Of a stretch of 51,814 nt of DNA, positions 1 to 51,814 are shown piece by piece. Positions within the stretch are counted from its first letter, which is position 1. Each line of letters starts with the position of its first letter. The translations under genes and the position numbers were made by a program. The notes beneath the pieces were generated by a model. That model did no database searches. It was not told the DNA's origin and was given only the letters and a program-made list of their open reading frames with translations. The DNA lies in NCBI GenBank assembly GCA_002069945.1, contig MWCH01000008.1, positions 1-51,814 on the forward strand, given 5' to 3'. This DNA is from Microgenomates group bacterium ADurb.Bin219. Lineage in GTDB: Bacteria > Patescibacteriota > Microgenomatia > UM-FILTER-40-11.

Positions 1-63
1 TTTAGCCTGAATTATCAAACACCTGAAGAATACTTAAATAAAAATAAAGTGTCCACGATCTAG
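1..63 (+). mobile_element. C-terminal tail of an IS transposase (partial, cut by contig edge)
   Basis: An open frame enters from the left edge and ends at TAG 61-63. Its 20 residues read FSLNYQTPEEYLNKNKVSTI, which resembles the end of rve-type (IS3/IS481-like) integrase-core transposases, where a LNYxTPxEYL segment precedes the stop. Only the tail is visible, so the family is inferred from this short motif. A contig ending inside a repeated IS would explain the break. Confidence 0.5.
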
Positions 64-81
64 TTACCTCGTACGGCGTTT

Positions 82-963
82 TCAAGACAAATTGGCCAGG
101 AAGTCAAGGGTTTTTTGCCTGCGGACAACCGAGGCTAAAAGATATTTTTGGGTGGTTAAGGCTTTTTTTTCTTCCTCGGAGCCGGCTTTTTCAATCAATT
201 CGTTAATTTCTTTTTCTTCAACAGTCAGGTTTTCCTTGTCGCTTATTTCCTCCAGAATAAATTCAATCTGCCAAAGAGAAGCGGCCTCTTTTTGATACTC
301 GCTTTTAATCTGATCAACCGATTTTCCGGTAGAGACTAGATATTGTTCAATTGTTAAACCCAGTTTTTGGGTTTGTTCAACCAATTGAGAAAGGCGGCGG
401 TTAACTTCCTCCTCAATAATTAAATCGGAGAAATCCATTTTAATATTTTCCGAAAGCCATTTGAGGGCGGCTTGGATTTTTTCGTCTTTCTTTTTTTGAA
501 TGGCTTGGGGATCGTTTTCTTTATCTTTCTTGCCTTCATCTTTTCCCGGAACCCAAATCTCGGCCGATTTATTAATTTTGACAATTTCTTCTTTATAGTT
601 ACCTAAACTAAATTGAGGTTTTTCCGCAATCAATATTCTGACCTCCCAATTTTCGTTCTCTTTGGCCGAATCCAAAGAAACTTTCGGGTTGACAATGGGT
701 TTAAGGTTATTGTCTTTGATTGCCGTTTCGTAATATGAGGGAAGAATTTCCTGGACGACCAAGGAATAAACTTTGGACTTATCCAGAGTTTCCTCGACTA
801 ATTTTTTCGGCGCCTTGCCTTTACGAAAACCTTTAATTTGCGCATCGGCGGCAGATTTGTTAACGACTTCCTCGTATTTGTTTTTAATTTCCTCCCAAGG
901 AAGATGCAAAATAATTTCCGTTTCCGCTTTGGCTAGTTTTTTTATTTCAATATTGCCGTTCAT
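82..963 (-). CDS. tig: Trigger factor lacking the PPIase domain
   Basis: Ribosome-associated chaperone that binds nascent chains at the exit tunnel. The ribosome-binding signature GFRKGKAP is near residues 45-52 of the N-terminal domain. After about residue 130 a short, charged, Lys/Asp-rich linker leads straight into the helical C-terminal domain with its NRRLSQL segment. At 293 residues it is far shorter than the usual ~430, and the central FKBP-like prolyl isomerase domain is missing. That domain is dispensable for chaperone function in E. coli. The start is ATG at 963. It may be cotranscribed with the small frame just upstream at 1017-1202. Confidence 0.9.
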   Translation of the reverse strand: MNGNIEIKKLAKAETEIILHLPWEEIKNKYEEVVNKSAADAQIKGFRKGKAPKKLVEETLDKSKVYSLVVQEILPSYYETAIKDNNLKPIVNPKVSLDSAKENENWEVRILIAEKPQFSLGNYKEEIVKINKSAEIWVPGKDEGKKDKENDPQAIQKKKDEKIQAALKWLSENIKMDFSDLIIEEEVNRRLSQLVEQTQKLGLTIEQYLVSTGKSVDQIKSEYQKEAASLWQIEFILEEISDKENLTVEEKEINELIEKAGSEEEKKALTTQKYLLASVVRRQKTLDFLANLS

Positions 964-1016
964 TTTTTTGCCAACAAATTTAATAATGATGGAAAAAGGA
1001 TATTGATTCCTGGATT

Positions 1017-1202
1017 TTAACCTCGATGCTGGGTTCCCCGAAAAACAATCGGCCGGAAAGAATTGGGCTTTTTTTGAGCAAGACCTTTGCCCCTAAGGAA
1101 ATCCGATTTTTTAAAATTCAAACTTTCTTCCTGATTTTTGAGATTCAAATTTGGATTTTCCTCCGTCTTCGGGGGATTGACCGTTTCATTTGCCTGTTTC
1201 AT
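1017..1202 (-). CDS. Small hydrophilic protein upstream of tig (hypothetical)
   Basis: A 61-residue frame, rich in Asn, Lys and Glu, with no recognised domain. It is supported mainly by a good promoter: TTGTTT, 17 nt, TATAAT, then only 9 nt to ATG 1202. It lies 53 nt upstream of tig on the same strand. The plus-strand frame over the same DNA has no comparable signals. It could be a leader peptide or a chance frame. Confidence 0.4.
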   Translation of the reverse strand: MKQANETVNPPKTEENPNLNLKNQEESLNFKKSDFLRGKGLAQKKPNSFRPIVFRGTQHRG

Positions 1203-1211
1203 TATTTGTTC

Positions 1212-1240
1212 ATTATAGCGTTAACTTGACAAAAAAACAA
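1212..1240 (-). promoter_or_regulatory. Promoter for the small ORF / tig
   Basis: On the minus strand, -35 TTGTTT (1240-1235), a 17-nt spacer and -10 TATAAT (1217-1212). Transcription would begin close to ATG 1202. It overlaps a plus-strand TTGACA at 1226-1231, which may belong to the divergent gene at 1273. Confidence 0.5.
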
Positions 1241-1272
1241 TTTCCTGTCAGGATAAAGAAAGATAAAAAAAG

Positions 1273-1917
1273 ATGAAGCCCCGAATATATCTTAAAGATT
1301 GTTTTTCCATACGCCCTTCGTTTAAGAAGGGATTATTTTTGGTGTTTATTTTCTTTACTTTTACCCCTTTAACCTTGATTATCATGCTTTCTTCCCTTTA
1401 CCATTCCAATCGTCCGGGAGATGTTTTGGGAACCAAGATTGCTCCGGTTTCGGAAAGCCAGCTTTATGCTGCCTTGCCCGATTACGCCGGAGAAATCTCA
1501 ATCGCGGCCAAAGTTAGCGACGGCCGATGCTTAACGATTGAAAATTATTTAAAAAAATATAAGTCTCCCCTTTTAGCTTATGCCGATTTAATTTGTTCTA
1601 CCTCGGAAAAGTATGGGTTGGACCACCGGCTTTTGGTCGCGATTGCCCAACAGGAATCCAATCTTTGCAAGACTTCCCATCCCGAATGGTTTAATTGCTG
1701 GGGCTGGGGAATCCATAGCCGGGGAACGAAAACATATACTTCTTTTGAAGAAGCGATCGAAAGCGTTGCCAAAGGGATCAAGGAAAACTATTGCGATAAG
1801 GGACTTTGTGACGACCCCTGTTTAATGATGAAGAAATATACGCCCAAATCAAACGGAAGCTGGTGCTTTGGCGTTAACAAATTTATGGAAGAGATGAATG
1901 AAGGTTTTTCAAGCTGA
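1273..1917 (+). CDS. Membrane-anchored lysozyme-like (lytic transglycosylase/glucosaminidase fold) protein
   Basis: A 214-residue protein with one N-terminal membrane segment (about residues 20-42) and an outward C-terminal domain. Residues from about 95 resemble lysozyme-superfamily peptidoglycan hydrolases: a helix with YGLDHRLLVAIAQQESN, whose Glu is the probable catalytic acid, followed by WNCWGWGIH and an ExIESVAKGI helix. Six cysteines in the domain (for example CKTSH, FNCWG, CDDPC) suggest disulfides outside the membrane. It overlaps the next gene as TGATG, so translation is probably coupled. A role in wall remodelling is inferred; the exact bond cut is unknown. Confidence 0.6.
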   Translation: MKPRIYLKDCFSIRPSFKKGLFLVFIFFTFTPLTLIIMLSSLYHSNRPGDVLGTKIAPVSESQLYAALPDYAGEISIAAKVSDGRCLTIENYLKKYKSPLLAYADLICSTSEKYGLDHRLLVAIAQQESNLCKTSHPEWFNCWGWGIHSRGTKTYTSFEEAIESVAKGIKENYCDKGLCDDPCLMMKKYTPKSNGSWCFGVNKFMEEMNEGFSS

Positions 1918-2690
1918 TGCCCGCGCCCTACGATTTATTTGACTATCCTCAATATTGGCATTCCCGAAAATATGAAGATTTGGCCGAGAAGATGGCCTTA
2001 AAGAAATTTTTGGACCTTGTTGGCAAAAAAGAAAGTTTGGTTGATTTGGGCGGTGGCTATGGTCGCTTAACCCCAACTTACCTGCCTTATGTTAAAAAAA
2101 TCTTGATTACTGATCCATCCCAGAATCATTTAAAAATGGCCCGGGAAAATCTTTCGGCTTTAAAATCCAAAGTTAAAATTGAATATAAAGAAACTTCTTT
2201 TCCGGATTTAACTTTGGCCGATTCTTCTTTTGAAATGGCTTTAATGATTCGGGTTATCCACCATTTGGCCGATTCCGGAGCAACAATTAAAGAAATTTCC
2301 CGGATTTTGAAGGATAACGGCTATTTGATTTTGGAATTTGCCAATAAAATCCATTTTTTAGCCATAATTAAAGCTTTTTTACGCTTGGATTGGCTGTTTC
2401 TTTTTAATCTTAAGCCTTACGAACAAAGGTCGCGCGAGAGCATTGCCAAAAAAAGGATCCTCTTTTTAAACCACCATCCTAAAAAAATTTTTCAGGATTT
2501 GAGAAAGAATGGATTTGAAATTGTGAAATATTATTCCGTTTCCAATTTCCGCAGCCCTATAATTAAAAGAATTTTACCTTTAAAAATTTTGTTGTTTTTA
2601 GAAAATTATTGCCAAAACCTGCTCTCTTTTTTTTATTTTGGTCCTTCAATTTTCGTTTTGGCTAAAAAGACCCATAGACTTGACAATTAG
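1917..2690 (+). CDS. Class I SAM-dependent methyltransferase
   Basis: A 257-residue soluble enzyme with motif I VDLGGGYGR near residues 42-50, an acidic strand-2 end (ITDPS), and SFEMALMIRVIHHL as the post-motif region of UbiE/MenG-like methyltransferases. The C-terminal third has two hydrophobic stretches (FLAIIKAFLRLDWLFLF and a final one), suggesting peripheral membrane contact and perhaps a lipid or polyprenyl substrate. The ATG overlaps the preceding stop. Substrate unknown. Confidence 0.75.
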   Translation: MPAPYDLFDYPQYWHSRKYEDLAEKMALKKFLDLVGKKESLVDLGGGYGRLTPTYLPYVKKILITDPSQNHLKMARENLSALKSKVKIEYKETSFPDLTLADSSFEMALMIRVIHHLADSGATIKEISRILKDNGYLILEFANKIHFLAIIKAFLRLDWLFLFNLKPYEQRSRESIAKKRILFLNHHPKKIFQDLRKNGFEIVKYYSVSNFRSPIIKRILPLKILLFLENYCQNLLSFFYFGPSIFVLAKKTHRLDN

Positions 2691-2708
2691 CTCTTATTGT
2701 GGTATCTT
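2680..2708 (+). promoter_or_regulatory. Promoter-like element just before a terminator
   Basis: TTGACA (2680-2685), a 17-nt spacer and TATCTT (2703-2708). The match is good, but a start near 2715 would run at once into the hairpin and T-run at 2718-2756, giving a roughly 40-nt RNA unless read through to tRNA-Leu. It may be fortuitous, since the -35 overlaps the end of the methyltransferase gene. Confidence 0.35.
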
Positions 2709-2717
2709 TCACCAAGA

Positions 2718-2756
2718 TCCCGAGGTAAGCCTGCTGGCCTACTTTGGGGTTTTTTT
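2718..2756 (+). terminator. Rho-independent terminator
   Basis: The arms 2718-2731 and 2736-2749 pair over 14 positions with one A-C mismatch and a 4-nt loop, followed by seven T. It lies 28 nt after the methyltransferase stop and would end that operon. Confidence 0.75.
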
Positions 2757-2774
2757 ATGGTAAAATATGCTCAG

Positions 2775-2856
2775 GTCGGAGTGGTGAAATGGTAGACACG
2801 CAGCGTTTAGGGCGCTGTGGGCTTTGCCCGTGGAGGTTCAAATCCTCTCTCCGGCA
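2775..2856 (+). tRNA. tRNA-Leu(TAG)
   Basis: Acceptor arms GTCGGAG/CTCCGGC with one G-T pair, anticodon stem CAGCG/CGCTG with loop TTTAGGG (anticodon TAG), a long variable arm and the canonical T-loop TTCAAAT. CCA is not encoded. Confidence 0.95.
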
Positions 2857-2935
2857 CAAACCAACTATTTGCATTGACCGACTCCGTCAAAAAATATTAA
2901 AAAATGCTCAATTTCATTAAATAAATTCGGTTTAG

Positions 2936-3220
2936 GATGTAGAACTTTTTGATCCGGCGGTTAAATCTGCCACTGTTTATCCGTCGGTAGACCGAGTCGT
3001 AAATGAAGTTATCCCTCCTTTGTCGGACTTAACGTCTTTCCCCTCCTCCTATCTTGAGGTTGCCGATTCGATTTTAATGAAGATTAAAGCGGTTGTTGAT
3101 AAAGTTGGTGTGGTTTAAATTAAAGAAGGACTCGAGGTGATTATCACCCTTGATGTCTTTCCTTGAGAGGAATTGAGGGGGAAAATCAATAAAATTGCCC
3201 ATAAATCATCCATAATATAG
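2936..3220 (+). pseudogene. Relic of a MacA/HlyD-type membrane-fusion protein
   Basis: One frame, interrupted by TAA 3116-3118 and TGA 3164-3166, reads across both stops as KIKAVVDKVGVV*IKEGLEV then ITLDVFP*EELRGKINKI. This matches the beta-barrel part of periplasmic adaptor proteins (VDE..I..IKxGQxVxITLDAFPxxxFxGKVxxI). The N-terminal part and a start codon are missing. With the next two relics it shows a decayed MacA-MacB-like tripartite export operon. The family call is mine by motif. Confidence 0.6.
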
Positions 3221-3342
3221 TAAAGTGATGGTTACGTTGTTTCGTTTCCGTTCCTTTTGAAACCGTTCGGTCTTTTGTGTCTTATTTTAATCGCGGAAAT
3301 AAAAATTGTCGGCAAAAAAACATACTGACCAACCGATCTTAA

Positions 3343-3489
3343 AAGATATCTGTCGGTCTTTCCGGTGGTTTGCGGAAAAGAGTGGCTATCGCCCGGGTTC
3401 TTTCCAACATCCTCGATCTTATTTTGGTCGACGAACCGACGGGCAATTTCAATACCAAATCGGGCGAAGAAATAATGAAATTTTTTTAA
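3343..3489 (+). pseudogene. Relic of an ABC transporter ATPase (LolD/MacB type)
   Basis: The frame ending at TAA 3487-3489 contains the ABC signature and Walker B region: [17 protein letters not shown], then [19 protein letters not shown]. The upstream Walker A half is gone and an in-frame TAA lies at 3340-3342. What remains is typical of the small exporters that pair with MacB/FtsX-like permeases. Confidence 0.75.
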
Positions 3490-3500
3490 CTAAACGGTGA

Positions 3501-3650
3501 TATGAAGTTTTTAAATTAGCCACAATCGCTTTAAAAACCAACAAAAGCCGTTCGGTTTTAACGACTTTGGGAATAATTATCGGAGCGGCTTCGGTTATTT
3601 TGTTGGTTTCTATCGGCAGTGGCCTGCAGGCTTTTGTTGCCAATTTGTAA
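3501..3650 (+). pseudogene. Relic of a MacB/FtsX-type permease N-terminus
   Basis: A 49-codon frame without a proper start reads FKLATIALKTNKSRSVLTTL, GIIIGAASVILLVSIGSGLQ, and stops at TAA 3648-3650. This is the first cytoplasmic stretch and TM helix of MacB permeases. Everything after it, about 350 residues, is deleted. Confidence 0.7.
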
Positions 3651-3679
3651 TTGACAGTTTTCATTGTTCTTAATAAACT
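3651..3679 (+). promoter_or_regulatory. Promoter with leaderless spacing
   Basis: TTGACA 3651-3656, a 17-nt spacer, TAAACT 3674-3679, then 6 nt to GTG 3686. The predicted transcript starts at or within a base or two of the start codon. Confidence 0.6.
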
Positions 3680-3685
3680 TAATTT

Positions 3686-4438
3686 GTGAAAAAAAGAATT
3701 TTCTTTCTTTCTTTTTTGGGATTTATTTTCGCTTTCTTTCTTTCGTTTAAATTTATTTATGGACAGAGCTCATCTTCAAAAACCGATAACGAATACCAGA
3801 CTTTTCTTTATCGGTTGGTTGATATTAACCAACACTCCCAATTTTATTTATCTATGCTTAATCAAAACAGAGACAGTTTAAATTTATCTAGCAATAACAA
3901 TCTCCTTCAGGCTCTCAAAGATTTACAACAAAGTCGGGCATTGGCAATTGAGAGTTATTTTATTTATCTCCGATCGGAATTGGCCAAGACCACTAAAATT
4001 CTTGAATACCAGGATAATTTGGCATACGTATATTTGGATAATTATCAAACCGAGGCGAGAAAGTTTTCTGAAGAAATTTACGGCCTAACCGATTGGAAAG
4101 AAATCAAACAAAGATCGCTTCGTTATGAAGAAAATTATTTATCCGGCCGAAAACTTGCCTATCGGGCAATTGGTTTAATCAACTATAAAAAATTTATGGA
4201 CTTCCTTTCTTTTCTTTTAACTTTAATAGAAGAGGAATCTATTCCCGACGAAGAAAACTTGGTTTCGCAAATTAACTTAATTAAAAAGGATGTTCAGGCC
4301 CAGCAAAGAACATTTTTAGCCTCGGTTGATAAAAATTCCGACAGCCAGGGGGTATTGCGCAACCATAATCAATTTTTGTCGCAAAAGAAAGAGGAAGTTG
4401 CCCTTTTATTAAAAAAAACAATTAATAACTTAAATTAA
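3686..4438 (+). CDS. Exported or membrane-tethered helical protein (unknown)
   Basis: Unrecognised 250-residue protein. Residues 4-25 form a hydrophobic signal or anchor (FFLSFLGFIFAFFLSFKFI) ending near IYGQSS, so the remainder is probably extracytoplasmic. The body is predicted helical with many Gln, Asn, Leu and Lys residues and no cysteines. GTG 3686 is chosen because it sits 6 nt from a -10 box. It is followed after 4 nt by a second signal-anchored protein, so the two probably act together at the cell surface. Confidence 0.65.
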   Translation: MKKRIFFLSFLGFIFAFFLSFKFIYGQSSSSKTDNEYQTFLYRLVDINQHSQFYLSMLNQNRDSLNLSSNNNLLQALKDLQQSRALAIESYFIYLRSELAKTTKILEYQDNLAYVYLDNYQTEARKFSEEIYGLTDWKEIKQRSLRYEENYLSGRKLAYRAIGLINYKKFMDFLSFLLTLIEEESIPDEENLVSQINLIKKDVQAQQRTFLASVDKNSDSQGVLRNHNQFLSQKKEEVALLLKKTINNLN

Positions 4439-4442
4439 CTTT

Positions 4443-4745
4443 ATGAAAAAAATTCAGAAATTTTTAATGGTGACTTCGCCGATTTTCTTTTTATTGATTC
4501 TTGTTTTGGCTTATTATTTAACAGGCACAAATCAGACGAAATTGTCAATTCAAAGCAAGGCCAATGTTTTACCGACTCCGTTTGTTTTTTTCGAAAAAAC
4601 CAATGAAGATAATATATTTAATTCCCAAACAGCGAATCTTAAAGCTAAGCTTGCCGATCTTTCAACTGATTTGGAAAAAATAAACTTTCAGGACGAATCC
4701 GTTTTTCCGCCCGACTTAGACTTCCAATTTCAAATTCCGGAATAA
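4443..4745 (+). CDS. Small single-pass membrane protein (unknown)
   Basis: A 100-residue protein with one strong TM helix (residues 7-27, FLMVTSPIFFLLILVLAYYL), then a short outside region ending in an acidic Pro/Phe-rich tail. It starts 4 nt after the preceding gene and has the same orientation, so it is probably cotranscribed. No domain recognised. Confidence 0.6.
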   Translation: MKKIQKFLMVTSPIFFLLILVLAYYLTGTNQTKLSIQSKANVLPTPFVFFEKTNEDNIFNSQTANLKAKLADLSTDLEKINFQDESVFPPDLDFQFQIPE

Positions 4746-4759
4746 TTGGTTTTTAGCTC

Positions 4760-4789
4760 TTGATTTTGGGTTTTCTTTGGGTTTATTAT
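4760..4789 (+). promoter_or_regulatory. rarA promoter, leaderless spacing
   Basis: TTGATT 4760-4765, an 18-nt spacer, TATTAT 4784-4789, then 6 nt to ATG 4796. No Shine-Dalgarno is present. Confidence 0.6.
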
Positions 4790-4795
4790 AAATAA

Positions 4796-5968
4796 ATGGA
4801 TAATATTCCTTTGGCGGAAAGATTAAGGCCGGAAAATTTGGATCAGTTTTTTGGCCAAGCTCATCTTGTCGGTCCAAGCGGGGTTCTTCGGAAATTAATA
4901 GAATCTGACCAATTGGTTTCCTTGATTTTTTGGGGCCCTCCGGGATCGGGAAAAACTTCTTTGGCCAGAATTGTGGCCAAAGCGACCAAAAGTCATTTTG
5001 AAAATTTTTCCGCCGTTACCGCCACTTTGGCAGATGTTCGTAAAGTAGTCGGTCAGGCAAAAGAAAGACTTAGGGGATATAACCAAAAAACCATTTTTTT
5101 CCTTGATGAAATTCACCGTTTCAATAAAGCCCAACAGGATGCTTTATTGCCTCACGTTGAAGACGGAACCATTATTTTAATCGGCGCAACAACGGAAAAT
5201 CCCTCTTTTGAAGTTATTTCTCCCCTTTTGTCGCGTTGCCGCGTCTTGGTTTTAAATCAACTGACGCCCGAGGATTTGGGAAAAATTTGCTTACGTGCAT
5301 TGGAAGAACTTAATCTTAAGATAAATAAAGAAGCGATCACTTTTTTAATCCAGTCAGCCAATGGTGACGCCCGAATAATCTTAAATACCCTGGAAATCGC
5401 TTCCAGAATCAGTAGCGGCAAAACATTGTCTTTAAAAGATATTGAAGAGTCCTTACAAAGACATTCTTTATCTTACGACCGAGTTGGCGAAGAACACTAC
5501 AATACGATTAGCGCTTTTATTAAAAGCGTGCGCGCTTCAGACCCTGACGCCGCCTTATATTATCTGGCGCGCATGGTTGAGGCCGGCGAAGACCCATTGT
5601 TTATTGCTCGCAGGATGGTTATTTTTGCCTCCGAAGATATCGGTGTTGCCCAGCCGACGGCCTTGGTGGTTGCCAATGCGGTTTTTCGGGCTTGCGAGAC
5701 GATCGGCTATCCCGAATGCCAGGAAAATCTGGCCCACGGGGTTATTTATCTTTGTTTGGCAAAGAAGGATAGAAGCGCTTACAATGCCTATTTTGCGGCT
5801 CTGGAAGATGTCAGGAGGCTTGGTAACCTGCCGATACCCCTAAATCTAAGGAATGCGCCCACCAAGCTTATGAAAGACCTTGGATACGGTCGAGGATATG
5901 AGCCTTACCCGAAAAAGAGCGAAAGTCTTCTTCCAGAGAAGCTAAAAAACAAAAAATACTTCAAATAA
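4796..5968 (+). CDS. rarA: Replication-associated recombination protein A (AAA+ ATPase)
   Basis: Full-length RarA/MgsA (390 residues), a tetrameric AAA+ ATPase related to clamp loaders that acts at stalled forks. Walker A GPPGSGKTS lies at about 47-55, Walker B FFLDEIHRFNKAQQD just after residue 100, sensor 1 IGATTENPSFE, and the arginine-finger region LLSRCRV. The C-terminal part has the conserved ASEDIGVAQP and KKDRSAYNAY segments. It is monocistronic, with its own leaderless-type promoter; a tRNA block follows. Confidence 0.95.
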   Translation: MDNIPLAERLRPENLDQFFGQAHLVGPSGVLRKLIESDQLVSLIFWGPPGSGKTSLARIVAKATKSHFENFSAVTATLADVRKVVGQAKERLRGYNQKTIFFLDEIHRFNKAQQDALLPHVEDGTIILIGATTENPSFEVISPLLSRCRVLVLNQLTPEDLGKICLRALEELNLKINKEAITFLIQSANGDARIILNTLEIASRISSGKTLSLKDIEESLQRHSLSYDRVGEEHYNTISAFIKSVRASDPDAALYYLARMVEAGEDPLFIARRMVIFASEDIGVAQPTALVVANAVFRACETIGYPECQENLAHGVIYLCLAKKDRSAYNAYFAALEDVRRLGNLPIPLNLRNAPTKLMKDLGYGRGYEPYPKKSESLLPEKLKNKKYFK

Positions 5969-5983
5969 CTTGATCCTCAGACT

Positions 5984-6013
5984 CTGGCACAAAATTGGTT
6001 GATGCGCTATAAT
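5984..6013 (+). promoter_or_regulatory. Promoter of the tRNA-Arg block
   Basis: CTGGCA 5984-5989, an 18-nt spacer and TATAAT 6008-6013. It is followed by the tRNA-like relic, tRNA-Arg and the small ORF, with no terminator between. Confidence 0.5.
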
Positions 6014-6057
6014 TGGTCATACTTTTGAGCAAATTAGACGAGGCTTTTAAAAGATTG

Positions 6058-6140
6058 GCCTCTGTAGCTCAATGGTAAGCGGAGCTTGTTTCTGGATTGT
6101 CGTCCAGAAATAGATCACCGGTCTTTGATAACGAAGGGGC
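6058..6140 (+). pseudogene. tRNA-like relic
   Basis: It begins like a tRNA: GCCTCTG, TA, a D-arm GCTC...GAGC with loop AATGGTAAGCG. Six of seven acceptor pairs can form with AAGGGGC at 6134-6140, which overlaps the first 2 nt of tRNA-Arg. The middle is instead an 8-bp stem TTTCTGGA/TCCAGAAA with a 6-nt loop, and no normal T-arm is seen. Probably a decayed or rearranged tRNA gene. Confidence 0.4.
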
Positions 6141-6212
6141 GCCTGTAGCTCAACTGGATAGAGCGCGTGGCTTCGGACCATGAGGTTAGGGGTTCAAGTC
6201 CCTTCAGGCGCA
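6139..6212 (+). tRNA. tRNA-Arg(TCG)
   Basis: Acceptor GCGCCTG/CAGGCGC, anticodon stem CGTGG/CCATG with loop CTTCGGA, T-loop TTCAAGT. CCA is not encoded. Confidence 0.95.
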
Positions 6213-6228
6213 CTCAGAAAGGAGAAAA

Positions 6229-6369
6229 ATGCAAATAAAAAAAGCCAAAGTCATTATGGAAGTTGAGATCGAAGGCAGAGAAGGCAAATTGGAATTTGAT
6301 CTCACCGACGAAGAATCTCAAAAAGTAATTGAGATTTTAAATAAGGATAAAGAATCTGGAGAAAAGTAA
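6229..6369 (+). CDS. Small acidic protein, 46 residues (hypothetical)
   Basis: ATG 6229 is preceded by a strong Shine-Dalgarno (AAAGGAGA, 6218-6225) with ideal spacing, and the frame ends at TAA 6367. The peptide begins MQIKKAKVIMEVEIEGREGK, continues LEFDLTDEESQKVIEILN and is highly charged. It looks like a beta-hairpin plus helix. It lies between tRNA-Arg and tRNA-Lys and is probably on the same transcript. No family recognised. Confidence 0.6.
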   Translation: MQIKKAKVIMEVEIEGREGKLEFDLTDEESQKVIEILNKDKESGEK

Positions 6370-6408
6370 CTCTTTCTCTAATATCTGATATCCAAACTCA
6401 AATTTATT

Positions 6409-6481
6409 GGGCCCGTAGCTCAGTTGGTAGAGCAGTTCCCTCTTAAGGAATTGGTCGAGCGTTCGAATCGCTCCGGGCTCA
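6409..6481 (+). tRNA. tRNA-Lys(CTT)
   Basis: Acceptor GGGCCCG/CGGGCTC, anticodon stem GTTCC/GGAAT with loop CTCTTAA, T-loop TTCGAAT. CCA is not encoded. Its last 16 nt recur at 7249-7264. Confidence 0.95.
6466..6481. repeat. att-like direct repeat, copy 1 (tRNA-Lys 3' end)
   Basis: The 16-nt sequence AATCGCTCCGGGCTCA at the 3' end of tRNA-Lys(CTT) is repeated exactly at 7249-7264. Duplication of a tRNA 3' end is the usual footprint of integrase-mediated insertion. Confidence 0.6.
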
Positions 6482-7177
6482 CTTTTTATCAGTATTGACT
6501 GAAAGATAACCCTCGTTTTCTTGGCAAATCGGAACAAGTGGATATTTGTTCAAAGTAAAAACCAGAGGAAAATTTTGGAAAATTTCCGGTTCCGATAAAC
6601 GAGACCTTTTATAATAGTTGTTTTTAACAAAGTCTTTAGCTTTTTGGGTGTAATTTTCAATAAAGTTTTTGCCTTCCAGTAAATTTTTTAAAGATAGGCC
6701 GGCATACCAATCCTCCCAGGATTTTTTATCGTTAAAACCCTTTTCGCCCGAAGCAACTAAATCAATTTCTCCAATTTCTTGTTTTTTCAACCATTCGAAA
6801 ACAGAAAGCAAATTGTTAAAAGAGCAGGTAATCACCTTTTTAACTTTTTTTTGAATAAGATCCTCAATTACTCTTGAACCATTATTGCTCATGTACAAGA
6901 TTGTCTTGTTCTCCAAATCTAATTGGTTAATTAAATAGGGAAGATTGCGAGAATCAAAAAAATCATTGGGCAAATAAAAACTTTCACCAACAACAAGAGA
7001 GTCGGGAAATTTTTCTTTAAGCGTTAAGACATTATTTTCATTAACGATAAAAAGTTTTTGGGGATTTCGGGAAAGTATAAGACTAATGTTTGAAGTAGCG
7101 GCATAAACATCAAAAACGACACAAATATCAGCTGGCTTTTGGGGAGTTTCCCAAGACCAATAAAGATTGACCTTCAT
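6479..7177 (-). CDS. ComB-like 2-phosphosulfolactate phosphatase family protein
   Basis: A 232-residue protein resembling the ComB family: MKVNLYW start, CVVFDVYAATSNISLIL (compare VVIDVLRATTTI), VVGESF, a SNNGSRVI segment at the position of TTNGTRA, and a late SGEKGFNDKKSWEDWYAGLSLKNLL (compare G..G.fs.eD...AG.l...L). ComB hydrolyses 2-phosphosulfolactate in coenzyme M synthesis in archaea; no partner of that pathway is visible here, so the true substrate is uncertain. The stop codon shares bases 6479-6481 with the tRNA-Lys 3' end. A TATAAT sits 6 nt before ATG 7177. It lies between the two att-like repeats. Confidence 0.65.
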   Translation of the reverse strand: MKVNLYWSWETPQKPADICVVFDVYAATSNISLILSRNPQKLFIVNENNVLTLKEKFPDSLVVGESFYLPNDFFDSRNLPYLINQLDLENKTILYMSNNGSRVIEDLIQKKVKKVITCSFNNLLSVFEWLKKQEIGEIDLVASGEKGFNDKKSWEDWYAGLSLKNLLEGKNFIENYTQKAKDFVKNNYYKRSRLSEPEIFQNFPLVFTLNKYPLVPICQENEGYLSVNTDKK

Positions 7178-7183
7178 TCATAA

Positions 7184-7189
7184 ATTATA
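7184..7189 (-). promoter_or_regulatory. -10 box of the ComB-like gene
   Basis: TATAAT on the minus strand, 6 nt before ATG 7177, which is leaderless spacing. No convincing -35 is present. Confidence 0.45.
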
Positions 7190-7248
7190 TCTTTATTTTT
7201 AAAATTAGAAAGGTAAATAATCTAGCTTCATCTAAAAGAGAAGAAGGA

Positions 7249-7264
7249 AATCGCTCCGGGCTCA
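7249..7264. repeat. att-like direct repeat, copy 2
   Basis: Exact 16-nt copy of the tRNA-Lys(CTT) 3' end (6466-6481), located in the gap between the ComB-like and viperin-like genes. Confidence 0.6.
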
Positions 7265-7292
7265 AAAAAAGTTCTTGAAAGCGGGGGTTTGA

Positions 7293-8159
7293 CTATTTTG
7301 ACCCAATAAACCAGCTGGTTCTTTCCCAATATGCCTTTTTATCAAATTGTGTAGTATTTTCCCAGATTTCTCTCCCCGACTGTTTTTTTAAATCTCCAAG
7401 AGGATAATCTTTTCCCCTCCTGGTAGTATAGACAATTCCATTAGGATCGATGCAAAAATAAGAATTTTCTAATTCCTTAATAGAAGCAAGATGTATTGAG
7501 CATTCGTCAGGCTTAAATAATGATTTAATTTTAGCCTTAACCTGATTAAACTCATGATTGGAGACCTCATATTTATCTTTATAGGCAAAAGAAGCGCTTC
7601 GAATAGGAAAAAACTGGAAAACCTTCCATCTTTTAATTTTGTATTTTTTTATTAATTGGGCGATATTTTCAATATCCTTGAAATTTTGTTTACACAAAAC
7701 AGTATTTATTTTTAGTTTATAATTGCCTGTCTTTAGTTGATCTAGTAATTTTATAACTTGGGAAAAATGTCCGGGAGGTCTTCCGACAAGAATTTGGTTT
7801 TCTTCGTTTGATCCGTCGAGGGGCAAAGTAATCCAATCTAAATTATCGCCAAAAAGCTTTAATTTTTCGGAGTTCAATAAAGAACCGTTGGTTATAATCA
7901 TGGTAATAATTTTTAAAGATTTGGCTTGTTTTAAAAGTTTTGGAAAATTTCCCGGCCAGAGAAGAGGTTCGCCTCCCGTAAAAGAGATTTTCCTTACTCC
8001 TGAGTTAGCAAGATTTTTTAGAATTATTTCGGCTTCCCTGTCGTTGATTTCTCTTTCGCTAAAAACTTTGAAGCAAAAAGGACAATTATAGTTACACTTA
8101 GAAGTTAATGACCAGGAAACGCTGATTAAAGGAAAATGATTTTTAATATTTGTAGTTAT
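7293..8159 (-). CDS. Viperin-like radical SAM enzyme, apparent ATA start
   Basis: Reading through from ATA 8159-8157 gives 288 residues. ISVSWSLTSKCNYNCPFCF carries the radical SAM cysteines (C22, C26, C29) in the form seen in viperins (CNYxCxFCF). KISFTGGEP, IITNGSLL, VGR (125-127), LKINTVL (K150, N152) and RWKVFQ (177-182) all align by eye with RSAD2/prokaryotic viperins, which turn CTP, GTP or UTP into 3'-deoxy-3',4'-didehydro nucleotides that block phage RNA polymerase. The first ATG (7901) lies after the cluster motif and cannot be the true start. TTGACA-17-TATAAA lies 7 nt before ATA, so initiation at a leaderless ATA is inferred; CTG 8162 is an alternative. A nearby radical SAM subfamily outside true viperins remains possible. 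Confidence 0.7.
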   Translation of the reverse strand: MTTNIKNHFPLISVSWSLTSKCNYNCPFCFKVFSEREINDREAEIILKNLANSGVRKISFTGGEPLLWPGNFPKLLKQAKSLKIITMIITNGSLLNSEKLKLFGDNLDWITLPLDGSNEENQILVGRPPGHFSQVIKLLDQLKTGNYKLKINTVLCKQNFKDIENIAQLIKKYKIKRWKVFQFFPIRSASFAYKDKYEVSNHEFNQVKAKIKSLFKPDECSIHLASIKELENSYFCIDPNGIVYTTRRGKDYPLGDLKKQSGREIWENTTQFDKKAYWERTSWFIGSK

Positions 8160-8166
8160 CAGTTAA

Positions 8167-8195
8167 TTTATAGCCGTACCCCTCGAAGGTGTCAA
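8167..8195 (-). promoter_or_regulatory. Promoter of the viperin-like gene
   Basis: On the minus strand, TTGACA (8195-8190), 17 nt and TATAAA (8172-8167); the 7 nt that follow reach ATA 8159. Consensus quality is high. Confidence 0.65.
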
Positions 8196-8415
8196 GTTAG
8201 AGTATAAAATTAATTTAACTTCAATATTACTTGACTTGCTGAATATTTTTGATAAAGTACTGATAAAAAAATCACCAAAAGCGGTGTTTGCTCTTTTATA
8301 CATACAAAAAGAAAGATGTAAATTACCCTCTACGTTTCGTTCTTGTTGTAATTACCGGATAAAAGTTACGGCTTGGATTGGTGATAGGACTAAAAAAAGA
8401 AAACAAGGAGGAAGC

Positions 8416-8715
8416 ATGGGTAAGGCTAAAGGAGCTACTTCTGACCAGGGTGTAGAACTTGGGGTGAAGTTCAAAAAAGGGGTGAAAGGAAAGCTGTGTC
8501 CTTTCTGTCAGGGAGAGAGAACAATGGAGGCCCTCTTTCTTAAAAATGATGTTAGGATGAAAGTTGATTGTCCGATTTGCGAAGGCAGAGGATTTCAAGA
8601 CCATCCCGCCGCGTGTCCAAAATGTCACGGGACAGGGACAGTAACTGAAATTGTGATGAACGGGCTTGAAGATGTCAGCTGCAGTTCTTGTCTCGGAACC
8701 GGTAGATTTATTTGA
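8416..8715 (+). CDS. DnaJ-type zinc-finger protein
   Basis: About 99 residues holding four CxxC knuckles: CPFCQGE, CPICEGRGF, CPKCHGTGT and CSSCLGTGR, the CxxCxGxG repeats of the DnaJ Zn-binding domain. There is no J domain or substrate-binding domain, so this is a stand-alone two-zinc module. The frame is open back to 8236, but ATG 8416 is chosen because AAGGAGG sits 6 nt before it. The preceding 160 nt would be a long 5' leader. Binding of a partner protein or RNA is plausible; function unknown. Confidence 0.7.
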   Translation: MGKAKGATSDQGVELGVKFKKGVKGKLCPFCQGERTMEALFLKNDVRMKVDCPICEGRGFQDHPAACPKCHGTGTVTEIVMNGLEDVSCSSCLGTGRFI

Positions 8716-8734
8716 AGTTTCTTTCTTGAAGCAT

Positions 8735-8767
8735 AACGGCAGTAAAAATATTACTGCCGTTTTTTTT
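8735..8767 (+). terminator. Rho-independent terminator
   Basis: Perfect 10-bp stem AACGGCAGTA/TACTGCCGTT with a 7-nt loop followed by T's, 20 nt after the zinc-finger gene stop. Confidence 0.9.
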
Positions 8768-8795
8768 GCGCAAAAATCGCGCAATGTATCGCGCA
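8768..8795. repeat. Triple GCGCA iteron, copy A (3' side of Fic gene)
   Basis: 28 nt with GCGCA at 8768, 8779 and 8791 (11 and 12 nt apart). It matches copy B (9880-9907) at 24 of 28 positions in the same orientation. Confidence 0.7.
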
Positions 8796-8802
8796 GTCTT
8801 TT

Positions 8803-9855
8803 TTATTTCTCGGGAATAACGTAATCGGTTGCCGGACCGGCGCCTCTTTTTTCCAAAGCTTTGATCTCTTCCAGCCTTTTGAGTTTGTCCTGGGCGGTCC
8901 TTTTGGGAATTCCCAGAATTTCTACCACGTCGGCGCTGGTGATTCTTCCCAGGCTGACAACAAAATCAATAATTTTCAACTCATCCTTGTCCAAAACATT
9001 CCGGCTGGTTTTAAGATCGCCGACCGCCGAAAGACTTAAAATTTGGTCTTTCACCTTTCGGGTCTCGTTTAAAAACCCTTCAATGTAATAACCAAGCCAA
9101 TTGCTTAAATCCACTTTTTGTCTTTTGGCAAAGGTCTCCCCTGTTTGTAAGGCTTCATAATAGGCTTTGCGGTTTTGGTTATAATAATCTTCCAGAATCA
9201 AAACTTTTTTAAAATCCCAGCCCGACTGATAAAGATGAAGCAAGGATAAAAGCCGGCCGCAGCGGCCGTTGCCGTCAGTAAAAGGATGGATGGTTTCAAA
9301 TTGATAATGGAATAGGCCGGCGCGGATAATCGGGTGAATTTCCTTTTTTCCATGAAGCCAAAAAACCAATTCGCGCATATGGACAGGAACACTGGCCGCT
9401 TCCGGCGGAGTATAAGCCAATTCTTCTTTATTGTCGGGCAGAATGTTGACAACATAAACCGGTCCTTTTCGGAACCGGCCGATTTTTTCTTTATCAATCA
9501 GGCCGTCAACAACGATTTTATGCAGATTCAAAATATCTTCGACGTCAAAATCCTTTTTTTCGGCGGAAAGCTTGTCAATAAAACGCAGGGCTGTTAAATA
9601 GTTTTTAACTTCTTTTATTTGGTCTTCGGCGGCGTTGATATTCTTTCCTTCCGCTACTTGAGCAACCTGAAATTCTTTTAAAGCATTTCCTTCGATAGAC
9701 GTTGAAGTATGCGCCATTTTAATAACAGCCGCCCTTCTCAAAAAAACTTCCCTTTCGGGTAAAAGCTTGGATCGGCCAACCAAAGACTTGATTTCGGCAA
9801 TTTCCGTCAGGGAATTAAGTATTTTGTCGGAAATTGAATATTTGGGAGCAAACAT
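8803..9855 (-). CDS. Fic family AMP-transferase with C-terminal winged helix
   Basis: A 350-residue class II Fic protein. The N-terminal inhibitory helix motif STSIEG (51-56) precedes the Fic core motif HPFTDGNGRCGR (190-201), with catalytic His and the phosphate-binding GNGR. An HTH-like C-terminus (ITSADVVEILGIPKRTAQDKLKRLEEI) suggests DNA binding. These enzymes usually transfer AMP to target proteins and are held inactive by their own inhibitory helix. A TATAAT lies 6 nt before ATG 9855. The gene is bracketed by matching iteron repeats; copy B overlaps the promoter, so autoregulation through the winged helix is inferred. Confidence 0.9.
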   Translation of the reverse strand: MFAPKYSISDKILNSLTEIAEIKSLVGRSKLLPEREVFLRRAAVIKMAHTSTSIEGNALKEFQVAQVAEGKNINAAEDQIKEVKNYLTALRFIDKLSAEKKDFDVEDILNLHKIVVDGLIDKEKIGRFRKGPVYVVNILPDNKEELAYTPPEAASVPVHMRELVFWLHGKKEIHPIIRAGLFHYQFETIHPFTDGNGRCGRLLSLLHLYQSGWDFKKVLILEDYYNQNRKAYYEALQTGETFAKRQKVDLSNWLGYYIEGFLNETRKVKDQILSLSAVGDLKTSRNVLDKDELKIIDFVVSLGRITSADVVEILGIPKRTAQDKLKRLEEIKALEKRGAGPATDYVIPEK

Positions 9856-9861
9856 ATTGGT

Positions 9862-9867
9862 ATTATA
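9862..9867 (-). promoter_or_regulatory. -10 box of the Fic gene
   Basis: TATAAT on the minus strand, 6 nt upstream of ATG 9855. The expected -35 position falls inside iteron copy B. Confidence 0.5.
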
Positions 9868-9879
9868 ACATTTTTAATC

Positions 9880-9907
9880 GCGCAATAATCACGCAACTTA
9901 TCGCGCA
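9880..9907. repeat. Triple GCGCA iteron, copy B (promoter side of Fic gene)
   Basis: GCGCA at 9880, ACGCA at 9891 and GCGCA at 9903, with the same 11/12-nt spacing as copy A. It covers the Fic promoter -35/spacer region, so it may be an operator. Confidence 0.7.
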
Positions 9908-9920
9908 AGGATAAGTAAAG

Positions 9921-11312
9921 CTACCAGAATTTGAGCCTGGAAATAATTTTTTCCCAAATGGTCAGGCCGGCTTTGTTGATAAAAGTCGGTTTCAAGACCG
10001 TAATTTTTTGTTCGCTGAGGCTTTCCCAGGAAAATTTGAATTCTCCGGAAGCCGTTCCGGTTTTAATCTCAAAGCTTAAGGTCGCTTTTTCCGAAGGTTT
10101 AACTTTTTGGTTGTCGGTTAAAGTCAAATCGGAAACATAAATCCCCGGGTCCGACTGCCTTTTTTTAAAGACAAGAGAGCTTTTTTCTCCCAAAATGGAT
10201 TGGCCTTCGTTGGTTAATGAGACTTCGCCTTTAAAAACGCTTTCCGTTAATAAAAAAGGAGGCAGGAAAATTTTTCCCAAAGTAAACTTTTCTTCCTGTT
10301 CCGGCCACCAGGAGTTTTTAGGCAAGCTTTTAAGAGTTTCAAATTGAGGATAGGGTTCTCCTTTTTGGTCCAGCCAGGAAAAATCGGCAAAAAGAGGCTC
10401 GGGATAGTTTAATAAAAACGGCGTCACTGCTTTAACACGGGAGTCTTTAAGCCAAACGGTTTCAAAAGCCTGTTTAAGATAATTGGCAACAATATTTCGG
10501 TTGTAATATTTTGACTTTGCACTTTTAGCTTTAGGCTTTGAACTATCAGACGGCCAGCCGGTTTCGGTAATATAAACAGCCAGTTCTTTTTTTAAATTAA
10601 AATTGTTTTTTAAAACAGAAAGTTCCCATTGATATCCTCGGACACTGGTTTTGCCCGATTCCCAGGGTTTGCCCAAATAGCCGCGATTAGGGTAAGAATG
10701 GGAAACCCAAGCGTCAAGCGAATCAAAGATTCCGGGAATTTCCCAATTCATTTCTTGCATAAATTTAAAAGATTCCATAGTACTTTTAGTGTTCCCGGCC
10801 GCCAAATCCAAACCCGCATTTAAGACTTTGAACTTTTCATTTTTAGCTTTTAACTTTTCTTTAAAAAAGGAATAAATTTGCGTATACTCTTTTGGATTTA
10901 TTTCTCCTCCCCACTCTTTTGCGTGATTCGGTTCATTAAAAACAATGACAAAACGATCAGATATTGGCCAATTAAGTTGGTTTAAAAAATTGGCCCATTT
11001 TTCGGCGTCCTCTATTTTGGGCTTAGCCCAATTACTTCCCTCAAGATGGGTTGCAATTCTGACCAAGGGAAAAAGGTGCATCTCTCGGCAACTATCCATA
11101 AAATTTTGCCATTTTTCAAAATTAAAATCATCATCTCTGATAACAATCGTGACGTATCCCCAATCTCCGCCGGAGGAATTAACCAATTCGGCGGCTTTAT
11201 TTAAATCGGCCGGCTCCAAAATATGAATGCCGACTTTATTTTCGGCGGCAAAAATGGTTCCCGGCCAAAAAATGAAGAAAAATGATAAAATGAAAATGAT
11301 TTTTTTTGCCAT
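9921..11312 (-). CDS. Secreted clan GH-A-like glycoside hydrolase
   Basis: A 463-residue protein with a clear signal peptide (residues 1-22, cut near FAAEN). The TIM-barrel core resembles GH39/GH5-type enzymes: FVIVFNEPNH gives the acid/base Glu (E127) and AVYITETGWPS the nucleophile (E250). After about residue 345 come beta-rich repeats like a C-terminal Ig-like domain, then a hydrophobic C-terminal tail. It probably acts on extracellular polysaccharide; the linkage cannot be told. It is divergent from the DRG gene. Confidence 0.75.
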   Translation of the reverse strand: MAKKIIFILSFFFIFWPGTIFAAENKVGIHILEPADLNKAAELVNSSGGDWGYVTIVIRDDDFNFEKWQNFMDSCREMHLFPLVRIATHLEGSNWAKPKIEDAEKWANFLNQLNWPISDRFVIVFNEPNHAKEWGGEINPKEYTQIYSFFKEKLKAKNEKFKVLNAGLDLAAGNTKSTMESFKFMQEMNWEIPGIFDSLDAWVSHSYPNRGYLGKPWESGKTSVRGYQWELSVLKNNFNLKKELAVYITETGWPSDSSKPKAKSAKSKYYNRNIVANYLKQAFETVWLKDSRVKAVTPFLLNYPEPLFADFSWLDQKGEPYPQFETLKSLPKNSWWPEQEEKFTLGKIFLPPFLLTESVFKGEVSLTNEGQSILGEKSSLVFKKRQSDPGIYVSDLTLTDNQKVKPSEKATLSFEIKTGTASGEFKFSWESLSEQKITVLKPTFINKAGLTIWEKIISRLKFW

Positions 11313-11361
11313 TAGAGTAAAAGAGGACAGAGGTTAGAGCAAGAGAAAATAACTTTTACTC

Positions 11362-11390
11362 TTTTACTCTACTCTCTTTCACTCTAAAAT
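11362..11390 (+). promoter_or_regulatory. Promoter of the DRG GTPase, leaderless spacing
   Basis: TTTTAC 11362-11367, 17 nt, TAAAAT 11385-11390, then 6 nt to ATG 11397. Inverted copies of AGAGTAAAAGA (11314-11324) and CTTTTACTCT (11350-11370 region) surround it. Confidence 0.5.
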
Positions 11391-11396
11391 TATACC

Positions 11397-12470
11397 ATGC
11401 AGACAATTGAAGAAAGAATAAAAGAAATTGAAGAGGTTTTGGCCAAAACGCCCCACCATAAAGCGACCAATAAATTTATCGGTTTGATGAGGGCGAAAAT
11501 CGCCAAGCTTAAAAACGAGCAGTGGCTGAAATCTTCCGGTGGCGGAGGCGGAGGCGGCGGTTTTGCCGTGGCCAAAACCGGAGATGCTTCCGTCGCCCTG
11601 GTCGGGTTTCCTTCTGTCGGCAAGTCAACCTTGATCAATAAACTAACCAATGCCGAATCGAAAGTGGGCGCTTATGATTTTACGACTCTTGATGTTGTTC
11701 CGGGAATGATGGACTACAAAGGAGCCAAAATTCAGATTTTTGATATTCCCGGGATTATTAGCGGTGCGGCAGCCGGCAAGGGCCGCGGAAAGGAAGTTAT
11801 TTCTGTCGCCAGAAACGCGGATTTGATTGTAATTGTTGTTGATCCCAAATATAAAGACCGGGTTGAGGAGATTAAAAAAGAACTTTTTGAAGCCGGAATC
11901 AGGCTTGATTGCTTGCCGCCGAAGGTTTCAATAACCAAAACGTCTTTTGGCGGAGTTAATTTTTCTTCAAATATTCCCCTTCCTTTTGACGAAGATACAA
12001 TTAAGGAATTGGCCAGGGAGTTTCGTTTGGTCAATGCCGATATTACGATCAAGGAAAAAATCAGCCTTGACCAATTAATTGACGCTTTTATGACAAATCG
12101 CGTTTATCTTCCCTCCTTGGCTGTTTTAAACAAAGCCGATCTTTTACCGCAAAAGCCAAAAAATATAAATTTTGATTTATTGATCAGCGCCGATAAAAAT
12201 ACCGGATTGGATCAATTGAAAGAATTAATTTGGCAAAAATTGAACTTTGGTCGGATTTATTTAAAAAGACCTGGGATGGCGGCAGATATGGAAAACCCTT
12301 TTATTATTAAATTAGGAGAATCTCTTTCCCAAATATTATCCAAAATTTCAATTTGTGATAAAGATACCTTTACCAAAGCCCATGTTTTTGGTCCAGGAGC
12401 AAAGTTTCCCAATCAGGAAGTCTCTCTTTCTTTTGTTCCCCAAGAAGGAACTGTTGTGGAATTCTCCTAA
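11397..12470 (+). CDS. DRG/OBG-family GTPase with C-terminal TGS domain
   Basis: A 357-residue GTPase whose layout matches archaeal/eukaryotic DRG proteins rather than bacterial ObgE. It has an N-terminal helical segment (KIEEVLAKTPHHKATNKFIG), a polyglycine stretch before FAVAKTGDA, G1 GFPSVGKST (70-78), G2 YDFTTLDVVPG, G3 DIPGIISGAAAGKGRGKEV, G4 NKAD (245-248), and a TGS-like end from about 290. DRGs associate with ribosomes. The N-terminal Obg glycine-rich domain is absent. The start is fixed by the promoter. Confidence 0.85.
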   Translation: MQTIEERIKEIEEVLAKTPHHKATNKFIGLMRAKIAKLKNEQWLKSSGGGGGGGGFAVAKTGDASVALVGFPSVGKSTLINKLTNAESKVGAYDFTTLDVVPGMMDYKGAKIQIFDIPGIISGAAAGKGRGKEVISVARNADLIVIVVDPKYKDRVEEIKKELFEAGIRLDCLPPKVSITKTSFGGVNFSSNIPLPFDEDTIKELAREFRLVNADITIKEKISLDQLIDAFMTNRVYLPSLAVLNKADLLPQKPKNINFDLLISADKNTGLDQLKELIWQKLNFGRIYLKRPGMAADMENPFIIKLGESLSQILSKISICDKDTFTKAHVFGPGAKFPNQEVSLSFVPQEGTVVEFS

Positions 12471-12590
12471 AAGTTTCAAATATCTTTGTGTCCTCTTTTG
12501 TATTTATTATCTAATGGTGTAATAAAATAAATGTTGAATATTCTTGTATAATTATGTTAATTCTTAAAACACAATTTTATTTGAGTAAAG

Positions 12591-12787
12591 CTCTTTAAAA
12601 GGTCTGGAAAAGGGTAAATAAGTAATCAGTTACCAGCTATGTACGGTGTCTTGTCCTCACCAATTCTTTGAGACAGGGACTGATTGGAGAATAAGACAGC
12701 TCCTACAAGAGGCTATATCTCTACTACTCACCCGCCACTGATGGTTTTACTTACCACAAGTGACCCAGGCCTTTTAAGGAGTTTTTT
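12591..12787 (+). ncRNA. Structured RNA, 6S-like shape (family unproven)
   Basis: A 17-bp closing stem pairs 12591-12607 with 12765-12781 with no mismatch (two G-U pairs), followed by a T-run (12782-12787 and beyond) that would terminate it. Inside, GGTAAATAAGTAA-TCAGT pairs with ACTGATGG-TTTACTTACC, and a central GTCTT...CCAAT/ATTGG...AAGAC hairpin forms. A TATAAT at 12547 may drive it. Size and one long interrupted hairpin recall 6S RNA. No coding frame fits. Confidence 0.6.
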
Positions 12788-12990
12788 ATTTTTTTTTGAA
12801 GTTAATGTTTTAACGCCTGATCGTTAAGAATAAGAGCTTAAAACCTTAGTGACAAAATAATTTTTTAGGGTGGCCTACTGGACAATATCACGACCTATTA
12901 TATAACAGTTGGAATTAAGGAAAATGAGAATATGTTAAAATGTTTTAACTTTACAACTTAGAAGATATTTAGCGTTGTGGGAGCAAAAAA
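12788..12990. other. Intergenic stretch without a gene
   Basis: AT-rich DNA after the structured RNA. A 6-bp inverted repeat TTAACG...CGTTAA lies near 12809-12827. No coding frame and no clear consensus promoter were seen. Confidence 0.4.
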
Positions 12991-13461
12991 ATGGGTATAG
13001 GCTTAAATATTAACGAATTTCCAGACATAATGATATTTATTTTTTTGTGCTGGGTAATTTTCTTGATAATTAAATTTCTTTGGGACCTTCTTTTTTGGAG
13101 TCTTAAAGAGGAAAAGCGACAAAAGACAAAATTCGAATTGTATGATAATCACCCTAAAGATAGAATCATCCCGGAGTTTGAATTCTGGAAAAAGAACGTT
13201 GAACCGCTACATAGAAATGATTATTTTATTCCTCCCGATTGGGGCATAAGAAGGAAGTACGTAGCAAATTTGTATAATTTTAAATGCGCAATTTGTAGAA
13301 AAAAGGTGTTATTAGGACACACTCACCACATAAATCCTCTTGAAAATGGCGGTACAAGCGCCATAAGTAACCTTGTTTATTTATGTAGAAGTTGTCATGA
13401 AGATCAACATGAACACCTGGAACAACGAAAAAAGCAAAGAATTAATGCTGCAAAAAATTAG
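12991..13461 (+). CDS. Membrane-anchored HNH endonuclease
   Basis: 156 residues: a hydrophobic helix (about residues 12-36, IFIFLCWVIFLIIKFLWDLLF), a charged linker, then an HNH domain with paired cysteines CAIC, the core GHTHHINPLENGGTSAISNLVYLC and CRSCHEDQHEH. The His pair and Cys4 zinc set look intact, so nuclease activity is likely. GGGAG lies 8 nt before ATG 12991. A membrane-tethered HNH protein is unusual; cleaving incoming DNA or a role in DNA uptake is speculative. Confidence 0.75.
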   Translation: MGIGLNINEFPDIMIFIFLCWVIFLIIKFLWDLLFWSLKEEKRQKTKFELYDNHPKDRIIPEFEFWKKNVEPLHRNDYFIPPDWGIRRKYVANLYNFKCAICRKKVLLGHTHHINPLENGGTSAISNLVYLCRSCHEDQHEHLEQRKKQRINAAKN

Positions 13462-13499
13462 GGATTACTGAAAAAGAGTACATTAAAAGGAACAAATTG

Positions 13500-13619
13500 A
13501 TGTGGGAATTATTAAACGAGCAGGATAGGAAATTTAAACAAGAATTAACATTTGAAAATATTTACAAGAAGGAGCTGGCAAGAAGAAGAAGAGAAGAAAA
13601 AAGGCGGAACTCAATATGA
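13500..13619 (+). CDS. Small basic protein, 39 residues (hypothetical)
   Basis: ATG 13500 has AAAAGGA about 7 nt upstream. The peptide begins MWELLNEQDRKFKQELTFEN and ends in an Arg/Lys-rich helix. The frame is open further upstream (KEYIKRNK) without a better start. It follows the HNH gene by 38 nt and may be its partner, or the tail of an older gene. Confidence 0.4.
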   Translation: MWELLNEQDRKFKQELTFENIYKKELARRRREEKRRNSI

Positions 13620-13691
13620 TGAACGACTTGTGTTAATTTATACGGCTAATCTTTCCAGTAAAGATTGACGGGGCAACATCCAGCCCTCTTG

Positions 13692-13764
13692 GGTAGCTGA
13701 CGGGATTCGAACCCGCAACATCCGGCTCCACAGGCCAGCGCTCTACCATTGAGCTACAGCCACC
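13692..13764 (-). tRNA. tRNA-His(GTG)
   Basis: Anticodon stem CTGGC/GCCGG with loop CTGTGGA. The extra 5' G (13764) can pair with C73 (13692), the tRNA-His hallmark. T-loop TTCGAAT. Confidence 0.95.
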
Positions 13765-13818
13765 ATATTGCGAACAGAACTATCTAGATTTTAGCAAAAA
13801 AAAGCAAAAAACGCGAAG

Positions 13819-15792
13819 TTAATGCAGCAAGGGAGCTACAAGGAGAGCGGACATTCCGATTAATTTCATAAAAATCAGCAAAGAAGGTCCGGCAACGTCT
13901 TTTAGCGGATCGCCTATTGTATCACCCACCACCGCGGCCGAATGAGCCAAAGAATTGTTTTCTTCTTCGGAGTTTTCAATTAATTTTTTGGCATTATCTA
14001 GCGAAGTTCCCAAGTTGTTGAAAAATGGCCCAAGCAAGGCAGCTGAAGCGACGGCGCCAATTAGTAAACAACCCAGAGATTGGGTGCCAAAAATTAAACC
14101 GGTAAAAATCGGAATAAAAATACTGATAAAGCCGGGGATTGCCATTTCTTTAATCGCATTGGTCGTGGCAATATCTACGCAACGGGAGTAATCTGGCTTG
14201 GCTTTTCCCTCAAGAAGTCCTTTAATTTCTTTAAATTGCCTTCTGATTTCATCAACCATCTTTTGAGCGGTTTTGGCCGTAGATCCGATCGTAATGGAAG
14301 AGATCAGATAAGGAAGGGAGATTCCCAAAAACAAAAAGCCAAGGTTGTAGGTATCGGTTAAATTCAGGGAACTGATTCCGGTCATCGTAAAAAAAGTGGC
14401 GAAAATGACAAAGGCGGTAATTGTTCCGGAAGACATCGCGTAAGCCTTTGTAATCGCTTTCATGGTATTCCCGACAGAGTCAAGCTTAGATAATGCCCTG
14501 ATTGTTTCTTTTGGGGCTTTTGCCATTTCGGCAATCCCGGCAGCATTATCAACAATCGGGCCAAAACAATCGGCCGTCATAATATAGCCGATAAGCAAAT
14601 CGGTACTGATATTGACCACAACAATGGCTAGAAGCAAGCCACCGGAAAACTGGAAAGAAAGAATGATAGAAGAAACAATCATGACAATAGTCGCAATCGG
14701 GCTTTGCAGTCCGTATGACAAGGCGGTTATCATGTTTAAAGCTGGACCTCTCTTTGAAGCTTCCGCAATCAAAGGAACCTTGGCGCCTTCCATTCCGGCA
14801 TAATATTTTGTCGTCGTGGCGGCAACCAGAGTTGTTAAAATACCCAACAATGATGCTAGCCAGATTTTGATATCAGCCAAAAGATATCCGGTAAGGAAAA
14901 AGACGGAAAGACCGGCTAAAAAAGCAGTCGTATAAAGACCTAGATTAAAAATTTCTGCCGGTTTAAAATTTTTCTTCCATTGGCGGGTTAAAAGAACGCC
15001 CATTCCTGAGCAAATAACACCTAAAGATTGTAAAAGAATCGGAAAAAAAATAACTTTTGGACCGAATTTATATACAAAAGCGGCCGCGACTATCGTTCCC
15101 GTAATAATATCGTCGGAAAATGTTTGGAAAAGATCGGCTCCGCGGCCGGCGCAATCGCCGACATTGTCCCCGACCAAATCGGCAATAACTCCCGCATTTC
15201 TGGGATCGTCTTCGGGAATATTTTTTTCAACTTTGCCGACAAGATCAGCGCCGATATCGGCCGACTTGGTAAAAATACCTCCGCCGACTTGTGAAAATAA
15301 AGCGGCCAGACTGGCGCCGAAACCAAAACCGACCAAAAGATCCGGATTTTTAAAAATAAGAAAAAGAACGGAAAGAATAATCAAGCTAAATCCGGTGATG
15401 CAAAAACCCATAATGGCACCGCCTCTGACCGCCACCAAAAAGGCGTCGGCCACCGAGTTTTTCGCTTTTTTAGCGGTCAAAAGGTTGGCTCTCACGCAAA
15501 CGGACATCCCGATATAAGAGGAAGCCAAAGAGGTAATTACCCCGATAACGGAAGTTAAAGCCGCTTCCCAACCCAGAATCAAAAAAAGAACCAGAAAAAG
15601 AAAAGGAATTATTAAAAGAATTGTCTTAATTTGTCTTTTAAGATAAGCACTGGCACCAACTTTTATATGCCCGGCAATTTCCTCCATTTCAAGAGAAGAA
15701 GGAGAGTTTTTTTTATCTTTGGCAATTTTTCCGGCAAAAACAATTGCCAAAAAAATAGCCGTCAACCCGACGACAATAGAATAGAAAAACAT
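13819..15792 (-). CDS. hppA: Membrane-bound proton/sodium-pumping pyrophosphatase
   Basis: A 657-residue, about 16-TM pump that couples PPi hydrolysis to ion export. The signature DIGADLVGKVEKNIPEDDPRN is followed by ADLVGDNVGDCAGRGADLF, both PPi/Mg-binding. GNTMKAITKAYA carries Lys where K+-dependent enzymes have Ala (GNTTAA), pointing to the K+-independent, H+-pumping class. The end has GDPLKDVAGPSLL. It could supply a proton gradient from biosynthetic PPi in an energy-poor cell. Confidence 0.95.
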   Translation of the reverse strand: MFFYSIVVGLTAIFLAIVFAGKIAKDKKNSPSSLEMEEIAGHIKVGASAYLKRQIKTILLIIPFLFLVLFLILGWEAALTSVIGVITSLASSYIGMSVCVRANLLTAKKAKNSVADAFLVAVRGGAIMGFCITGFSLIILSVLFLIFKNPDLLVGFGFGASLAALFSQVGGGIFTKSADIGADLVGKVEKNIPEDDPRNAGVIADLVGDNVGDCAGRGADLFQTFSDDIITGTIVAAAFVYKFGPKVIFFPILLQSLGVICSGMGVLLTRQWKKNFKPAEIFNLGLYTTAFLAGLSVFFLTGYLLADIKIWLASLLGILTTLVAATTTKYYAGMEGAKVPLIAEASKRGPALNMITALSYGLQSPIATIVMIVSSIILSFQFSGGLLLAIVVVNISTDLLIGYIMTADCFGPIVDNAAGIAEMAKAPKETIRALSKLDSVGNTMKAITKAYAMSSGTITAFVIFATFFTMTGISSLNLTDTYNLGFLFLGISLPYLISSITIGSTAKTAQKMVDEIRRQFKEIKGLLEGKAKPDYSRCVDIATTNAIKEMAIPGFISIFIPIFTGLIFGTQSLGCLLIGAVASAALLGPFFNNLGTSLDNAKKLIENSEEENNSLAHSAAVVGDTIGDPLKDVAGPSLLIFMKLIGMSALLVAPLLH

Positions 15793-15860
15793 ATTTAGTT
15801 TTTAACCTTAATGGCTAAATTTTATTCCTTGGAAATAAAATATGCAAGAAATTGCCGGTT

Positions 15861-15936
15861 TGGTGACCCAGGTAGGAATTGAACCTACAACCTACTCCTT
15901 AGAAGGGAGCCGCTCTATCCGTTGAGCTACTGGGCC
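15861..15936 (-). tRNA. tRNA-Arg(TCT), CCA encoded
   Basis: Acceptor GGCCCAG/CTGGGTC, anticodon stem GCTCC/GGAGT with loop CTTCTAA, T-loop TTCAATT. CCA is encoded at 15863-15861. Confidence 0.95.
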
Positions 15937-16006
15937 GACAAGTGTATTTTACTCTCTAAAATCTATTTTACACTCAAACGGTTAAAATGAGAAGAGATTT
16001 CCCAAG

Positions 16007-16035
16007 TTAACTAATTTTGGGAAAATTGGTATAAT
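16007..16035 (+). promoter_or_regulatory. tRNA-Leu(TAA) promoter
   Basis: TTAACT 16007-16012, 17 nt, TATAAT 16030-16035, 10 nt before the tRNA. Confidence 0.5.
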
Positions 16036-16045
16036 AATTCATTGA

Positions 16046-16131
16046 GCCGCGGTGTTGGAACCGGTAGACAAGCAGGACTTAAAATCCTGTGTCCTTAATC
16101 GGACGTGTGGGTTCGATCCCCACTCGCGGCA
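16046..16131 (+). tRNA. tRNA-Leu(TAA)
   Basis: Acceptor GCCGCGG/TCGCGGC, anticodon loop CTTAAAA, long variable arm, T-loop TTCGATC. CCA is not encoded. Confidence 0.95.
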
Positions 16132-16188
16132 CCCTTTGTGCTCAGAATAGAAGAGCTCAGGGTTAGCCGTATTTTAGATTAAAACTTG

Positions 16189-16269
16189 CTTGCGAGGCGT
16201 TTTGGACGGAGATCTCGCAAGTATCATCTAGGGGAAAATCGTCGGGAAAAAACCGCAGGTTTTGTCCCG
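16189..16269 (+). other. Two strong hairpins between tRNA genes
   Basis: CTTGCGAG (16189-16196) pairs with CTCGCAAG (16214-16221). A second stem (16243-16254 with 16258-16269) has 12 positions, one mismatch and a 3-nt loop. Neither is followed by a T-run. They sit directly 5' of tRNA-Pro and do not fold as a tRNA. They could be RNA-processing signals or part of a small RNA. Confidence 0.4.
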
Positions 16270-16273
16270 TGAC

Positions 16274-16345
16274 CGGGGAGTAGTTCATCAGTAGAACGTT
16301 CGGTTTGGGACCGAAAGGTGGGAGGTGCGACTCCTCTCTCCCCGA
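16274..16345 (+). tRNA. tRNA-Pro(TGG), unusual T- and D-loops
   Basis: Acceptor CGGGGAG/CTCCCCG, anticodon stem TTCGG/CCGAA with loop TTTGGGA. The T-loop is TGCGACT (G at position 55 instead of T), and the D-loop ATCAGTA lacks the GG pair that normally contacts it. Confidence 0.9.
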
Positions 16346-16401
16346 CCCAAAAGAATATCTTGAAAAAAATAAGCAAAAATTGGTAAAATATTTATTTACA
16401 A

Positions 16402-16472
16402 GCGGGATTAGTTGAGCGGTTCAACATCAGCTTTCCAAGCTGAGAAGACGGGTCCGACTCCCGTATCCCGCT
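16402..16472 (+). tRNA. tRNA-Gly(TCC), unusual T-loop
   Basis: Acceptor GCGGGAT/ATCCCGC, anticodon stem TCAGC/GCTGA with loop TTTCCAA. The T-loop TCCGACT has C at position 55. A TTGAAA-18-TAAAAT promoter lies just upstream. Confidence 0.9.
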
Positions 16473-16774
16473 CATAATAATTGCCTGAGATCTTTTATCT
16501 CCAACGAAGCTTCTCTTGGAACGTTTTTAAAATTGTTTTTAAAATCTTCAAGCAACCAATCTCGTATTTCAAGAGGATATAGAAGTAATTTTTTCAGATC
16601 GTCAATTTTAAACCACAGCGGTTGATAAAAGTTACTATTGTCCTTTTTCATGCCTTCTTTTTCATTTGCATCTCCAAGTTTTGGAAAACCGCTGACGTAT
16701 GAACAAAGATAAAAAAATTGATCCCTGTCATTGATGTATAGTGGTGGCGATAAAGAAGTTTTTTTATTTTGACA
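16472..16774 (-). pseudogene. C-terminal relic of a NUDIX-type hydrolase
   Basis: A minus-strand frame of about 100 codons without a start codon reads DQFFYLCSYVSGFPKLGD, then a Glu-rich EKEGMKK and FYQPLWFKIDDLKKLLLYPLE. This matches the C-terminal half of NUDIX proteins (Y...G.PkLG..E....Y.p.W..l.eL..l.l.P.e). The half with the Nudix box is absent. The TGA overlaps the last base of tRNA-Gly(TCC), another gene end abutting a tRNA. Confidence 0.55.
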
Positions 16775-16807
16775 TCAACGGAAGAGTATAATAAAAGAAT
16801 TAAGGGT

Positions 16808-17440
16808 TTAAGGCTGAAAGATTTCGGCCCCTTTTTGGTCAGCACAAACTTCTCCAAGGCAAAGAACAACTTCTTTTATCTCCGGAAATTGCTTTAAGGT
16901 TAATTCGGTTGAGTCCTGCATACAGGCAACTCTGGAGGAACCGCCGCCATACGCCTTGGCTTCTCCGGAAAGATATACTCTGGCCAGTCCATAGCGGTCA
17001 ATTGTCAATTTAAGTAATATTACTTCTTGAGGCCTTCCAAAATATTTTAAAATTTCGTCTCTTGTCGGAAAACCGCCCCAGCCGGAATTGGCCGCTTCGG
17101 CTAAAAAAGCCTTCATCGTTTCCGTTGCGATCGCGGAAACGTTCGGAACAAAGACTTCTTTTTTCGGATAAGCCAATCCCCATTCGGAATTATCGGGAAT
17201 ACAACCGATTAATTCCACTTTTCTGGTTTTGTCGGTTGTTTTAAAAGGAAATTTTTGATAAGTAATTTCCGGCATTTTCGCTCCGGTTTTCGGAATCCAG
17301 GTCGGATAAGGAGAAATTGTCAAATTATTTAACTTATCCAAAGTAACGTCTTTTGCCGGAGGAGAAATTCTTCTAAAATAAAAAAAGGCTAACCAGCCGA
17401 AAAAGAGAAATACCAAAATTAAGACAAGAATTCTTTTCAT
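16808..17440 (-). CDS. GerMN-domain membrane-anchored protein
   Basis: 210 residues with an N-terminal TM anchor (4-24) and an extracytoplasmic domain. The C-terminal part, YGLARVYLSGEAKAYGGGSS, then ELTLKQFPEIKEVVLCLGE, fits the GerMN fold (strand, GGS turn, TLTQFPxVxxV..). GerMN occurs in spore-germination and cell-envelope proteins; no sporulation is implied here. A TATAAT lies 9 nt before the start. Confidence 0.6.
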   Translation of the reverse strand: MKRILVLILVFLFFGWLAFFYFRRISPPAKDVTLDKLNNLTISPYPTWIPKTGAKMPEITYQKFPFKTTDKTRKVELIGCIPDNSEWGLAYPKKEVFVPNVSAIATETMKAFLAEAANSGWGGFPTRDEILKYFGRPQEVILLKLTIDRYGLARVYLSGEAKAYGGGSSRVACMQDSTELTLKQFPEIKEVVLCLGEVCADQKGAEIFQP

Positions 17441-17471
17441 AATAAAATAATTATACCATCTTGAGTCAAAA

Positions 17472-17500
17472 TTGACGCAAGTAAAATTAAAACCTATAAT
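17472..17500 (+). promoter_or_regulatory. Promoter of the P-loop NTPase, leaderless spacing
   Basis: TTGACG 17472-17477, 17 nt, perfect TATAAT 17495-17500, then 7 nt to ATG 17508. A GTCAA-NN-TTGAC dyad just upstream may serve the divergent gene too. Confidence 0.7.
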
Positions 17501-17507
17501 ATAGGTT

Positions 17508-18860
17508 ATGTCTACAGAAAAAAAAGGAGCGGTCTTACCCGAGAGGGAAAAACCAGGACTTCAACCCCTAAACGAAACCCAAAAAGAAATTGCCGGGAAA
17601 ATCTTGGAAACGATAGCCTCAAAGGATAAACAATTGATAATCATTGAGGGACTTTCCGGAGTCGGGAAAACGGCTGTCCTTGATTCAGTTAGGACCGGTA
17701 TTTTGGCCAAAAAAGGTTTGATTGCTCAAATTACTCCCTATTTGAGTTTTAATGAATTGGAACCTCTGGTGAACTGCGAAGGGCCTTTAATAGTACCCCT
17801 TACTTATCCTTCAGAATATTACGAAGGAAAACTTGGAGAATATTTTCTGCAAAATTTTCCCGACCGGAAGATATCTAAATTTATTCTAAAGGGAATGTCC
17901 ATAGAAGAAACGAATGAATTTTTAGATCGTTATTCTTATTCTCATGGTAATTCTTTAACTAAAGAAATGATTGTCCATTATTCTCTGGGAATTCCTTTGT
18001 TGGTTAAGGAGCTAACTTTACCGGGATTGGATTCCGAAAGTGCCGTTTTGATTCCTGCCGGTTACCTCAAAAGAAATATTTTATTAGATCAATCAACCGA
18101 TTCGGAAAAATTAAATGAAATGTTGTCTTTTTATTTGCAAATGCCGATTTGCAACGAGGTTCTAAAATCTCTCGAGGAGTTAAGAGCCTCTATTGATCTT
18201 GATGTTTATGCAGGCCTTCAGGGAATTCTTGAGAGGAGAGAGGTTTTGTGGTCCAGGGGGATAGACGAAGAAAGCCCTCTTTTTATTGCCTCCGAGAGTG
18301 TAGATGTATATAACGCGATGTTAAAATCAAACCAAAGTCATCGAGGAACTCTGGAAATAGAAATTTTTGTGCCCGATATTCCTCCGGCTGTTTTTCAAAA
18401 AATCTCTCGGTCTTTTGGAGGAAATTTGTTAATCGGAGGTTATGAGTTTAGTCAAGCAACCCGTTTTAATAAGATGTTTAATATCTCCGAAGGCTATCGC
18501 AAAACCGAAATTTGGCATAAACCGAGAAACGGTGATGAATCATTTTTTGAAGATAGCGATTATGAAAGGGCCGATAAAAAATATTTGAAAGTTCCCGAAA
18601 GAGCAAAAAAATACCAAATAAAATACCGTTCAGGGGAGCTGAATATTAAACCTTTATCCGGCGGAATTGTTGATTTTCTTGTTCGCTGCCGTGCCCATAA
18701 TGGTCAAACATATCGTCCTGTTTCTATTGGTTGGGCAACCGAAAGCTTGTTACAGCAATTGGGTCTCCCCTATTTTGTCAACAATAAAACATATGGCCAA
18801 GCCTATACTTTTGATCCGGAGCAAGGAAAACTCCATTTTCAATCGCTTTTGGAGATATAA
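17508..18860 (+). CDS. P-loop NTPase, STAND/AAA-like, with unknown C-terminal domain
   Basis: A 450-residue soluble protein. Walker A GLSGVGKTA lies at about 48-56, preceded by the strand QLIIIE. YSLGIPLLVKEL around residue 160 recalls the GxPLxxxxL motif of STAND ATPases; Walker B is weak. The C-terminal ~160 residues form an unrecognised domain with VDFLVRCRAHNGQTYRPVSI near the end. It is followed 39 nt later by a nucleotidyltransferase-fold gene. Such pairs occur in stress or defence loci, but no function is proven. Confidence 0.6.
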   Translation: MSTEKKGAVLPEREKPGLQPLNETQKEIAGKILETIASKDKQLIIIEGLSGVGKTAVLDSVRTGILAKKGLIAQITPYLSFNELEPLVNCEGPLIVPLTYPSEYYEGKLGEYFLQNFPDRKISKFILKGMSIEETNEFLDRYSYSHGNSLTKEMIVHYSLGIPLLVKELTLPGLDSESAVLIPAGYLKRNILLDQSTDSEKLNEMLSFYLQMPICNEVLKSLEELRASIDLDVYAGLQGILERREVLWSRGIDEESPLFIASESVDVYNAMLKSNQSHRGTLEIEIFVPDIPPAVFQKISRSFGGNLLIGGYEFSQATRFNKMFNISEGYRKTEIWHKPRNGDESFFEDSDYERADKKYLKVPERAKKYQIKYRSGELNIKPLSGGIVDFLVRCRAHNGQTYRPVSIGWATESLLQQLGLPYFVNNKTYGQAYTFDPEQGKLHFQSLLEI

Positions 18861-18899
18861 CTAATTATTAATAACTAACTAGATGTTAAAATAAAATCG

Positions 18900-19661
18900 A
18901 TGAAAAAAGTAAATAATGATTTAGTTCTGGTAAGTAAAAAATTTGTTGCAGAGGAATTGCAAAAAAAATTTGGAGATATTTGGAACGAAATTTGTGTTTT
19001 TGTCTATGGCTCTGTTTCTTATGGATTGGCTGACAATTTTTCCAATATAAATCTTGAGGTAATCCTTCCCGACAATAAGTTCAGCAAAATAAACTCAATT
19101 ATTACAAAAAAAGACGGAAAAGAAATTAAGATTGATTTTAGTCGGTGGTCTAAATACGAAGAATACTTTCCAACCTTTCCTAAAAATTGTGAATTTAGTT
19201 TTTGGATTATAGAGAAAGCTATTGTTCTCCATGATCCAAGCGGAAGATTTCAGAATATTAAAGAAAAAGTAAATAAATACTTTCCCGAAGATATATGGAA
19301 AGACAAAATATTTGAAAAGTGGTTTCAGGTTTCTTTTAACGGTATAAAAAAAGCTCTGGAAAGAAACGAGATTATTACCGCTCAAATAAACAAGGGAAAA
19401 ATGATTCAAGCCGTGATGGAACTGGTTTTTCTATTAAATCGCCAATATCTTCCACCAATAAAATGGCTTCATCGATTATTTTTGAACCTCCCTCATCTTT
19501 CAAAAGAAATTGAGCCTCATTTGAATATAATTTTGGAAATACAAGATCCAGACGAATTTGAAAAGGAAAATCGATTAGTCAATGAAATAATTGGAAGATA
19601 TCTAAAGTCTAATAATTTACTTTCAAATGAAAAAATTGAAAAGCCGTGGATGTTTGTATAA
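18900..19661 (+). CDS. Nucleotidyltransferase-fold protein with diverged active site
   Basis: 253 residues. VFVYGSVSYGLADNFSNINLEVILP matches the GSxxxG...SDIDL motif of Pol-beta-fold nucleotidyltransferases, but SDID is replaced by SNIN, losing metal-binding Asp residues; IKIDFSRW could hold the third Asp. The C-terminal helical part (PPIKWLHRLFLNLPHL) resembles the DUF4037-type partner. It may be catalytically dead or a regulator. Probably cotranscribed with the P-loop gene. Confidence 0.55.
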   Translation: MKKVNNDLVLVSKKFVAEELQKKFGDIWNEICVFVYGSVSYGLADNFSNINLEVILPDNKFSKINSIITKKDGKEIKIDFSRWSKYEEYFPTFPKNCEFSFWIIEKAIVLHDPSGRFQNIKEKVNKYFPEDIWKDKIFEKWFQVSFNGIKKALERNEIITAQINKGKMIQAVMELVFLLNRQYLPPIKWLHRLFLNLPHLSKEIEPHLNIILEIQDPDEFEKENRLVNEIIGRYLKSNNLLSNEKIEKPWMFV

Positions 19662-19736
19662 TGTGTTTTAGGATTTAAGTTAAAAATACGACAATATTAT
19701 TGGCATGAGTTAACAGTATAAACTTTTAACTTTGCC

Positions 19737-20078
19737 TGCTATGCTCGACATTGGTTCATAAAAGGAGATTTAAAAACTAAAGCACAGATATTAGGTGCAC
19801 ACAGTTCGGACCTAACTATTAAGGATAGGAAATTGTCGATAACAGGATTTAATCCTAGGTTAATAATTTTCAAAGGGAAAAAAGAAGTTAATAATTTCGC
19901 GAAAAAGTTCGAACCTGCAAAATATTCCAATATTACGTTCCAAAATGCAGATCTCGAACCTCTTCGTCCTTCTTAGCTGGACAAATGGAACGATTTTAGG
20001 TTGGCAACCTGGTTAGGCATCATTGAATTTCCGGAACTTACTCTTAAATCTACCCAGCAACTTTTAGCAGTAGCCTAA
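19737..20078 (+). pseudogene. Decayed recombinase-like C-terminus
   Basis: One frame with an in-frame TAG at 19974-19976 and a final TAA at 20076. It reads KTKAQILGAHSSDLTIKDRK, LSITGFNPRLIIF, and after the TAG LDKWNDFRLATWLGIIEF. The KxxIL...S.LTxKDxKLxxxxxxP pattern resembles the C-terminal tail of large serine recombinases in CPR genomes (my inference by pattern). No catalytic domain is left. It contains copy 1 of the 15-bp repeat found near tRNA-Gln. Confidence 0.4.
19908..19922. repeat. 15-bp island-flank repeat, copy 1
   Basis: TTCGAACCTGCAAAA occurs here and at 27571-27585 in the same orientation. Weaker similarity continues for some 60 nt (CCAAAA, then a CGTCCT block). Confidence 0.5.
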
Positions 20079-20363
20079 ACTTAAATCCTTCCATTTTTAT
20101 TATAACTCAATAGTTTTTTGTTTACTTTCTCGACTTTGCCAAGGAAAACGGGCTACCGATATGGAACAATCTCGGTTTGGATAGAAAGGACCTAATCCAC
20201 AACATTCGCTAGGTCCAAAAAAAGGTGAGAATTATAATCCAGAGAGACGGTCCCACCACCTTGATCATAGAAAGCCCACCTAAGCCTTCTTACTAGATTT
20301 TGCAAGAGTAAGGCAGTGGATATCCTTTAGTTTCATATGTTTTCAAGCGATTCTGAAAGGTTG
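20079..20363 (+). other. Decayed coding DNA, no intact gene
   Basis: Short open stretches look protein-like but have no starts. For example, 20126-20212 reads FLDFAKENGLPIWNNLG, LDRKDLIHNIR, and a later one reads RIIIQRDGPTTLIIESPPK. They are interrupted in all frames, which suggests further relics of the transferred element. Confidence 0.35.
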
Positions 20364-21575
20364 TTATCTAGGTTTTCCGATCCAAGAGCATAGATAGTCT
20401 TTATGAACCAGAGTTATATCTTGGTCTATTTGTGGATTTTGAGGAAAATGATTTGTAAGTTGATAATCCCTGGGACAGTAAGGGTCCTTAACAAATAAAC
20501 TTCTTTTGCCAGTTTGATGTGCGTGGTGTAGATATGATCTGGAGGCACATCCTCCTCTACACTTATCAATTAGACTGCAATCACGACATTCAACAATGGC
20601 TTCGGGGTGAGCATTTCGCCGCCTGAAGGTTTTGAATTGTGGAGATTCGATGATGTCTGGTAGCTTATCTTTTGTAAGATCCCCAGCTTTATAGTCATGA
20701 AGGTAAACGCAAGGGGAAACAGGTATTTTCCCATCTGGGGTCATCGAGTGAATCCTAAAGGAAGTTCTACCACAAGGGCATCCTTTTGCGCCTTCATAGT
20801 TCGTGACCGTTGCCAATGGCGGTTCACCCAGGTCAACAGGGTCGCACAGGTTCATCAGTAAAGAAAAACCTTCATAAAATTGCTGTCCTGTTAGAACGAG
20901 GCTCATGTGTTCAGGTTCGACTGGTTTTATTGTATTTATACGCACATTGGCATCAAATTTTCTGGCGGTATCAACAAGAGCTTTAATTCTATCTGGGGTA
21001 AAATTCCAGTTCATGGCGCACATTACGATTGTCCTATCAATTTCGTGTTCTCTTGCCAAAGAGAGAGCTTTTATTGCTTGAGAATATAAAGCAGCGCCCC
21101 TATTTCTGTTATGTTCTTCGGGGGAAGGAGAGTCCAAACTAACGTCAATGTCATTCAAGAGATTAAATTGTTGGGGATAGTCTTCTTCAAGATAAACAAC
21201 GCTTATGCCAGATGTGGTCAAGCCGACCAAAATATTATGAGCAACCAACCCATTGATAATATAGGGCAGAAGAGTGTTTCTACGATCCAGCCCGTTTGTA
21301 AAGAAAGGCTCGTTCCCCCCAAGGTTAACAGTTGTTACGCCTACTCTAGACAATTGATCTATTATTCGATCAATAATTTGAGGAGTAAGGTTTGCGCCTC
21401 TTTCTCTAGCTGACAAGGAATAACATTGTGGGCACTCATAAGGGCATGCATTTCCTAAGGTCCAACCGACATTTCTAATGTCAGTTTGACATTCTTCAAG
21501 CTCGTCGTGTTCGATAGGTCCAACCTCTCGTGTATAATGTTCCCTGGGATCTATTTGTTTAATTTCAGGCGACAT
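20364..21575 (-). CDS. Radical SAM/SPASM enzyme 1
   Basis: 403 residues. NACPYECPQCY gives the radical SAM cysteines C44, C48 and C51, followed by NLGGNEPFF in place of GGEP. A C-terminal SPASM-type cluster region has CPCG, CVYL, CRDCSLIDKCRGGC and DPYC, enough ligands for auxiliary Fe-S clusters. Members modify peptides or oxidise small alcohols and amino-sugars. It is divergent from the phosphorylase across a shared promoter region and is the only minus-strand gene of the island. Confidence 0.8.
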   Translation of the reverse strand: MSPEIKQIDPREHYTREVGPIEHDELEECQTDIRNVGWTLGNACPYECPQCYSLSARERGANLTPQIIDRIIDQLSRVGVTTVNLGGNEPFFTNGLDRRNTLLPYIINGLVAHNILVGLTTSGISVVYLEEDYPQQFNLLNDIDVSLDSPSPEEHNRNRGAALYSQAIKALSLAREHEIDRTIVMCAMNWNFTPDRIKALVDTARKFDANVRINTIKPVEPEHMSLVLTGQQFYEGFSLLMNLCDPVDLGEPPLATVTNYEGAKGCPCGRTSFRIHSMTPDGKIPVSPCVYLHDYKAGDLTKDKLPDIIESPQFKTFRRRNAHPEAIVECRDCSLIDKCRGGCASRSYLHHAHQTGKRSLFVKDPYCPRDYQLTNHFPQNPQIDQDITLVHKDYLCSWIGKPR

Positions 21576-21587
21576 CTTGGCCCTTTC

Positions 21588-21616
21588 TTGATAATTGGCA
21601 TATTATAAGATATAAT
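21588..21616 (+). promoter_or_regulatory. Island operon promoter (plus strand)
   Basis: TTGATA 21588-21593, 17 nt, TATAAT 21611-21616, about 31 nt before ATG 21648. Confidence 0.65.
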
Positions 21617-21630
21617 CCAAATTAATTCAA
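21602..21630 (-). promoter_or_regulatory. Radical SAM 1 promoter (minus strand)
   Basis: On the minus strand, TTGAAT (21630-21625), 17 nt and TATAAT (21607-21602). It interlocks with the plus-strand promoter, so the two must compete. Confidence 0.6.
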
Positions 21631-21647
21631 AATATATCAATTTTGCG

Positions 21648-22544
21648 ATGATGAGTATGGATAAAAATAAAGAAACTACCCCTGTCTTAAGTGACGCAAA
21701 CATTAAACTTCCAATAGAGATAGGAATTGTGGGAAGATTTGATGCAAAACTTCTTAAGCATAATTTCAGAAGGGTGATGATTCCAACAGAGTATGGTTTA
21801 ATGGATCGGGCTTTTTATGGAGAGGTAGATGGACGCACGATTTTAGTAATTTATGGAAGATTTGATAAAACCAGAAGTCTTTCTGAAGATATTAATTTTG
21901 AGAAAACACAAGCAGCATTCAACACTGCTGGTATAAAAACAATCATTGGGACCTTTGTAACTGGGGGTATCCAAAAAAAATACGATATTGGAAGTGTTTT
22001 TATAATTAGCGACTTAGTAGGAATTGGGGGTTATCGGCAGAGTCTTTATAAAAAGACGGGTTTCAAGAATGTAGATATGTATAAACCGTTTTGCGATGAA
22101 CTTAGAAGTGCGTTGATTAAAGGAGCTAAGGAGTGCGATTTCGAAGTTAACTCTTCTGGTATTTATGTTTGCTTTCATGGCTATCCAAGGATTGAAACAA
22201 AGGCAGAGCTTGATCATTATGAAAATATGGGTTGGGATATAGTTGGGCAAACTCTTGATCCTGAAGCGACGCTAGCTAGAGAATCTGGTTGTTGCTACGC
22301 CGCAGTAGCAGTGACAATTGACGACCCAAAAACAAGGGGAGAATTTTTGAGTGGAGACGAAAAAGCACGAAAGAAAACCCAGAATGCTATCCCTGAAGGT
22401 AGAATTAAGACTACTCAGGTTGTCTTCAACACTATAAAACACATTCCTCCACTAAAAAGAAGAAAATGTGTTTGTGGTCATAAGTTCCATAGCGAGAAGA
22501 GTCATTTTAGATACCTTCCCGACTATATTTTGGACTCCAAATAA
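21648..22544 (+). CDS. MTA/purine nucleoside phosphorylase family protein
   Basis: 298 residues. IEIGIVGRF replaces the usual IGIIGGSG. SGIYVCFHGYPRIETKAELDHYENMGWDI followed by VGQTLDPEATLARESGCCYA is the classic substrate pocket of MTAP/PNP enzymes (GPRFET, GMT.PEA.LARE). These enzymes phosphorolyse 5'-methylthioadenosine or related nucleosides. Beside two radical SAM enzymes it may remove 5'-deoxyadenosine, their inhibitory by-product (inference). An unusual C-terminal CVCGHKFHSEKSH may bind metal. The stop overlaps the next ATG as TAATG. Confidence 0.75.
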   Translation: MMSMDKNKETTPVLSDANIKLPIEIGIVGRFDAKLLKHNFRRVMIPTEYGLMDRAFYGEVDGRTILVIYGRFDKTRSLSEDINFEKTQAAFNTAGIKTIIGTFVTGGIQKKYDIGSVFIISDLVGIGGYRQSLYKKTGFKNVDMYKPFCDELRSALIKGAKECDFEVNSSGIYVCFHGYPRIETKAELDHYENMGWDIVGQTLDPEATLARESGCCYAAVAVTIDDPKTRGEFLSGDEKARKKTQNAIPEGRIKTTQVVFNTIKHIPPLKRRKCVCGHKFHSEKSHFRYLPDYILDSK

Positions 22545-22624
22545 TGCTAAAAGAAGTTGAGGTAAAAGATTATTTCAAGCGAGAGGGGACTGTAGCTGAT
22601 TGGTAGAATCCTGAGACTTCTGAT

Positions 22625-23029
22625 ATGTCACATATCTACGCAAGGCAGTTAGATCTGGTTTTGGAGTGGTTAGATAGGGGCAGAGTCAAAAAGGTACTTG
22701 ACGCCTCATGTGGTAAAGGCAGAGCAATAAAAAGGTTACACCACACATATTATGTTACAGGAGTAGATATTTCTAGAGAAATGCTAGAACATGTAAAAGA
22801 TCTAGAACTTGATAGAGTAGATTTGGTTCGGGCTGATGTTGACAAGCTTCCCTTTGATTCTAGTGTCTTTGACAGCGTGCTCTGCTTAGAAGCCCTTGTT
22901 CATTATCCAAATCCAAGAATAGCTTTGGGGGAGTTTAGGAGAGTGTTGAGACCTCACGGCTTATTGATTGTTGATGTCGACAATGAAAATTCACTTAAAC
23001 GATTAGTAAAAAAGAGTGGGATACATTAA
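22625..23029 (+). CDS. Methyltransferase, N-terminal ORF
   Basis: The 134-residue open part with SAM-binding motif I (VLDASCGKG) and the VLCLEALVHYPNP region. It lacks the C-terminal strands needed for a complete fold. It ends shortly after the slippery heptamer. See the combined entry 22544-23316. Confidence 0.6.
   Translation: MSHIYARQLDLVLEWLDRGRVKKVLDASCGKGRAIKRLHHTYYVTGVDISREMLEHVKDLELDRVDLVRADVDKLPFDSSVFDSVLCLEALVHYPNPRIALGEFRRVLRPHGLLIVDVDNENSLKRLVKKSGIH
23008..23014 (+). promoter_or_regulatory. Candidate -1 ribosomal frameshift site A-AAA-AAG
   Basis: The zero-frame codons are GTA AAA AAG (23006-23014), the same heptamer phase as E. coli dnaX. A -1 slip continues GAG TGG GAT ACA into the downstream ORF. 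I see no strong stimulatory hairpin or upstream Shine-Dalgarno. Confidence 0.4.
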
Positions 23030-23034
23030 GTAAA

Positions 23035-23316
23035 TTGTTCGAAAGGGACTTTCATCCTATGAGTGAAGGTATCTTTCGAGCATATACAGAGTTAGGGTTT
23101 AGAAGGCTTATTGAAGAAAGCGGTTTTGCTCTACAGGATATCGCTCGTCTAGGAGTTATAGTGCCTACGAATCTTCATCTGCCAGGTGGTCGAAAAATAA
23201 CTATAATAAGTCACAAGTTTTCAAAATCATCGGCTCATTTAGATCAGTTTTTGGAAACTTTTCCTCTTACAAGTTACCTGTCCACTTATACAATTGCTTT
23301 GTGTGAAAGAATCTAG
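23035..23316 (+). CDS. Methyltransferase, C-terminal ORF
   Basis: A 93-residue frame holding the last strands (FRRLIEESGFALQDI) typical of UbiE-like methyltransferases. Its only start (TTG 23035) has no signal, so it is probably reached by frameshift or is dead. Confidence 0.5.
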   Translation: MFERDFHPMSEGIFRAYTELGFRRLIEESGFALQDIARLGVIVPTNLHLPGGRKITIISHKFSKSSAHLDQFLETFPLTSYLSTYTIALCERI

Positions 23317-23384
23317 ATTTTTATTTTTGTCAATGACTCTGAGGCTAGCTAATTTCAGGTCTAGTTTGATATACTTTACGGTAT

Positions 23385-24542
23385 ATGAAGAAAAGATCAA
23401 TTACTATGCCTTTATATAAGGGCGGAAGTATATGTAATATCTTGCCCACAATTGCAGAATACAACTCCATTAAAACTTCTGATAGGGTTGAAAGATACAC
23501 CCTAGAGAAAGAAACCAGAGTTAAATTTATTGAAAAATTGAGGGAAGCAAAAAGAATAGTTATTTTAGAGGTCGATGCTTTAGCTTACGATTTATTTGCC
23601 AGAATAAAAAAAGGGTATGGTTTTTTAGAAGATTCAATAAAAATATCTTCAGTTTTTCCGACCTATACTCATACTGCATTCGCAAGCTTCATTACAGGAG
23701 CTAGTCCTTCGAAACACGGTGTTGTTGCAGGCACTTTTATGAAAGACGGGGTGGTCGATTGGATGGGTAACCTAAGTAAATCCGAGAAATTTTCCAGAAA
23801 TCTAATTACTTGTGAATCTTTGCTGCAAAATTTCAACAAGCAAGGGAAAAAAGTAGTCTCGATTCTTTATGATGTCAATGATGATAATTTTTCAAGATAT
23901 CTTTATCCGAATCCAATTTTTGTGTCCAGTAAAAGTTCTGCTCAAATTTTGATTGAACAGGCATATGATGTGGAAAAAAGAGTTTTCAAGAAAATATTAG
24001 AGTTTGCACCTCGTGATTTTTACATTCTTTCAGCCTATTTTTGGTTTCTTGATGGCGTGAGCGGGGAGTATGGAAAGTTTAATAAAGAAACATTTAATTA
24101 CCTTAAGTTCTTTTTTAGAAGAGTTGAACACTTAATGAAAAAATTTCCTAGAAAAACATTATTTGTAATTATGGGCGACCATGGTCACACAAGTCTTAGG
24201 AAAACTATTGTGATTGATCAGAAGAGTGTCGAGAAAATTAACCAAATATCTAAGTCGCAATTTGCCCTGGACGGAAGAGTAATGATGTTCTATTCCCAAA
24301 ATCCGAATTTAACAAGAAGGTTGTTTAATGAGGAGGCAGGAAGCTTTGTGGAAGAGATGTCGAAAAATAATTATGTTCGTCTTATTGGAGGAAGATGCGA
24401 GGTTGAGGATAGAATTGGTAATCTAATTTTTTTAGCTAAGCCTCACTACACTGTTAGATTAAAGCCCAAAAAGAAAAAAGCCACCCATGGAGGACTAAGT
24501 AAGGAAGAGATGCAAACAGTTTTCGGATTTTTTATGAACTAA
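23385..24542 (+). CDS. Type I phosphodiesterase/nucleotide pyrophosphatase-like enzyme
   Basis: 385 residues of the alkaline phosphatase superfamily. IVILEVDALAYDLF gives the first metal Asp; SSVFPTYTHTAFASFITGAS has the nucleophile Thr and the FPT...TG.xPxxHGV pattern; VIMGDHGH supplies the second metal set; THGGLSKEEM near the end gives the last His. Such enzymes cleave phosphodiester or pyrophosphate bonds of nucleotides or nucleotide sugars. No signal peptide, so it acts in the cytoplasm. Two nt separate it from the next gene. Confidence 0.75.
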   Translation: MKKRSITMPLYKGGSICNILPTIAEYNSIKTSDRVERYTLEKETRVKFIEKLREAKRIVILEVDALAYDLFARIKKGYGFLEDSIKISSVFPTYTHTAFASFITGASPSKHGVVAGTFMKDGVVDWMGNLSKSEKFSRNLITCESLLQNFNKQGKKVVSILYDVNDDNFSRYLYPNPIFVSSKSSAQILIEQAYDVEKRVFKKILEFAPRDFYILSAYFWFLDGVSGEYGKFNKETFNYLKFFFRRVEHLMKKFPRKTLFVIMGDHGHTSLRKTIVIDQKSVEKINQISKSQFALDGRVMMFYSQNPNLTRRLFNEEAGSFVEEMSKNNYVRLIGGRCEVEDRIGNLIFLAKPHYTVRLKPKKKKATHGGLSKEEMQTVFGFFMN

Positions 24543-24544
24543 AA

Positions 24545-25615
24545 ATGTCAACAATAGAAAGATTGGAAGAAATAGATCTCAATATAACTAATAGGTGTAA
24601 TATAGGTTGCTCGCATTGTTTATTCGCTGCAGGACCAGAAAAAGATGATAATCTCTCACTTGGAGAGATAGAAAGTGTGTTGGAAGACGGCAGGAAACTT
24701 GGGGCAGAGGAGGTTCATATATCTGGAGGTGAGCCTACTGTCAGGAGGGATCTTGAAAAAGTTTTAAGAATTGCAGATAGTAAAGGATACTTCGTAAGGC
24801 TTCAAACGAATATGTGGGCTTTTACACCAAAGATGCTGCCCTTGATAATGGAAACGACAGATGAGGTTCTCACCAGCCTAGACGGTCTTGAGGCCTCTCA
24901 CGATCTAATAAGAAAACCTGGTTCGTTTCAGAAAACAACCAGCTCGATTGACCGTTTGTTAGAAGTTGGGATTCGAGTTGTTGTAATAACCGCTGTACAG
25001 AGAAAGAATTATCAAGATATTCCAAAACTTGTTGAATTTGTTTCGAATAGAGAGGTAAATGCTCATTTTCTCTTTAGTATTACGCCCTTAGGTCGAGCTA
25101 CCCAGGAAGATGTTGTTTCGGTTATTGAGTGGGAGAAATTAGTGGAGAAACTCTATGAAACATATAAAGCTAGAGATTTATCAACCGATGTGGTGTGTGA
25201 GCTACATCACTTAAGAGGAGATGAATCTTTTACCTTTAACGGCGCTGAATGTAGATTGTATACGAGGAACCATGCAGTAGTCTTGCCTGACGGTAGAGTT
25301 TATCCGTGTTCAATGTTTATTACCACTGATAAATTTCTGGGAAATATCAAAAAGGAACCCTTCGAAGAAATTTGGAGCAATTCACCAGTGTGGAGTTTCT
25401 ACGATAATCGAATAAATGATCCTAGTTGTGGTAACTGCAAATTAATTGCTCTTTGTAAAGGAGGTTGCCCTGGTTATTCATACTTTTTTACGGGAGATAT
25501 TACCAAGTGTGATCCACGTTGCGAGCCTGGTATGTATCCAGTGTGTCCGTCATGGAAACTGAATTTAAGAAAAGCTACCCTCTCCTGCTCCACTTGGCGG
25601 GTAATGAAAAGATAA
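24545..25615 (+). CDS. Radical SAM/SPASM enzyme 2
   Basis: 356 residues. DLNITNRCNIGCSHCLF gives C18, C22 and C25, VHISGGEPTVR the SAM-binding GGEP. The SPASM part has PDGRVYPCSMF, LGNIKKEPFEEIW, and CGNCKLIALCKGGCPGYSYF with later Cys residues. It differs from enzyme 1 in the core, so they probably catalyse successive steps. MoaA/PqqE-like maturases and BtrN-like dehydrogenases share this architecture; the substrate is unknown. Confidence 0.85.
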   Translation: MSTIERLEEIDLNITNRCNIGCSHCLFAAGPEKDDNLSLGEIESVLEDGRKLGAEEVHISGGEPTVRRDLEKVLRIADSKGYFVRLQTNMWAFTPKMLPLIMETTDEVLTSLDGLEASHDLIRKPGSFQKTTSSIDRLLEVGIRVVVITAVQRKNYQDIPKLVEFVSNREVNAHFLFSITPLGRATQEDVVSVIEWEKLVEKLYETYKARDLSTDVVCELHHLRGDESFTFNGAECRLYTRNHAVVLPDGRVYPCSMFITTDKFLGNIKKEPFEEIWSNSPVWSFYDNRINDPSCGNCKLIALCKGGCPGYSYFFTGDITKCDPRCEPGMYPVCPSWKLNLRKATLSCSTWRVMKR

Positions 25616-25639
25616 CAATTTATTTTATAATGTTTTAAA

Positions 25640-26617
25640 ATGATTAGGGAACCCATAGATATTATAATCGTGACCTGGAATGCCTGCGATTATACCAGAT
25701 ATTGCCTCGATAGTATTAGGAGTCACACCGACTATCCGTATAATCTTATAGTAGTTGATAATGGTTCTATTGATGGAACCATTGACTATTTGGAGAGACA
25801 AGATGATGTTCTCCTTATTCAAAATCGAGAGAACTTGGGATATGGAGGAGCTATAACACGAGGTTACGAGGTGGGAGATAGTCATCTAACCTGTGTTATG
25901 AATAACGATATTGTGGTTTCTCCAGGGTGGCTTGAGCCCATGGTGAGAATTATGAGGCAAGACAGAGAGATTGGCATTCTTGGGACACTAAGACCAGCCA
26001 GTTTTTGTTTGCATCCCGATGGACAAAGAGATACGGGTTTAGTGCTGAGAGAAACCAGAGGATATAAACTTCCAGACCCAGAAGTTTGGTTAGAACAGTT
26101 TTGCTCTCCTTATACTTATGAGGATTTTGTCGAAGAGGCAAAAAGGATAAACAATTTTGGTTTAAGAGAAATTGAAGGACCGCCATCTTTTATTAGCACA
26201 TGCTGTGTCCTTGTTAATAGAGAAATAATCGATAGAATAGGTGGTCTAGCAGACCCTAGGTTTTTTAGATACGGATGCGAAGATGTGGATCTCTCTTGGA
26301 GGATCTCAATAGAAGGTTATAAAATTGCGCTTACCTCCGAAGCCTATGTACATCATTTTAAGCATGTAAGCGTTGAGGTTAGTGATCTTGACAGAAAAGC
26401 ATCGACCGAGGGGAATATGAGAATTTTCTATGAGAAGTGGAGAAACGAAATTAATCGATTTTTGACTGCCAAATTAAGTGAGGGAGTAGATGTAAAAAAA
26501 AGACTAGGTGAAGAAGATCCAGATTATTGGTTCCTAGCAAGACTTGAAGGAATGATAGGAGCAGAAAAGTTTTGGCAGTCAGTTGAAAGAGTAAAATCTG
26601 GAAAGGAGCGAATATGA
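25640..26617 (+). CDS. Family 2 glycosyltransferase
   Basis: 325 residues, GT-A fold. IDIIIVTWNACDYTRYCLDS begins the nucleotide-sugar site, VVDNGSIDGT follows, and MNNDIVVSPGW carries the DxD-like metal motif. FRYGCEDVDLSWR is the acceptor-side ED motif of rhamnosyl- and similar transferases. No membrane anchor. A TATAAT lies 8 nt before the ATG, so it may also start separately. It overlaps the next gene by 4 nt (ATGA). Confidence 0.85.
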   Translation: MIREPIDIIIVTWNACDYTRYCLDSIRSHTDYPYNLIVVDNGSIDGTIDYLERQDDVLLIQNRENLGYGGAITRGYEVGDSHLTCVMNNDIVVSPGWLEPMVRIMRQDREIGILGTLRPASFCLHPDGQRDTGLVLRETRGYKLPDPEVWLEQFCSPYTYEDFVEEAKRINNFGLREIEGPPSFISTCCVLVNREIIDRIGGLADPRFFRYGCEDVDLSWRISIEGYKIALTSEAYVHHFKHVSVEVSDLDRKASTEGNMRIFYEKWRNEINRFLTAKLSEGVDVKKRLGEEDPDYWFLARLEGMIGAEKFWQSVERVKSGKERI

Positions 26618-27477
26618 CGCCAGAATACAACAAAAGACTAACAGAAACTTTAATCCAAGGGCATGTTTCAGTGGATAACATAAGAGAGATTTTAAGAAAA
26701 GAAGGTTTGCATTTGTCGGATGATTCAGTGAGAAATATTGCCTACGGGATAATGGTTTTTAGGGAGATTGGAGGAGAACTATTCCAAGAACCATTTTTTA
26801 TCTATGGGTCTACAGCTAAGGGCACGGCTGGTGTCGAGCCTAAGATTCAAGAGATACAATACTGGAAGGATTTACACTTCTTGGGAAGCACATTTCGAAT
26901 TTATGGCATGAGCGATCTGGATATAAGATGTGTTGCTCAGGATCCGCAAGGCGTGTTTGAAATTATAGCGAAATCGAAAGACAATCTTTCACCCTTTACC
27001 CTCAGACCTGTAGGTATTAGAGTGGACAACATTCAGGATGTTGAGGATGATATTAAAAGGACAGATGCGCCCTCTTTCTATAGAAGAGTCTTACTTCTTA
27101 ACTCCCCAATAGTCTTGAGTGGACAAGATACTTTGGGGACGCTTACTGAAGTTGGTAGAGATTATCTGTCACAAGTTGATGAGACTTATGAAAAAGAGAT
27201 GGCAGAAGCTAGAAAGATAGTAAGAAGTAGGTTGGAAGGTTCTGTCGCAACATTTCTGGATTCTGGTGAACTATCTGGGAGATTTCCAGTTTTTTATTCC
27301 GAAAGGAATCTAATAATTAAAAATTTCCAGAGGACTCATTCTTTTAAGATTTCCTTTAGCTTGAGGGAGAGTTCGCTAGTTGTAGTTGAGGTGAATAGCG
27401 AGAAGGATTGCTCTAGACATCATCTAAGGGTTTGTGATAATCCAAGCACTCCTTTTAACGAGATAAATAATATCTAG
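26614..27477 (+). CDS. Nucleotidyltransferase-like protein
   Basis: 287 residues. FFIYGSTAKGTAG and YGMSDLDIRCV form the GS...SDLD active-site pair of Pol-beta-fold nucleotidyltransferases, split by an unusual 30-residue insertion. Unlike the gene at 18900 it keeps its Asp residues, so it is probably active, adding a nucleotide to a small molecule, protein or RNA. A later VVVEVNSEKDC segment may hold the third Asp or Glu. Last gene of the island operon. Confidence 0.65.
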   Translation: MTPEYNKRLTETLIQGHVSVDNIREILRKEGLHLSDDSVRNIAYGIMVFREIGGELFQEPFFIYGSTAKGTAGVEPKIQEIQYWKDLHFLGSTFRIYGMSDLDIRCVAQDPQGVFEIIAKSKDNLSPFTLRPVGIRVDNIQDVEDDIKRTDAPSFYRRVLLLNSPIVLSGQDTLGTLTEVGRDYLSQVDETYEKEMAEARKIVRSRLEGSVATFLDSGELSGRFPVFYSERNLIIKNFQRTHSFKISFSLRESSLVVVEVNSEKDCSRHHLRVCDNPSTPFNEINNI

Positions 27478-27636
27478 TAAATTATTTGGCGGTAGCCTTG
27501 GAATTTACCTTAATGAAGTAGTAAAAACGGTTCGAAACTGGCGAATTTAGCAAAAAATGGAGCTAAGATTTTCGAACCTGCAAAACTGCCCGATAATTCA
27601 ACCCAAAAGCGGTCTTTGCGACCCTCTCGTCCTACC
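27478..27636 (+). other. Right flank of the island, decayed
   Basis: No gene. An open stretch (SLGIYLNEVVKTVRNWRI) ends at a stop, then repeat copy 2 and a segment similar to 19930-19980 run up to the CCA of tRNA-Gln. Confidence 0.35.
27571..27585. repeat. 15-bp island-flank repeat, copy 2
   Basis: TTCGAACCTGCAAAA, identical to 19908-19922, about 52 nt from the 3' end of tRNA-Gln. Confidence 0.5.
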
Positions 27637-27711
27637 TGGCTGCGGGGCTAGGATTCGAACCTAGGATTTTCTGCTCCAAAGGCAGACGTGCTACCGCTAC
27701 ACCACCCCGCA
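27637..27711 (-). tRNA. tRNA-Gln(TTG), CCA encoded
   Basis: Acceptor TGCGGGG/CCCCGCA with the U1-A72 pair and G73 expected for Gln, anticodon stem TCTGC/GCAGA with loop CTTTGGA. CCA lies at 27639-27637. A TATAAT lies just upstream on the minus strand. Confidence 0.95.
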
Positions 27712-27801
27712 CTTAAAATAATTATACCAACAACTTCATTTGTTTTAAAGCTGGCTGTTCTTTGGTATAATTTAGCACAAGCTCTTGTTCTTTGAAATTT
27801 T

Positions 27802-27883
27802 GCCGAAGTGGCGAAATTGGTAGACGCGCACGGTTCAGGGCCGTGTTCCGAAAGGATTGTGGGTTCAAATCCCACCTTCGGCA
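27802..27883 (+). tRNA. tRNA-Leu(CAG)
   Basis: Acceptor GCCGAAG/CTTCGGC, anticodon stem CACGG/CCGTG with loop TTCAGGG, long variable arm. Promoter TATAAT at 27766. Confidence 0.95.
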
Positions 27884-27924
27884 CTCTTTGGTCAAAAAGG
27901 GTTGAAATTAAAAGTCATCTATTT

Positions 27925-28008
27925 GCGGACGTGGCGAAATTGGTAGACGCGCAGGCATGAGGAGCCTGTGGCCTAAAAACCTTGGAGGTTCGATTCCTCT
28001 CGTCCGCA
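27925..28008 (+). tRNA. tRNA-Leu(GAG)
   Basis: Acceptor GCGGACG/CGTCCGC, anticodon stem CAGGC/GCCTG with loop ATGAGGA, long variable arm. With TAG, TAA and CAG this is the fourth Leu tRNA of the window. Confidence 0.95.
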
Positions 28009-28020
28009 CCTGTTTTTATT

Positions 28021-28092
28021 GAGCTCGTAGCTCAGTGGTAGAGCGTTCGGCTTACATCCGAAAGGCCGGGGGTTCAATCCCCTCCGGGCTCA
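28021..28092 (+). tRNA. tRNA-Val(TAC)
   Basis: Acceptor GAGCTCG/CGGGCTC, anticodon stem TTCGG/CCGAA with loop CTTACAT, T-loop TTCAATC. Confidence 0.95.
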
Positions 28093-28115
28093 CAAGTTGC
28101 GATTAAAAAGGGGAA

Positions 28116-28526
28116 TTATTCCTGTGGGCCAGAAGATTCTTTAACCAATTTAACCGAGTTGACCAACCTTAAAATTTCTCCTTTATTGCTTTCAATTTGT
28201 GTAGCGCCGGATTCTTTTTGGTATTGAATCAAAAGCTCGGAAAGAGTATTTTGCATTCCCTTAAGATCGGCTCTACTGTCAATGATCTTCTCTGAGATTT
28301 CCGCAACATTCCCCTGTTTTAAAATTTGAGCTTTAGTAGCCTGGCGGATTTTAGAAGCTTCCTTGACTTTATCGTCATGTTCTTTAAACGTCGTGTCGTT
28401 TTGGAAGCTATCGTCATACATTTGCTTTTGATTTTTAATTTCTTCCTTTAGGGTATCAATCTGGTCAATCAAGGTTTTGATTTGATTTTCCAAATTTAAA
28501 TAATCATTGGCGTTTGTTGAATCCAT
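28116..28526 (-). CDS. Coiled-coil protein (unknown)
   Basis: A 136-residue soluble protein, nearly all helical, with heptad-like Leu/Ile spacing from about residue 10 to 45 (LENQIKTLIDQIDTLKEEI) and again at 80-120. No Cys, Gly-poor, no known domain. The start is ATG 28526. It lies convergent to the tRNA-Val cluster. A scaffold or adaptor role is possible, but nothing around it indicates one. Confidence 0.55.
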   Translation of the reverse strand: MDSTNANDYLNLENQIKTLIDQIDTLKEEIKNQKQMYDDSFQNDTTFKEHDDKVKEASKIRQATKAQILKQGNVAEISEKIIDSRADLKGMQNTLSELLIQYQKESGATQIESNKGEILRLVNSVKLVKESSGPQE

Positions 28527-28577
28527 AAAGGATAATATATCTCCAAAAACGAAGGTAAATCAAGGGCTAAATCACTC

Positions 28578-28606
28578 TTGAATCGTTTTGTGGGCAATGC
28601 TACAAT
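28578..28606 (+). promoter_or_regulatory. tRNA-Phe promoter
   Basis: TTGAAT 28578-28583, 17 nt, TACAAT 28601-28606, 9 nt before the tRNA. Confidence 0.6.
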
Positions 28607-28615
28607 TTGTTTTAG

Positions 28616-28688
28616 GCCGGGATAGCCAAGGTAGTCACGGCGCGTGTCTGAAAAACATGAGATCTCAGTGCAACTCTGGGTCCCGGCA
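28616..28688 (+). tRNA. tRNA-Phe(GAA), unusual T-loop
   Basis: Acceptor GCCGGGA/TCCCGGC, anticodon stem CGTGT/ACATG with loop CTGAAAA. The T-loop is TGCAACT, with G at position 55. The D-stem has only 3 bp. Confidence 0.9.
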
Positions 28689-28724
28689 CATCTCACCTAT
28701 TTGTTCGATGCAAGCCATCTTAAA

Positions 28725-28994
28725 ATGAACTTTGTTTATGTTATTAAGTGTAATAACGGAAAGTATTACACAGGAATAACAAATAATTTAAAAAAGAGAA
28801 CAACAGAACACTGTTTAGGAAAGGGATCTCTTTTTACAAAGTCTCATTTGCCTGTAAAGTTGGTATATTTTGAAAATTTTTTATCAAGGTACGATGCTGC
28901 CCAAAGAGAGAAAGTGATAAAAGATATGAGTCAAAAGAAAAAGCTGGCGTTGATTAAAAAGTTTACATCGAGCGATAGCGAGATGCGGAAGTAG
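28725..28994 (+). CDS. GIY-YIG nuclease-domain protein (YhbQ/UPF0213-like)
   Basis: About 89 residues from ATG 28725, chosen because the GIY-YIG fold begins at once: FVYVIKCNNGKYYTGITNNL supplies both tyrosines and LKKRTTEHCLG the catalytic Arg, followed by a conserved Glu in QREKVIK. The frame opens earlier, but that part is the tRNA-Phe antisense-like sequence. The stop lies inside tRNA-Gly (28985). Wedged between two tRNA genes, it may be a mobile or homing-like nuclease. Confidence 0.8.
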   Translation: MNFVYVIKCNNGKYYTGITNNLKKRTTEHCLGKGSLFTKSHLPVKLVYFENFLSRYDAAQREKVIKDMSQKKKLALIKKFTSSDSEMRK

Positions 28995-29059
28995 TTCATC
29001 GGTAGAACGTCTCCTTGCCAAGGAGAAGGCGGCGGGTTCAATTCCCGTCTTCCGCTCCA
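28985..29059 (+). tRNA. tRNA-Gly(GCC), CCA encoded
   Basis: Acceptor GCGGAAG/CTTCCGC, anticodon stem TCTCC/GGAGA with loop TTGCCAA, canonical T-loop TTCAATT. CCA is encoded at 29057-29059. The first 10 nt overlap the GIY-YIG gene. Confidence 0.95.
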
Positions 29060-29060
29060 A

Positions 29061-30398
29061 TTATTTTCTTTCTATTGAAGAATAGATGGGATAGTAAAGA
29101 AAGACGGCCGGTGTTTCTTCGGTCAAAAATCTTTGAAAATCAAAATAAATTTTCTTTCTCTCGTCTGTGATTAGGGTTTTTCTTCCGTCTTCAAGTAATT
29201 TATCAATTCTCGGGTTGGAAAAATGGGTAATATTGCGTGCTTGTCCGGTATGCCAATAAGAATATTGGTCCGGATCTAAAGGAATTTTTTCAATGGCCAG
29301 AAAAAAATCATATTCATCTTGTGGCAAAGAAGAAAATTTAATCTCAGTTTTTAAGCCAATTTTATTTAATTCTTCCTGAATGGTTTTTGCCTGTTCTTCA
29401 AGCAAAGGGAAGGAATAAATAGAAAAAATCCGATCTTTTTCAATTTTAATCTTCTCCAACAATAATTTAGCTTTTGCCAAGTCTTTTTCGTATTTTTTTA
29501 CACCCGGGTTAAAATAAATTGACGAAGGAGAAATCGGCGAAATCGCTCTTTTTTGATCAGGAAATTTTGAAAGAGCATAGGCAACCGCCTGGCGAAAATT
29601 TTTATCAGAAGAGGGATCCTTGGCGGTATTAAAAAATAACGCCAGATAACGGTCGGTTTTAGGAATTTTATCAATTTTAAGGTTATTTATCCCGGCAAAA
29701 TACTGAGGATTTTCAATTTCTTTAATGATATCTATCTCGCCTAAGGCAAAAGCGGTTTTCAGATAGGATTCGTTTGTATAAAACTTAAAATGAAGATTTA
29801 GTAGGGAGCTGCTTCTGGTTTTAGGCTTAAGAAGGATAGATTTTAAGGTTTTTCCGGAAGTTTCGACTTTGTCGATCCGGTAATCGCCTAATCCGATAAG
29901 GCCTTTCTTAAAAATTGGTTGCGATAAAACCGAGAGAAGAGGAGAAAAAGGTTCATTTAAAACAATTTTTAAAAGGTAGGAATCTATAGGCATAACTTTG
30001 GCGTCCTTGAAGTTGTAGTTGATATCGTTGGCGTTAAATTCCGTTCCGTCATGCCAGAAAAATTTCTTCTTGCCAAAATAGAATGAATAAATTTTTTCGT
30101 CCGAGGAAATTTCCCAACGATCACAAAGCTTGGGAACAACTTCTCCTTCGGGAGTAATTTCCGTCAAACCAAAGCTGATGTATTGCAAAATTTCTTCGGG
30201 GATATCTTCAAGCGAATATTTTCCAACCAAACCGATCTTTTCCGTTTTGCGAAACAAATTGTATTTTTGAAAAATATTAGAAAGAAAAAAATAAAACGAA
30301 ATTCCGATTAGAATTCCCGCAAAAATGACCAAAAACCTTTTTTTAAGAAAGGCGGAGCTAAGCCGGAAAAAGAACCTTATTTTTTTAAAAAATTGCAT
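29061..30398 (-). CDS. ABC-type peptide-binding protein, SBP family 5, membrane-anchored
   Basis: 445 residues with an N-terminal TM anchor (about 22-42, FLVIFAGILIGISFYFFL) instead of a lipobox. WEISSDEKIYSFYFGKKKFFWHDGTEFNANDI is the hallmark of OppA/DppA-type solute-binding proteins, and FRQAVAYALSKF is the second family landmark. It captures oligopeptides or similar for import. No permease or ATPase gene lies next to it. SecG follows at 7 nt. Confidence 0.85.
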   Translation of the reverse strand: MQFFKKIRFFFRLSSAFLKKRFLVIFAGILIGISFYFFLSNIFQKYNLFRKTEKIGLVGKYSLEDIPEEILQYISFGLTEITPEGEVVPKLCDRWEISSDEKIYSFYFGKKKFFWHDGTEFNANDINYNFKDAKVMPIDSYLLKIVLNEPFSPLLSVLSQPIFKKGLIGLGDYRIDKVETSGKTLKSILLKPKTRSSSLLNLHFKFYTNESYLKTAFALGEIDIIKEIENPQYFAGINNLKIDKIPKTDRYLALFFNTAKDPSSDKNFRQAVAYALSKFPDQKRAISPISPSSIYFNPGVKKYEKDLAKAKLLLEKIKIEKDRIFSIYSFPLLEEQAKTIQEELNKIGLKTEIKFSSLPQDEYDFFLAIEKIPLDPDQYSYWHTGQARNITHFSNPRIDKLLEDGRKTLITDERKKIYFDFQRFLTEETPAVFLYYPIYSSIERK

Positions 30399-30404
30399 TT
30401 AAGG

Positions 30405-30620
30405 CTAAAAAAACAGGGTCTGGGCCAAAGAGGAGATCAAAAAAAGAACGGCAATGATAATGGTCAATCTGAAAAAAGCCTGGTCAATTCCCCTTCTTTT
30501 TAAAAAATTGCTTTGGCCGCCGAAAGACTTGCCCAATCCTGTTCCTTTCGGTTGCAATATGACCAGAACAATCAAAAGTAAGGACAAAATAATTTGAACC
30601 ACCGTCATTAAATTCTTCAT
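30405..30620 (-). CDS. secG: Preprotein translocase subunit SecG
   Basis: About 71 residues with two TM helices (VVQIILSLLLIVLVILQ and LTIIIAVLFLISSLAQTLFF) around the conserved QPKGTGLGKSFGGQSNF loop. ATG 30620 is preferred to the upstream TTG 30635 because it gives the usual short N-terminus. SecG joins SecYE in the inner membrane. Confidence 0.9.
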   Translation of the reverse strand: MKNLMTVVQIILSLLLIVLVILQPKGTGLGKSFGGQSNFLKRRGIDQAFFRLTIIIAVLFLISSLAQTLFF

Positions 30621-30636
30621 CGCTATCAGCCTCAAA

Positions 30637-31038
30637 CTATTTGAAAAGTGAGTATATGATATCAGAAATCATGGAAAAAAGAAAAGCAATCAGCAGATAA
30701 GTAAAAAAGAGATTGAAATAAAGAGGCGGCAAAATAAAGCCGGCGGAAGAGTATCCGGCAAAATGAAACGGAGTAATAGAAAACTCGGGAATAAGAACGG
30801 TTACCAGATATAAAACAATGATGTTTGTTACCCACCTAAAAGTTCCCAGAGTAATTAAATTTAAGGGTAAAAAAAGAATGTTTAAAAGAGGTTTAACCAA
30901 AAAATTGACCAAAGACAAAGTCAACGAAGCATAGAATAAAACCACAAAATTACGGGAATAATCAATGGCGGGAATGATTAAAGAAATGAGCCAAAAGCAA
31001 AAACAATTTACCAGAATATTTCTGATTATTCTTTTCAT
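30637..31038 (-). CDS. Four-TM protein, phage holin superfamily IV (DUF360)
   Basis: 133 residues with four hydrophobic segments. LSLVNFLVKPLLNILFLPLNLITLGTF is the conserved core of the holin-IV/YvlD family, which is widespread in bacterial membranes and mostly unrelated to lysis. It lies 2 nt from the next gene and 1 nt from SecG's longest frame, so it belongs to one minus-strand operon. Confidence 0.8.
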   Translation of the reverse strand: MKRIIRNILVNCFCFWLISLIIPAIDYSRNFVVLFYASLTLSLVNFLVKPLLNILFLPLNLITLGTFRWVTNIIVLYLVTVLIPEFSITPFHFAGYSSAGFILPPLYFNLFFTYLLIAFLFSMISDIIYSLFK

Positions 31039-31040
31039 AA

Positions 31041-33002
31041 TTAAATATTATCATAAAAATCGTTTTTATTTCTCTTCCTCAACAACTTTCTCAGCAAATA
31101 AAGCAAAAAGAAGACAATGATTACGGAAACGATAATTAAAAATAAACCAATGATCAAAATCGTTTTTTCGTTTAAGAATTTTACCCTGAAATTAACTTCA
31201 TGGGGATCGTTGTTCACATAGACAAGAAAATTATTATTAATTTCCTTAAAGAAAGGTCTTTGATTGGTAGCGGTAAATTTAATTTTTTCCGTCGCGAACG
31301 GGAGAAGATAGGTAAGATTGTTTTTGTCCAGAACAATTGAAAGCTCAAAATTTTCTTCTTTTTCTTTTTGGTTTATAGCCAAATTAAGATTGTAAGCGGC
31401 AGCGGGACCGTTATTTGTTAAAACCAAATAACCGTCGGTTTTTTTGGATAAAATCTGGAAAGGACTAATTTCCAAAGAAGCCTGTATTCGGCTCTCTTTT
31501 GCCCCAAAAGTTTGGTCTCCGCTTGCTTCGCCGCTTAATTTAACAAAAATGTTTTTATTTTTATTGTTGGGCAAATGATATGAACCGGCCGGGTACGGAT
31601 ATTGGCTGGAAAGACCGTGAACGGCGAAAGCAAAATGGGCCATGTCAAAATTTTGGAAATAATCAAAACCTCCTGAAGTTTTTCCCCAAGTCGGATCAAT
31701 CATTTTCCAGGAATTATTTTCAGAATCAAAATATTCAGGCCAAGAATGCAAAATGTCCTGAACTTGGCTAAGCGGTCTTAATTTCGGATTGTCGGTAAAG
31801 GCATAACCCTCAATCTCTCGGGCGGGAATTCCCTTAATTCTGGAAAGAGCAACAAACAAATCCGTAAACTCCGAACAGAGACTGTCTTGAGGCGTTTCCA
31901 GGGCCGATAGTGCCCCCTTTCTTTTTCTGTTTTCCTGAATGCCATCGAAATTATATTCAAGTTTATCAATAACAAATTGATAAACTTCCCTGCTTGATTT
32001 AAGGATGGAAGCAGCTTGTTTTAATTTTTGATTGGAAATTTCCCAATAGGGCAATTCAACTAAATAATCTTGGGTGTTGAAATCAAATTTGGGCAAAATA
32101 TTAATTGGATATGGAAATATTTTTACCTGACCCTTGGCCACAATATTTACAACCGAATGAAAGGGAACCTGGTATTCGGCCAACCAATTGCCGTCTTGGT
32201 CGCGTCTGACATTGTTGGGACGGGGATCGACAGAAAGATAGCTGACTGATTGGTAATTGGTATCCGGAGGAAGAGCAATTTCTTTAAGAACAGAAAAATC
32301 ATCATTATTCGCCAATTGATAAGTTAATTCAAATTCATATGTTTGGGAAACACCAAACTCCATTAAAGCGCCGTTTTTAAGCAATTCTCTTTTACCAAAA
32401 TAATAATTCTTGGAATAGATTAAATCTTCTGTTTTTTCCGGATAAGGAGAAGAAAAAGCCAGAGGACCAAATGAGGTTGGAACATTAACTTCCAAATTGT
32501 ATTCTTCGGGAATATTGCTGGCGTCAATTTTCGGTAAATAAATTCGCCAGACGTTTCCTTCTTTCTCGGAAAATTGGGGAATTTCGTAATTGACGATAAA
32601 AGACAAAGTCTGATTGATGCCGACTACTTTTTCGTTAAAAGTTAATTTAACGGTTGAAACGCTGTTTTGGTTGTCAAGGCTATATTTTAGCTCGCCGATT
32701 TTGTCCCAGGCGTTGACATTAATAATTTGACCGCCGGAATAAGAAATTGAATATTCGGAAACATAAATATCAGGCTTCAAATTGACTAAAGAAATTTCCT
32801 GGGAAACCCTTGCGTTCCCTGCGGGCAAAAGTTTGTATTTAGTTTTTTGATAGGTTTTAAAATTCTCTTCAGCAAAAACCTTAAAAGGAAAAAGAAATTC
32901 GAAAAGAAAAAAAACCAAAAAAGTAAAGTTCAAAAAAAAACGGTAAATTACCCCTTGACAGTTAGGGTTTTCTTCGGGTAAGATTTTTTTAATGACAGTC
33001 AC
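31041..33002 (-). CDS. Secreted transglutaminase-like protein with C-terminal membrane anchor
   Basis: Up to 653 residues. A hydrophobic signal (LNFTFLVFFLFEFLFPFKVFA), a large beta-rich region, then a transglutaminase-type papain-fold core: DSLCSEFTDLF (Cys), DILHSWPEYF (His), MIDPTWG (Asp). The C-terminus has a TM helix (IIGLFLIIVSVIIVFFLLYLL) and a basic tail. It faces outside; peptidase or crosslinking activity is possible. GTG 33002 would overlap the start of lexA by 11 nt; TTG 32933 is an alternative just before the signal peptide. Confidence 0.75.
   Translation of the reverse strand: MTVIKKILPEENPNCQGVIYRFFLNFTFLVFFLFEFLFPFKVFAEENFKTYQKTKYKLLPAGNARVSQEISLVNLKPDIYVSEYSISYSGGQIINVNAWDKIGELKYSLDNQNSVSTVKLTFNEKVVGINQTLSFIVNYEIPQFSEKEGNVWRIYLPKIDASNIPEEYNLEVNVPTSFGPLAFSSPYPEKTEDLIYSKNYYFGKRELLKNGALMEFGVSQTYEFELTYQLANNDDFSVLKEIALPPDTNYQSVSYLSVDPRPNNVRRDQDGNWLAEYQVPFHSVVNIVAKGQVKIFPYPINILPKFDFNTQDYLVELPYWEISNQKLKQAASILKSSREVYQFVIDKLEYNFDGIQENRKRKGALSALETPQDSLCSEFTDLFVALSRIKGIPAREIEGYAFTDNPKLRPLSQVQDILHSWPEYFDSENNSWKMIDPTWGKTSGGFDYFQNFDMAHFAFAVHGLSSQYPYPAGSYHLPNNKNKNIFVKLSGEASGDQTFGAKESRIQASLEISPFQILSKKTDGYLVLTNNGPAAAYNLNLAINQKEKEENFELSIVLDKNNLTYLLPFATEKIKFTATNQRPFFKEINNNFLVYVNNDPHEVNFRVKFLNEKTILIIGLFLIIVSVIIVFFLLYLLRKLLRKRNKNDFYDNI
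32955..32984 (+). promoter_or_regulatory. lexA promoter, leaderless spacing
   Basis: TTGACA 32955-32960, 18 nt, TAAGAT 32979-32984, then 7 nt to ATG 32992. I see no obvious LexA operator. Confidence 0.6.
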
Positions 33003-33609
33003 TATTTATAAAAGGCAAAAACAAATTTTGGATTATATCAGTCAGTATATCCAAAAATACTCCGTTTCGCCAACCTTAAAACAGATTGCCGATTCTTTGG
33101 GTGTTTCTTCTTTGGCCACGGTTCATGAACATTTGGCAGTTTTAGAAAAAAAAGGTTTTTTGAAAAGATACAAAGGAAATATCCGGGGGATTAAATTAAC
33201 GGACGAGCCGAAAAAATATTTGACCGAGGGTTTTATCAGTGTTCCGGTTTTGGGCTTTATTGCCGCCGGAAAACCGATTGAGCCTTATACTGACCCTAAC
33301 GCTTTTTTGGATGTCCCGTCGGAAATTGTTTCCGGGAAAAAACGCTCCTATGTTTTACGGGTCAAGGGAGATTCCATGATTGAAGACGGAATTCTTGAGG
33401 GCGATTTTGTCGTTATTGAAGAACAGGAAGAAGCCCGTAACGGCGAAATTGTGGTTGCTCTTCTGGAAAACGGCCTGGCAACCTTGAAAAGATATTTTAA
33501 AGAGGCAACCCGTGTAAAACTTCAACCGGCCAATTCCAATATGTCGCCTATTTATACTACCAATGTCCGTATCCAAGGAAAGCTGGTCGGTTTAATCCGA
33601 AAGTATTAA
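32992..33609 (+). CDS. lexA: LexA repressor
   Basis: 205 residues. The N-terminal winged helix (PTLKQIADSLGVSSLATVHEHL) binds SOS operators. The self-cleavage site FIAAGKPI holds Ala92-Gly93, and the S24 dyad is Ser128 (VKGDSM) and Lys166 (ATLKRY). RecA-stimulated self-cleavage would induce the SOS response. Start ATG 32992 fits its promoter. The end overlaps the convergent ppsA by 4 nt. Confidence 0.95.
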   Translation: MTVTIYKRQKQILDYISQYIQKYSVSPTLKQIADSLGVSSLATVHEHLAVLEKKGFLKRYKGNIRGIKLTDEPKKYLTEGFISVPVLGFIAAGKPIEPYTDPNAFLDVPSEIVSGKKRSYVLRVKGDSMIEDGILEGDFVVIEEQEEARNGEIVVALLENGLATLKRYFKEATRVKLQPANSNMSPIYTTNVRIQGKLVGLIRKY

Positions 33610-35939
33610 CCTTTTTTTTCCGAAAGAAGTTTGTTTTCTACTTGGTAAACGTTTTCCCTGACGCCGTCCACAATATCCGGATTGACCGAAATACTGGTTA
33701 TTCCCCACCGAACCAGCAATTCAACCAAATCGGGGTATTCGCTCGGCGCCTGGCCACAGATAGATGAAGTCACTTTTTCTTTTTGGCAGGTTTTAATGAC
33801 TCTTTCCAAGGCCCAAAGAACGGTTTTGTCCATCTCGTTAAAGACATTGGCGACTTCGCTGTTGTCGCGGTCTGTTCCCAATAAAAGCATGGTCAAATCA
33901 TTGGAACCGATGGAAATTCCGTCTATCCCAATCTTCAGGAAATCTTCCAACCTGATGACATTTGAAGGAATTTCCACCATCAGCCAAATTTTGAAAGAGG
34001 GCGAACGCAACAAACCTGCCGAGACAATAATCTTTTTAACTTCAGCCAGTTCTTCCGGAGTTCTGACAAAAGGTAACATCAACCAAAGATTTTTTAATCC
34101 CAGCTTATTTCTGACCATTTTAATTGCTTCTAACTCCATCTCGAAGACTTCGGAATTGACGATATAACGGCTGGCACCCCTGAATCCAAGCATCGGATTA
34201 GGTTCAACCGGCTCAAAATCAACACCACCTTTTAGGTTCCGGTATTCATTAGACTTGAAATCAGTTGTCCGGTAAACAACCGGCCGCGGATAAAATGCGG
34301 CACAAAAAAAGGAAATGTTTTCGGCCAATTGGCTGATATACTCCTTTTTTTTGCCGTCTTTAATCATCTTTTTGGGGTGAGTTCCGATATTGGCCATCAT
34401 GAATTCTGCCCTAAGCAATCCGATGCCGTCAACATTCTTTTGGGCAACTTCTTCCGCCAGGGAAGGATCGCCCAAATTGACATAAATTTTCGTTGCGGTT
34501 CTGATTTGGGCAGAGGCGGAGCTACGGCTTGATTTATTGTTAGAAAGCAACTCTTTGTTTTCCGCTTCTTTTATTGTTTTTTTAGCCCAGGAAAAATCGC
34601 TTTTGTAAATTTTTCCCGACGATCCGTCAACGGTAACAAAGCGATACCTGCTTAAGGTTTTAGTTGCCGATCCGGTTCCGACAACACAAGGAATGCCTAG
34701 TTCGCGCGAGACAATCGCCGCGTGAGAGGTCTGGCCTCCTTTATTGGTCACAACAGCAACCGCTTTTTTCATTGCCGGAACAAAATCCGGCGTCGTCATA
34801 TCGGTAACCAAAATATCGCCTTTTTTGATTTTATTTATTTCCCTGACCGAATTGATAATATTTACCGAGCCGGTAACAATTCCCGGGCTGGCCGCCTGGC
34901 CCTCCAGAATAGCCACTTTTTCTTTAACTTCTTCTTTAATGGTTTTTTCAAATTGCGTTTCTTTTAATTCCTTTATGGTGGTTACCGGTCTGGTTTGCAA
35001 AATATAAATCTTTTCTTTTTCAATTGCCCACTCAATATCCTGGGGAAAGAAATAATGCTTTTGAATTTTTTTCCCGTATTTGGCCAATTCCGTAATCTGG
35101 TGATCGGATAATTTTTGTTTTGTTTGCCATTTTGAAGGAACGCCAACGGTTTTATTGGTATTTCCGGATTTGACGTATTGAATTTTTTGGGGAACCAAAA
35201 TTTTATCCAATATTTTTAGTGTGTCGGAATCCAAAGCATAGTAATCGGGAGTAACGGTTCCCTGAACAATAAACTCGCCCAAGCCGAAAATAGCTTCAAT
35301 AATAATCCTGTTTTTCTGGGAGGTAACCGGATCACAGGTAAACATTACTCCCGAAGTCTGAGATTGAACCATCTTTTGAACCGGAACCGCCACGCCGACG
35401 CTAAAATGATCAAAGCGGTTTTGCTCGCGGTAAAAAATCGCCCTGGCTTCAAATAAAGAAGCAAAACATTCTCTGACCGCCTCAACCAAATCAACCTCTC
35501 CTTTGATATTTAAAAAAGTTCTTTGCTGGCCGGCAAATGAAGCTTCCGGTAAGTCTTCCGCCGTGGCCGAAGACCGGACTGCCACCAGCGCTTCTCCGAA
35601 AACGCCGCTTAAACTCGCGTAAGCTTTAAGAATATCATTTGAAAGCTCGTGGGGGAAATCGCAGCCGTTAATAATTTTTTTAATTTTTTCGGAAACTTCA
35701 AGATATGATTGCGGTTTATCCCTGTCTATTTGCTTTAAAAGCTCTTTTAAGGCCGGTTTAACCCCACAGTTTTCAATAAAATCAAAATAGGCCGAGGCGG
35801 TCACGATAAAGCCGTTGGGAACCGGCAAGCCGATTTTAACCATCTCGCCCAGATTGGCTCCTTTGCCGCCAACCAGAGCCAAATCGTTTTTACCGATATC
35901 TTTAAACCAAACAATATTCGGATTTGTTTTATTATTCAT
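33606..35939 (-). CDS. ppsA: Phosphoenolpyruvate synthase (pyruvate, water dikinase)
   Basis: 777 residues in family order. The N-terminal ATP-grasp domain (GGKGANLGEM, VAVRSSATAEDLPEASFAGQ) is followed by a swivelling domain with catalytic His in GGQTSHAAIVSRELGIPCVVG, and a TIM-barrel PEP domain (FRGASRYI; CGQAPSEYPDLVELLVRWGI). Converts pyruvate and ATP to PEP, AMP and Pi. It overlaps the cupin gene by 8 nt. Confidence 0.95.
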   Translation of the reverse strand: MNNKTNPNIVWFKDIGKNDLALVGGKGANLGEMVKIGLPVPNGFIVTASAYFDFIENCGVKPALKELLKQIDRDKPQSYLEVSEKIKKIINGCDFPHELSNDILKAYASLSGVFGEALVAVRSSATAEDLPEASFAGQQRTFLNIKGEVDLVEAVRECFASLFEARAIFYREQNRFDHFSVGVAVPVQKMVQSQTSGVMFTCDPVTSQKNRIIIEAIFGLGEFIVQGTVTPDYYALDSDTLKILDKILVPQKIQYVKSGNTNKTVGVPSKWQTKQKLSDHQITELAKYGKKIQKHYFFPQDIEWAIEKEKIYILQTRPVTTIKELKETQFEKTIKEEVKEKVAILEGQAASPGIVTGSVNIINSVREINKIKKGDILVTDMTTPDFVPAMKKAVAVVTNKGGQTSHAAIVSRELGIPCVVGTGSATKTLSRYRFVTVDGSSGKIYKSDFSWAKKTIKEAENKELLSNNKSSRSSASAQIRTATKIYVNLGDPSLAEEVAQKNVDGIGLLRAEFMMANIGTHPKKMIKDGKKKEYISQLAENISFFCAAFYPRPVVYRTTDFKSNEYRNLKGGVDFEPVEPNPMLGFRGASRYIVNSEVFEMELEAIKMVRNKLGLKNLWLMLPFVRTPEELAEVKKIIVSAGLLRSPSFKIWLMVEIPSNVIRLEDFLKIGIDGISIGSNDLTMLLLGTDRDNSEVANVFNEMDKTVLWALERVIKTCQKEKVTSSICGQAPSEYPDLVELLVRWGITSISVNPDIVDGVRENVYQVENKLLSEKKG

Positions 35940-36348
35940 TTTTTGAAGACAGATTTTCTGCTCTTTCTTTTTTACCTATTTCTTCGGTTTCGTCCGTTCT
36001 TCGATAATCGTCTTCTAAGCGGAAGGTAGTTCCTTTTTCCGGAGTAGAAGATTCAAAAATATCGCAATCGGTAATTGCCTGAAAACGATGAATTAGCCCG
36101 GGAGTTATTAAATAACCCTTATCTTTTTCCATTTCCTCTTCTGATAGATTATTCCGGTCTGTGCCGTTAATGATTTTTGCCCGGCCGTTTGTTAATACCA
36201 AAACTTCTTCTTTTTGTTCGTGATATTGCAAAGAGCATCTTTGTCCCTGGTTAACATGAAGAATTTTAGCCATAATGTTGGCGCCTTCGGGAGCTAAAAT
36301 TAATTCGTAACCCCAAGGTTTTGTTTCTTTGGTTAAATATTTATTCAT
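35932..36348 (-). CDS. Cupin, mannose-6-phosphate isomerase type II-like
   Basis: 138 residues. KPWGYELIL and CSLQYHEQKEEVLVLTNG form cupin motif 1 with metal-binding His and Glu; TPGLIHRFQAITDCDIFE forms motif 2. This matches the small type II PMI/guanylyltransferase cupin domain rather than full PMI. Its position between PEP synthase and a hexomutase suggests sugar-phosphate metabolism for surface glycans. The C-terminal tail is acidic and probably disordered. Confidence 0.75.
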   Translation of the reverse strand: MNKYLTKETKPWGYELILAPEGANIMAKILHVNQGQRCSLQYHEQKEEVLVLTNGRAKIINGTDRNNLSEEEMEKDKGYLITPGLIHRFQAITDCDIFESSTPEKGTTFRLEDDYRRTDETEEIGKKERAENLSSKNE

Positions 36349-36380
36349 TCTTAAAGAAAAGGTTGGGTTTTAATCAAAAA

Positions 36381-37709
36381 TTATTTTATAACCATTTTAA
36401 CAAAATCTACTCCTTTTTGTCCCAAGTTCTCCGCTTCGGTTTTGGTTTTGGCTTCACTGAAAATCCTGAATTCGGGAGCATTATTTGATGGTCTGAACAA
36501 GATCCAAGACGATTCGTTTACCCAAATTTTCAAACCGTCAATTTTCTCAATTCTTTTTCCGGAAAATTCTTTTTCCGCCAAAGTCAAAACTTTCTGGTTT
36601 GATTCCCTTGGACAATCAACCTTGGTTCTAAATTGAAAATAGCGGGGTAAGATCGCCACCAAAGAAGAAAGAGGCCCGCCGTGTTTTTTTAGGGTGTTTA
36701 ACATTTTTACCATGGTTGTCCCTCCGTCCCGGGTAAACATTATTTCACCAGAAATACCGCCTCCATTGGCTTCAAATCCAAATAACGAATTGTTTTCCTT
36801 CATCGCCTTGATAACAAAAGGCGAGCCGACTTGGCAGCGAATAACCTTTTTACCGAGCGAATCCACCACTTGGGAGCTGCCTACCGGTGTGACGATGGTA
36901 GAGGAAGATGAGTTACCGGCAATTAAGGAACAGGAATAATCTCCGGGAATAAAATTACCTTTTTCATCAATGAAAACAACCCGGTCTCCGTCAGCGTCAA
37001 AAGCAATTCCCAAATCGGCTTTTTGTTCAACAACAGCCATTTGTAAATCTTTAAAAACCCCGTCCTGCTCGGTATCGCGGGAGATAAAGGAAAGATCTAA
37101 AGAATTATTCAAGCCAACGGTAGTAAGGCCGAATCGGGAAAGAAGTTTGACGGCAAATCCGGTCCAGGCGCCGTTTCCGGGATCAACAACAACTTTCCAG
37201 GAAGGATAGGGTTTGTCCGCTATTTCCCAAAGAAGATTTTCATAAAAACCGATCGCCGAATCGGAAGATAAAATTTTTTCCGTACCATCCTTAAACGAAA
37301 CCTGGTTTTTAATTTTCTCGTAAATAGCCATAATTTCCTTTTCTTCTTCCTTGCTGATTTCCTCCCCCAAGAAAAAAAACTTTAAACCGTTCATTGTCTC
37401 CTTGACATGACTGCCGGTAACCATCGTCGCCGCGCCGAATGAAGGATCTTTTTTCAAAAAGTAATTTAAAGCGGGAATTGGAACTATCCCCATTGAATGA
37501 ACTTCCTTCCTTTCGTAAATTAATCCTGAAGAGTAAAAATTTAAAATGTTTTGCCCGGACAACCGGGGATCACGGCCAACAGCAACCTTACCGTCTGTCT
37601 GGTGAGCCTTGAGAAAAAGAGCAAATGTTCGGCCCATATCAAAACAAAATTGTTCGGTGAAAAAAGAAGCTTCCGCGCGTATTCCGCTGGTGCCAAAAAG
37701 AGAGTCCAT
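36381..37709 (-). CDS. Phosphohexomutase (phosphomanno/glucosamine mutase family)
   Basis: 442 residues with all four domains of the alpha-D-phosphohexomutase superfamily. Catalytic serine Ser100 sits in VTGSHVKETMNGLKF, where most relatives have TASHNP; the metal loop is AFDADGDRV; the sugar-binding loop FEANGGG; the phosphate loop RPSNNAPEFR in place of RxSGTEP. The altered catalytic and phosphate loops hint at an unusual substrate. Likely mannose or glucosamine phosphate interconversion. Confidence 0.8.
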   Translation of the reverse strand: MDSLFGTSGIRAEASFFTEQFCFDMGRTFALFLKAHQTDGKVAVGRDPRLSGQNILNFYSSGLIYERKEVHSMGIVPIPALNYFLKKDPSFGAATMVTGSHVKETMNGLKFFFLGEEISKEEEKEIMAIYEKIKNQVSFKDGTEKILSSDSAIGFYENLLWEIADKPYPSWKVVVDPGNGAWTGFAVKLLSRFGLTTVGLNNSLDLSFISRDTEQDGVFKDLQMAVVEQKADLGIAFDADGDRVVFIDEKGNFIPGDYSCSLIAGNSSSSTIVTPVGSSQVVDSLGKKVIRCQVGSPFVIKAMKENNSLFGFEANGGGISGEIMFTRDGGTTMVKMLNTLKKHGGPLSSLVAILPRYFQFRTKVDCPRESNQKVLTLAEKEFSGKRIEKIDGLKIWVNESSWILFRPSNNAPEFRIFSEAKTKTEAENLGQKGVDFVKMVIK

Positions 37710-37718
37710 AAAAATATC

Positions 37719-38408
37719 TTAAAGATCGGAAAGAAAAAGGTCAAGCTCGGAAGATAAGTCAAAAGGAGTTCCTGAGGTTTTTTGCCGAAAATCAATTTCT
37801 AAAAGGCGTCGGTAATTTTGTTTTAAATCGTGGAGAGGAAACAATTTTGCTTGTGACAGCAATTTGCTTTTTTGCCAGGGAGCCATCTTGTTTAAATAAC
37901 GATCATTGTCTTTAGCCAGAATTAAAAGCCTAAATTGCCTGATGATCATAGAGAAAACCATTTCCGCCGGTTCGCTTTTTAAGCATTGGTGAAAGTTTGT
38001 TATATTTTTAGCGGTTGATCCGGGTTTCAGTTGGTCCAAAAAATTAAAAAGAAAGGAAGAAAATTTATACAATTTTATTTGCCAGTTTTTATTCAAAGAG
38101 ACTGATTTGGCGATTTCCTTGGGTTCCCATATTAAAACGTCCGGAAAATCATTATTTGTTGAAGCAAGATACTTTATTATTTTATCTTTTTCTTTTGATT
38201 TTAAAGAAGAAAATAAGTTTTCAATGACAATCGCTTTATCCTGTTTAAATAACGATTTGGATTCGGTTGCTAAAATTAATTCGGAAAGAGTTAATCTTTT
38301 CCCCTCAAAGGAAATTAATTCAACTTTTTTATTTTTTAGGCTTTCAATCTCGTCCAAAAAAGCTTTTCGGGAAAGAACAATGTTTTCTCCTACGTAAATT
38401 TTAATCAT
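37719..38408 (-). CDS. holA: DNA polymerase III delta subunit (HolA-like)
   Basis: A 229-residue clamp-loader subunit, shorter than the usual ~340. LTLSELILATESKSLFKQDKAIVIENLF resembles the N-terminal AAA-like fold of delta, and FSMIIRQFRLLILAKDN followed by QNYRRLLEIDFRQKTSG is the conserved C-terminal collar region. The middle is compact. It overlaps the metallopeptidase gene by 4 nt (ATGA). Confidence 0.8.
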   Translation of the reverse strand: MIKIYVGENIVLSRKAFLDEIESLKNKKVELISFEGKRLTLSELILATESKSLFKQDKAIVIENLFSSLKSKEKDKIIKYLASTNNDFPDVLIWEPKEIAKSVSLNKNWQIKLYKFSSFLFNFLDQLKPGSTAKNITNFHQCLKSEPAEMVFSMIIRQFRLLILAKDNDRYLNKMAPWQKSKLLSQAKLFPLHDLKQNYRRLLEIDFRQKTSGTPFDLSSELDLFLSDL

Positions 38409-38776
38409 CGTTCAAGTCTGGCGTACAAATAATCAATCACCCGTGAGTTAATGGCTCTTCCTTTTGTGCGGTGAGGCAATAAGGCTCCGGAAAAGTTTTT
38501 GGGGATGTGAAGCAATTCGTGAATTAAAGTTCTATCCTTTTCGGATTGATTAAGCCGGTCAAACTTCTCCGAAATAACCTCAATAATATAATGGGGCTCA
38601 ACTTTTAAAGCATCCTGCCAGATTTTTGGAAAGGCCCAAATCCTGGCTCTGGCTCTAGTTGAAGTCTCAAAACTGCGATAACATATAATTTTTCGCGGGT
38701 TAATATATCCCAAACCCGTTTTTTCCACAATAAACCTCATCCTTTTTTGGATATCTTCCGCCGATTCAAATTTCAT
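38405..38776 (-). CDS. Putative metallopeptidase (HExxH, phage-metallopeptidase-like)
   Basis: 123 residues. TLIHELLHIPKNF carries the zinc motif HELLH (86-90), and downstream LPHRTKGRAINSR may give the third ligand. It resembles small single-domain metallopeptidases found in phages and CPR genomes. Cytoplasmic, no signal peptide. Target unknown. Confidence 0.7.
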   Translation of the reverse strand: MKFESAEDIQKRMRFIVEKTGLGYINPRKIICYRSFETSTRARARIWAFPKIWQDALKVEPHYIIEVISEKFDRLNQSEKDRTLIHELLHIPKNFSGALLPHRTKGRAINSRVIDYLYARLER

Positions 38777-38782
38777 ACGCCC

Positions 38783-39037
38783 TTACGAAGTAACTTTATA
38801 GATTTCGTCGCCTTCTGACGCGGCCTGATCCAATTTCATTCCGACGGTCTGGCCTTTTTTGGCTTCCTCTATTTGCTCGTGTTCAACCTGCATAGAACTG
38901 ACGCTTTGGGTAAATTCATTTCCGTGACCGGATATTTTGACGGTGTCTCCGACGGCCAAAGTATCGGAAACTTCAACAACGGCCACGCCGATTTTGTCGT
39001 AGAAATGAATAATTTTACCGACTTTTTGATCTGCCAA
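38783..39037 (-). CDS. Small EF-Tu domain II-like protein
   Basis: About 84 residues forming a beta-barrel like domain 2 of translational GTPases: VGKIIHFYDKIGVAVVEV, LAVGDTVKISG, VSSMQVEHEQIEEAKKGQTVGM. It has no GTPase domain; such proteins appear as elongation factor-like proteins. The start is TTG 39037: AAAGGAGG (39053-39046) is 8 nt upstream, whereas GTG 39046 would lie inside the Shine-Dalgarno. Confidence 0.8.
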   Translation of the reverse strand: MADQKVGKIIHFYDKIGVAVVEVSDTLAVGDTVKISGHGNEFTQSVSSMQVEHEQIEEAKKGQTVGMKLDQAASEGDEIYKVTS

Positions 39038-39641
39038 TTTTATCACCTCCTTTAATTGGACTTTTTTTGTTTTTTTCTTTTTTTCCTTTTTTTATTTTTT
39101 TTAAAGAAGTCTCTCCGTTAGTTACTTTATTATACATGATGCTGTTTTGGTCTGAAGAAAGCAGGCACTTCCTCGCGTAGCAAAGAGCAACCGCCAAAGC
39201 ATCGGAAACATCATCGAAATGAGTCTTCTTTTTTTTGGGAGAACGGACGTTCAAAATTTTCCTGACTGCCGACTTAACCATGGTTTTGTCTGCCCGACCG
39301 TAGCCCGTAATTTCCAGCTTTATGGATTTGGGTGCAAATTCAATAAAAGGAACATTTTCCAAAGCGGCAGCCAACCTGATAACACCTCCCGATTCGGCAA
39401 CTGTCATCGCTGTTTTGGCATTAATAAAGAAAAAAAGCCTTTCAATGGAAACAATATCCGGACGGTGTTTTTGAATAACCGAGCGGGTTTGTTCAAAAGT
39501 GGAAATCAGCCTCTTGCCTTTACCGTCGTCTTTGGAAGTAGAAATCCAACCCGACTCGATGACGCAAAATTTTCCTTTTTCACAAGTGATAACACCGTAA
39601 CCGGTTGTTGCCGTTCCCGGATCAATTCCCAAAATTTTCAT
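39015..39641 (-). CDS. ruvC: Holliday junction resolvase RuvC with basic tail
   Basis: 208 residues. Catalytic acidic residues appear in LGIDPGTATTGYG (Asp7), VSIERLFFF (Glu) and THFDDVSDALAVAL (Asp pair). After about residue 165 comes a long Lys/Ser-rich tail (KKIKKGKKEKNKKSP) that overlaps the next gene by 23-32 nt and may be disordered DNA-binding sequence. RuvC cuts four-way junctions in recombination. Confidence 0.95.
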   Translation of the reverse strand: MKILGIDPGTATTGYGVITCEKGKFCVIESGWISTSKDDGKGKRLISTFEQTRSVIQKHRPDIVSIERLFFFINAKTAMTVAESGGVIRLAAALENVPFIEFAPKSIKLEITGYGRADKTMVKSAVRKILNVRSPKKKKTHFDDVSDALAVALCYARKCLLSSDQNSIMYNKVTNGETSLKKIKKGKKEKNKKSPIKGGDKIGRSKSR

Positions 39642-39644
39642 CGG

Positions 39645-39716
39645 TGAGCCCGGGCCGGATCGAACGGCCGACCAATTGCTTAAAAGGCAACTGCTCTACC
39701 ACTGAGCTACGGGCCC
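39645..39716 (-). tRNA. tRNA-Lys(TTT)
   Basis: Acceptor GGGCCCG/CGGGCTC, anticodon stem GTTGC/GCAAT with loop CTTTTAA, T-loop TTCGATC. Its 5' half recurs in rearranged form at 39965-40014. Confidence 0.95.
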
Positions 39717-39718
39717 AA
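39696..39718. repeat. tRNA-Lys 5'-half repeat, copy 1
   Basis: A 23-nt block, the antisense of the tRNA-Lys(TTT) acceptor and D-arm, identical to 39992-40014. A second 12-nt block (CAATTGCTTAAA, 39673-39684) recurs at 39965-39976. Confidence 0.8.
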
Positions 39719-39958
39719 AATTGATTTTAAATAATCTCTTCCTTTATGAGATTTTAAAGTATTTTCTTTTTTGATAGCTTCTTTTCTCGTCTTAAATTCT
39801 TCTTTATATTTTAATGTCCAAGGACCTTTATCCTTTGTATATCTTCTGACTTTTCCTCTTAAATTATTGTTGTGTTCATCCAATCTGCGTTCAATATTGT
39901 TTGTCTGCCCAATGTAAATTATGTTTTTCTTATTTACTAATACATAAACGGTAAACAC
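39707..39958 (-). CDS. GIY-YIG endonuclease-domain protein
   Basis: About 83 residues. FTVYVLVNKKNIIYIGQTNNIERRLDEHNNN contains both Tyr residues and the catalytic Arg; the later KKENTLKSHKG holds the Glu. GTG 39958 (MFTVYVL) is preferred to TTG 39967. The stop falls inside tRNA-Lys(TTT), and upstream sequence is a rearranged copy of that tRNA's 5' half, so the gene looks inserted at the tRNA. Confidence 0.8.
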   Translation of the reverse strand: MFTVYVLVNKKNIIYIGQTNNIERRLDEHNNNLRGKVRRYTKDKGPWTLKYKEEFKTRKEAIKKENTLKSHKGRDYLKSILGP

Positions 39959-39964
39959 AACAAT

Positions 39965-40014
39965 CAATTGCTTAAATCAGGCTAAGCCTGACTACCACTG
40001 AGCTACGGGCCCAA
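39965..40014 (-). pseudogene. Rearranged copy of the tRNA-Lys 5' half
   Basis: The order CAATTGCTTAAA, then the perfect 15-bp palindrome TCAGGCTAAGCCTGA (39977-39991), then the 23-nt tRNA block (39992-40014). In the intact tRNA an 11-nt segment with the anticodon 5' stem stands where the palindrome is. Confidence 0.6.
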
Positions 40015-40050
40015 TGAATTAAGTGTTAAAATTATACCAAGAAATTGGTT

Positions 40051-40818
40051 ATGAGGCAATCGTATTCTTTTGGACCCTTCCATTTTTATTATTACGGCCT
40101 GTTTATTTCCCTTGGAATTGTGGCCGGATATCTCCTTGCTAAAATTAGATTAAAAAGATTTAATTTTTCGTCTAAAGACCTTGATTATTTCCTCTTTTTT
40201 CTCTTTCCTTCTTGTTTGTTGGGGGCAAGAATTTATCACGTCTTAAGTTCATTGCCATATTACAGTCTATTTCCTCAAGAAATATTATTAATTAATCGGG
40301 GCGGTTTGGGAATTTATGGTGCCATTATTTCAGGTTTAATCGCACTGATAATTCTTGCAAAAATCAAAAAAAAGCCCTTGATTAGTGTTTTGGATCTATT
40401 TTCCTTGCCCTTATTGATTACCCAGTCAATTGCCAGGTTGGGAAACTATTTCAATTATGAGGTAATTGGCCCGCCAAGCCAATTGCCCTGGGCTTTTTAT
40501 GTGCCTTTGGAAAACCGTCCAATTATTTTTTCAGATAGTGCTTATTTCCACCCGGTTTTCTTGTATGAATCGCTTTTCTGCTTAATTTTTAGTTTTTTCT
40601 TGTTTATTTTGGAAAGAAAAATAATAAATTTTCCTGGTTTTTCTTTTGGATTTTATTTGGTTTCCTACGGAACAACAAGATATTTTTTGGAGTTTTTAAG
40701 GTTTGACACCTGGGTTATTGGTGAATTAAAGGTGGCCCAAGGAATTTCTTTATTTTTCATCGCAACTGGCCTCTATTTGATTACAAATGGAATAAGGAAG
40801 CAAAAACTGGTAAAATAA
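40051..40818 (+). CDS. lgt: Prolipoprotein diacylglyceryl transferase
   Basis: About 255 residues, seven TM helices. FGPFHFYYYGLFISLGIVAGY is the usual N-terminus, IARLGNYFNYEVIG the Lgt signature (RxGNxxNxE), and HPVFLYES the second landmark. It transfers diacylglycerol to the lipobox cysteine of lipoproteins in the membrane. ATG 40051 is chosen; TTG 40045, 6 nt after TATACC, would add two residues. Confidence 0.95.
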   Translation: MRQSYSFGPFHFYYYGLFISLGIVAGYLLAKIRLKRFNFSSKDLDYFLFFLFPSCLLGARIYHVLSSLPYYSLFPQEILLINRGGLGIYGAIISGLIALIILAKIKKKPLISVLDLFSLPLLITQSIARLGNYFNYEVIGPPSQLPWAFYVPLENRPIIFSDSAYFHPVFLYESLFCLIFSFFLFILERKIINFPGFSFGFYLVSYGTTRYFLEFLRFDTWVIGELKVAQGISLFFIATGLYLITNGIRKQKLVK

Positions 40819-40871
40819 AGAGGTTGGAATTCTTTTAATCTAACATCCAATATTCAAAATTATGTATATGG

Positions 40872-40945
40872 GGCCCCGTCGTCTAGCGGCCTAGGACATC
40901 TGGTTTTCAGCCAGAGAATCGTGGGTTCGATTCCCACCGGGGTCA
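40872..40945 (+). tRNA. tRNA-Glu(TTC)
   Basis: Acceptor GGCCCCG/CGGGGTC, anticodon stem TCTGG/CCAGA with loop TTTTCAG, T-loop TTCGATT. Confidence 0.95.
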
Positions 40946-40950
40946 CCCGT

Positions 40951-41343
40951 TTAGGAAATATCCTTAAGATGGTTGATTTTCTTCAGTTTAAAATTCTCTT
41001 TATCTTCTTCGGCTACAATTCCGATAAAATCAATTCTTAATAAATCCGGCAATTCCGGGTGGAGAATTTTAAAGTATTGAGCACCTTTAATAATCAATTT
41101 AATTTTATCAGGAGTTATTGATTCTTCGGGGGAGACTAAAGAATTTTCTTTTCTGGCCTTTACTTCAACAAAAACCAATGTTTCGCCAGTTTGATCAGAT
41201 TTTGTAGAATTGTCAACGGCAATAATATCAATCTCTTCGTAGCGGGACTTGAAATTCCTGGAGATTATTTTAAAACCTTTTTCCTGAAGATATTTTGAGG
41301 CGATTGTTTCGCCGAATTTCCCCAAACGGGAATTATCTGGCAT
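40951..41343 (-). CDS. YraN/UPF0102 family endonuclease-like protein
   Basis: About 130 residues from ATG 41343. LGKFGETIASKYLQEKGFKIISRNFKSRYEEIDII is the UPF0102 hallmark (restriction-endonuclease-like fold, usually GEIDII), followed by LVFVEVKAR, the E-x-K of the active site. The frame opens 36 codons earlier, but that part lies over rplS and is unlikely to be used. It overlaps rplS by 11 nt. Confidence 0.8.
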   Translation of the reverse strand: MPDNSRLGKFGETIASKYLQEKGFKIISRNFKSRYEEIDIIAVDNSTKSDQTGETLVFVEVKARKENSLVSPEESITPDKIKLIIKGAQYFKILHPELPDLLRIDFIGIVAEEDKENFKLKKINHLKDIS

Positions 41344-41632
41344 TCTTTTTCCGCAAATAGTAGAGTTTAGCTCTGCGGGGATGACCTTTTTTCTTAACCG
41401 TAATTTTTGCGATTGTCGGAGATTTGACTGGAAATATTTTTTCAACTCCAATCCCGTCTATGGCAATTTTTCTGACGGTAAACATCTTATTATCGCCTCT
41501 TCCTTTTATCGCGATAACCGTTCCTTCAAAAGGAGCCGTTCTTTCCTTGTCGCCCTCCCTTATCGACTGAATAATTTTAATGTAATCACCTACCGCAAAA
41601 TCAACCTCATTAATTTTTAATTGAATTGTCAT
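41333..41632 (-). CDS. rplS: 50S ribosomal protein L19
   Basis: 99 residues. FAVGDYIKIIQSIREGDKERTAPFEGTVIAIKG, then FTVRKIAIDGIGVEKIFPVKSPTI, are the conserved L19 blocks; RRAKLYYLRKK is the rRNA-contacting end. Near the 30S/50S interface. Its ATG overlaps the dnaE stop by 4 nt, an unusual replication-translation pairing. Confidence 0.95.
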   Translation of the reverse strand: MTIQLKINEVDFAVGDYIKIIQSIREGDKERTAPFEGTVIAIKGRGDNKMFTVRKIAIDGIGVEKIFPVKSPTIAKITVKKKGHPRRAKLYYLRKKNAR

Positions 41633-44600
41633 TCTCCTATTTTATCAATTTCGGGCTCTTTATTCAAGAGACGGGAAATTCTTTCTTCAAGCTCACTTGT
41701 ATAGTTAATTTTGAAGTTAAGAATAATTCTCTTTGAATTACCGTTTCCGTTTTCAACAAAAAGCTGGCCTTTCATTTCGCCAGGACTTTCTTTTAACAAT
41801 TTATTAAGTTCCATCAAGGTGTAGGAGTTTGTTCCTTTGGGAATTCTGATCGTAAAATCAAGGTCCGAATGGCCATTTTCGTTTAACGAACGGGCATTGT
41901 CAACAATTATGGTCGGCGAATCGTCTTCTTTCTGATCAACCTTTCCTTCAATTATCAAAATTTTTTCTTTTTCCCAAAGATTCTTGTTTTGGCTGTAGGT
42001 CTTTGGGAAAATGACCAATTCAACCTTGCCGGTTCCGTCTTCAAGGGAAGCAAAAGCCATCTCGGAATTGGATTTTTTGGTAGTGACGACCCTGACCGAA
42101 GTAAGCATTCCGCCGACTTTAACCCTTTTTCCGGGAGTTATATTGGTAAAATCAATTTCGTTAAGCCGGGAGTCAACTTCCATCTCCAGCATGGAAAGAA
42201 TTGAAGTTAACGGGTTTTCCGAAAGATAAAAACCCAAAAGTTCTTTCTCCAAAGCGCGCAATTCTTCTTTGGAAAATTCATCAATTGAAGGAAAATTGTC
42301 TTTGGGAATATTAAGTTGGGTCAATTTTTCATCCTGACCGAACAAACTGGATTGGCCCTGAAGTTTTTGTTTGATTGCCTGATCGCAAAGATTTCTCATC
42401 TGGTCAAGGCCGGCCAGCATCGATGAACGTTTGCCGAACGAATCCATCGCGCCGGCTTTAATTAAACTTTCAAGAACTTTTTTGTTCACTTTTTGACCGT
42501 TAACCTGAAGATAAAAATCGCAGAAGCTCGTAAATTTTTTGGACTCCCCTCTGGCTTTGATAATTTCCGACAGAGCCGCTTCTCCGACATTTTTAATTGC
42601 GTTTAAACCGAAACGGATCGCCTTTCCCTCAAGAGAATCCTTATTATCTTCTATGGAAAAGTCCGCCTGGGAGTTATTGATATCCGGAGGCAAAACCAAA
42701 ATTCCCATCCTCCGGCACTCGTTAATTCCCTCAACAACTTTGTCGGTGTCGCCGGTTTCCGCGGTTAAAAGAGCTGTCATATAGTAAACCGGGTAATGAG
42801 CTTTCAGATAACCGGTTTGATATGATACAAAAGCGTATGAAGCGGCATGAGCCTTGTTAAAACCATATCCCTGAAAAGGAACAAACAAATTCCAGATATT
42901 TTCCGCTTCCTCTTTTTTTATTCCGGAAAATTCCTGACAGCCTTTGACAAAAATCTCGTGCTGTTTTTCCATTTCTGCCGGAATTTTTTTACCGATGGCA
43001 TTTCTCAATTTATCAACCGTTTCCCAATTGTATCCGGCCAATTCCAATGCCGTAAAAAGAACGTCTTCCTGATAAACAAGAAGCCCGTAAGACTTATCCA
43101 AAAATTTTTCCATTTTCGGATGAAGATAGGTAACTTTGCTTTTTTTGTTTTTACGGGAAATATATTCGGGAATATTGGCCATCGGCCCGGGGCGGAAAAG
43201 GGCAATCATGACCATAATATCTTCTATCCTGTTCGGTTTTAGTTCCTTAAGCCACTTGGTCATTCCGGAACCGCCCAATTGAAAAACACCCATCGTTTCG
43301 CCGCGGGAAAGCATTTCGTAAGTCTTTTTGTCGTCAAGGGGAATTTTGCTCAAATCAACTCTCTCGTTGGTATATTTTTCTATAATATCAATTGCCGAAT
43401 TTAAGATAGAAAGATTGCGGATACCAAGAATATCAAATTTTACCAAGCCGACATCCTCGCAAGAATGCATCTCATACTGGGTAATAATTTTTGTTCCGTT
43501 AGGCTCAAGCTGCAAAGGAACGTAATCGGTCATTTTTGTCGGCGAAACGACCACTCCGGCAGCGTGAACTGAAGCATGACGGGCGTTACCTTCAATTTCC
43601 TGGGCAACATCAATAATTTTTTTGGCATCTTCTTCCGAATCATAAAGGGCCTTAAGTTCCGGCGAAACTTCCAATGCGTGTTTTATCGTCATTGGAAATC
43701 CTTGTGAACCCATCGGAATCAATTTGGCAATTTTATCGGGATAAGAATACGGATGGCCCAAAACCCGGCCGACATCGCGAACAGCCGCTCGCGCCAGCAT
43801 CCGGCCGAAAGTGCAAATCTGAGCGACTTTATCGGCTCCGTATTTTTCAACAATATAGGCAATCAATTCTTCTCTTCGGTTATCGGCAATATCCAAATCA
43901 ATATCGGGCGGTTTCGGACGGAATGGATTTAAAAACCTTTCAAAAGGAAGTTGAAACTTTATCGGATCAACACTGGTAATTCCCAAAACATAGGAAACCA
44001 AACAACCGGCGGCCGAGCCCCTGGTGTTGGTAATAATTCCTTTTCCCGAACACCAATTAACCAAATCGGCCATCATTAAAAAATAGGTAGAGTAACCTTT
44101 TTTAATAATCACATCAAGCTCATAATCCAAACGTTCGTTAATAGCTTTATCGGCTTCGGGATACTTTTCCTTAAGGAGATTTTTTGCTTTTTCGCGTAAA
44201 AATTCGTTTGGATCATGGTTTTCGGGAATTTCAATTGTCGGGAAAAGCCACTTGCCCATCTCTAATTCCAAATTAATTTTTTTCGTGATAGCTAAAGAAT
44301 TGCTTACCGAATCGGGAACATCATGAAAAAGAAGTTCCATCTCTGTGGGTGCCCGTAAGTGTAATGAAGGCGTATCAACATAACGAAGCCTGTTCGTTTC
44401 ATTGACCATACAAGCAGTGGAAACACAAACCAAAACATCCTGGGGAAAAGCATCCTCTTTTTTAAGATAGTGGACATCGTTTGTCGCTACCAAGGGAACG
44501 CCCATCTCTCGGCTAAGTTTAATTACTCCACCTACCCATTTATCTTCATCTTCCTGATCTTTTTTCAGCCTATCAATAATTTTGGGGTCTTTTGTCTGCG

Positions 44601-45150
44601 GTAAAAAGGACAAATATTGATGTCTTTGAATTTCCAAATAAAAATCGTCTTTAAACAAATCCAAATACCATTTAACCAAATCCCTTGCTTTTTCTTCATT
44701 TCCCTGTATTAACAGTTGGCCGAGTTCGCCTTTGGGACAGGCGGTTAAACAAATTAATCCTTCAGTATAATTTTTTAAAACATTTTTGTCTATTCTCGGA
44801 CGGTAATAAAAACCTTCAAGATGAGAAATGGTAGAAATTTTAAGAAGATTTTTATAACCGGTAAGATTTTTGGCTAACAAAATTAGGTGGTTATTCTCTT
44901 TGTAGGCCTTTCCGTCTTTAATTTTATGATCATGATTGACGGTATATCCCTCAATTCCGATAATCGGTTTTATCTCATGTTTAACGCATTCTTTGTAAAA
45001 CTCAATTGCTCCATATAAAACGCCATGATCTGTAATGGCAACCGCCGGCATTTTTAAATCTTTAACCATGGAAACAAGATCGGATATTTTCGGCAATCCG
45101 TCCAAAAGAGAATATTCCGTATGAACGTGAAGGTGAACAAAATCGGCCAT
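41629..45150 (-). CDS. dnaE: DNA polymerase III alpha subunit
   Basis: 1173 residues, full length. An N-terminal PHP domain (HLHVHTEYSLLDG) comes first, then the C-family polymerase core with PPDIDLDIAD (catalytic Asp pair) and FRPGPMANIPEYI, tandem HhH region (GYGFNKAHAASYAFVSY), and a C-terminal OB fold (GKRVKVGGMLTSVRVVTTKK). The main replicative polymerase. No Shine-Dalgarno is seen before ATG 45150. Confidence 0.97.
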   Translation of the reverse strand: MADFVHLHVHTEYSLLDGLPKISDLVSMVKDLKMPAVAITDHGVLYGAIEFYKECVKHEIKPIIGIEGYTVNHDHKIKDGKAYKENNHLILLAKNLTGYKNLLKISTISHLEGFYYRPRIDKNVLKNYTEGLICLTACPKGELGQLLIQGNEEKARDLVKWYLDLFKDDFYLEIQRHQYLSFLPQTKDPKIIDRLKKDQEDEDKWVGGVIKLSREMGVPLVATNDVHYLKKEDAFPQDVLVCVSTACMVNETNRLRYVDTPSLHLRAPTEMELLFHDVPDSVSNSLAITKKINLELEMGKWLFPTIEIPENHDPNEFLREKAKNLLKEKYPEADKAINERLDYELDVIIKKGYSTYFLMMADLVNWCSGKGIITNTRGSAAGCLVSYVLGITSVDPIKFQLPFERFLNPFRPKPPDIDLDIADNRREELIAYIVEKYGADKVAQICTFGRMLARAAVRDVGRVLGHPYSYPDKIAKLIPMGSQGFPMTIKHALEVSPELKALYDSEEDAKKIIDVAQEIEGNARHASVHAAGVVVSPTKMTDYVPLQLEPNGTKIITQYEMHSCEDVGLVKFDILGIRNLSILNSAIDIIEKYTNERVDLSKIPLDDKKTYEMLSRGETMGVFQLGGSGMTKWLKELKPNRIEDIMVMIALFRPGPMANIPEYISRKNKKSKVTYLHPKMEKFLDKSYGLLVYQEDVLFTALELAGYNWETVDKLRNAIGKKIPAEMEKQHEIFVKGCQEFSGIKKEEAENIWNLFVPFQGYGFNKAHAASYAFVSYQTGYLKAHYPVYYMTALLTAETGDTDKVVEGINECRRMGILVLPPDINNSQADFSIEDNKDSLEGKAIRFGLNAIKNVGEAALSEIIKARGESKKFTSFCDFYLQVNGQKVNKKVLESLIKAGAMDSFGKRSSMLAGLDQMRNLCDQAIKQKLQGQSSLFGQDEKLTQLNIPKDNFPSIDEFSKEELRALEKELLGFYLSENPLTSILSMLEMEVDSRLNEIDFTNITPGKRVKVGGMLTSVRVVTTKKSNSEMAFASLEDGTGKVELVIFPKTYSQNKNLWEKEKILIIEGKVDQKEDDSPTIIVDNARSLNENGHSDLDFTIRIPKGTNSYTLMELNKLLKESPGEMKGQLFVENGNGNSKRIILNFKINYTSELEERISRLLNKEPEIDKIGE

Positions 45151-45231
45151 TTAATAAGGAGGATTTTCTACCATTAAAAAACCCGCCCTGACAACATAGT
45201 AAAAGTTTGCGGTGGTAATTTCAAGGAGAAT

Positions 45232-46593
45232 TTAAGCCAGTTTTTCCGCCAGAATTTTTTGGACTATTCGGGGATCCGCCTTCCCTTTTGCTTCTTTTTG
45301 AACCAAACCAATAAGAAAGCCTAAAACTTGAGTTTTTCCTTTCCGGTATTCGTCTTGAATTTTTTGATTTTCTTTCAAAACGCGATCAGCTATTAAACTT
45401 ATTTCTTCTTTATTTAGAGAAAAAAGTTTTTGGCTCTCCCCTATTTTCTCAATAAATTCTTTGGGGGAAAGGTCCGCAAATTGTTTAGCCTTCTTACTTT
45501 GATTAATTAATTTGTTGACTATATCCAGTGAAGTTATTTTTTTTATTTTACCCAATTCAACGCACTTTTCAAAATAAAAGGCAGTCTCTTTATCGCGACA
45601 AAGGATTTCAGCCTGTTCCGGCCTTAATCCATAAAGGGAGATAAAACGACTTTCCAATTTGTCCGGAAGAACAATTTTCTTAAATAACTCTTTGAAATTA
45701 GTAATTTGTTTATCACTCCAAAAAATCGGCGGAATATCGGGTTCAGGAAAGTAACGGTAATCCGAAGCTTCTTCTTTTGTTCTTTGCAAACCCGTCTCCA
45801 GTTTTTTTTCGCTCCAACCGCGTGTGGTTTTATTACCGGGCATTTTCTCTATTCTCTTTTCTTCAAAGTCTTTAAATTGCCTTTCAACCTCAAAATCAAT
45901 CGCTTTTTGAACAAACCGGAAAGAATTAATGTTTTTTATTTCCACTAAAGGAGTAAAATAATTTTTTCCGCCATCTTCAATTTCCAAGTTAACCGTTGGC
46001 TCACATCTCATCTGGCCTTTTTCCATATCGGCATCGGCCACTTCCAAATAACGGACAATTTTTTGCAGCTTTTCCAAAAAAGTTTTGGCGGCCAAAGACG
46101 AATCAAATTCGGGCTCGGTAACAATTTCCACCAAAGGACAGCCGCTTCTATTAAAATCAATCAAAGAACAACTTTTTCCTTTGACTTGAGTATGAACCAA
46201 CTTTCCCGTGTCTTCTTCCAAGTGAACCCTTCTTATTTTGGCCCGGTAATTGGTTCCTTGAATTTTATATTCCAACCAGCCGTTTAGACAAAAGGGCTGA
46301 TCATATTGGCTTATTTGATAACCCTTAGGCAAATCCGGATAAAAGTAGTTTTTCCGGTCAAATTTGCTTTCTTTCAAAATCTCGCAATTAAGTGCCTGCC
46401 CGATAAGAATAACCGATTCAATCGCCTTGAAGTTTGGGACCGGTAGCGCCCCGGGTAAGCCTAAACAAACCGGACAGGTTTGCGAATTGGGTATTTTTTC
46501 AAAATGAACGGCGCTGCAGCCGCAAAACATTTTGCTCTTGGTTTTTAACTCAATATGAATTTCCAAACCGATTAAAATTCTTTTTAATTTCAT
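45232..46593 (-). CDS. gatB: Asp/Glu-tRNA amidotransferase subunit B
   Basis: 453 residues. LIGLEIHIELKTKSKMFCGC, TCPVCLGLPGALPVPN and YFYPDLPKGYQISQYDQP are the GatB kinase-domain signatures. The C-terminal YqeY-like tail (GKADPRIVQKILAEKL) contacts tRNA. It phosphorylates Glu-tRNA(Gln) or Asp-tRNA(Asn) before amidation. Overlaps gatA by 4 nt. Confidence 0.97.
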   Translation of the reverse strand: MKLKRILIGLEIHIELKTKSKMFCGCSAVHFEKIPNSQTCPVCLGLPGALPVPNFKAIESVILIGQALNCEILKESKFDRKNYFYPDLPKGYQISQYDQPFCLNGWLEYKIQGTNYRAKIRRVHLEEDTGKLVHTQVKGKSCSLIDFNRSGCPLVEIVTEPEFDSSLAAKTFLEKLQKIVRYLEVADADMEKGQMRCEPTVNLEIEDGGKNYFTPLVEIKNINSFRFVQKAIDFEVERQFKDFEEKRIEKMPGNKTTRGWSEKKLETGLQRTKEEASDYRYFPEPDIPPIFWSDKQITNFKELFKKIVLPDKLESRFISLYGLRPEQAEILCRDKETAFYFEKCVELGKIKKITSLDIVNKLINQSKKAKQFADLSPKEFIEKIGESQKLFSLNKEEISLIADRVLKENQKIQDEYRKGKTQVLGFLIGLVQKEAKGKADPRIVQKILAEKLA

Positions 46594-48041
46594 AATTTGG
46601 GTTTTCTTTCATGCCAACGGGCAATCTTTTCATAAATAAAAGCGGTTTTAAAAATTTGTTCTTCGGAAAATGAAGGTCCGATAATCTGAATTCCGGTCGG
46701 TAATCCCTCAGAGGAAAATCCGCTGGGAAGACTGATTGCCGGTAAGCCGGCAACCGAACTGGCTTCCAAAAGAATATCCTGCATCTCGCCGAACATGGAA
46801 GCTTCTTTGGTCGCTCCGATACCTAAAGCCGGACAAGGCGAAGTCGGACCGATAATCAAATCAACTTCTTTGAATGCTTTTTCAAAATCTTGGCCGATTA
46901 AAGTTCTGACCTTTTGCGCCTTCTTGTAATATTGATCATAATAGCCTGCCGAAAGAGAATATGTTCCGAACATGATTCTTCTTTTCGCTTCGTCTTTGAA
47001 ATAACTTCGGTCGTGTCCGAAACGGATACCGTCATAACGGCCAAGATTGGAAGAAACTTCCGATCTTTGAATAACGGTATAAACGGCAACCGCATATTTG
47101 GGATCAAGAAGGGAAATTTCTTTTATCTGGGCTCCCGCTTTTTCCAAAATCTTTATGGCCTGGTAAGCATTCTTTTCAACCTCGGAATCAATTCCTTTAA
47201 GAAAATATTGTTTGGCCACTCCGATTTTAATTCCTTTAATCTTGTTTTCTTCGCCCAGACAGGTAAGATAGTCGGGAACCGAAGTTGGAGACGAAGTCGC
47301 ATCTGCTTCGTCTTTTCCGGCAATAACCCCAAGCATCAAAGCAGCGTCAGAAACCGATTTGGTAATCGGCCCGGGAGAGTCGGTTGAGGAGGCCATGGCA
47401 ATCACCCCGTAACGGCTTACTCTTCCATAAGTTGGTTTCATCCCGACAACCCCACACCAGCATGCAGGTTGACGGATGGAGCCGGCGGTCTCGCTGCCGA
47501 TAGCGGCAATGGTCAGGTCTGCGGCTACCGCTGCCGCCGATCCGCCGGATGACCCTCCGGCCAATCTTTCTAAATTCCACGGGTTTCTGGTGGTAAAAAA
47601 ATCCGAAGATTCCGTTGAAGATCCATGGGCCCAGGCGTCCATATTTGTCTTTCCTAAAATAATACCTCCGGCGTCATTAATTTTTTTAACTACGCTTGCG
47701 TCAAAAACCGGTTTATAATTTTCAAGAACTTTTGCGGAAGCAGTTGTCAATAAACCTTTGGTGGAAAAGTTGTCTTTTACGGCAACGGGAATTCCTAAAA
47801 GAGGATAATCGCGGAAAAGGTTTCCTATTTGCTTTGTATCTTTAAGAAACGCCAAACGCTTGTCTTCTTCATCGGCCAAAGAAAGAGCCTTCTCCGAGTT
47901 TAAAGTGACAAAGGCTTTTACCTTTTCGTCGGTTTGCTTTATTTTTGCCAAACAATCAAGGACTAACTCCCGGCAGGATATTTCACCTTTGATAATTTTT
48001 TTTTGAGCATCCGAAATGGTTAATTCGTTAAATTTCGTCAT
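46590..48041 (-). CDS. gatA: Asp/Glu-tRNA amidotransferase subunit A
   Basis: 483 residues of the amidase-signature family. The Ser-cisSer-Lys triad is visible: Lys in VAVKDNFSTKG, Ser in GGSSGGSAAAVAA, and the second Ser in GSETAGSIRQPA. It releases ammonia from glutamine, which GatB uses. Starts inside the end of gatC with a 14-nt overlap, so the three are coupled. Confidence 0.97.
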   Translation of the reverse strand: MTKFNELTISDAQKKIIKGEISCRELVLDCLAKIKQTDEKVKAFVTLNSEKALSLADEEDKRLAFLKDTKQIGNLFRDYPLLGIPVAVKDNFSTKGLLTTASAKVLENYKPVFDASVVKKINDAGGIILGKTNMDAWAHGSSTESSDFFTTRNPWNLERLAGGSSGGSAAAVAADLTIAAIGSETAGSIRQPACWCGVVGMKPTYGRVSRYGVIAMASSTDSPGPITKSVSDAALMLGVIAGKDEADATSSPTSVPDYLTCLGEENKIKGIKIGVAKQYFLKGIDSEVEKNAYQAIKILEKAGAQIKEISLLDPKYAVAVYTVIQRSEVSSNLGRYDGIRFGHDRSYFKDEAKRRIMFGTYSLSAGYYDQYYKKAQKVRTLIGQDFEKAFKEVDLIIGPTSPCPALGIGATKEASMFGEMQDILLEASSVAGLPAISLPSGFSSEGLPTGIQIIGPSFSEEQIFKTAFIYEKIARWHERKPKL

Positions 48042-48369
48042 CGTTTCTTTCCAAAATCGCCTTAACTTTAAAAAATCCGTCCGATAAGGAAGGGGCGTTG
48101 GCTAAGGCCTCAGCCTGTGAAATTGAAGGTTTAATTTCGTCCTGCCGGAAAATATTGCTCAAACCGGAAGCATGATTGGTCGGTTCGGCCTTTTCCGTAT
48201 TCAATTCGTCTAGTACTTGAATAAAATTCAAGGTTTCGCTCAATTGCCCCTGAAACTTTTTAACCTCCTCGTTACTCAAGGATAAGTTGGCCAATTTGGC
48301 AATGTGTTTAACTTCTTCCTCGGAAAGTGTTTTTATGTTTTTAAGCTTTTGCTTATTTTTATCGTTCAT
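48028..48369 (-). CDS. gatC: Asp/Glu-tRNA amidotransferase subunit C
   Basis: 113 residues. EEVKHIAKLANLSLSNEEVKKFQGQLSETLNFIQVLDELNT is the typical GatC helical start, and NIFRQDEIKPSISQAEALANAPSLSDGFFKV the conserved tail. It stabilises GatA. Overlaps htpX by 4 nt (ATGA). Confidence 0.95.
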   Translation of the reverse strand: MNDKNKQKLKNIKTLSEEEVKHIAKLANLSLSNEEVKKFQGQLSETLNFIQVLDELNTEKAEPTNHASGLSNIFRQDEIKPSISQAEALANAPSLSDGFFKVKAILERNDDEI

Positions 48370-49262
48370 TTGTTTTCAGACTGAAGAGCTTTTATTCTCT
48401 CGCTAATCGGCGGATGAGTATTAAACAGATTGCTGATTTTGTTTCTGATTTCCGACCCCTTAAAGGGGTTAACAATATAAAGATGGGCTGTCGCCTGGTT
48501 GGCAACTTCAAGAGGTTCTTTATCCTGAGATATTTTTTTCAAGGCGCTGATTAATCCATCCGGATATTTATTGATCATCGCCGAAGAAGCGTCGGCCAAA
48601 AACTCTCTTCTCCGGGAAATTGCCAATTGAATTAACTGGGCGGTTAAAGGCGCCAATAAAGCCATCACAAATGCCAGTACATAAATTGCACCATCGTTTC
48701 CTTCCTTATCGCGGCGGTCGGATCCGATCCTGCCTCTTAAAAACCAATCGCCCAACAAAGAGACCAATCCGACCAAAACAGCGACAATAGACATCAACCG
48801 AATGTCATAGTTTTTGATATGGGAAATTTCATGGCCGATCACTCCTTCCAATTCGGTCCGGTTGAGCTTGTCCAATAACCCCGTGGTGGCACAAATGACC
48901 GCATGTTGGGGATCTCTTCCGGTAGCGAAAGCGTTGGGAGCAGAATCGTTAATTACGTATAGTTTCGGCTTGGGTATTCTGGCTGCCAAACTTAGATTTT
49001 CGGCAACCGTGTAAAAGTTAAAAAATTCCGAACGACTCGCTTCCTTTGCTCCGGAAATTGCCAATATTAATTTGTCTGACCAGTAATAGCTGCTCAAGCT
49101 GGTTATACCGGAAATTAAAATCCCGGAAATCATCCATGAATATCCGTATCCGGAAGCTCTGCCGAACAAATAGGCAACTAAAGAAACAAAAACCACAAAA
49201 CAAGCCATCACTAAAAATGACCGTTTCTTGTTCCAGTCAACTTGGTCGTAAAAATTGCGCAT
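48366..49262 (-). CDS. htpX: HtpX family membrane metalloprotease
   Basis: 298 residues. VIGHEISHIKNYD holds the zinc motif HEISH (144-148) and the downstream EFLADASSAM gives the third ligand Glu. Two TM helices at the N-terminus and two near the middle; FATGRDPQHAVICATTGLL precedes the motif. It degrades damaged membrane proteins. Starts 7 nt after lemA, and the pairing LemA-HtpX is common. Confidence 0.95.
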   Translation of the reverse strand: MRNFYDQVDWNKKRSFLVMACFVVFVSLVAYLFGRASGYGYSWMISGILISGITSLSSYYWSDKLILAISGAKEASRSEFFNFYTVAENLSLAARIPKPKLYVINDSAPNAFATGRDPQHAVICATTGLLDKLNRTELEGVIGHEISHIKNYDIRLMSIVAVLVGLVSLLGDWFLRGRIGSDRRDKEGNDGAIYVLAFVMALLAPLTAQLIQLAISRRREFLADASSAMINKYPDGLISALKKISQDKEPLEVANQATAHLYIVNPFKGSEIRNKISNLFNTHPPISERIKALQSENK

Positions 49263-49269
49263 TATCTAA

Positions 49270-49848
49270 TTAGTCCAACTTTACTTTCGGAGTCACCGTT
49301 TCCTCTTCGGTAACTTCCCGGAAATTATCTTCCTCAGGCATTACCAATCCTTTTTCCTCTTTAAAGCCGAAAAGATTGGCGATAATACTGGCCGGGAAAG
49401 TCACTATCATTACGTTATAATCGGCCGAAAGATCAATTAAAACCCTTCGTGAGTACATCAGTTTATCGGCAGTATCCCTGACTTCATCCATCAATTTGGT
49501 TACTGCTTCAACAGAACGCAATTGAGGCGTGCTTTCAACAACCGCGATTAGCTTGCCAAACGAACTTTGCAGTTGTTGCGAAACATCAACCATTTTTTGT
49601 GCATCTCCGCCTTTGGTTGCTTCCAAAACCGCTTTTCTGGCGGCAGTCAAATCCTTAAAAATTTCTTTTTCGTGTTTCAGATAGCCTTTAACCGATTCCA
49701 TCAAATTCGGAATCAAATCAGCCTGTCTCTTTAATTGATTGCCTATCTCCTGAACCGAAGCCTTAATTCTGGCCTTAAAGGAAACCAGTTTATTGTAAAT
49801 ACTTAAAGCGTATAAAGCAATAACGGCAAGAACAGCTAAAATAATCAT
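49270..49848 (-). CDS. lemA: LemA family protein
   Basis: 192 residues. One N-terminal TM helix (IILAVLAVIALYALSIYN), then the LemA helical bundle: FKARIKASVQEIGNQLKRQADLIPNLMESVKGYLKHE and MYSRRVLIDLSADYN. Extracytoplasmic. The ATG has an exceptionally strong Shine-Dalgarno (AAGGAGGTGA), unlike most genes here. The tail is acidic. Confidence 0.95.
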   Translation of the reverse strand: MIILAVLAVIALYALSIYNKLVSFKARIKASVQEIGNQLKRQADLIPNLMESVKGYLKHEKEIFKDLTAARKAVLEATKGGDAQKMVDVSQQLQSSFGKLIAVVESTPQLRSVEAVTKLMDEVRDTADKLMYSRRVLIDLSADYNVMIVTFPASIIANLFGFKEEKGLVMPEEDNFREVTEEETVTPKVKLD

Positions 49849-49917
49849 CTTTTTTCACCTCCTTACAACCTTACAAATAGTAAATAAATATTTTTTTAAT
49901 TCTTTTATCTCTTTTAA

Positions 49918-51714
49918 TTATTTAATGAGTATATCACTTATTTCCTTTAAGTTTAAAGTGTTGATAATATTCTTTTTTTCTGCCCATCCCCTTCTGGCAA
50001 CAGAAATTCCGTATCTAATTAGATCCATCTGATCAACCAAGTGACTGTCGGAATTAATCGTCATTTTTACACCATAATTCACGGCTTCTCTGACCAAAAA
50101 ATCAGGCAAATCCAATCTTTCCGGCCAACCGGAGATTTCCAAAAACTTATTTTTCTTTAAACAAAAATCAAATAGTCTTTCCCAATCAATTTCATACCCT
50201 TCGCGGGAATTTAACTTTCTTCCGGTAGGGTGACCAAAGATTTTTACCTTAGGATGATCTAAGGCCCTAATAACTCTTTCAGTCATTTCTTTTTTTTCTA
50301 AATTAAAAACTGAGTGAATAGAAACAATGGCAAAATCCAATAACTCAAGACATCCTTCCGGAATAGCTAATTCTCCATTAAATTTTATGTCTATTTCAAG
50401 GGAATTAAATATTTTTAAGGGTATTTTATTTACCCTAGAAATATTAAATTGTTCAATAAATGCTTTTTTTCTCTTAATTAAATCATATATATCATTAGCA
50501 TTGTGGTTGGAAATACTGGGGTTGTGTTCTGTCAAAGCAATGTATTCGTAATTTAGCGAAGAAGCTTTAGCAACCAATTCTTCCAGACTGCTTTCGCCCA
50601 AATCATGGCTTGGTTCAATGGGAAAATCGCTATGAAGGTGCAAATCCCCTTTAAGATCTTTTAATTCAACTAATTTAGGCAATTGCGAAGAGCCGTCGGG
50701 TTTAAATTCGCTTGCCTTCTCAATCTCTCCGCTATCTTCTCTTAGCTCCGGTGGAATCCAGTCCATGCCCAAATATTGATAAAAATCTGTTTCATTGGAA
50801 AACTTTTTCAGTGCGTTATTCTTTTTTGTGTTTCTTATTCCATATTCGGAAAGCGAATAGCCTTTACCAAGAGCAATCTCCCTTAGTTTAATATTATGGT
50901 GTTTTGAGCCAGTAAAATGCTGCAGAAGGGCTCCAAACGACTCTGGTGATTGAATCTTAAGGTCAATCCTTCTCCCGCCGGTCAAAAGAAGCGAAGCGGT
51001 ATTTAAGCCGGCTTCCAAAACTCTTTTCTTTTGCGGAAAGTCCAAAAACCAATCAATCACCTTTTTCCTGTTTTTGGTAGAAACGGCCAAATCAATATCG
51101 CCGACCGTGGAAACTTGACGCCTAAGACTACCCAAAGGATAAACTTCAATAACCGCCGAACAATTTTTTAAATAATCAATGATCGTTTGGGCAATTTTCT
51201 CTGCCTGGTAAAGCAGAAGTCTGTCTCCTCTTGATTGAAAATCGTTTATCGACCTGATAATTTTATTTTCTGAATCAGCCCCGAAACCTTCAATTTTTTT
51301 GATTTTACCCTCTAAAGCCGCTTTCTTTAACAACTCAATCGCCTTATCCTTTTTTTTAATTTTAAGCTCGGTCGCTAATTTATAGGCATTTTTCGGACCG
51401 ATACCGGGAATGTCCAATAAAGAAAACATCGCTTCCGGCAATTTGGCTAAAACGGAATTAAAATGTTTAACTTTCCCCGTAGAAAACAACTCGTCAAGGT
51501 AACCGGCAATAGAGGAACCAATTCCCGCTAAAGATGTCAATTTGCCTTCGTCCCAAAGATCTTTGACTTCGTTGCTTGAAAGCTCGATGCTGTCGGCTGC
51601 TCTTTCGTAGGCGATTATTTGGAAACGATATTTCTGTTCGTTTTTAACCGTGTAAGCGGCAGCAACAGATCTCAATAATCGGGCAATCTCCTTATTGCTG
51701 TAAGATTTTTTCAT
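49918..51714 (-). CDS. polX: DNA polymerase X with PHP domain
   Basis: About 598 residues. An N-terminal HhH part (SLAGIGSSIAGYLDEL; LDIPGIGPKNAYKLATELKI) is followed by a Pol-beta palm (YPLGSLRRQVSTVGDIDLAVST with the GDID metal site) and a C-terminal PHP exonuclease domain (LKGDLHLHSDFPIEP; FGHPTGRKLNSREGYEID). It fills gaps in base-excision repair. ATG 51714 (MKKSYSNKE) is preferred to 51744 because the earlier 10 residues look non-coding. Confidence 0.9.
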   Translation of the reverse strand: MKKSYSNKEIARLLRSVAAAYTVKNEQKYRFQIIAYERAADSIELSSNEVKDLWDEGKLTSLAGIGSSIAGYLDELFSTGKVKHFNSVLAKLPEAMFSLLDIPGIGPKNAYKLATELKIKKKDKAIELLKKAALEGKIKKIEGFGADSENKIIRSINDFQSRGDRLLLYQAEKIAQTIIDYLKNCSAVIEVYPLGSLRRQVSTVGDIDLAVSTKNRKKVIDWFLDFPQKKRVLEAGLNTASLLLTGGRRIDLKIQSPESFGALLQHFTGSKHHNIKLREIALGKGYSLSEYGIRNTKKNNALKKFSNETDFYQYLGMDWIPPELREDSGEIEKASEFKPDGSSQLPKLVELKDLKGDLHLHSDFPIEPSHDLGESSLEELVAKASSLNYEYIALTEHNPSISNHNANDIYDLIKRKKAFIEQFNISRVNKIPLKIFNSLEIDIKFNGELAIPEGCLELLDFAIVSIHSVFNLEKKEMTERVIRALDHPKVKIFGHPTGRKLNSREGYEIDWERLFDFCLKKNKFLEISGWPERLDLPDFLVREAVNYGVKMTINSDSHLVDQMDLIRYGISVARRGWAEKKNIINTLNLKEISDILIK

Positions 51715-51757
51715 TTGTTCTTGTTTTAATATTATCACATGCACAAGTTCCGATACC

Positions 51758-51804
51758 TATTGGACTCATTAAAGGGTAAAAGATGAGTCATTTTTGTTCC
51801 AATA
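51758..51804. repeat. Nested inverted repeat at the right edge
   Basis: TATTGGA (51758-51764) pairs with TTCCAATA (51797-51804), and GACTCAT (51763-51769) with ATGAGTC (51783-51789). This looks like the terminal repeat of an insertion sequence, matching the transposase tail at the left end. Confidence 0.4.
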
Positions 51805-51814
51805 CACACTTTCT

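What the first reader, a model, noticed from the sequence alone, without database searches (positions are those of the whole stretch)
7293..8159. Viperin-like radical SAM enzyme in a CPR genome, starting at a leaderless ATA codon
The CNYNCPFCF cluster motif, LKINTVL, VGR and RWKVFQ segments line up with viperin, an antiviral enzyme making chain-terminating nucleotides. No ATG, GTG or TTG lies upstream of the cluster motif. A near-consensus promoter (TTGACA-17-TATAAA) puts the transcript start about at ATA 8159, the same 6-7 nt spacing as other leaderless genes here. Either a rare AUA start or a start-loss mutation in a defence gene.
Basis: partly seen in the sequence, partly recalled or inferred. 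Interest (0 to 1): 0.85.

Follow-up and report, generated by a model that had tools for sequence, protein, structure and literature searches.

The report
Viperin-like enzyme gene lacking start codon
A tiny bacterium of the Candidate Phyla Radiation carries an intact-looking gene for a close cousin of the antiviral enzyme viperin, with the nucleotide-gripping residues kept but several viperin-specific ones changed, and the gene has no usual start codon, so it may be barely made or recently switched off.

Summary
A 289-codon open frame at 7293-8162 (-) encodes a radical SAM protein with CNYNCPFC, GGEP, VGR, KINTV, RWKVFQ and SY motifs. No ATG, GTG or TTG precedes the first internal ATG at 7901, past the cluster motif. 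A TTGACA-17-TATAAA promoter ends 7 nt before ATA 8159, and leaderless spacing of 6-7 nt is real in this genome.

The protein passes NCBI's viperin cut-off narrowly (182.7 vs 180 bits) and its predicted fold matches viperin (Z 31). In three trees it lies outside all sampled canonical viperins, as a sister lineage (well supported in two). It keeps all six positions I recall as triphosphate contacts plus the conserved Tyr, but lacks four residues that nearly all sampled viperins keep. I read it as a viperin-like nucleotide enzyme of unknown substrate, in a variable tRNA-Lys island with a SoFic gene.

ATA shows no excess at leaderless positions genome-wide (4 seen, 3.7 expected), and non-AUG leaderless starts are poor in E. 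coli. An in-frame ATT (8147) fits homologue N-termini better. Start loss from a leaderless ATG is my leading reading; a weak rare start or a consensus error is not excluded. New variant of a known kind.

The parts
7293..8162 (-). Viperin-like radical SAM gene, 289 open codons from the first codon after the TAA stop
   Evidence: AlphaFold pLDDT 91.7, pTM 0.89
8190..8195 (-). -35 box TTGACA (exact)
8167..8172 (-). -10 box TATAAA, 17-nt spacer
8160..8162 (-). In-frame CTG, first codon after the stop; only 4 nt after the -10 box
8157..8159 (-). In-frame ATA, 7 nt after the -10 box; probable site of a lost leaderless ATG, or a rare AUA start
8145..8147 (-). In-frame ATT; would give an N-terminus of homologue-like length (first cluster Cys at residue 18; homologue median 16)
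8073..8096 (-). CxxxCxxC motif for the [4Fe-4S]/SAM cluster (CNYNCPFC)
   Evidence: cysteines invariant in all relatives
7899..7901 (-). First canonical start codon (ATG); a product from here lacks the cluster motif
6479..7177 (-). ComB-like (2-phosphosulfolactate phosphatase family) gene with its own leaderless TATAAT-6-ATG; function here unknown
   Evidence: PF04029, 6.1e-23; below NCBIfam cut-offs; sequence
8803..9855 (-). SoFic-like Fic gene
   Evidence: SoFic 4.8e-63; Fic
8410..8715 (+). Small zinc-ribbon protein with DnaJ-type CxxCxGxG repeats
6409..6482 (+). tRNA-Lys(CTT) bounding the variable segment
7249..7264 (+). Second exact copy of 16 nt from the 3' end of tRNA-Lys (AATCGCTCCGGGCTCA), just downstream of the viperin-like gene; att-like repeat
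   Evidence: only two copies in the genome

Best explanation
This is an intact-looking gene for a viperin-like radical SAM enzyme, a sister lineage of canonical viperins, carried in a variable segment between tRNA-Lys and a conserved gene, next to a SoFic gene. The enzyme most likely holds a nucleoside triphosphate by the same phosphate-binding residues as viperin and uses a SAM-derived radical with the conserved tyrosine to alter the sugar, as viperin does when it makes 3'-deoxy-3',4'-didehydro NTPs; its base or substrate choice probably differs, because residues fixed in viperins are changed. Its promoter is of the genome's leaderless type, and the codon at the expected 5' end, ATA, is most likely a former ATG. 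As it stands the gene is probably translated very weakly or not at all. Shown: frame, motifs, phylogenetic place on present sampling, missing start, promoter-like sequence, synteny. Predicted: fold. Inferred: NTP binding, chemistry, defence role, start loss.
For: Family: NF038283 182.7 bits (cut-off 180) and PADLOC pVip 1.9e-56; other CPR relatives score 92-112, canonical viperins 223-299. Fold: top PDB hits are viperins, Z 31.4 to UTP-bound mouse viperin against 24.5 for the best non-viperin; the alignment used was rich in viperins. Residues: K120, R194, K220, N222, R245, K247 and Y302 (mouse numbering) all kept, a set that none of G078, G139, G305 or G055 keeps; H79, S180, S183 and E293 changed. 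Place: viperin clade excludes it at 100/99 and 99/96. Start: no canonical start; promoter 7 nt from ATA; leaderless ATG 42 observed vs 4.8 expected, GTG 5 vs 1.3, ATA 4 vs 3.7. Island: in same-family genome G002 the order rarA, tRNA-Arg, tRNA-Lys, GH-like gene, obg lacks the viperin-like, ComB-like, zinc-ribbon and Fic genes there; tRNA-Lys 3'-end repeat at 7249.
Against: Narrow NCBIfam margin; non-viperin residues at four viperin-fixed positions; no nucleotide kinase next door, as several pVips have. The nearest CPR relatives lie in contexts that do not look like defence (argS and a glycosyltransferase; SAM decarboxylase and BpsA). Start loss is inferred from one assembly: no close homologue or second strain was found to compare, and the first tree gave the viperin-only split just 41/0 support.
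Confidence: 0.5

Rival explanations
1. A functional gene translated from a rare start codon: leaderless AUA at 8159, or AUU at 8147 twelve nt from the 5' end, giving low expression of a potentially self-harming nucleotide-analogue maker.
For: Frame intact with ordinary coding composition; promoter near-consensus; ATT gives a homologue-like N-terminus and residues 1-4 counted from ATA are poorly ordered in the model; 5' end predicted unstructured.
Against: No excess of ATA or ATT at leaderless positions genome-wide; non-AUG leaderless starts work poorly or not at all in E. coli (PMC9031893); no Shine-Dalgarno before ATT (sequence).
Confidence: 0.22
2. A consensus or assembly error (or minor-strain allele) hides an ordinary ATG; the gene is normal.
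For: The genome is a 22-contig assembly, apparently from a metagenome (my inference); ATA and ATT are each one base from ATG; no other plausible long gene in the sampled genome lacks a start this way.
Against: No other sign of error in the frame; no independent sequence was available to me either way.
Confidence: 0.18
3. A canonical prokaryotic viperin (pVip) making ddh-nucleotides, merely divergent.
For: Above the NCBIfam cut-off; PADLOC pVip match; joining it to the viperins as one group is not rejected (AU 0.597); nesting with the archaeal viperin not strictly rejected (AU 0.057).
Against: Viperin-only clade at 100/99 and 99/96; grouping with cyanobacterial viperins rejected (AU 0.001); E293, S180 and H79 invariant in 30 sampled viperins but changed here.
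Confidence: 0.25
4. A CPR radical SAM enzyme of unrelated function (for example cell-envelope or polyamine chemistry) that only resembles viperin in sequence.
For: Shares P180 and G183 with CPR relatives whose neighbours are argS and a glycosyltransferase, or polyamine genes; G078 is 34.7% identical.
Against: Those relatives lack several of K120, R194, K220, N222, R245 and K247 that this protein keeps; its viperin score is about 70 bits above theirs.
Confidence: 0.2

Closest known systems
Prokaryotic viperins (pVip; NCBIfam NF038283; PADLOC pVip)
   Same: CxxxCxxC, GGEP, GR, KxNTV, RWKVFQ, SY motifs; single-domain length; viperin fold predicted; sits near another defence-type gene
   Different: Outside the sampled viperin clade; H79, S180, S183 and E293 (mouse numbering) changed; no adjacent nucleotide kinase; no canonical start codon
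Mouse viperin/RSAD2 (PDB 6q2p, 6q2q)
   Same: Best fold match (Z 31.4, rmsd 2.2 A over 271 residues); positions recalled as triphosphate contacts conserved
   Different: 27% identity; no N-terminal extension; other viperin-fixed residues differ
CPR viperin-adjacent radical SAM proteins (G078/G139 beside argS and a glycosyltransferase; G055 beside SAM decarboxylase and BpsA)
   Same: PLDG motif, W[KR]xxQ, conserved Tyr; 34.7% identity to G078
   Different: They lack several of the phosphate-contact residues; other gene contexts; ordinary ATG starts

Membership tests
Radical SAM superfamily | CxxxCxxC cluster motif and Radical_SAM domain | tested here: met
   PF04055 80.3 bits vs cut-off 29.5; motif invariant
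Viperin (NF038283) | Score above NCBI's curated cut-off (180 bits) | tested here: met
   182.7 bits, narrow margin
Viperin | Falls inside the clade of known viperins | tested here: inconclusive
   Excluded (100/99; 99/96); 41/0; AU 0.057 for nesting with the archaeal viperin; Asgard and most archaeal viperins not sampled
Viperin | Residues I recall as triphosphate contacts (K120, R194, K220, N222, R245, K247) and Tyr302 | tested here: met
   All present; the structural papers were not held, so the contact roles rest on memory. A conserved tyrosine as proton/electron donor is given in PMC9642334
Viperin | Other residues fixed or nearly fixed in sampled viperins (H79, S180, S183, E293) | tested here: not met
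   S, P, G, A in this protein. H79 is F in one natural fungal viperin-like enzyme solved with CTP (9dfn)
Viperin | Makes ddhNTP from an NTP | not testable with these tools
   Needs enzyme assay
pVip defence system | Protects against phage | not testable with these tools
   Needs phage assay in a laboratory strain
pVip defence system | Nucleotide kinase neighbour (common, not universal) | tested here: not met
   Neighbours are ComB-like, zinc-ribbon and Fic genes
Leaderless gene | -10 box 6-7 nt before an ATG/GTG start | tested here: not met
   Spacing of 7 nt met, but the codon there is ATA

The most novel reading that the evidence does not exclude
A stem-lineage viperin relative that modifies a nucleotide other than CTP, GTP or UTP and is truly expressed from a leaderless AUA (or near-5' AUU) start, the poor start serving to hold a self-harming antiviral enzyme at a low level in a CPR bacterium.
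Probability: 0.1. Interest if true: 0.75.

Novelty: new variant of a known kind. Interest (0 to 1): 0.45.

Why it matters
A protein that keeps viperin's presumed phosphate grip but not its other fixed residues could show how viperin arose from generic radical SAM enzymes, and might make a new nucleotide analogue. Viperin is very rare in this phylum: among 379 phylum genomes and 373 class genomes sampled (overlapping sets), only this one passed the cut-off. The missing start either documents decay of a defence-type gene in a mobile-looking island or a rare start codon on a leaderless mRNA.

Tried and rejected
Chance ORF: rejected (curated family matches, intact motifs). Upstream start in frame: ATG 8303 and TTG 8195 are cut off by the TAA at 8165. 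CTG 8162 as start: only 4 nt after the -10 box, and CUG starts are very weak (0.86% of AUG; PMC11497404). A -10 box 6-7 nt before ATT: none by eye. A dedicated AUA-reading initiator tRNA: a tRNA-Ile(TAT) exists but does not look like an initiator; the usual initiator was not identified with confidence in the 803 kb held. Rfam element near the gene: only tRNA-Lys. Close homologues for a selection test: none in genome contigs (5 distant hits) or by direct viral scan. The generic promoter scan missed the site because it demands T at the last -10 position. Foldseek against viral proteins gave general radical SAM hits, no viperin by name. ComB-like gene in G001/G002: no match, with no positive control.

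Full report
OBSERVATION. The minus-strand frame at 7293-8162 is open for 289 codons, bounded upstream by TAA at 8165-8163. The first ATG, GTG or TTG in frame is ATG 7901, past the CxxxCxxC motif. In-frame near-start codons are CTG 8162, ATA 8159 and ATT 8147. A TTGACA-17-TATAAA promoter ends 7 nt before the ATA.

IS LEADERLESS INITIATION REAL HERE? I took 803 kb of the 892-kb genome as stretches (joined). TATAAT-like boxes peak exactly 6 and 7 nt before ATG (60 and 53, background about 16). With a -35 match required, ATG at that position is seen 42 times against 4.8 expected, GTG 5 against 1.3, but ATA 4 against 3.7 and ATT 7 against 10.3. This genome therefore uses leaderless ATG and some GTG, with no sign that ATA or ATT is a habitual start. 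Sites with at most one mismatch to the full promoter number 45, of which 15 lie 6-7 nt before ATG/GTG/TTG, so the promoter is credible but not proof. Among 604 coding-like frames no other plausible long gene shows this lack of a start (the other entries were judged by eye).

WHICH CODON? Promoter spacing points to ATA 8159. N-terminal length points to ATT 8147: in 28 relatives, with starts assigned by me at a nearby ATG, the first cluster cysteine is at residue 13-24, median 16; it would be residue 18 from ATT, 22 from ATA and 23 from CTG. In the predicted structure residues 1-4 counted from ATA are below pLDDT 50, and structural matches to viperins begin at about residue 8. The two cues disagree, which fits a lost start as well as a rare start. 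In E. coli, leaderless translation starts at AUG, with GUG, UUG and CUG much weaker or inactive (PMC9031893); CUG yields 0.86% of AUG in one data set (PMC11497404). I did not find a measured value for AUA.

WHAT PROTEIN? NF038283 (prokaryotic viperin) is the best NCBIfam model at 182.7 bits, just over its 180-bit cut-off; the next is the other viperin model at 90.5 bits, far below its own cut-off. PADLOC calls pVip at 1.9e-56. AlphaFold2 gives pLDDT 91.7 and pTM 0.89; the top solved structures are viperins (Z 31.4, rmsd 2.2 A over 271 residues, against 24.5 for the best non-viperin). The input alignment was rich in viperins, which helps such a match.

IS IT INSIDE THE VIPERIN CLADE? On present sampling, no. 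Three trees were built. In the first the viperin-only split had weak support (41/0). After several long-branched outgroups were dropped and viral-contig viperins added, 30 viperins including mouse formed a clade without it at 100/99; with three CPR relatives only as outgroup, 99/96. Holding it with the cyanobacterial viperins was rejected (AU 0.001); with the archaeal viperin, borderline (0.057). Asgard and most archaeal viperins were not available to me. The later two row sets were chosen after seeing the first result, and long branches remain.

RESIDUES. At mouse-viperin positions this protein has K120, R194, K220, N222, R245, K247 and Y302. It differs at H79 (S), S180 (P), S183 (G) and E293 (A), fixed or nearly fixed in 30 viperins; N77 is S here and in 3 of 30. 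H79 is F in a natural fungal viperin-like enzyme solved with CTP (9dfn), so that change alone need not abolish binding. That the first six contact the triphosphate is my recollection of the mouse structure; those papers were not held. The CPR relatives G078, G139, G305 and G055 each lack several of these residues.

SURROUNDINGS. Upstream lie a small zinc-ribbon gene and a Fic gene matching SoFic at 4.8e-63. Downstream is a ComB-like gene with its own leaderless TATAAT-6-ATG. In G002, of the same family, rarA, tRNA-Arg and tRNA-Lys are followed by the homologues of the window's 9921-11312 gene and obg, without any of these four genes between. G002 does carry a Fic relative elsewhere. The window also holds a second exact copy of 16 nt from the 3' end of tRNA-Lys at 7249-7264, the only two copies in the genome, as integration at a tRNA gene would leave. 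The G002 locus itself carries GIY-YIG-like frames among broken tRNA-Lys halves. So the segment is a variable, probably mobile island at tRNA-Lys. Only this genome passed the viperin cut-off among 379 phylum and 373 class genomes sampled (the sets overlap).

MECHANISM. Inferred: SAM cleavage at the [4Fe-4S] cluster, radical abstraction from the sugar of a bound nucleoside triphosphate, loss of water with a conserved tyrosine as proton/electron donor (mechanism as summarised in PMC9642334), giving a nucleotide analogue. The substrate base may differ from CTP. A defence role rests on family and on the SoFic neighbour only.

VERDICT. New variant of a known kind: a sister-lineage viperin-like gene lacking a canonical start. 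Leading reading: start loss of a leaderless ATG, with very weak or no expression; a rare start or a consensus error cannot be excluded without reads, RNA ends or peptides.

Noticed in passing
window 28644-28994 (+); L196 reverse complement about 5480-6260: A GIY-YIG frame (PF01541) lies between tRNA-Phe and tRNA-Gly, overlapping both as called; in G002 two GIY-YIG-like frames each follow a broken 5' half of tRNA-Lys, before an intact tRNA-Lys. GIY-YIG nucleases may target tRNA genes in this family.
   Followed up: partly
L100-L105, L107: Canonical-looking viperins on IMG/VR viral contigs; L101-L103 form their own small clade. Whether these are viral or host DNA was not checked.
   Followed up: partly
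L014 and L015: Two CPR genomes share the order argS, short viperin-adjacent radical SAM (about 230 aa), glycosyltransferase: a conserved context of unknown function.
   Followed up: partly
L185 3919-6510: In G055 the viperin-adjacent radical SAM gene lies between a SAM decarboxylase and a BpsA-type branched polyamine synthase, suggesting a radical SAM step in polyamine chemistry.
   Followed up: partly
window 20364-27477: Cluster with two further radical SAM genes, a methyltransferase-like, an alkaline-phosphatase-like and a glycosyltransferase-like gene (by eye); looks like a small biosynthetic locus.
   Followed up: no
L056: A viperin match in the Verrucomicrobiota-side search lies in a 740-aa open frame with about 460 residues before the domain, possibly a fusion.
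   Followed up: no
window 12991-13461 (+): HNH endonuclease gene with weak similarity to ZorE, a few kb from the SoFic gene.
   Followed up: no

Follow-up and report, generated by a model that had tools for sequence, protein, structure and literature searches.

Seven genes on contig MWCH01000008.1 (GCA_002069945.1) form a horizontally acquired island with a biosynthetic role. This conclusion, which agrees with the initial annotation, is well supported by the island's foreign codon and k-mer composition, the absence of its key genes from sampled relatives of the host, and the recurrence in other phyla of two of its genes, a radical SAM enzyme (rSAM1) and a phosphorylase-like gene, within natural-product-type clusters. 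We hold at about even confidence that the island is an acquired variant of a widespread, unnamed radical SAM pathway leading to a small molecule of nucleoside or sugar type. Since its core pair, rSAM1 and a remodelled "phosphorylase", recurs in antibiotic-style clusters of unrelated soil bacteria, the product is probably an unusual compound of that type. Minimal-genome Patescibacteria are thought to produce few specialised metabolites, so it would be notable for one of them to have acquired a nucleoside-type cluster. An apparently uncharacterised radical pathway of bacteria and archaea gains a concrete handle through the rSAM1 family and the MTAP-fold enzyme linked to it: the gene pair is conserved, relatives exist in actinobacteria and rhizobia, and the biochemical assays are clear. 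Literature searches returned no published description of the seven-gene set.

A foreign seven-gene island next to tRNA-Gln

The window, meaning the whole stretch of DNA analysed, comprises 51,814 nt (forward strand, positions 1 to 51,814 of the contig). Open reading frame calls and domain searches place the seven genes at 20364-27477, with a largest gap of 72 nt. The gaps in gene order are 72 (divergent), -1, 68, 2, 24 and -4 nt, confirming the packed arrangement described initially. The features are as follows.

19662-20363, no strand: non-coding left margin, containing the previously reported recombinase relic, which has no family match
19908-19979, plus strand: left imperfect direct repeat with an exact 15-bp core at 19908-19922 (blastn of the two ends)
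20364-21575, minus strand: rSAM1, a radical SAM/SPASM enzyme (Pfam Radical_SAM and SPASM)
21576-21647, no strand: divergent promoter region with promoter-like sites on both strands
21648-22544, plus strand: phosphorylase-like enzyme with the MTAP fold, from the noncanonical YGRF clade (PNP_UDP_1, 4e-19)
22544-23316, plus strand: class I SAM methyltransferase, broken (TAG at 22604, frameshift near 23027-23035)
23385-24542, plus strand: type I phosphodiesterase/nucleotide pyrophosphatase family protein (PDE; PF01663, 1e-19)
24545-25615, plus strand: rSAM2, a second radical SAM/SPASM enzyme (Pfam), whose nearest relatives flank rSAM1 in locus L025
25640-26617, plus strand: family 2 glycosyltransferase (GT2; Pfam), for which two genomes of the class have 32-33% relatives
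26614-27477, plus strand: orphan nucleotidyltransferase-like protein (NTase) with a GS...SDLDIR motif
27571-27642, plus strand: right imperfect direct repeat, extending into the 3' end of tRNA-Gln
27637-27711, minus strand: tRNA-Gln (TTG), the probable integration site

AGA and AGG together supply 74-95% of the Arg codons in all seven island genes, compared with 49 ± 18% in 95 background genes, and ATA supplies 23-50% of the Ile codons (background 16 ± 10%). All seven genes fall within the lowest 17% of codon fit, a range that excludes the two upstream neighbours. The tetranucleotide distance of the island is 0.408 against a background of 0.152 ± 0.039 (maximum 0.280), a z of about 6.6. The early impression that the AGA-, AGG- and ATA-rich codons differ from those of the flanks is thus borne out by the background genes, and the k-mer composition departs from the background as well, its distance lying above the background maximum. 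The genes for rSAM1, the noncanonical phosphorylase-like enzyme and the NTase are absent from the sampled relatives of the host. In a tree of rSAM1 sequences the window copy lies near the actinobacterial type, but this placement lacks support, and topology tests do not reject its grouping with the other Patescibacteria/Woesearchaeota (p-AU 0.34 and 0.20).

Integration probably took place at the tRNA-Gln 3' end. The tRNA lies where the initial annotation put it, and the 15-bp repeat reported at both ends (TTCGAACCTGCAAAA, 19908-19922 and 27571-27585) proves to be the core of an imperfect 72-75 bp direct pair with 54 of 75 positions identical (72%; E 7e-4, blastn of the island ends). Foreign composition, a tRNA at one end and direct repeats are features of tRNA-linked genomic islands; of an integrase, a further such feature, the island and both margins show no recognisable trace. 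The proposed recombinase-like relic fared poorly, with no match in a family search and no second copy found in the genome. The 72-nt gap between rSAM1 and the phosphorylase-like gene contains promoter-like sites on opposite strands that match the consensus at 11/12 and 10/12 positions, as expected of the divergent promoter pair suggested earlier; the 301 nt scanned hold five such sites, compared with 1.2 in shuffles.

rSAM1 belongs to an unnamed family of several phyla

By sequence comparison, rSAM1 is a member of a family that lacks a name and spans several phyla. Relatives with 48-66% identity are scattered among Actinomycetota, Bacillota, Pseudomonadota, Patescibacteria and Woesearchaeota, and family members also occur on plasmids; scans of IMG/VR yielded nothing useful. 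The radical SAM domain begins at residue 40 of rSAM1, and no Pfam domains other than Radical_SAM and SPASM were found. Its AF2 model has a pLDDT of 90.8, and BlsE appears among the nearest folds of this model. The island copy retains every family-invariant residue, including all cluster cysteines, and thereby shows the signature of invariant cysteines and residues that we defined here for the rSAM1 family cluster.

Across the family, rSAM1 loci usually include an adjoining B12-binding radical SAM enzyme and nucleotide-type genes. The B12-binding partner lies beside rSAM1 in 29 of 47 relatives; the island has rSAM2 instead, which is not of this type. Clusters of unrelated phyla also carry exporters, acyl/amino transfer genes and nucleotide-type genes, and some loci include members of the 5'-deoxyadenosine/MTA deaminase superfamily. 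Eight actinobacterial loci share the order B12-binding radical SAM, rSAM1, kinase genes, YGRF enzyme, MilA-type, MilB-type and TenA. The MilA- and MilB-type enzymes and TenA adjoining the rSAM1/YGRF pair mark these as nucleoside-type pathways. This context agrees with the nucleotide- or sugar-decorated product first suggested, and is itself missing from the island: MilA, MilB, the B12-binding partner and a kinase are all absent from it, as is an exporter, and no close C1-type B12 radical SAM enzyme was found elsewhere in the host. We count these absences, together with the broken methyltransferase, against the pathway reading.

The methyltransferase gene is broken twice, by a TAG stop in frame at 22604 and by a frameshift near 23027-23035; the initial annotation had not noticed this.

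The island might instead be what is left of a transferred cluster that is decaying and no longer works, its surviving genes being open through recency and yielding no product. This could account for the two methyltransferase lesions, the loss of a recognisable integrase and the missing B12 partner, kinase and exporter. We consider this unlikely, as six of the seven genes are open at full length, rSAM1 has kept its family-invariant residues and cluster cysteines, and both of the divergent promoter-like sites remain undamaged.

The phosphorylase-like enzyme lacks canonical phosphate-binding motifs

The island phosphorylase-like enzyme contains a PNP_UDP_1 superfamily domain (4e-19) and scores below all NCBIfam cut-offs, reaching 112.8 bits against 274.85 for the MTAP equivalog. 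It shares the superfamily and overall alignment of MTAP, but not its motifs: in an alignment of the window copy with ten relatives, the GGSG loop and PRHGxxH are replaced throughout. The label "nucleoside phosphorylase" therefore holds for membership of the PNP/MTAP family, and not for the canonical phosphate-binding motifs. Copies scoring 410-466 bits occur in 10 of 28 rSAM1 genomes, in all ten cases within the rSAM1 locus, and the next best match scores 89 bits. Judged from these sequences, the YGRF enzymes are a separate clade, confined to rSAM1 loci among the genomes searched, that has lost the canonical phosphate-binding motifs. A canonical MTA phosphorylase, with the GGSG and PRHGxxH motifs present, is encoded elsewhere in the host genome, and several rSAM1 carriers likewise have a canonical MTAP separate from the YGRF enzyme.

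Radical SAM enzymes release 5'-deoxyadenosine, and the gene might be a housekeeping helper that clears this product (or MTA), in which case the pathway need not be nucleoside-type. Superfamily-level membership of the MTAP family and the deaminase relatives in other rSAM1 loci are consistent with such a role. Simple clearance, the function initially suggested, is nevertheless weakened because the whole clade lacks the canonical phosphate ligands and the separate canonical MTAP of the host, as of several carriers, could do the job; we regard the helper role as distinctly unlikely.

The remaining genes have other associations

The phosphodiesterase displays the motifs FPTYTHT, GDHGH and ATHGG, and the radical SAM domain of rSAM2 begins at residue 12. 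Plasmid searches with rSAM2, the phosphodiesterase and GT2 gave generic superfamily matches only. The NTase is assigned from its readable GS...DLD motif, with no Pfam match. No relatives of it were found in Pfam, the PDB, a phylum-wide search, a plasmid search, IMG/VR scans or the 28 rSAM1 genomes; its single-sequence fold is uninformative (pLDDT 33.7), and it matches a kinase gene in locus L022 weakly (E 2e-4 over 130 aa).

Within the class, the GT2 relatives are preceded by a nucleotidyltransferase-fold gene, whose homology to the island NTase is not detectable, and a phosphodiesterase relative sits among GT2 genes. As far as searched, the phosphodiesterase, GT2 and NTase were not found together with the rSAM1/YGRF pair elsewhere, which we also count against the pathway reading. 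Co-occurrence in other genomes, on which the initial annotation had staked its proposal, thus holds for rSAM1 with the phosphorylase-like gene and, in L025, for rSAM1 with rSAM2-like genes, and not for these three. Both patterns could reflect two adjoining pieces from different sources, the rSAM1-phosphorylase pair and a PDE-rSAM2-GT2-NTase operon for surface glycan or nucleotide sugar, although the uniformly foreign codon usage of all seven genes, the close transcription-unit spacing that extends from the MTAP-like gene to the NTase and the rSAM1-adjoining rSAM2-like genes make this improbable.

Comparison with known pathways

The rSAM1 relatives in the eight actinobacterial loci adjoin genes of the types found in mildiomycin and blasticidin S cytosine-nucleoside pathways (MilA, MilB, MilG/BlsE). 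The island differs from mildiomycin clusters in having no MilA, MilB or MilC, and the mildiomycin genes listed in PMC11784345 include neither an MTAP-fold enzyme nor a B12 radical SAM enzyme. The 4'-thiothymidine (thmA-C) and albomycin pathways are compact radical SAM clusters with a nucleoside kinase and a nucleotide hydrolase (PMC12691670). Their gene sets, which include the radical SAM enzymes ThmA, AbmM and AbmJ and were compared through published descriptions, are unlike that of the island. Hopanoid (HpnH/HpnG) and futalosine (MqnE/MqnB) biosynthesis each combine a radical SAM enzyme and a PNP-superfamily enzyme within one pathway. The island pairs enzymes of the same two kinds, though its rSAM1, a SPASM enzyme, does not match the families of theirs.

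MftC of mycofactocin biosynthesis is the best NCBIfam match of rSAM1, yet the score of 83 bits falls short of the cut-off (265), and GT2 weakly resembles MftF (48 bits, cut-off 280). We rejected a mycofactocin assignment given the MftC score and the lack of the precursor MftA in the gaps. A RiPP pathway was also rejected: the intergenic gaps contain no ORF of at least 20 aa, the margins only three of chance size, and a Pfam search detected no peptide-recognition (RRE) domain on rSAM1 or rSAM2. The lack of a precursor peptide in the gaps counts in favor of a nucleoside or sugar pathway.

A proposed nucleoside- or sugar-type pathway

In the pathway that we propose, rSAM1 would act with rSAM2, whose place is mostly taken elsewhere by a B12-binding radical SAM enzyme, to remodel a nucleoside, nucleotide or sugar substrate. 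The YGRF-clade enzyme may make, break or exchange the N-glycosidic bond of an intermediate without the usual phosphate site, a role beyond 5'-deoxyadenosine clearance. GT2 would attach a sugar. The NTase would mask a hydroxyl with a nucleotide that the phosphodiesterase later removes; in relatives, this role may fall to kinases, in some clusters with phosphatases as well. A methylation step appears to have been lost. The product is most likely an antimicrobial or signalling metabolite. A more ambitious version, which we offer tentatively and consider fairly unlikely, envisages an undescribed cross-domain family of radical SAM nucleoside pathways. Its MTAP-fold enzyme would have been rebuilt for phosphate-free base swap or removal on a radical-made nucleoside, and a Patescibacterium with a minimal genome would have taken up the pathway for use as an antimicrobial, masked by nucleotidyl transfer and unmasked by the phosphodiesterase.

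A compact island of foreign composition

The host genome (892,032 bases, 22 contigs, 98.9% complete), probably that of a Patescibacterium judging by its size and genes, carries on contig C8, bases 1-51814 of which form the window, a seven-gene island surrounded by a cluster of tRNA genes.

Genes of the island
20364-21575, minus: rSAM1, radical SAM/SPASM enzyme
21648-22544, plus: MTAP-family protein (YGRF clade)
22544-23316, plus: class I methyltransferase
23385-24542, plus: phosphodiesterase (PF01663)
24545-25615, plus: rSAM2, second radical SAM/SPASM enzyme
25640-26617, plus: family 2 glycosyltransferase (GT2)
26614-27477, plus: orphan nucleotidyltransferase-like protein

Successive genes are spaced by 72 (divergent), -1, 68, 2, 24, and -4 nt, and the promoter-like sites form a divergent pair. 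Six of the seven reading frames are intact, all but that of the methyltransferase, which is interrupted by an in-frame TAG at 22604 and again by a frameshift near 23027-23035; a restart at 22625 keeps the SAM-binding core and loses both ends. These lesions may be an assembly error.

The initial annotation had described codon usage unlike that of the flanks, and this holds: measured against 95 background genes, each of the seven falls among the lowest 17% of codon-fit values, with AGA and AGG supplying 74-95% of arginine codons (background 49 ± 18%) and ATA raised, while the ATPase-like and DUF4037 genes upstream do not share the poor fit. By tetranucleotide composition, 19737-27476 lies at a distance of 0.408, whereas 55 overlapping background chunks give 0.152 ± 0.039 (maximum 0.280). 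One of the seven background stretches consisted of N and was excluded. This signal declines at either island end. The DUF4037 gene directly to the left (18900-19661) has unusually low GC (30%) and lacks the island codon signature.

The 15-bp repeat reported at both ends is the exact core of a longer imperfect direct repeat, the right copy of which extends into the 3′ end of tRNA-Gln. In a relative of the same class (G006), the corresponding tRNA array, which includes tRNA-Gln, leads into ordinary genes with no island; the two same-family genomes have the flanking transporter gene without an adjoining tRNA array. No integrase was recognised in the island, and the supposed recombinase-like relic gave no match in a family search. 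To the right, a small ORF (28644-28994) between and overlapping tRNA-Phe and tRNA-Gly appears GIY-YIG-like by eye.

A noncanonical phosphorylase-like clade linked to rSAM1

The island phosphorylase-like enzyme is alignable with MTAP. In this copy and in all ten rSAM1-linked homologs, GGSG is replaced by VGRF/VLRA/VARP, PRHGxxH by YGRFxxxR, and NMTEYPE by GQTxDPE or a close variant. A YGRF-clade profile searched against 28 rSAM1 genomes recovered ten copies at 410-466 bits, every one inside an rSAM1 locus; no other sequence scored higher than 89 bits. Because five of the ten were themselves included in the profile, they score high partly by construction; the score gap to other copies and the rSAM1 linkage are independent of it. 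Ordinary MTAPs are present as well, both in the host (contig C4) and in several of the genomes searched. The motifs suggest a pathway-specific N-glycosidic enzyme, possibly phosphate-independent.

Spread and neighbours of rSAM1

Sequence comparisons indicate that rSAM1 is a widely transferred family. Plasmid copies, 53-62% identical by tblastn, occur in Streptomyces clavuligerus, Phaeobacter inhibens, and an Enterococcus, beside genes for another radical SAM, pyrophosphatase-like, kinase, exporter, acetyltransferase, or adenylation-domain proteins. A GTDB genome scan added 44 loci in Actinomycetota, Bacillota, Pseudomonadota, Mycoplasmatota, Patescibacteria lineages, and Woesearchaeota, some from MAGs, where contigs can be misplaced. 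In a sample of 380 host-phylum genomes, rSAM1 turned up only in that of the window. It matches no NCBIfam equivalog at the cut-off (best hit 83 bits, 265 required), and the rSAM1 tree gives the window copy no settled position. The fold, predicted with confidence (pLDDT 90.8), resembles anSME, BlsE, PqqE, SuiB, and viperin, with TM scores of about 0.4-0.6, a likeness that leaves the substrate undecided.

Across 47 rSAM1 loci, the neighbours are B12-binding radical SAM (29), pyrophosphatase-like (about 23; 24 counted, one a weak match), HprK-like (17), APH-like (11), YGRF-clade (10), deaminase-like amidohydrolase (9), MilB-type (9), MilA-type (8), TenA (8), and dTMP-kinase-like (5) genes, counts that are lower bounds because many contigs are short. 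Some, such as dTMP kinase, may be housekeeping genes. For the MilA-type gene, the match to CMP 5-hydroxymethylase reaches 2e-105 (356 bits, against 73 for the best ordinary thymidylate synthase); the MilB-type gene hits CMP/hydroxymethyl-CMP hydrolase at 7e-38. Since MilA and MilB yield free 5-hydroxymethylcytosine in mildiomycin biosynthesis (PMC11784345), those actinobacterial clusters represent nucleoside- or pyrimidine-type pathways. Unlike them, the island has neither gene, and its base could thus be something other than cytosine.

Several loci show further features. A Shapirobacteria rSAM1 locus (L057:8378-18355) with B12-binding radical SAM, MilB-like, and thymidylate-kinase-like genes is flanked by two Nudix genes whose N-terminal 110-residue stretches start identically. 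In a Woesearchaeon (L046:6958-8229) and a Liptonbacterium (L048:2929-4194), the rSAM1 locus has a short Hsp70-like chaperone gene next to it; in the latter, the B12-binding radical SAM beside rSAM1 (L048:318-1195) is split into two fragments with the middle missing. A protein of about 535-600 aa adjoins rSAM1 in five loci (L013:13203-14807, L027:11086-12783, L028, L029, and L052); the L027 copy has no Pfam match, and the protein may substitute for the B12-binding radical SAM in some loci.

Proposed pathway and partner enzymes

We take as established the island, the linkage, the motif loss, and the neighbour functions by homology. In the pathway we propose, rSAM1 and rSAM2 would use radical chemistry to remodel a nucleoside, nucleotide, or sugar, the YGRF-clade enzyme would perform N-glycosidic chemistry, and a glycosylation step would be joined by nucleotidyl masking and later unmasking by the phosphodiesterase. 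The hopanoid and futalosine pathways use adenosylation followed by depurination; by analogy, this order would be one attractive, if rather improbable, form of the mechanism. Our search of the open-access literature found no description of the seven-gene set, the rSAM1 family, or the YGRF clade. Compact radical-SAM nucleoside clusters are already known for albomycin and 4′-thiothymidine (PMC12691670).

Nowhere did the searches find closer rSAM2 relatives than a pair of genes that flank rSAM1 in an alphaproteobacterial MAG (L025; 30% and 28%, nearly full length). The Paenibacillus oralis locus (L024) likewise has extra radical SAM genes with methyltransferase-like and thymidylate-kinase-like genes; a second radical enzyme adjoining rSAM1 is therefore common. 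The phosphodiesterase, GT2, and nucleotidyltransferase were not found with rSAM1 in the other loci searched. GT2 relatives (32-33%) occur in two genomes of the same class, each overlapped by 4-11 nt by an upstream nucleotidyltransferase-fold (PolyA_pol head) gene that has no detectable homology to the island nucleotidyltransferase, with NDK, HD, and other glycosyltransferase genes nearby. The packed blocks holding these nearest GT2 relatives (L083:3952-9584 and L084:7433-12339) encode an HD domain, the nucleotidyltransferase, nucleoside diphosphate kinase, GT2, and other glycosyltransferases, plus a weakly HprK-like protein in L084, and resemble nucleotide-sugar product clusters.
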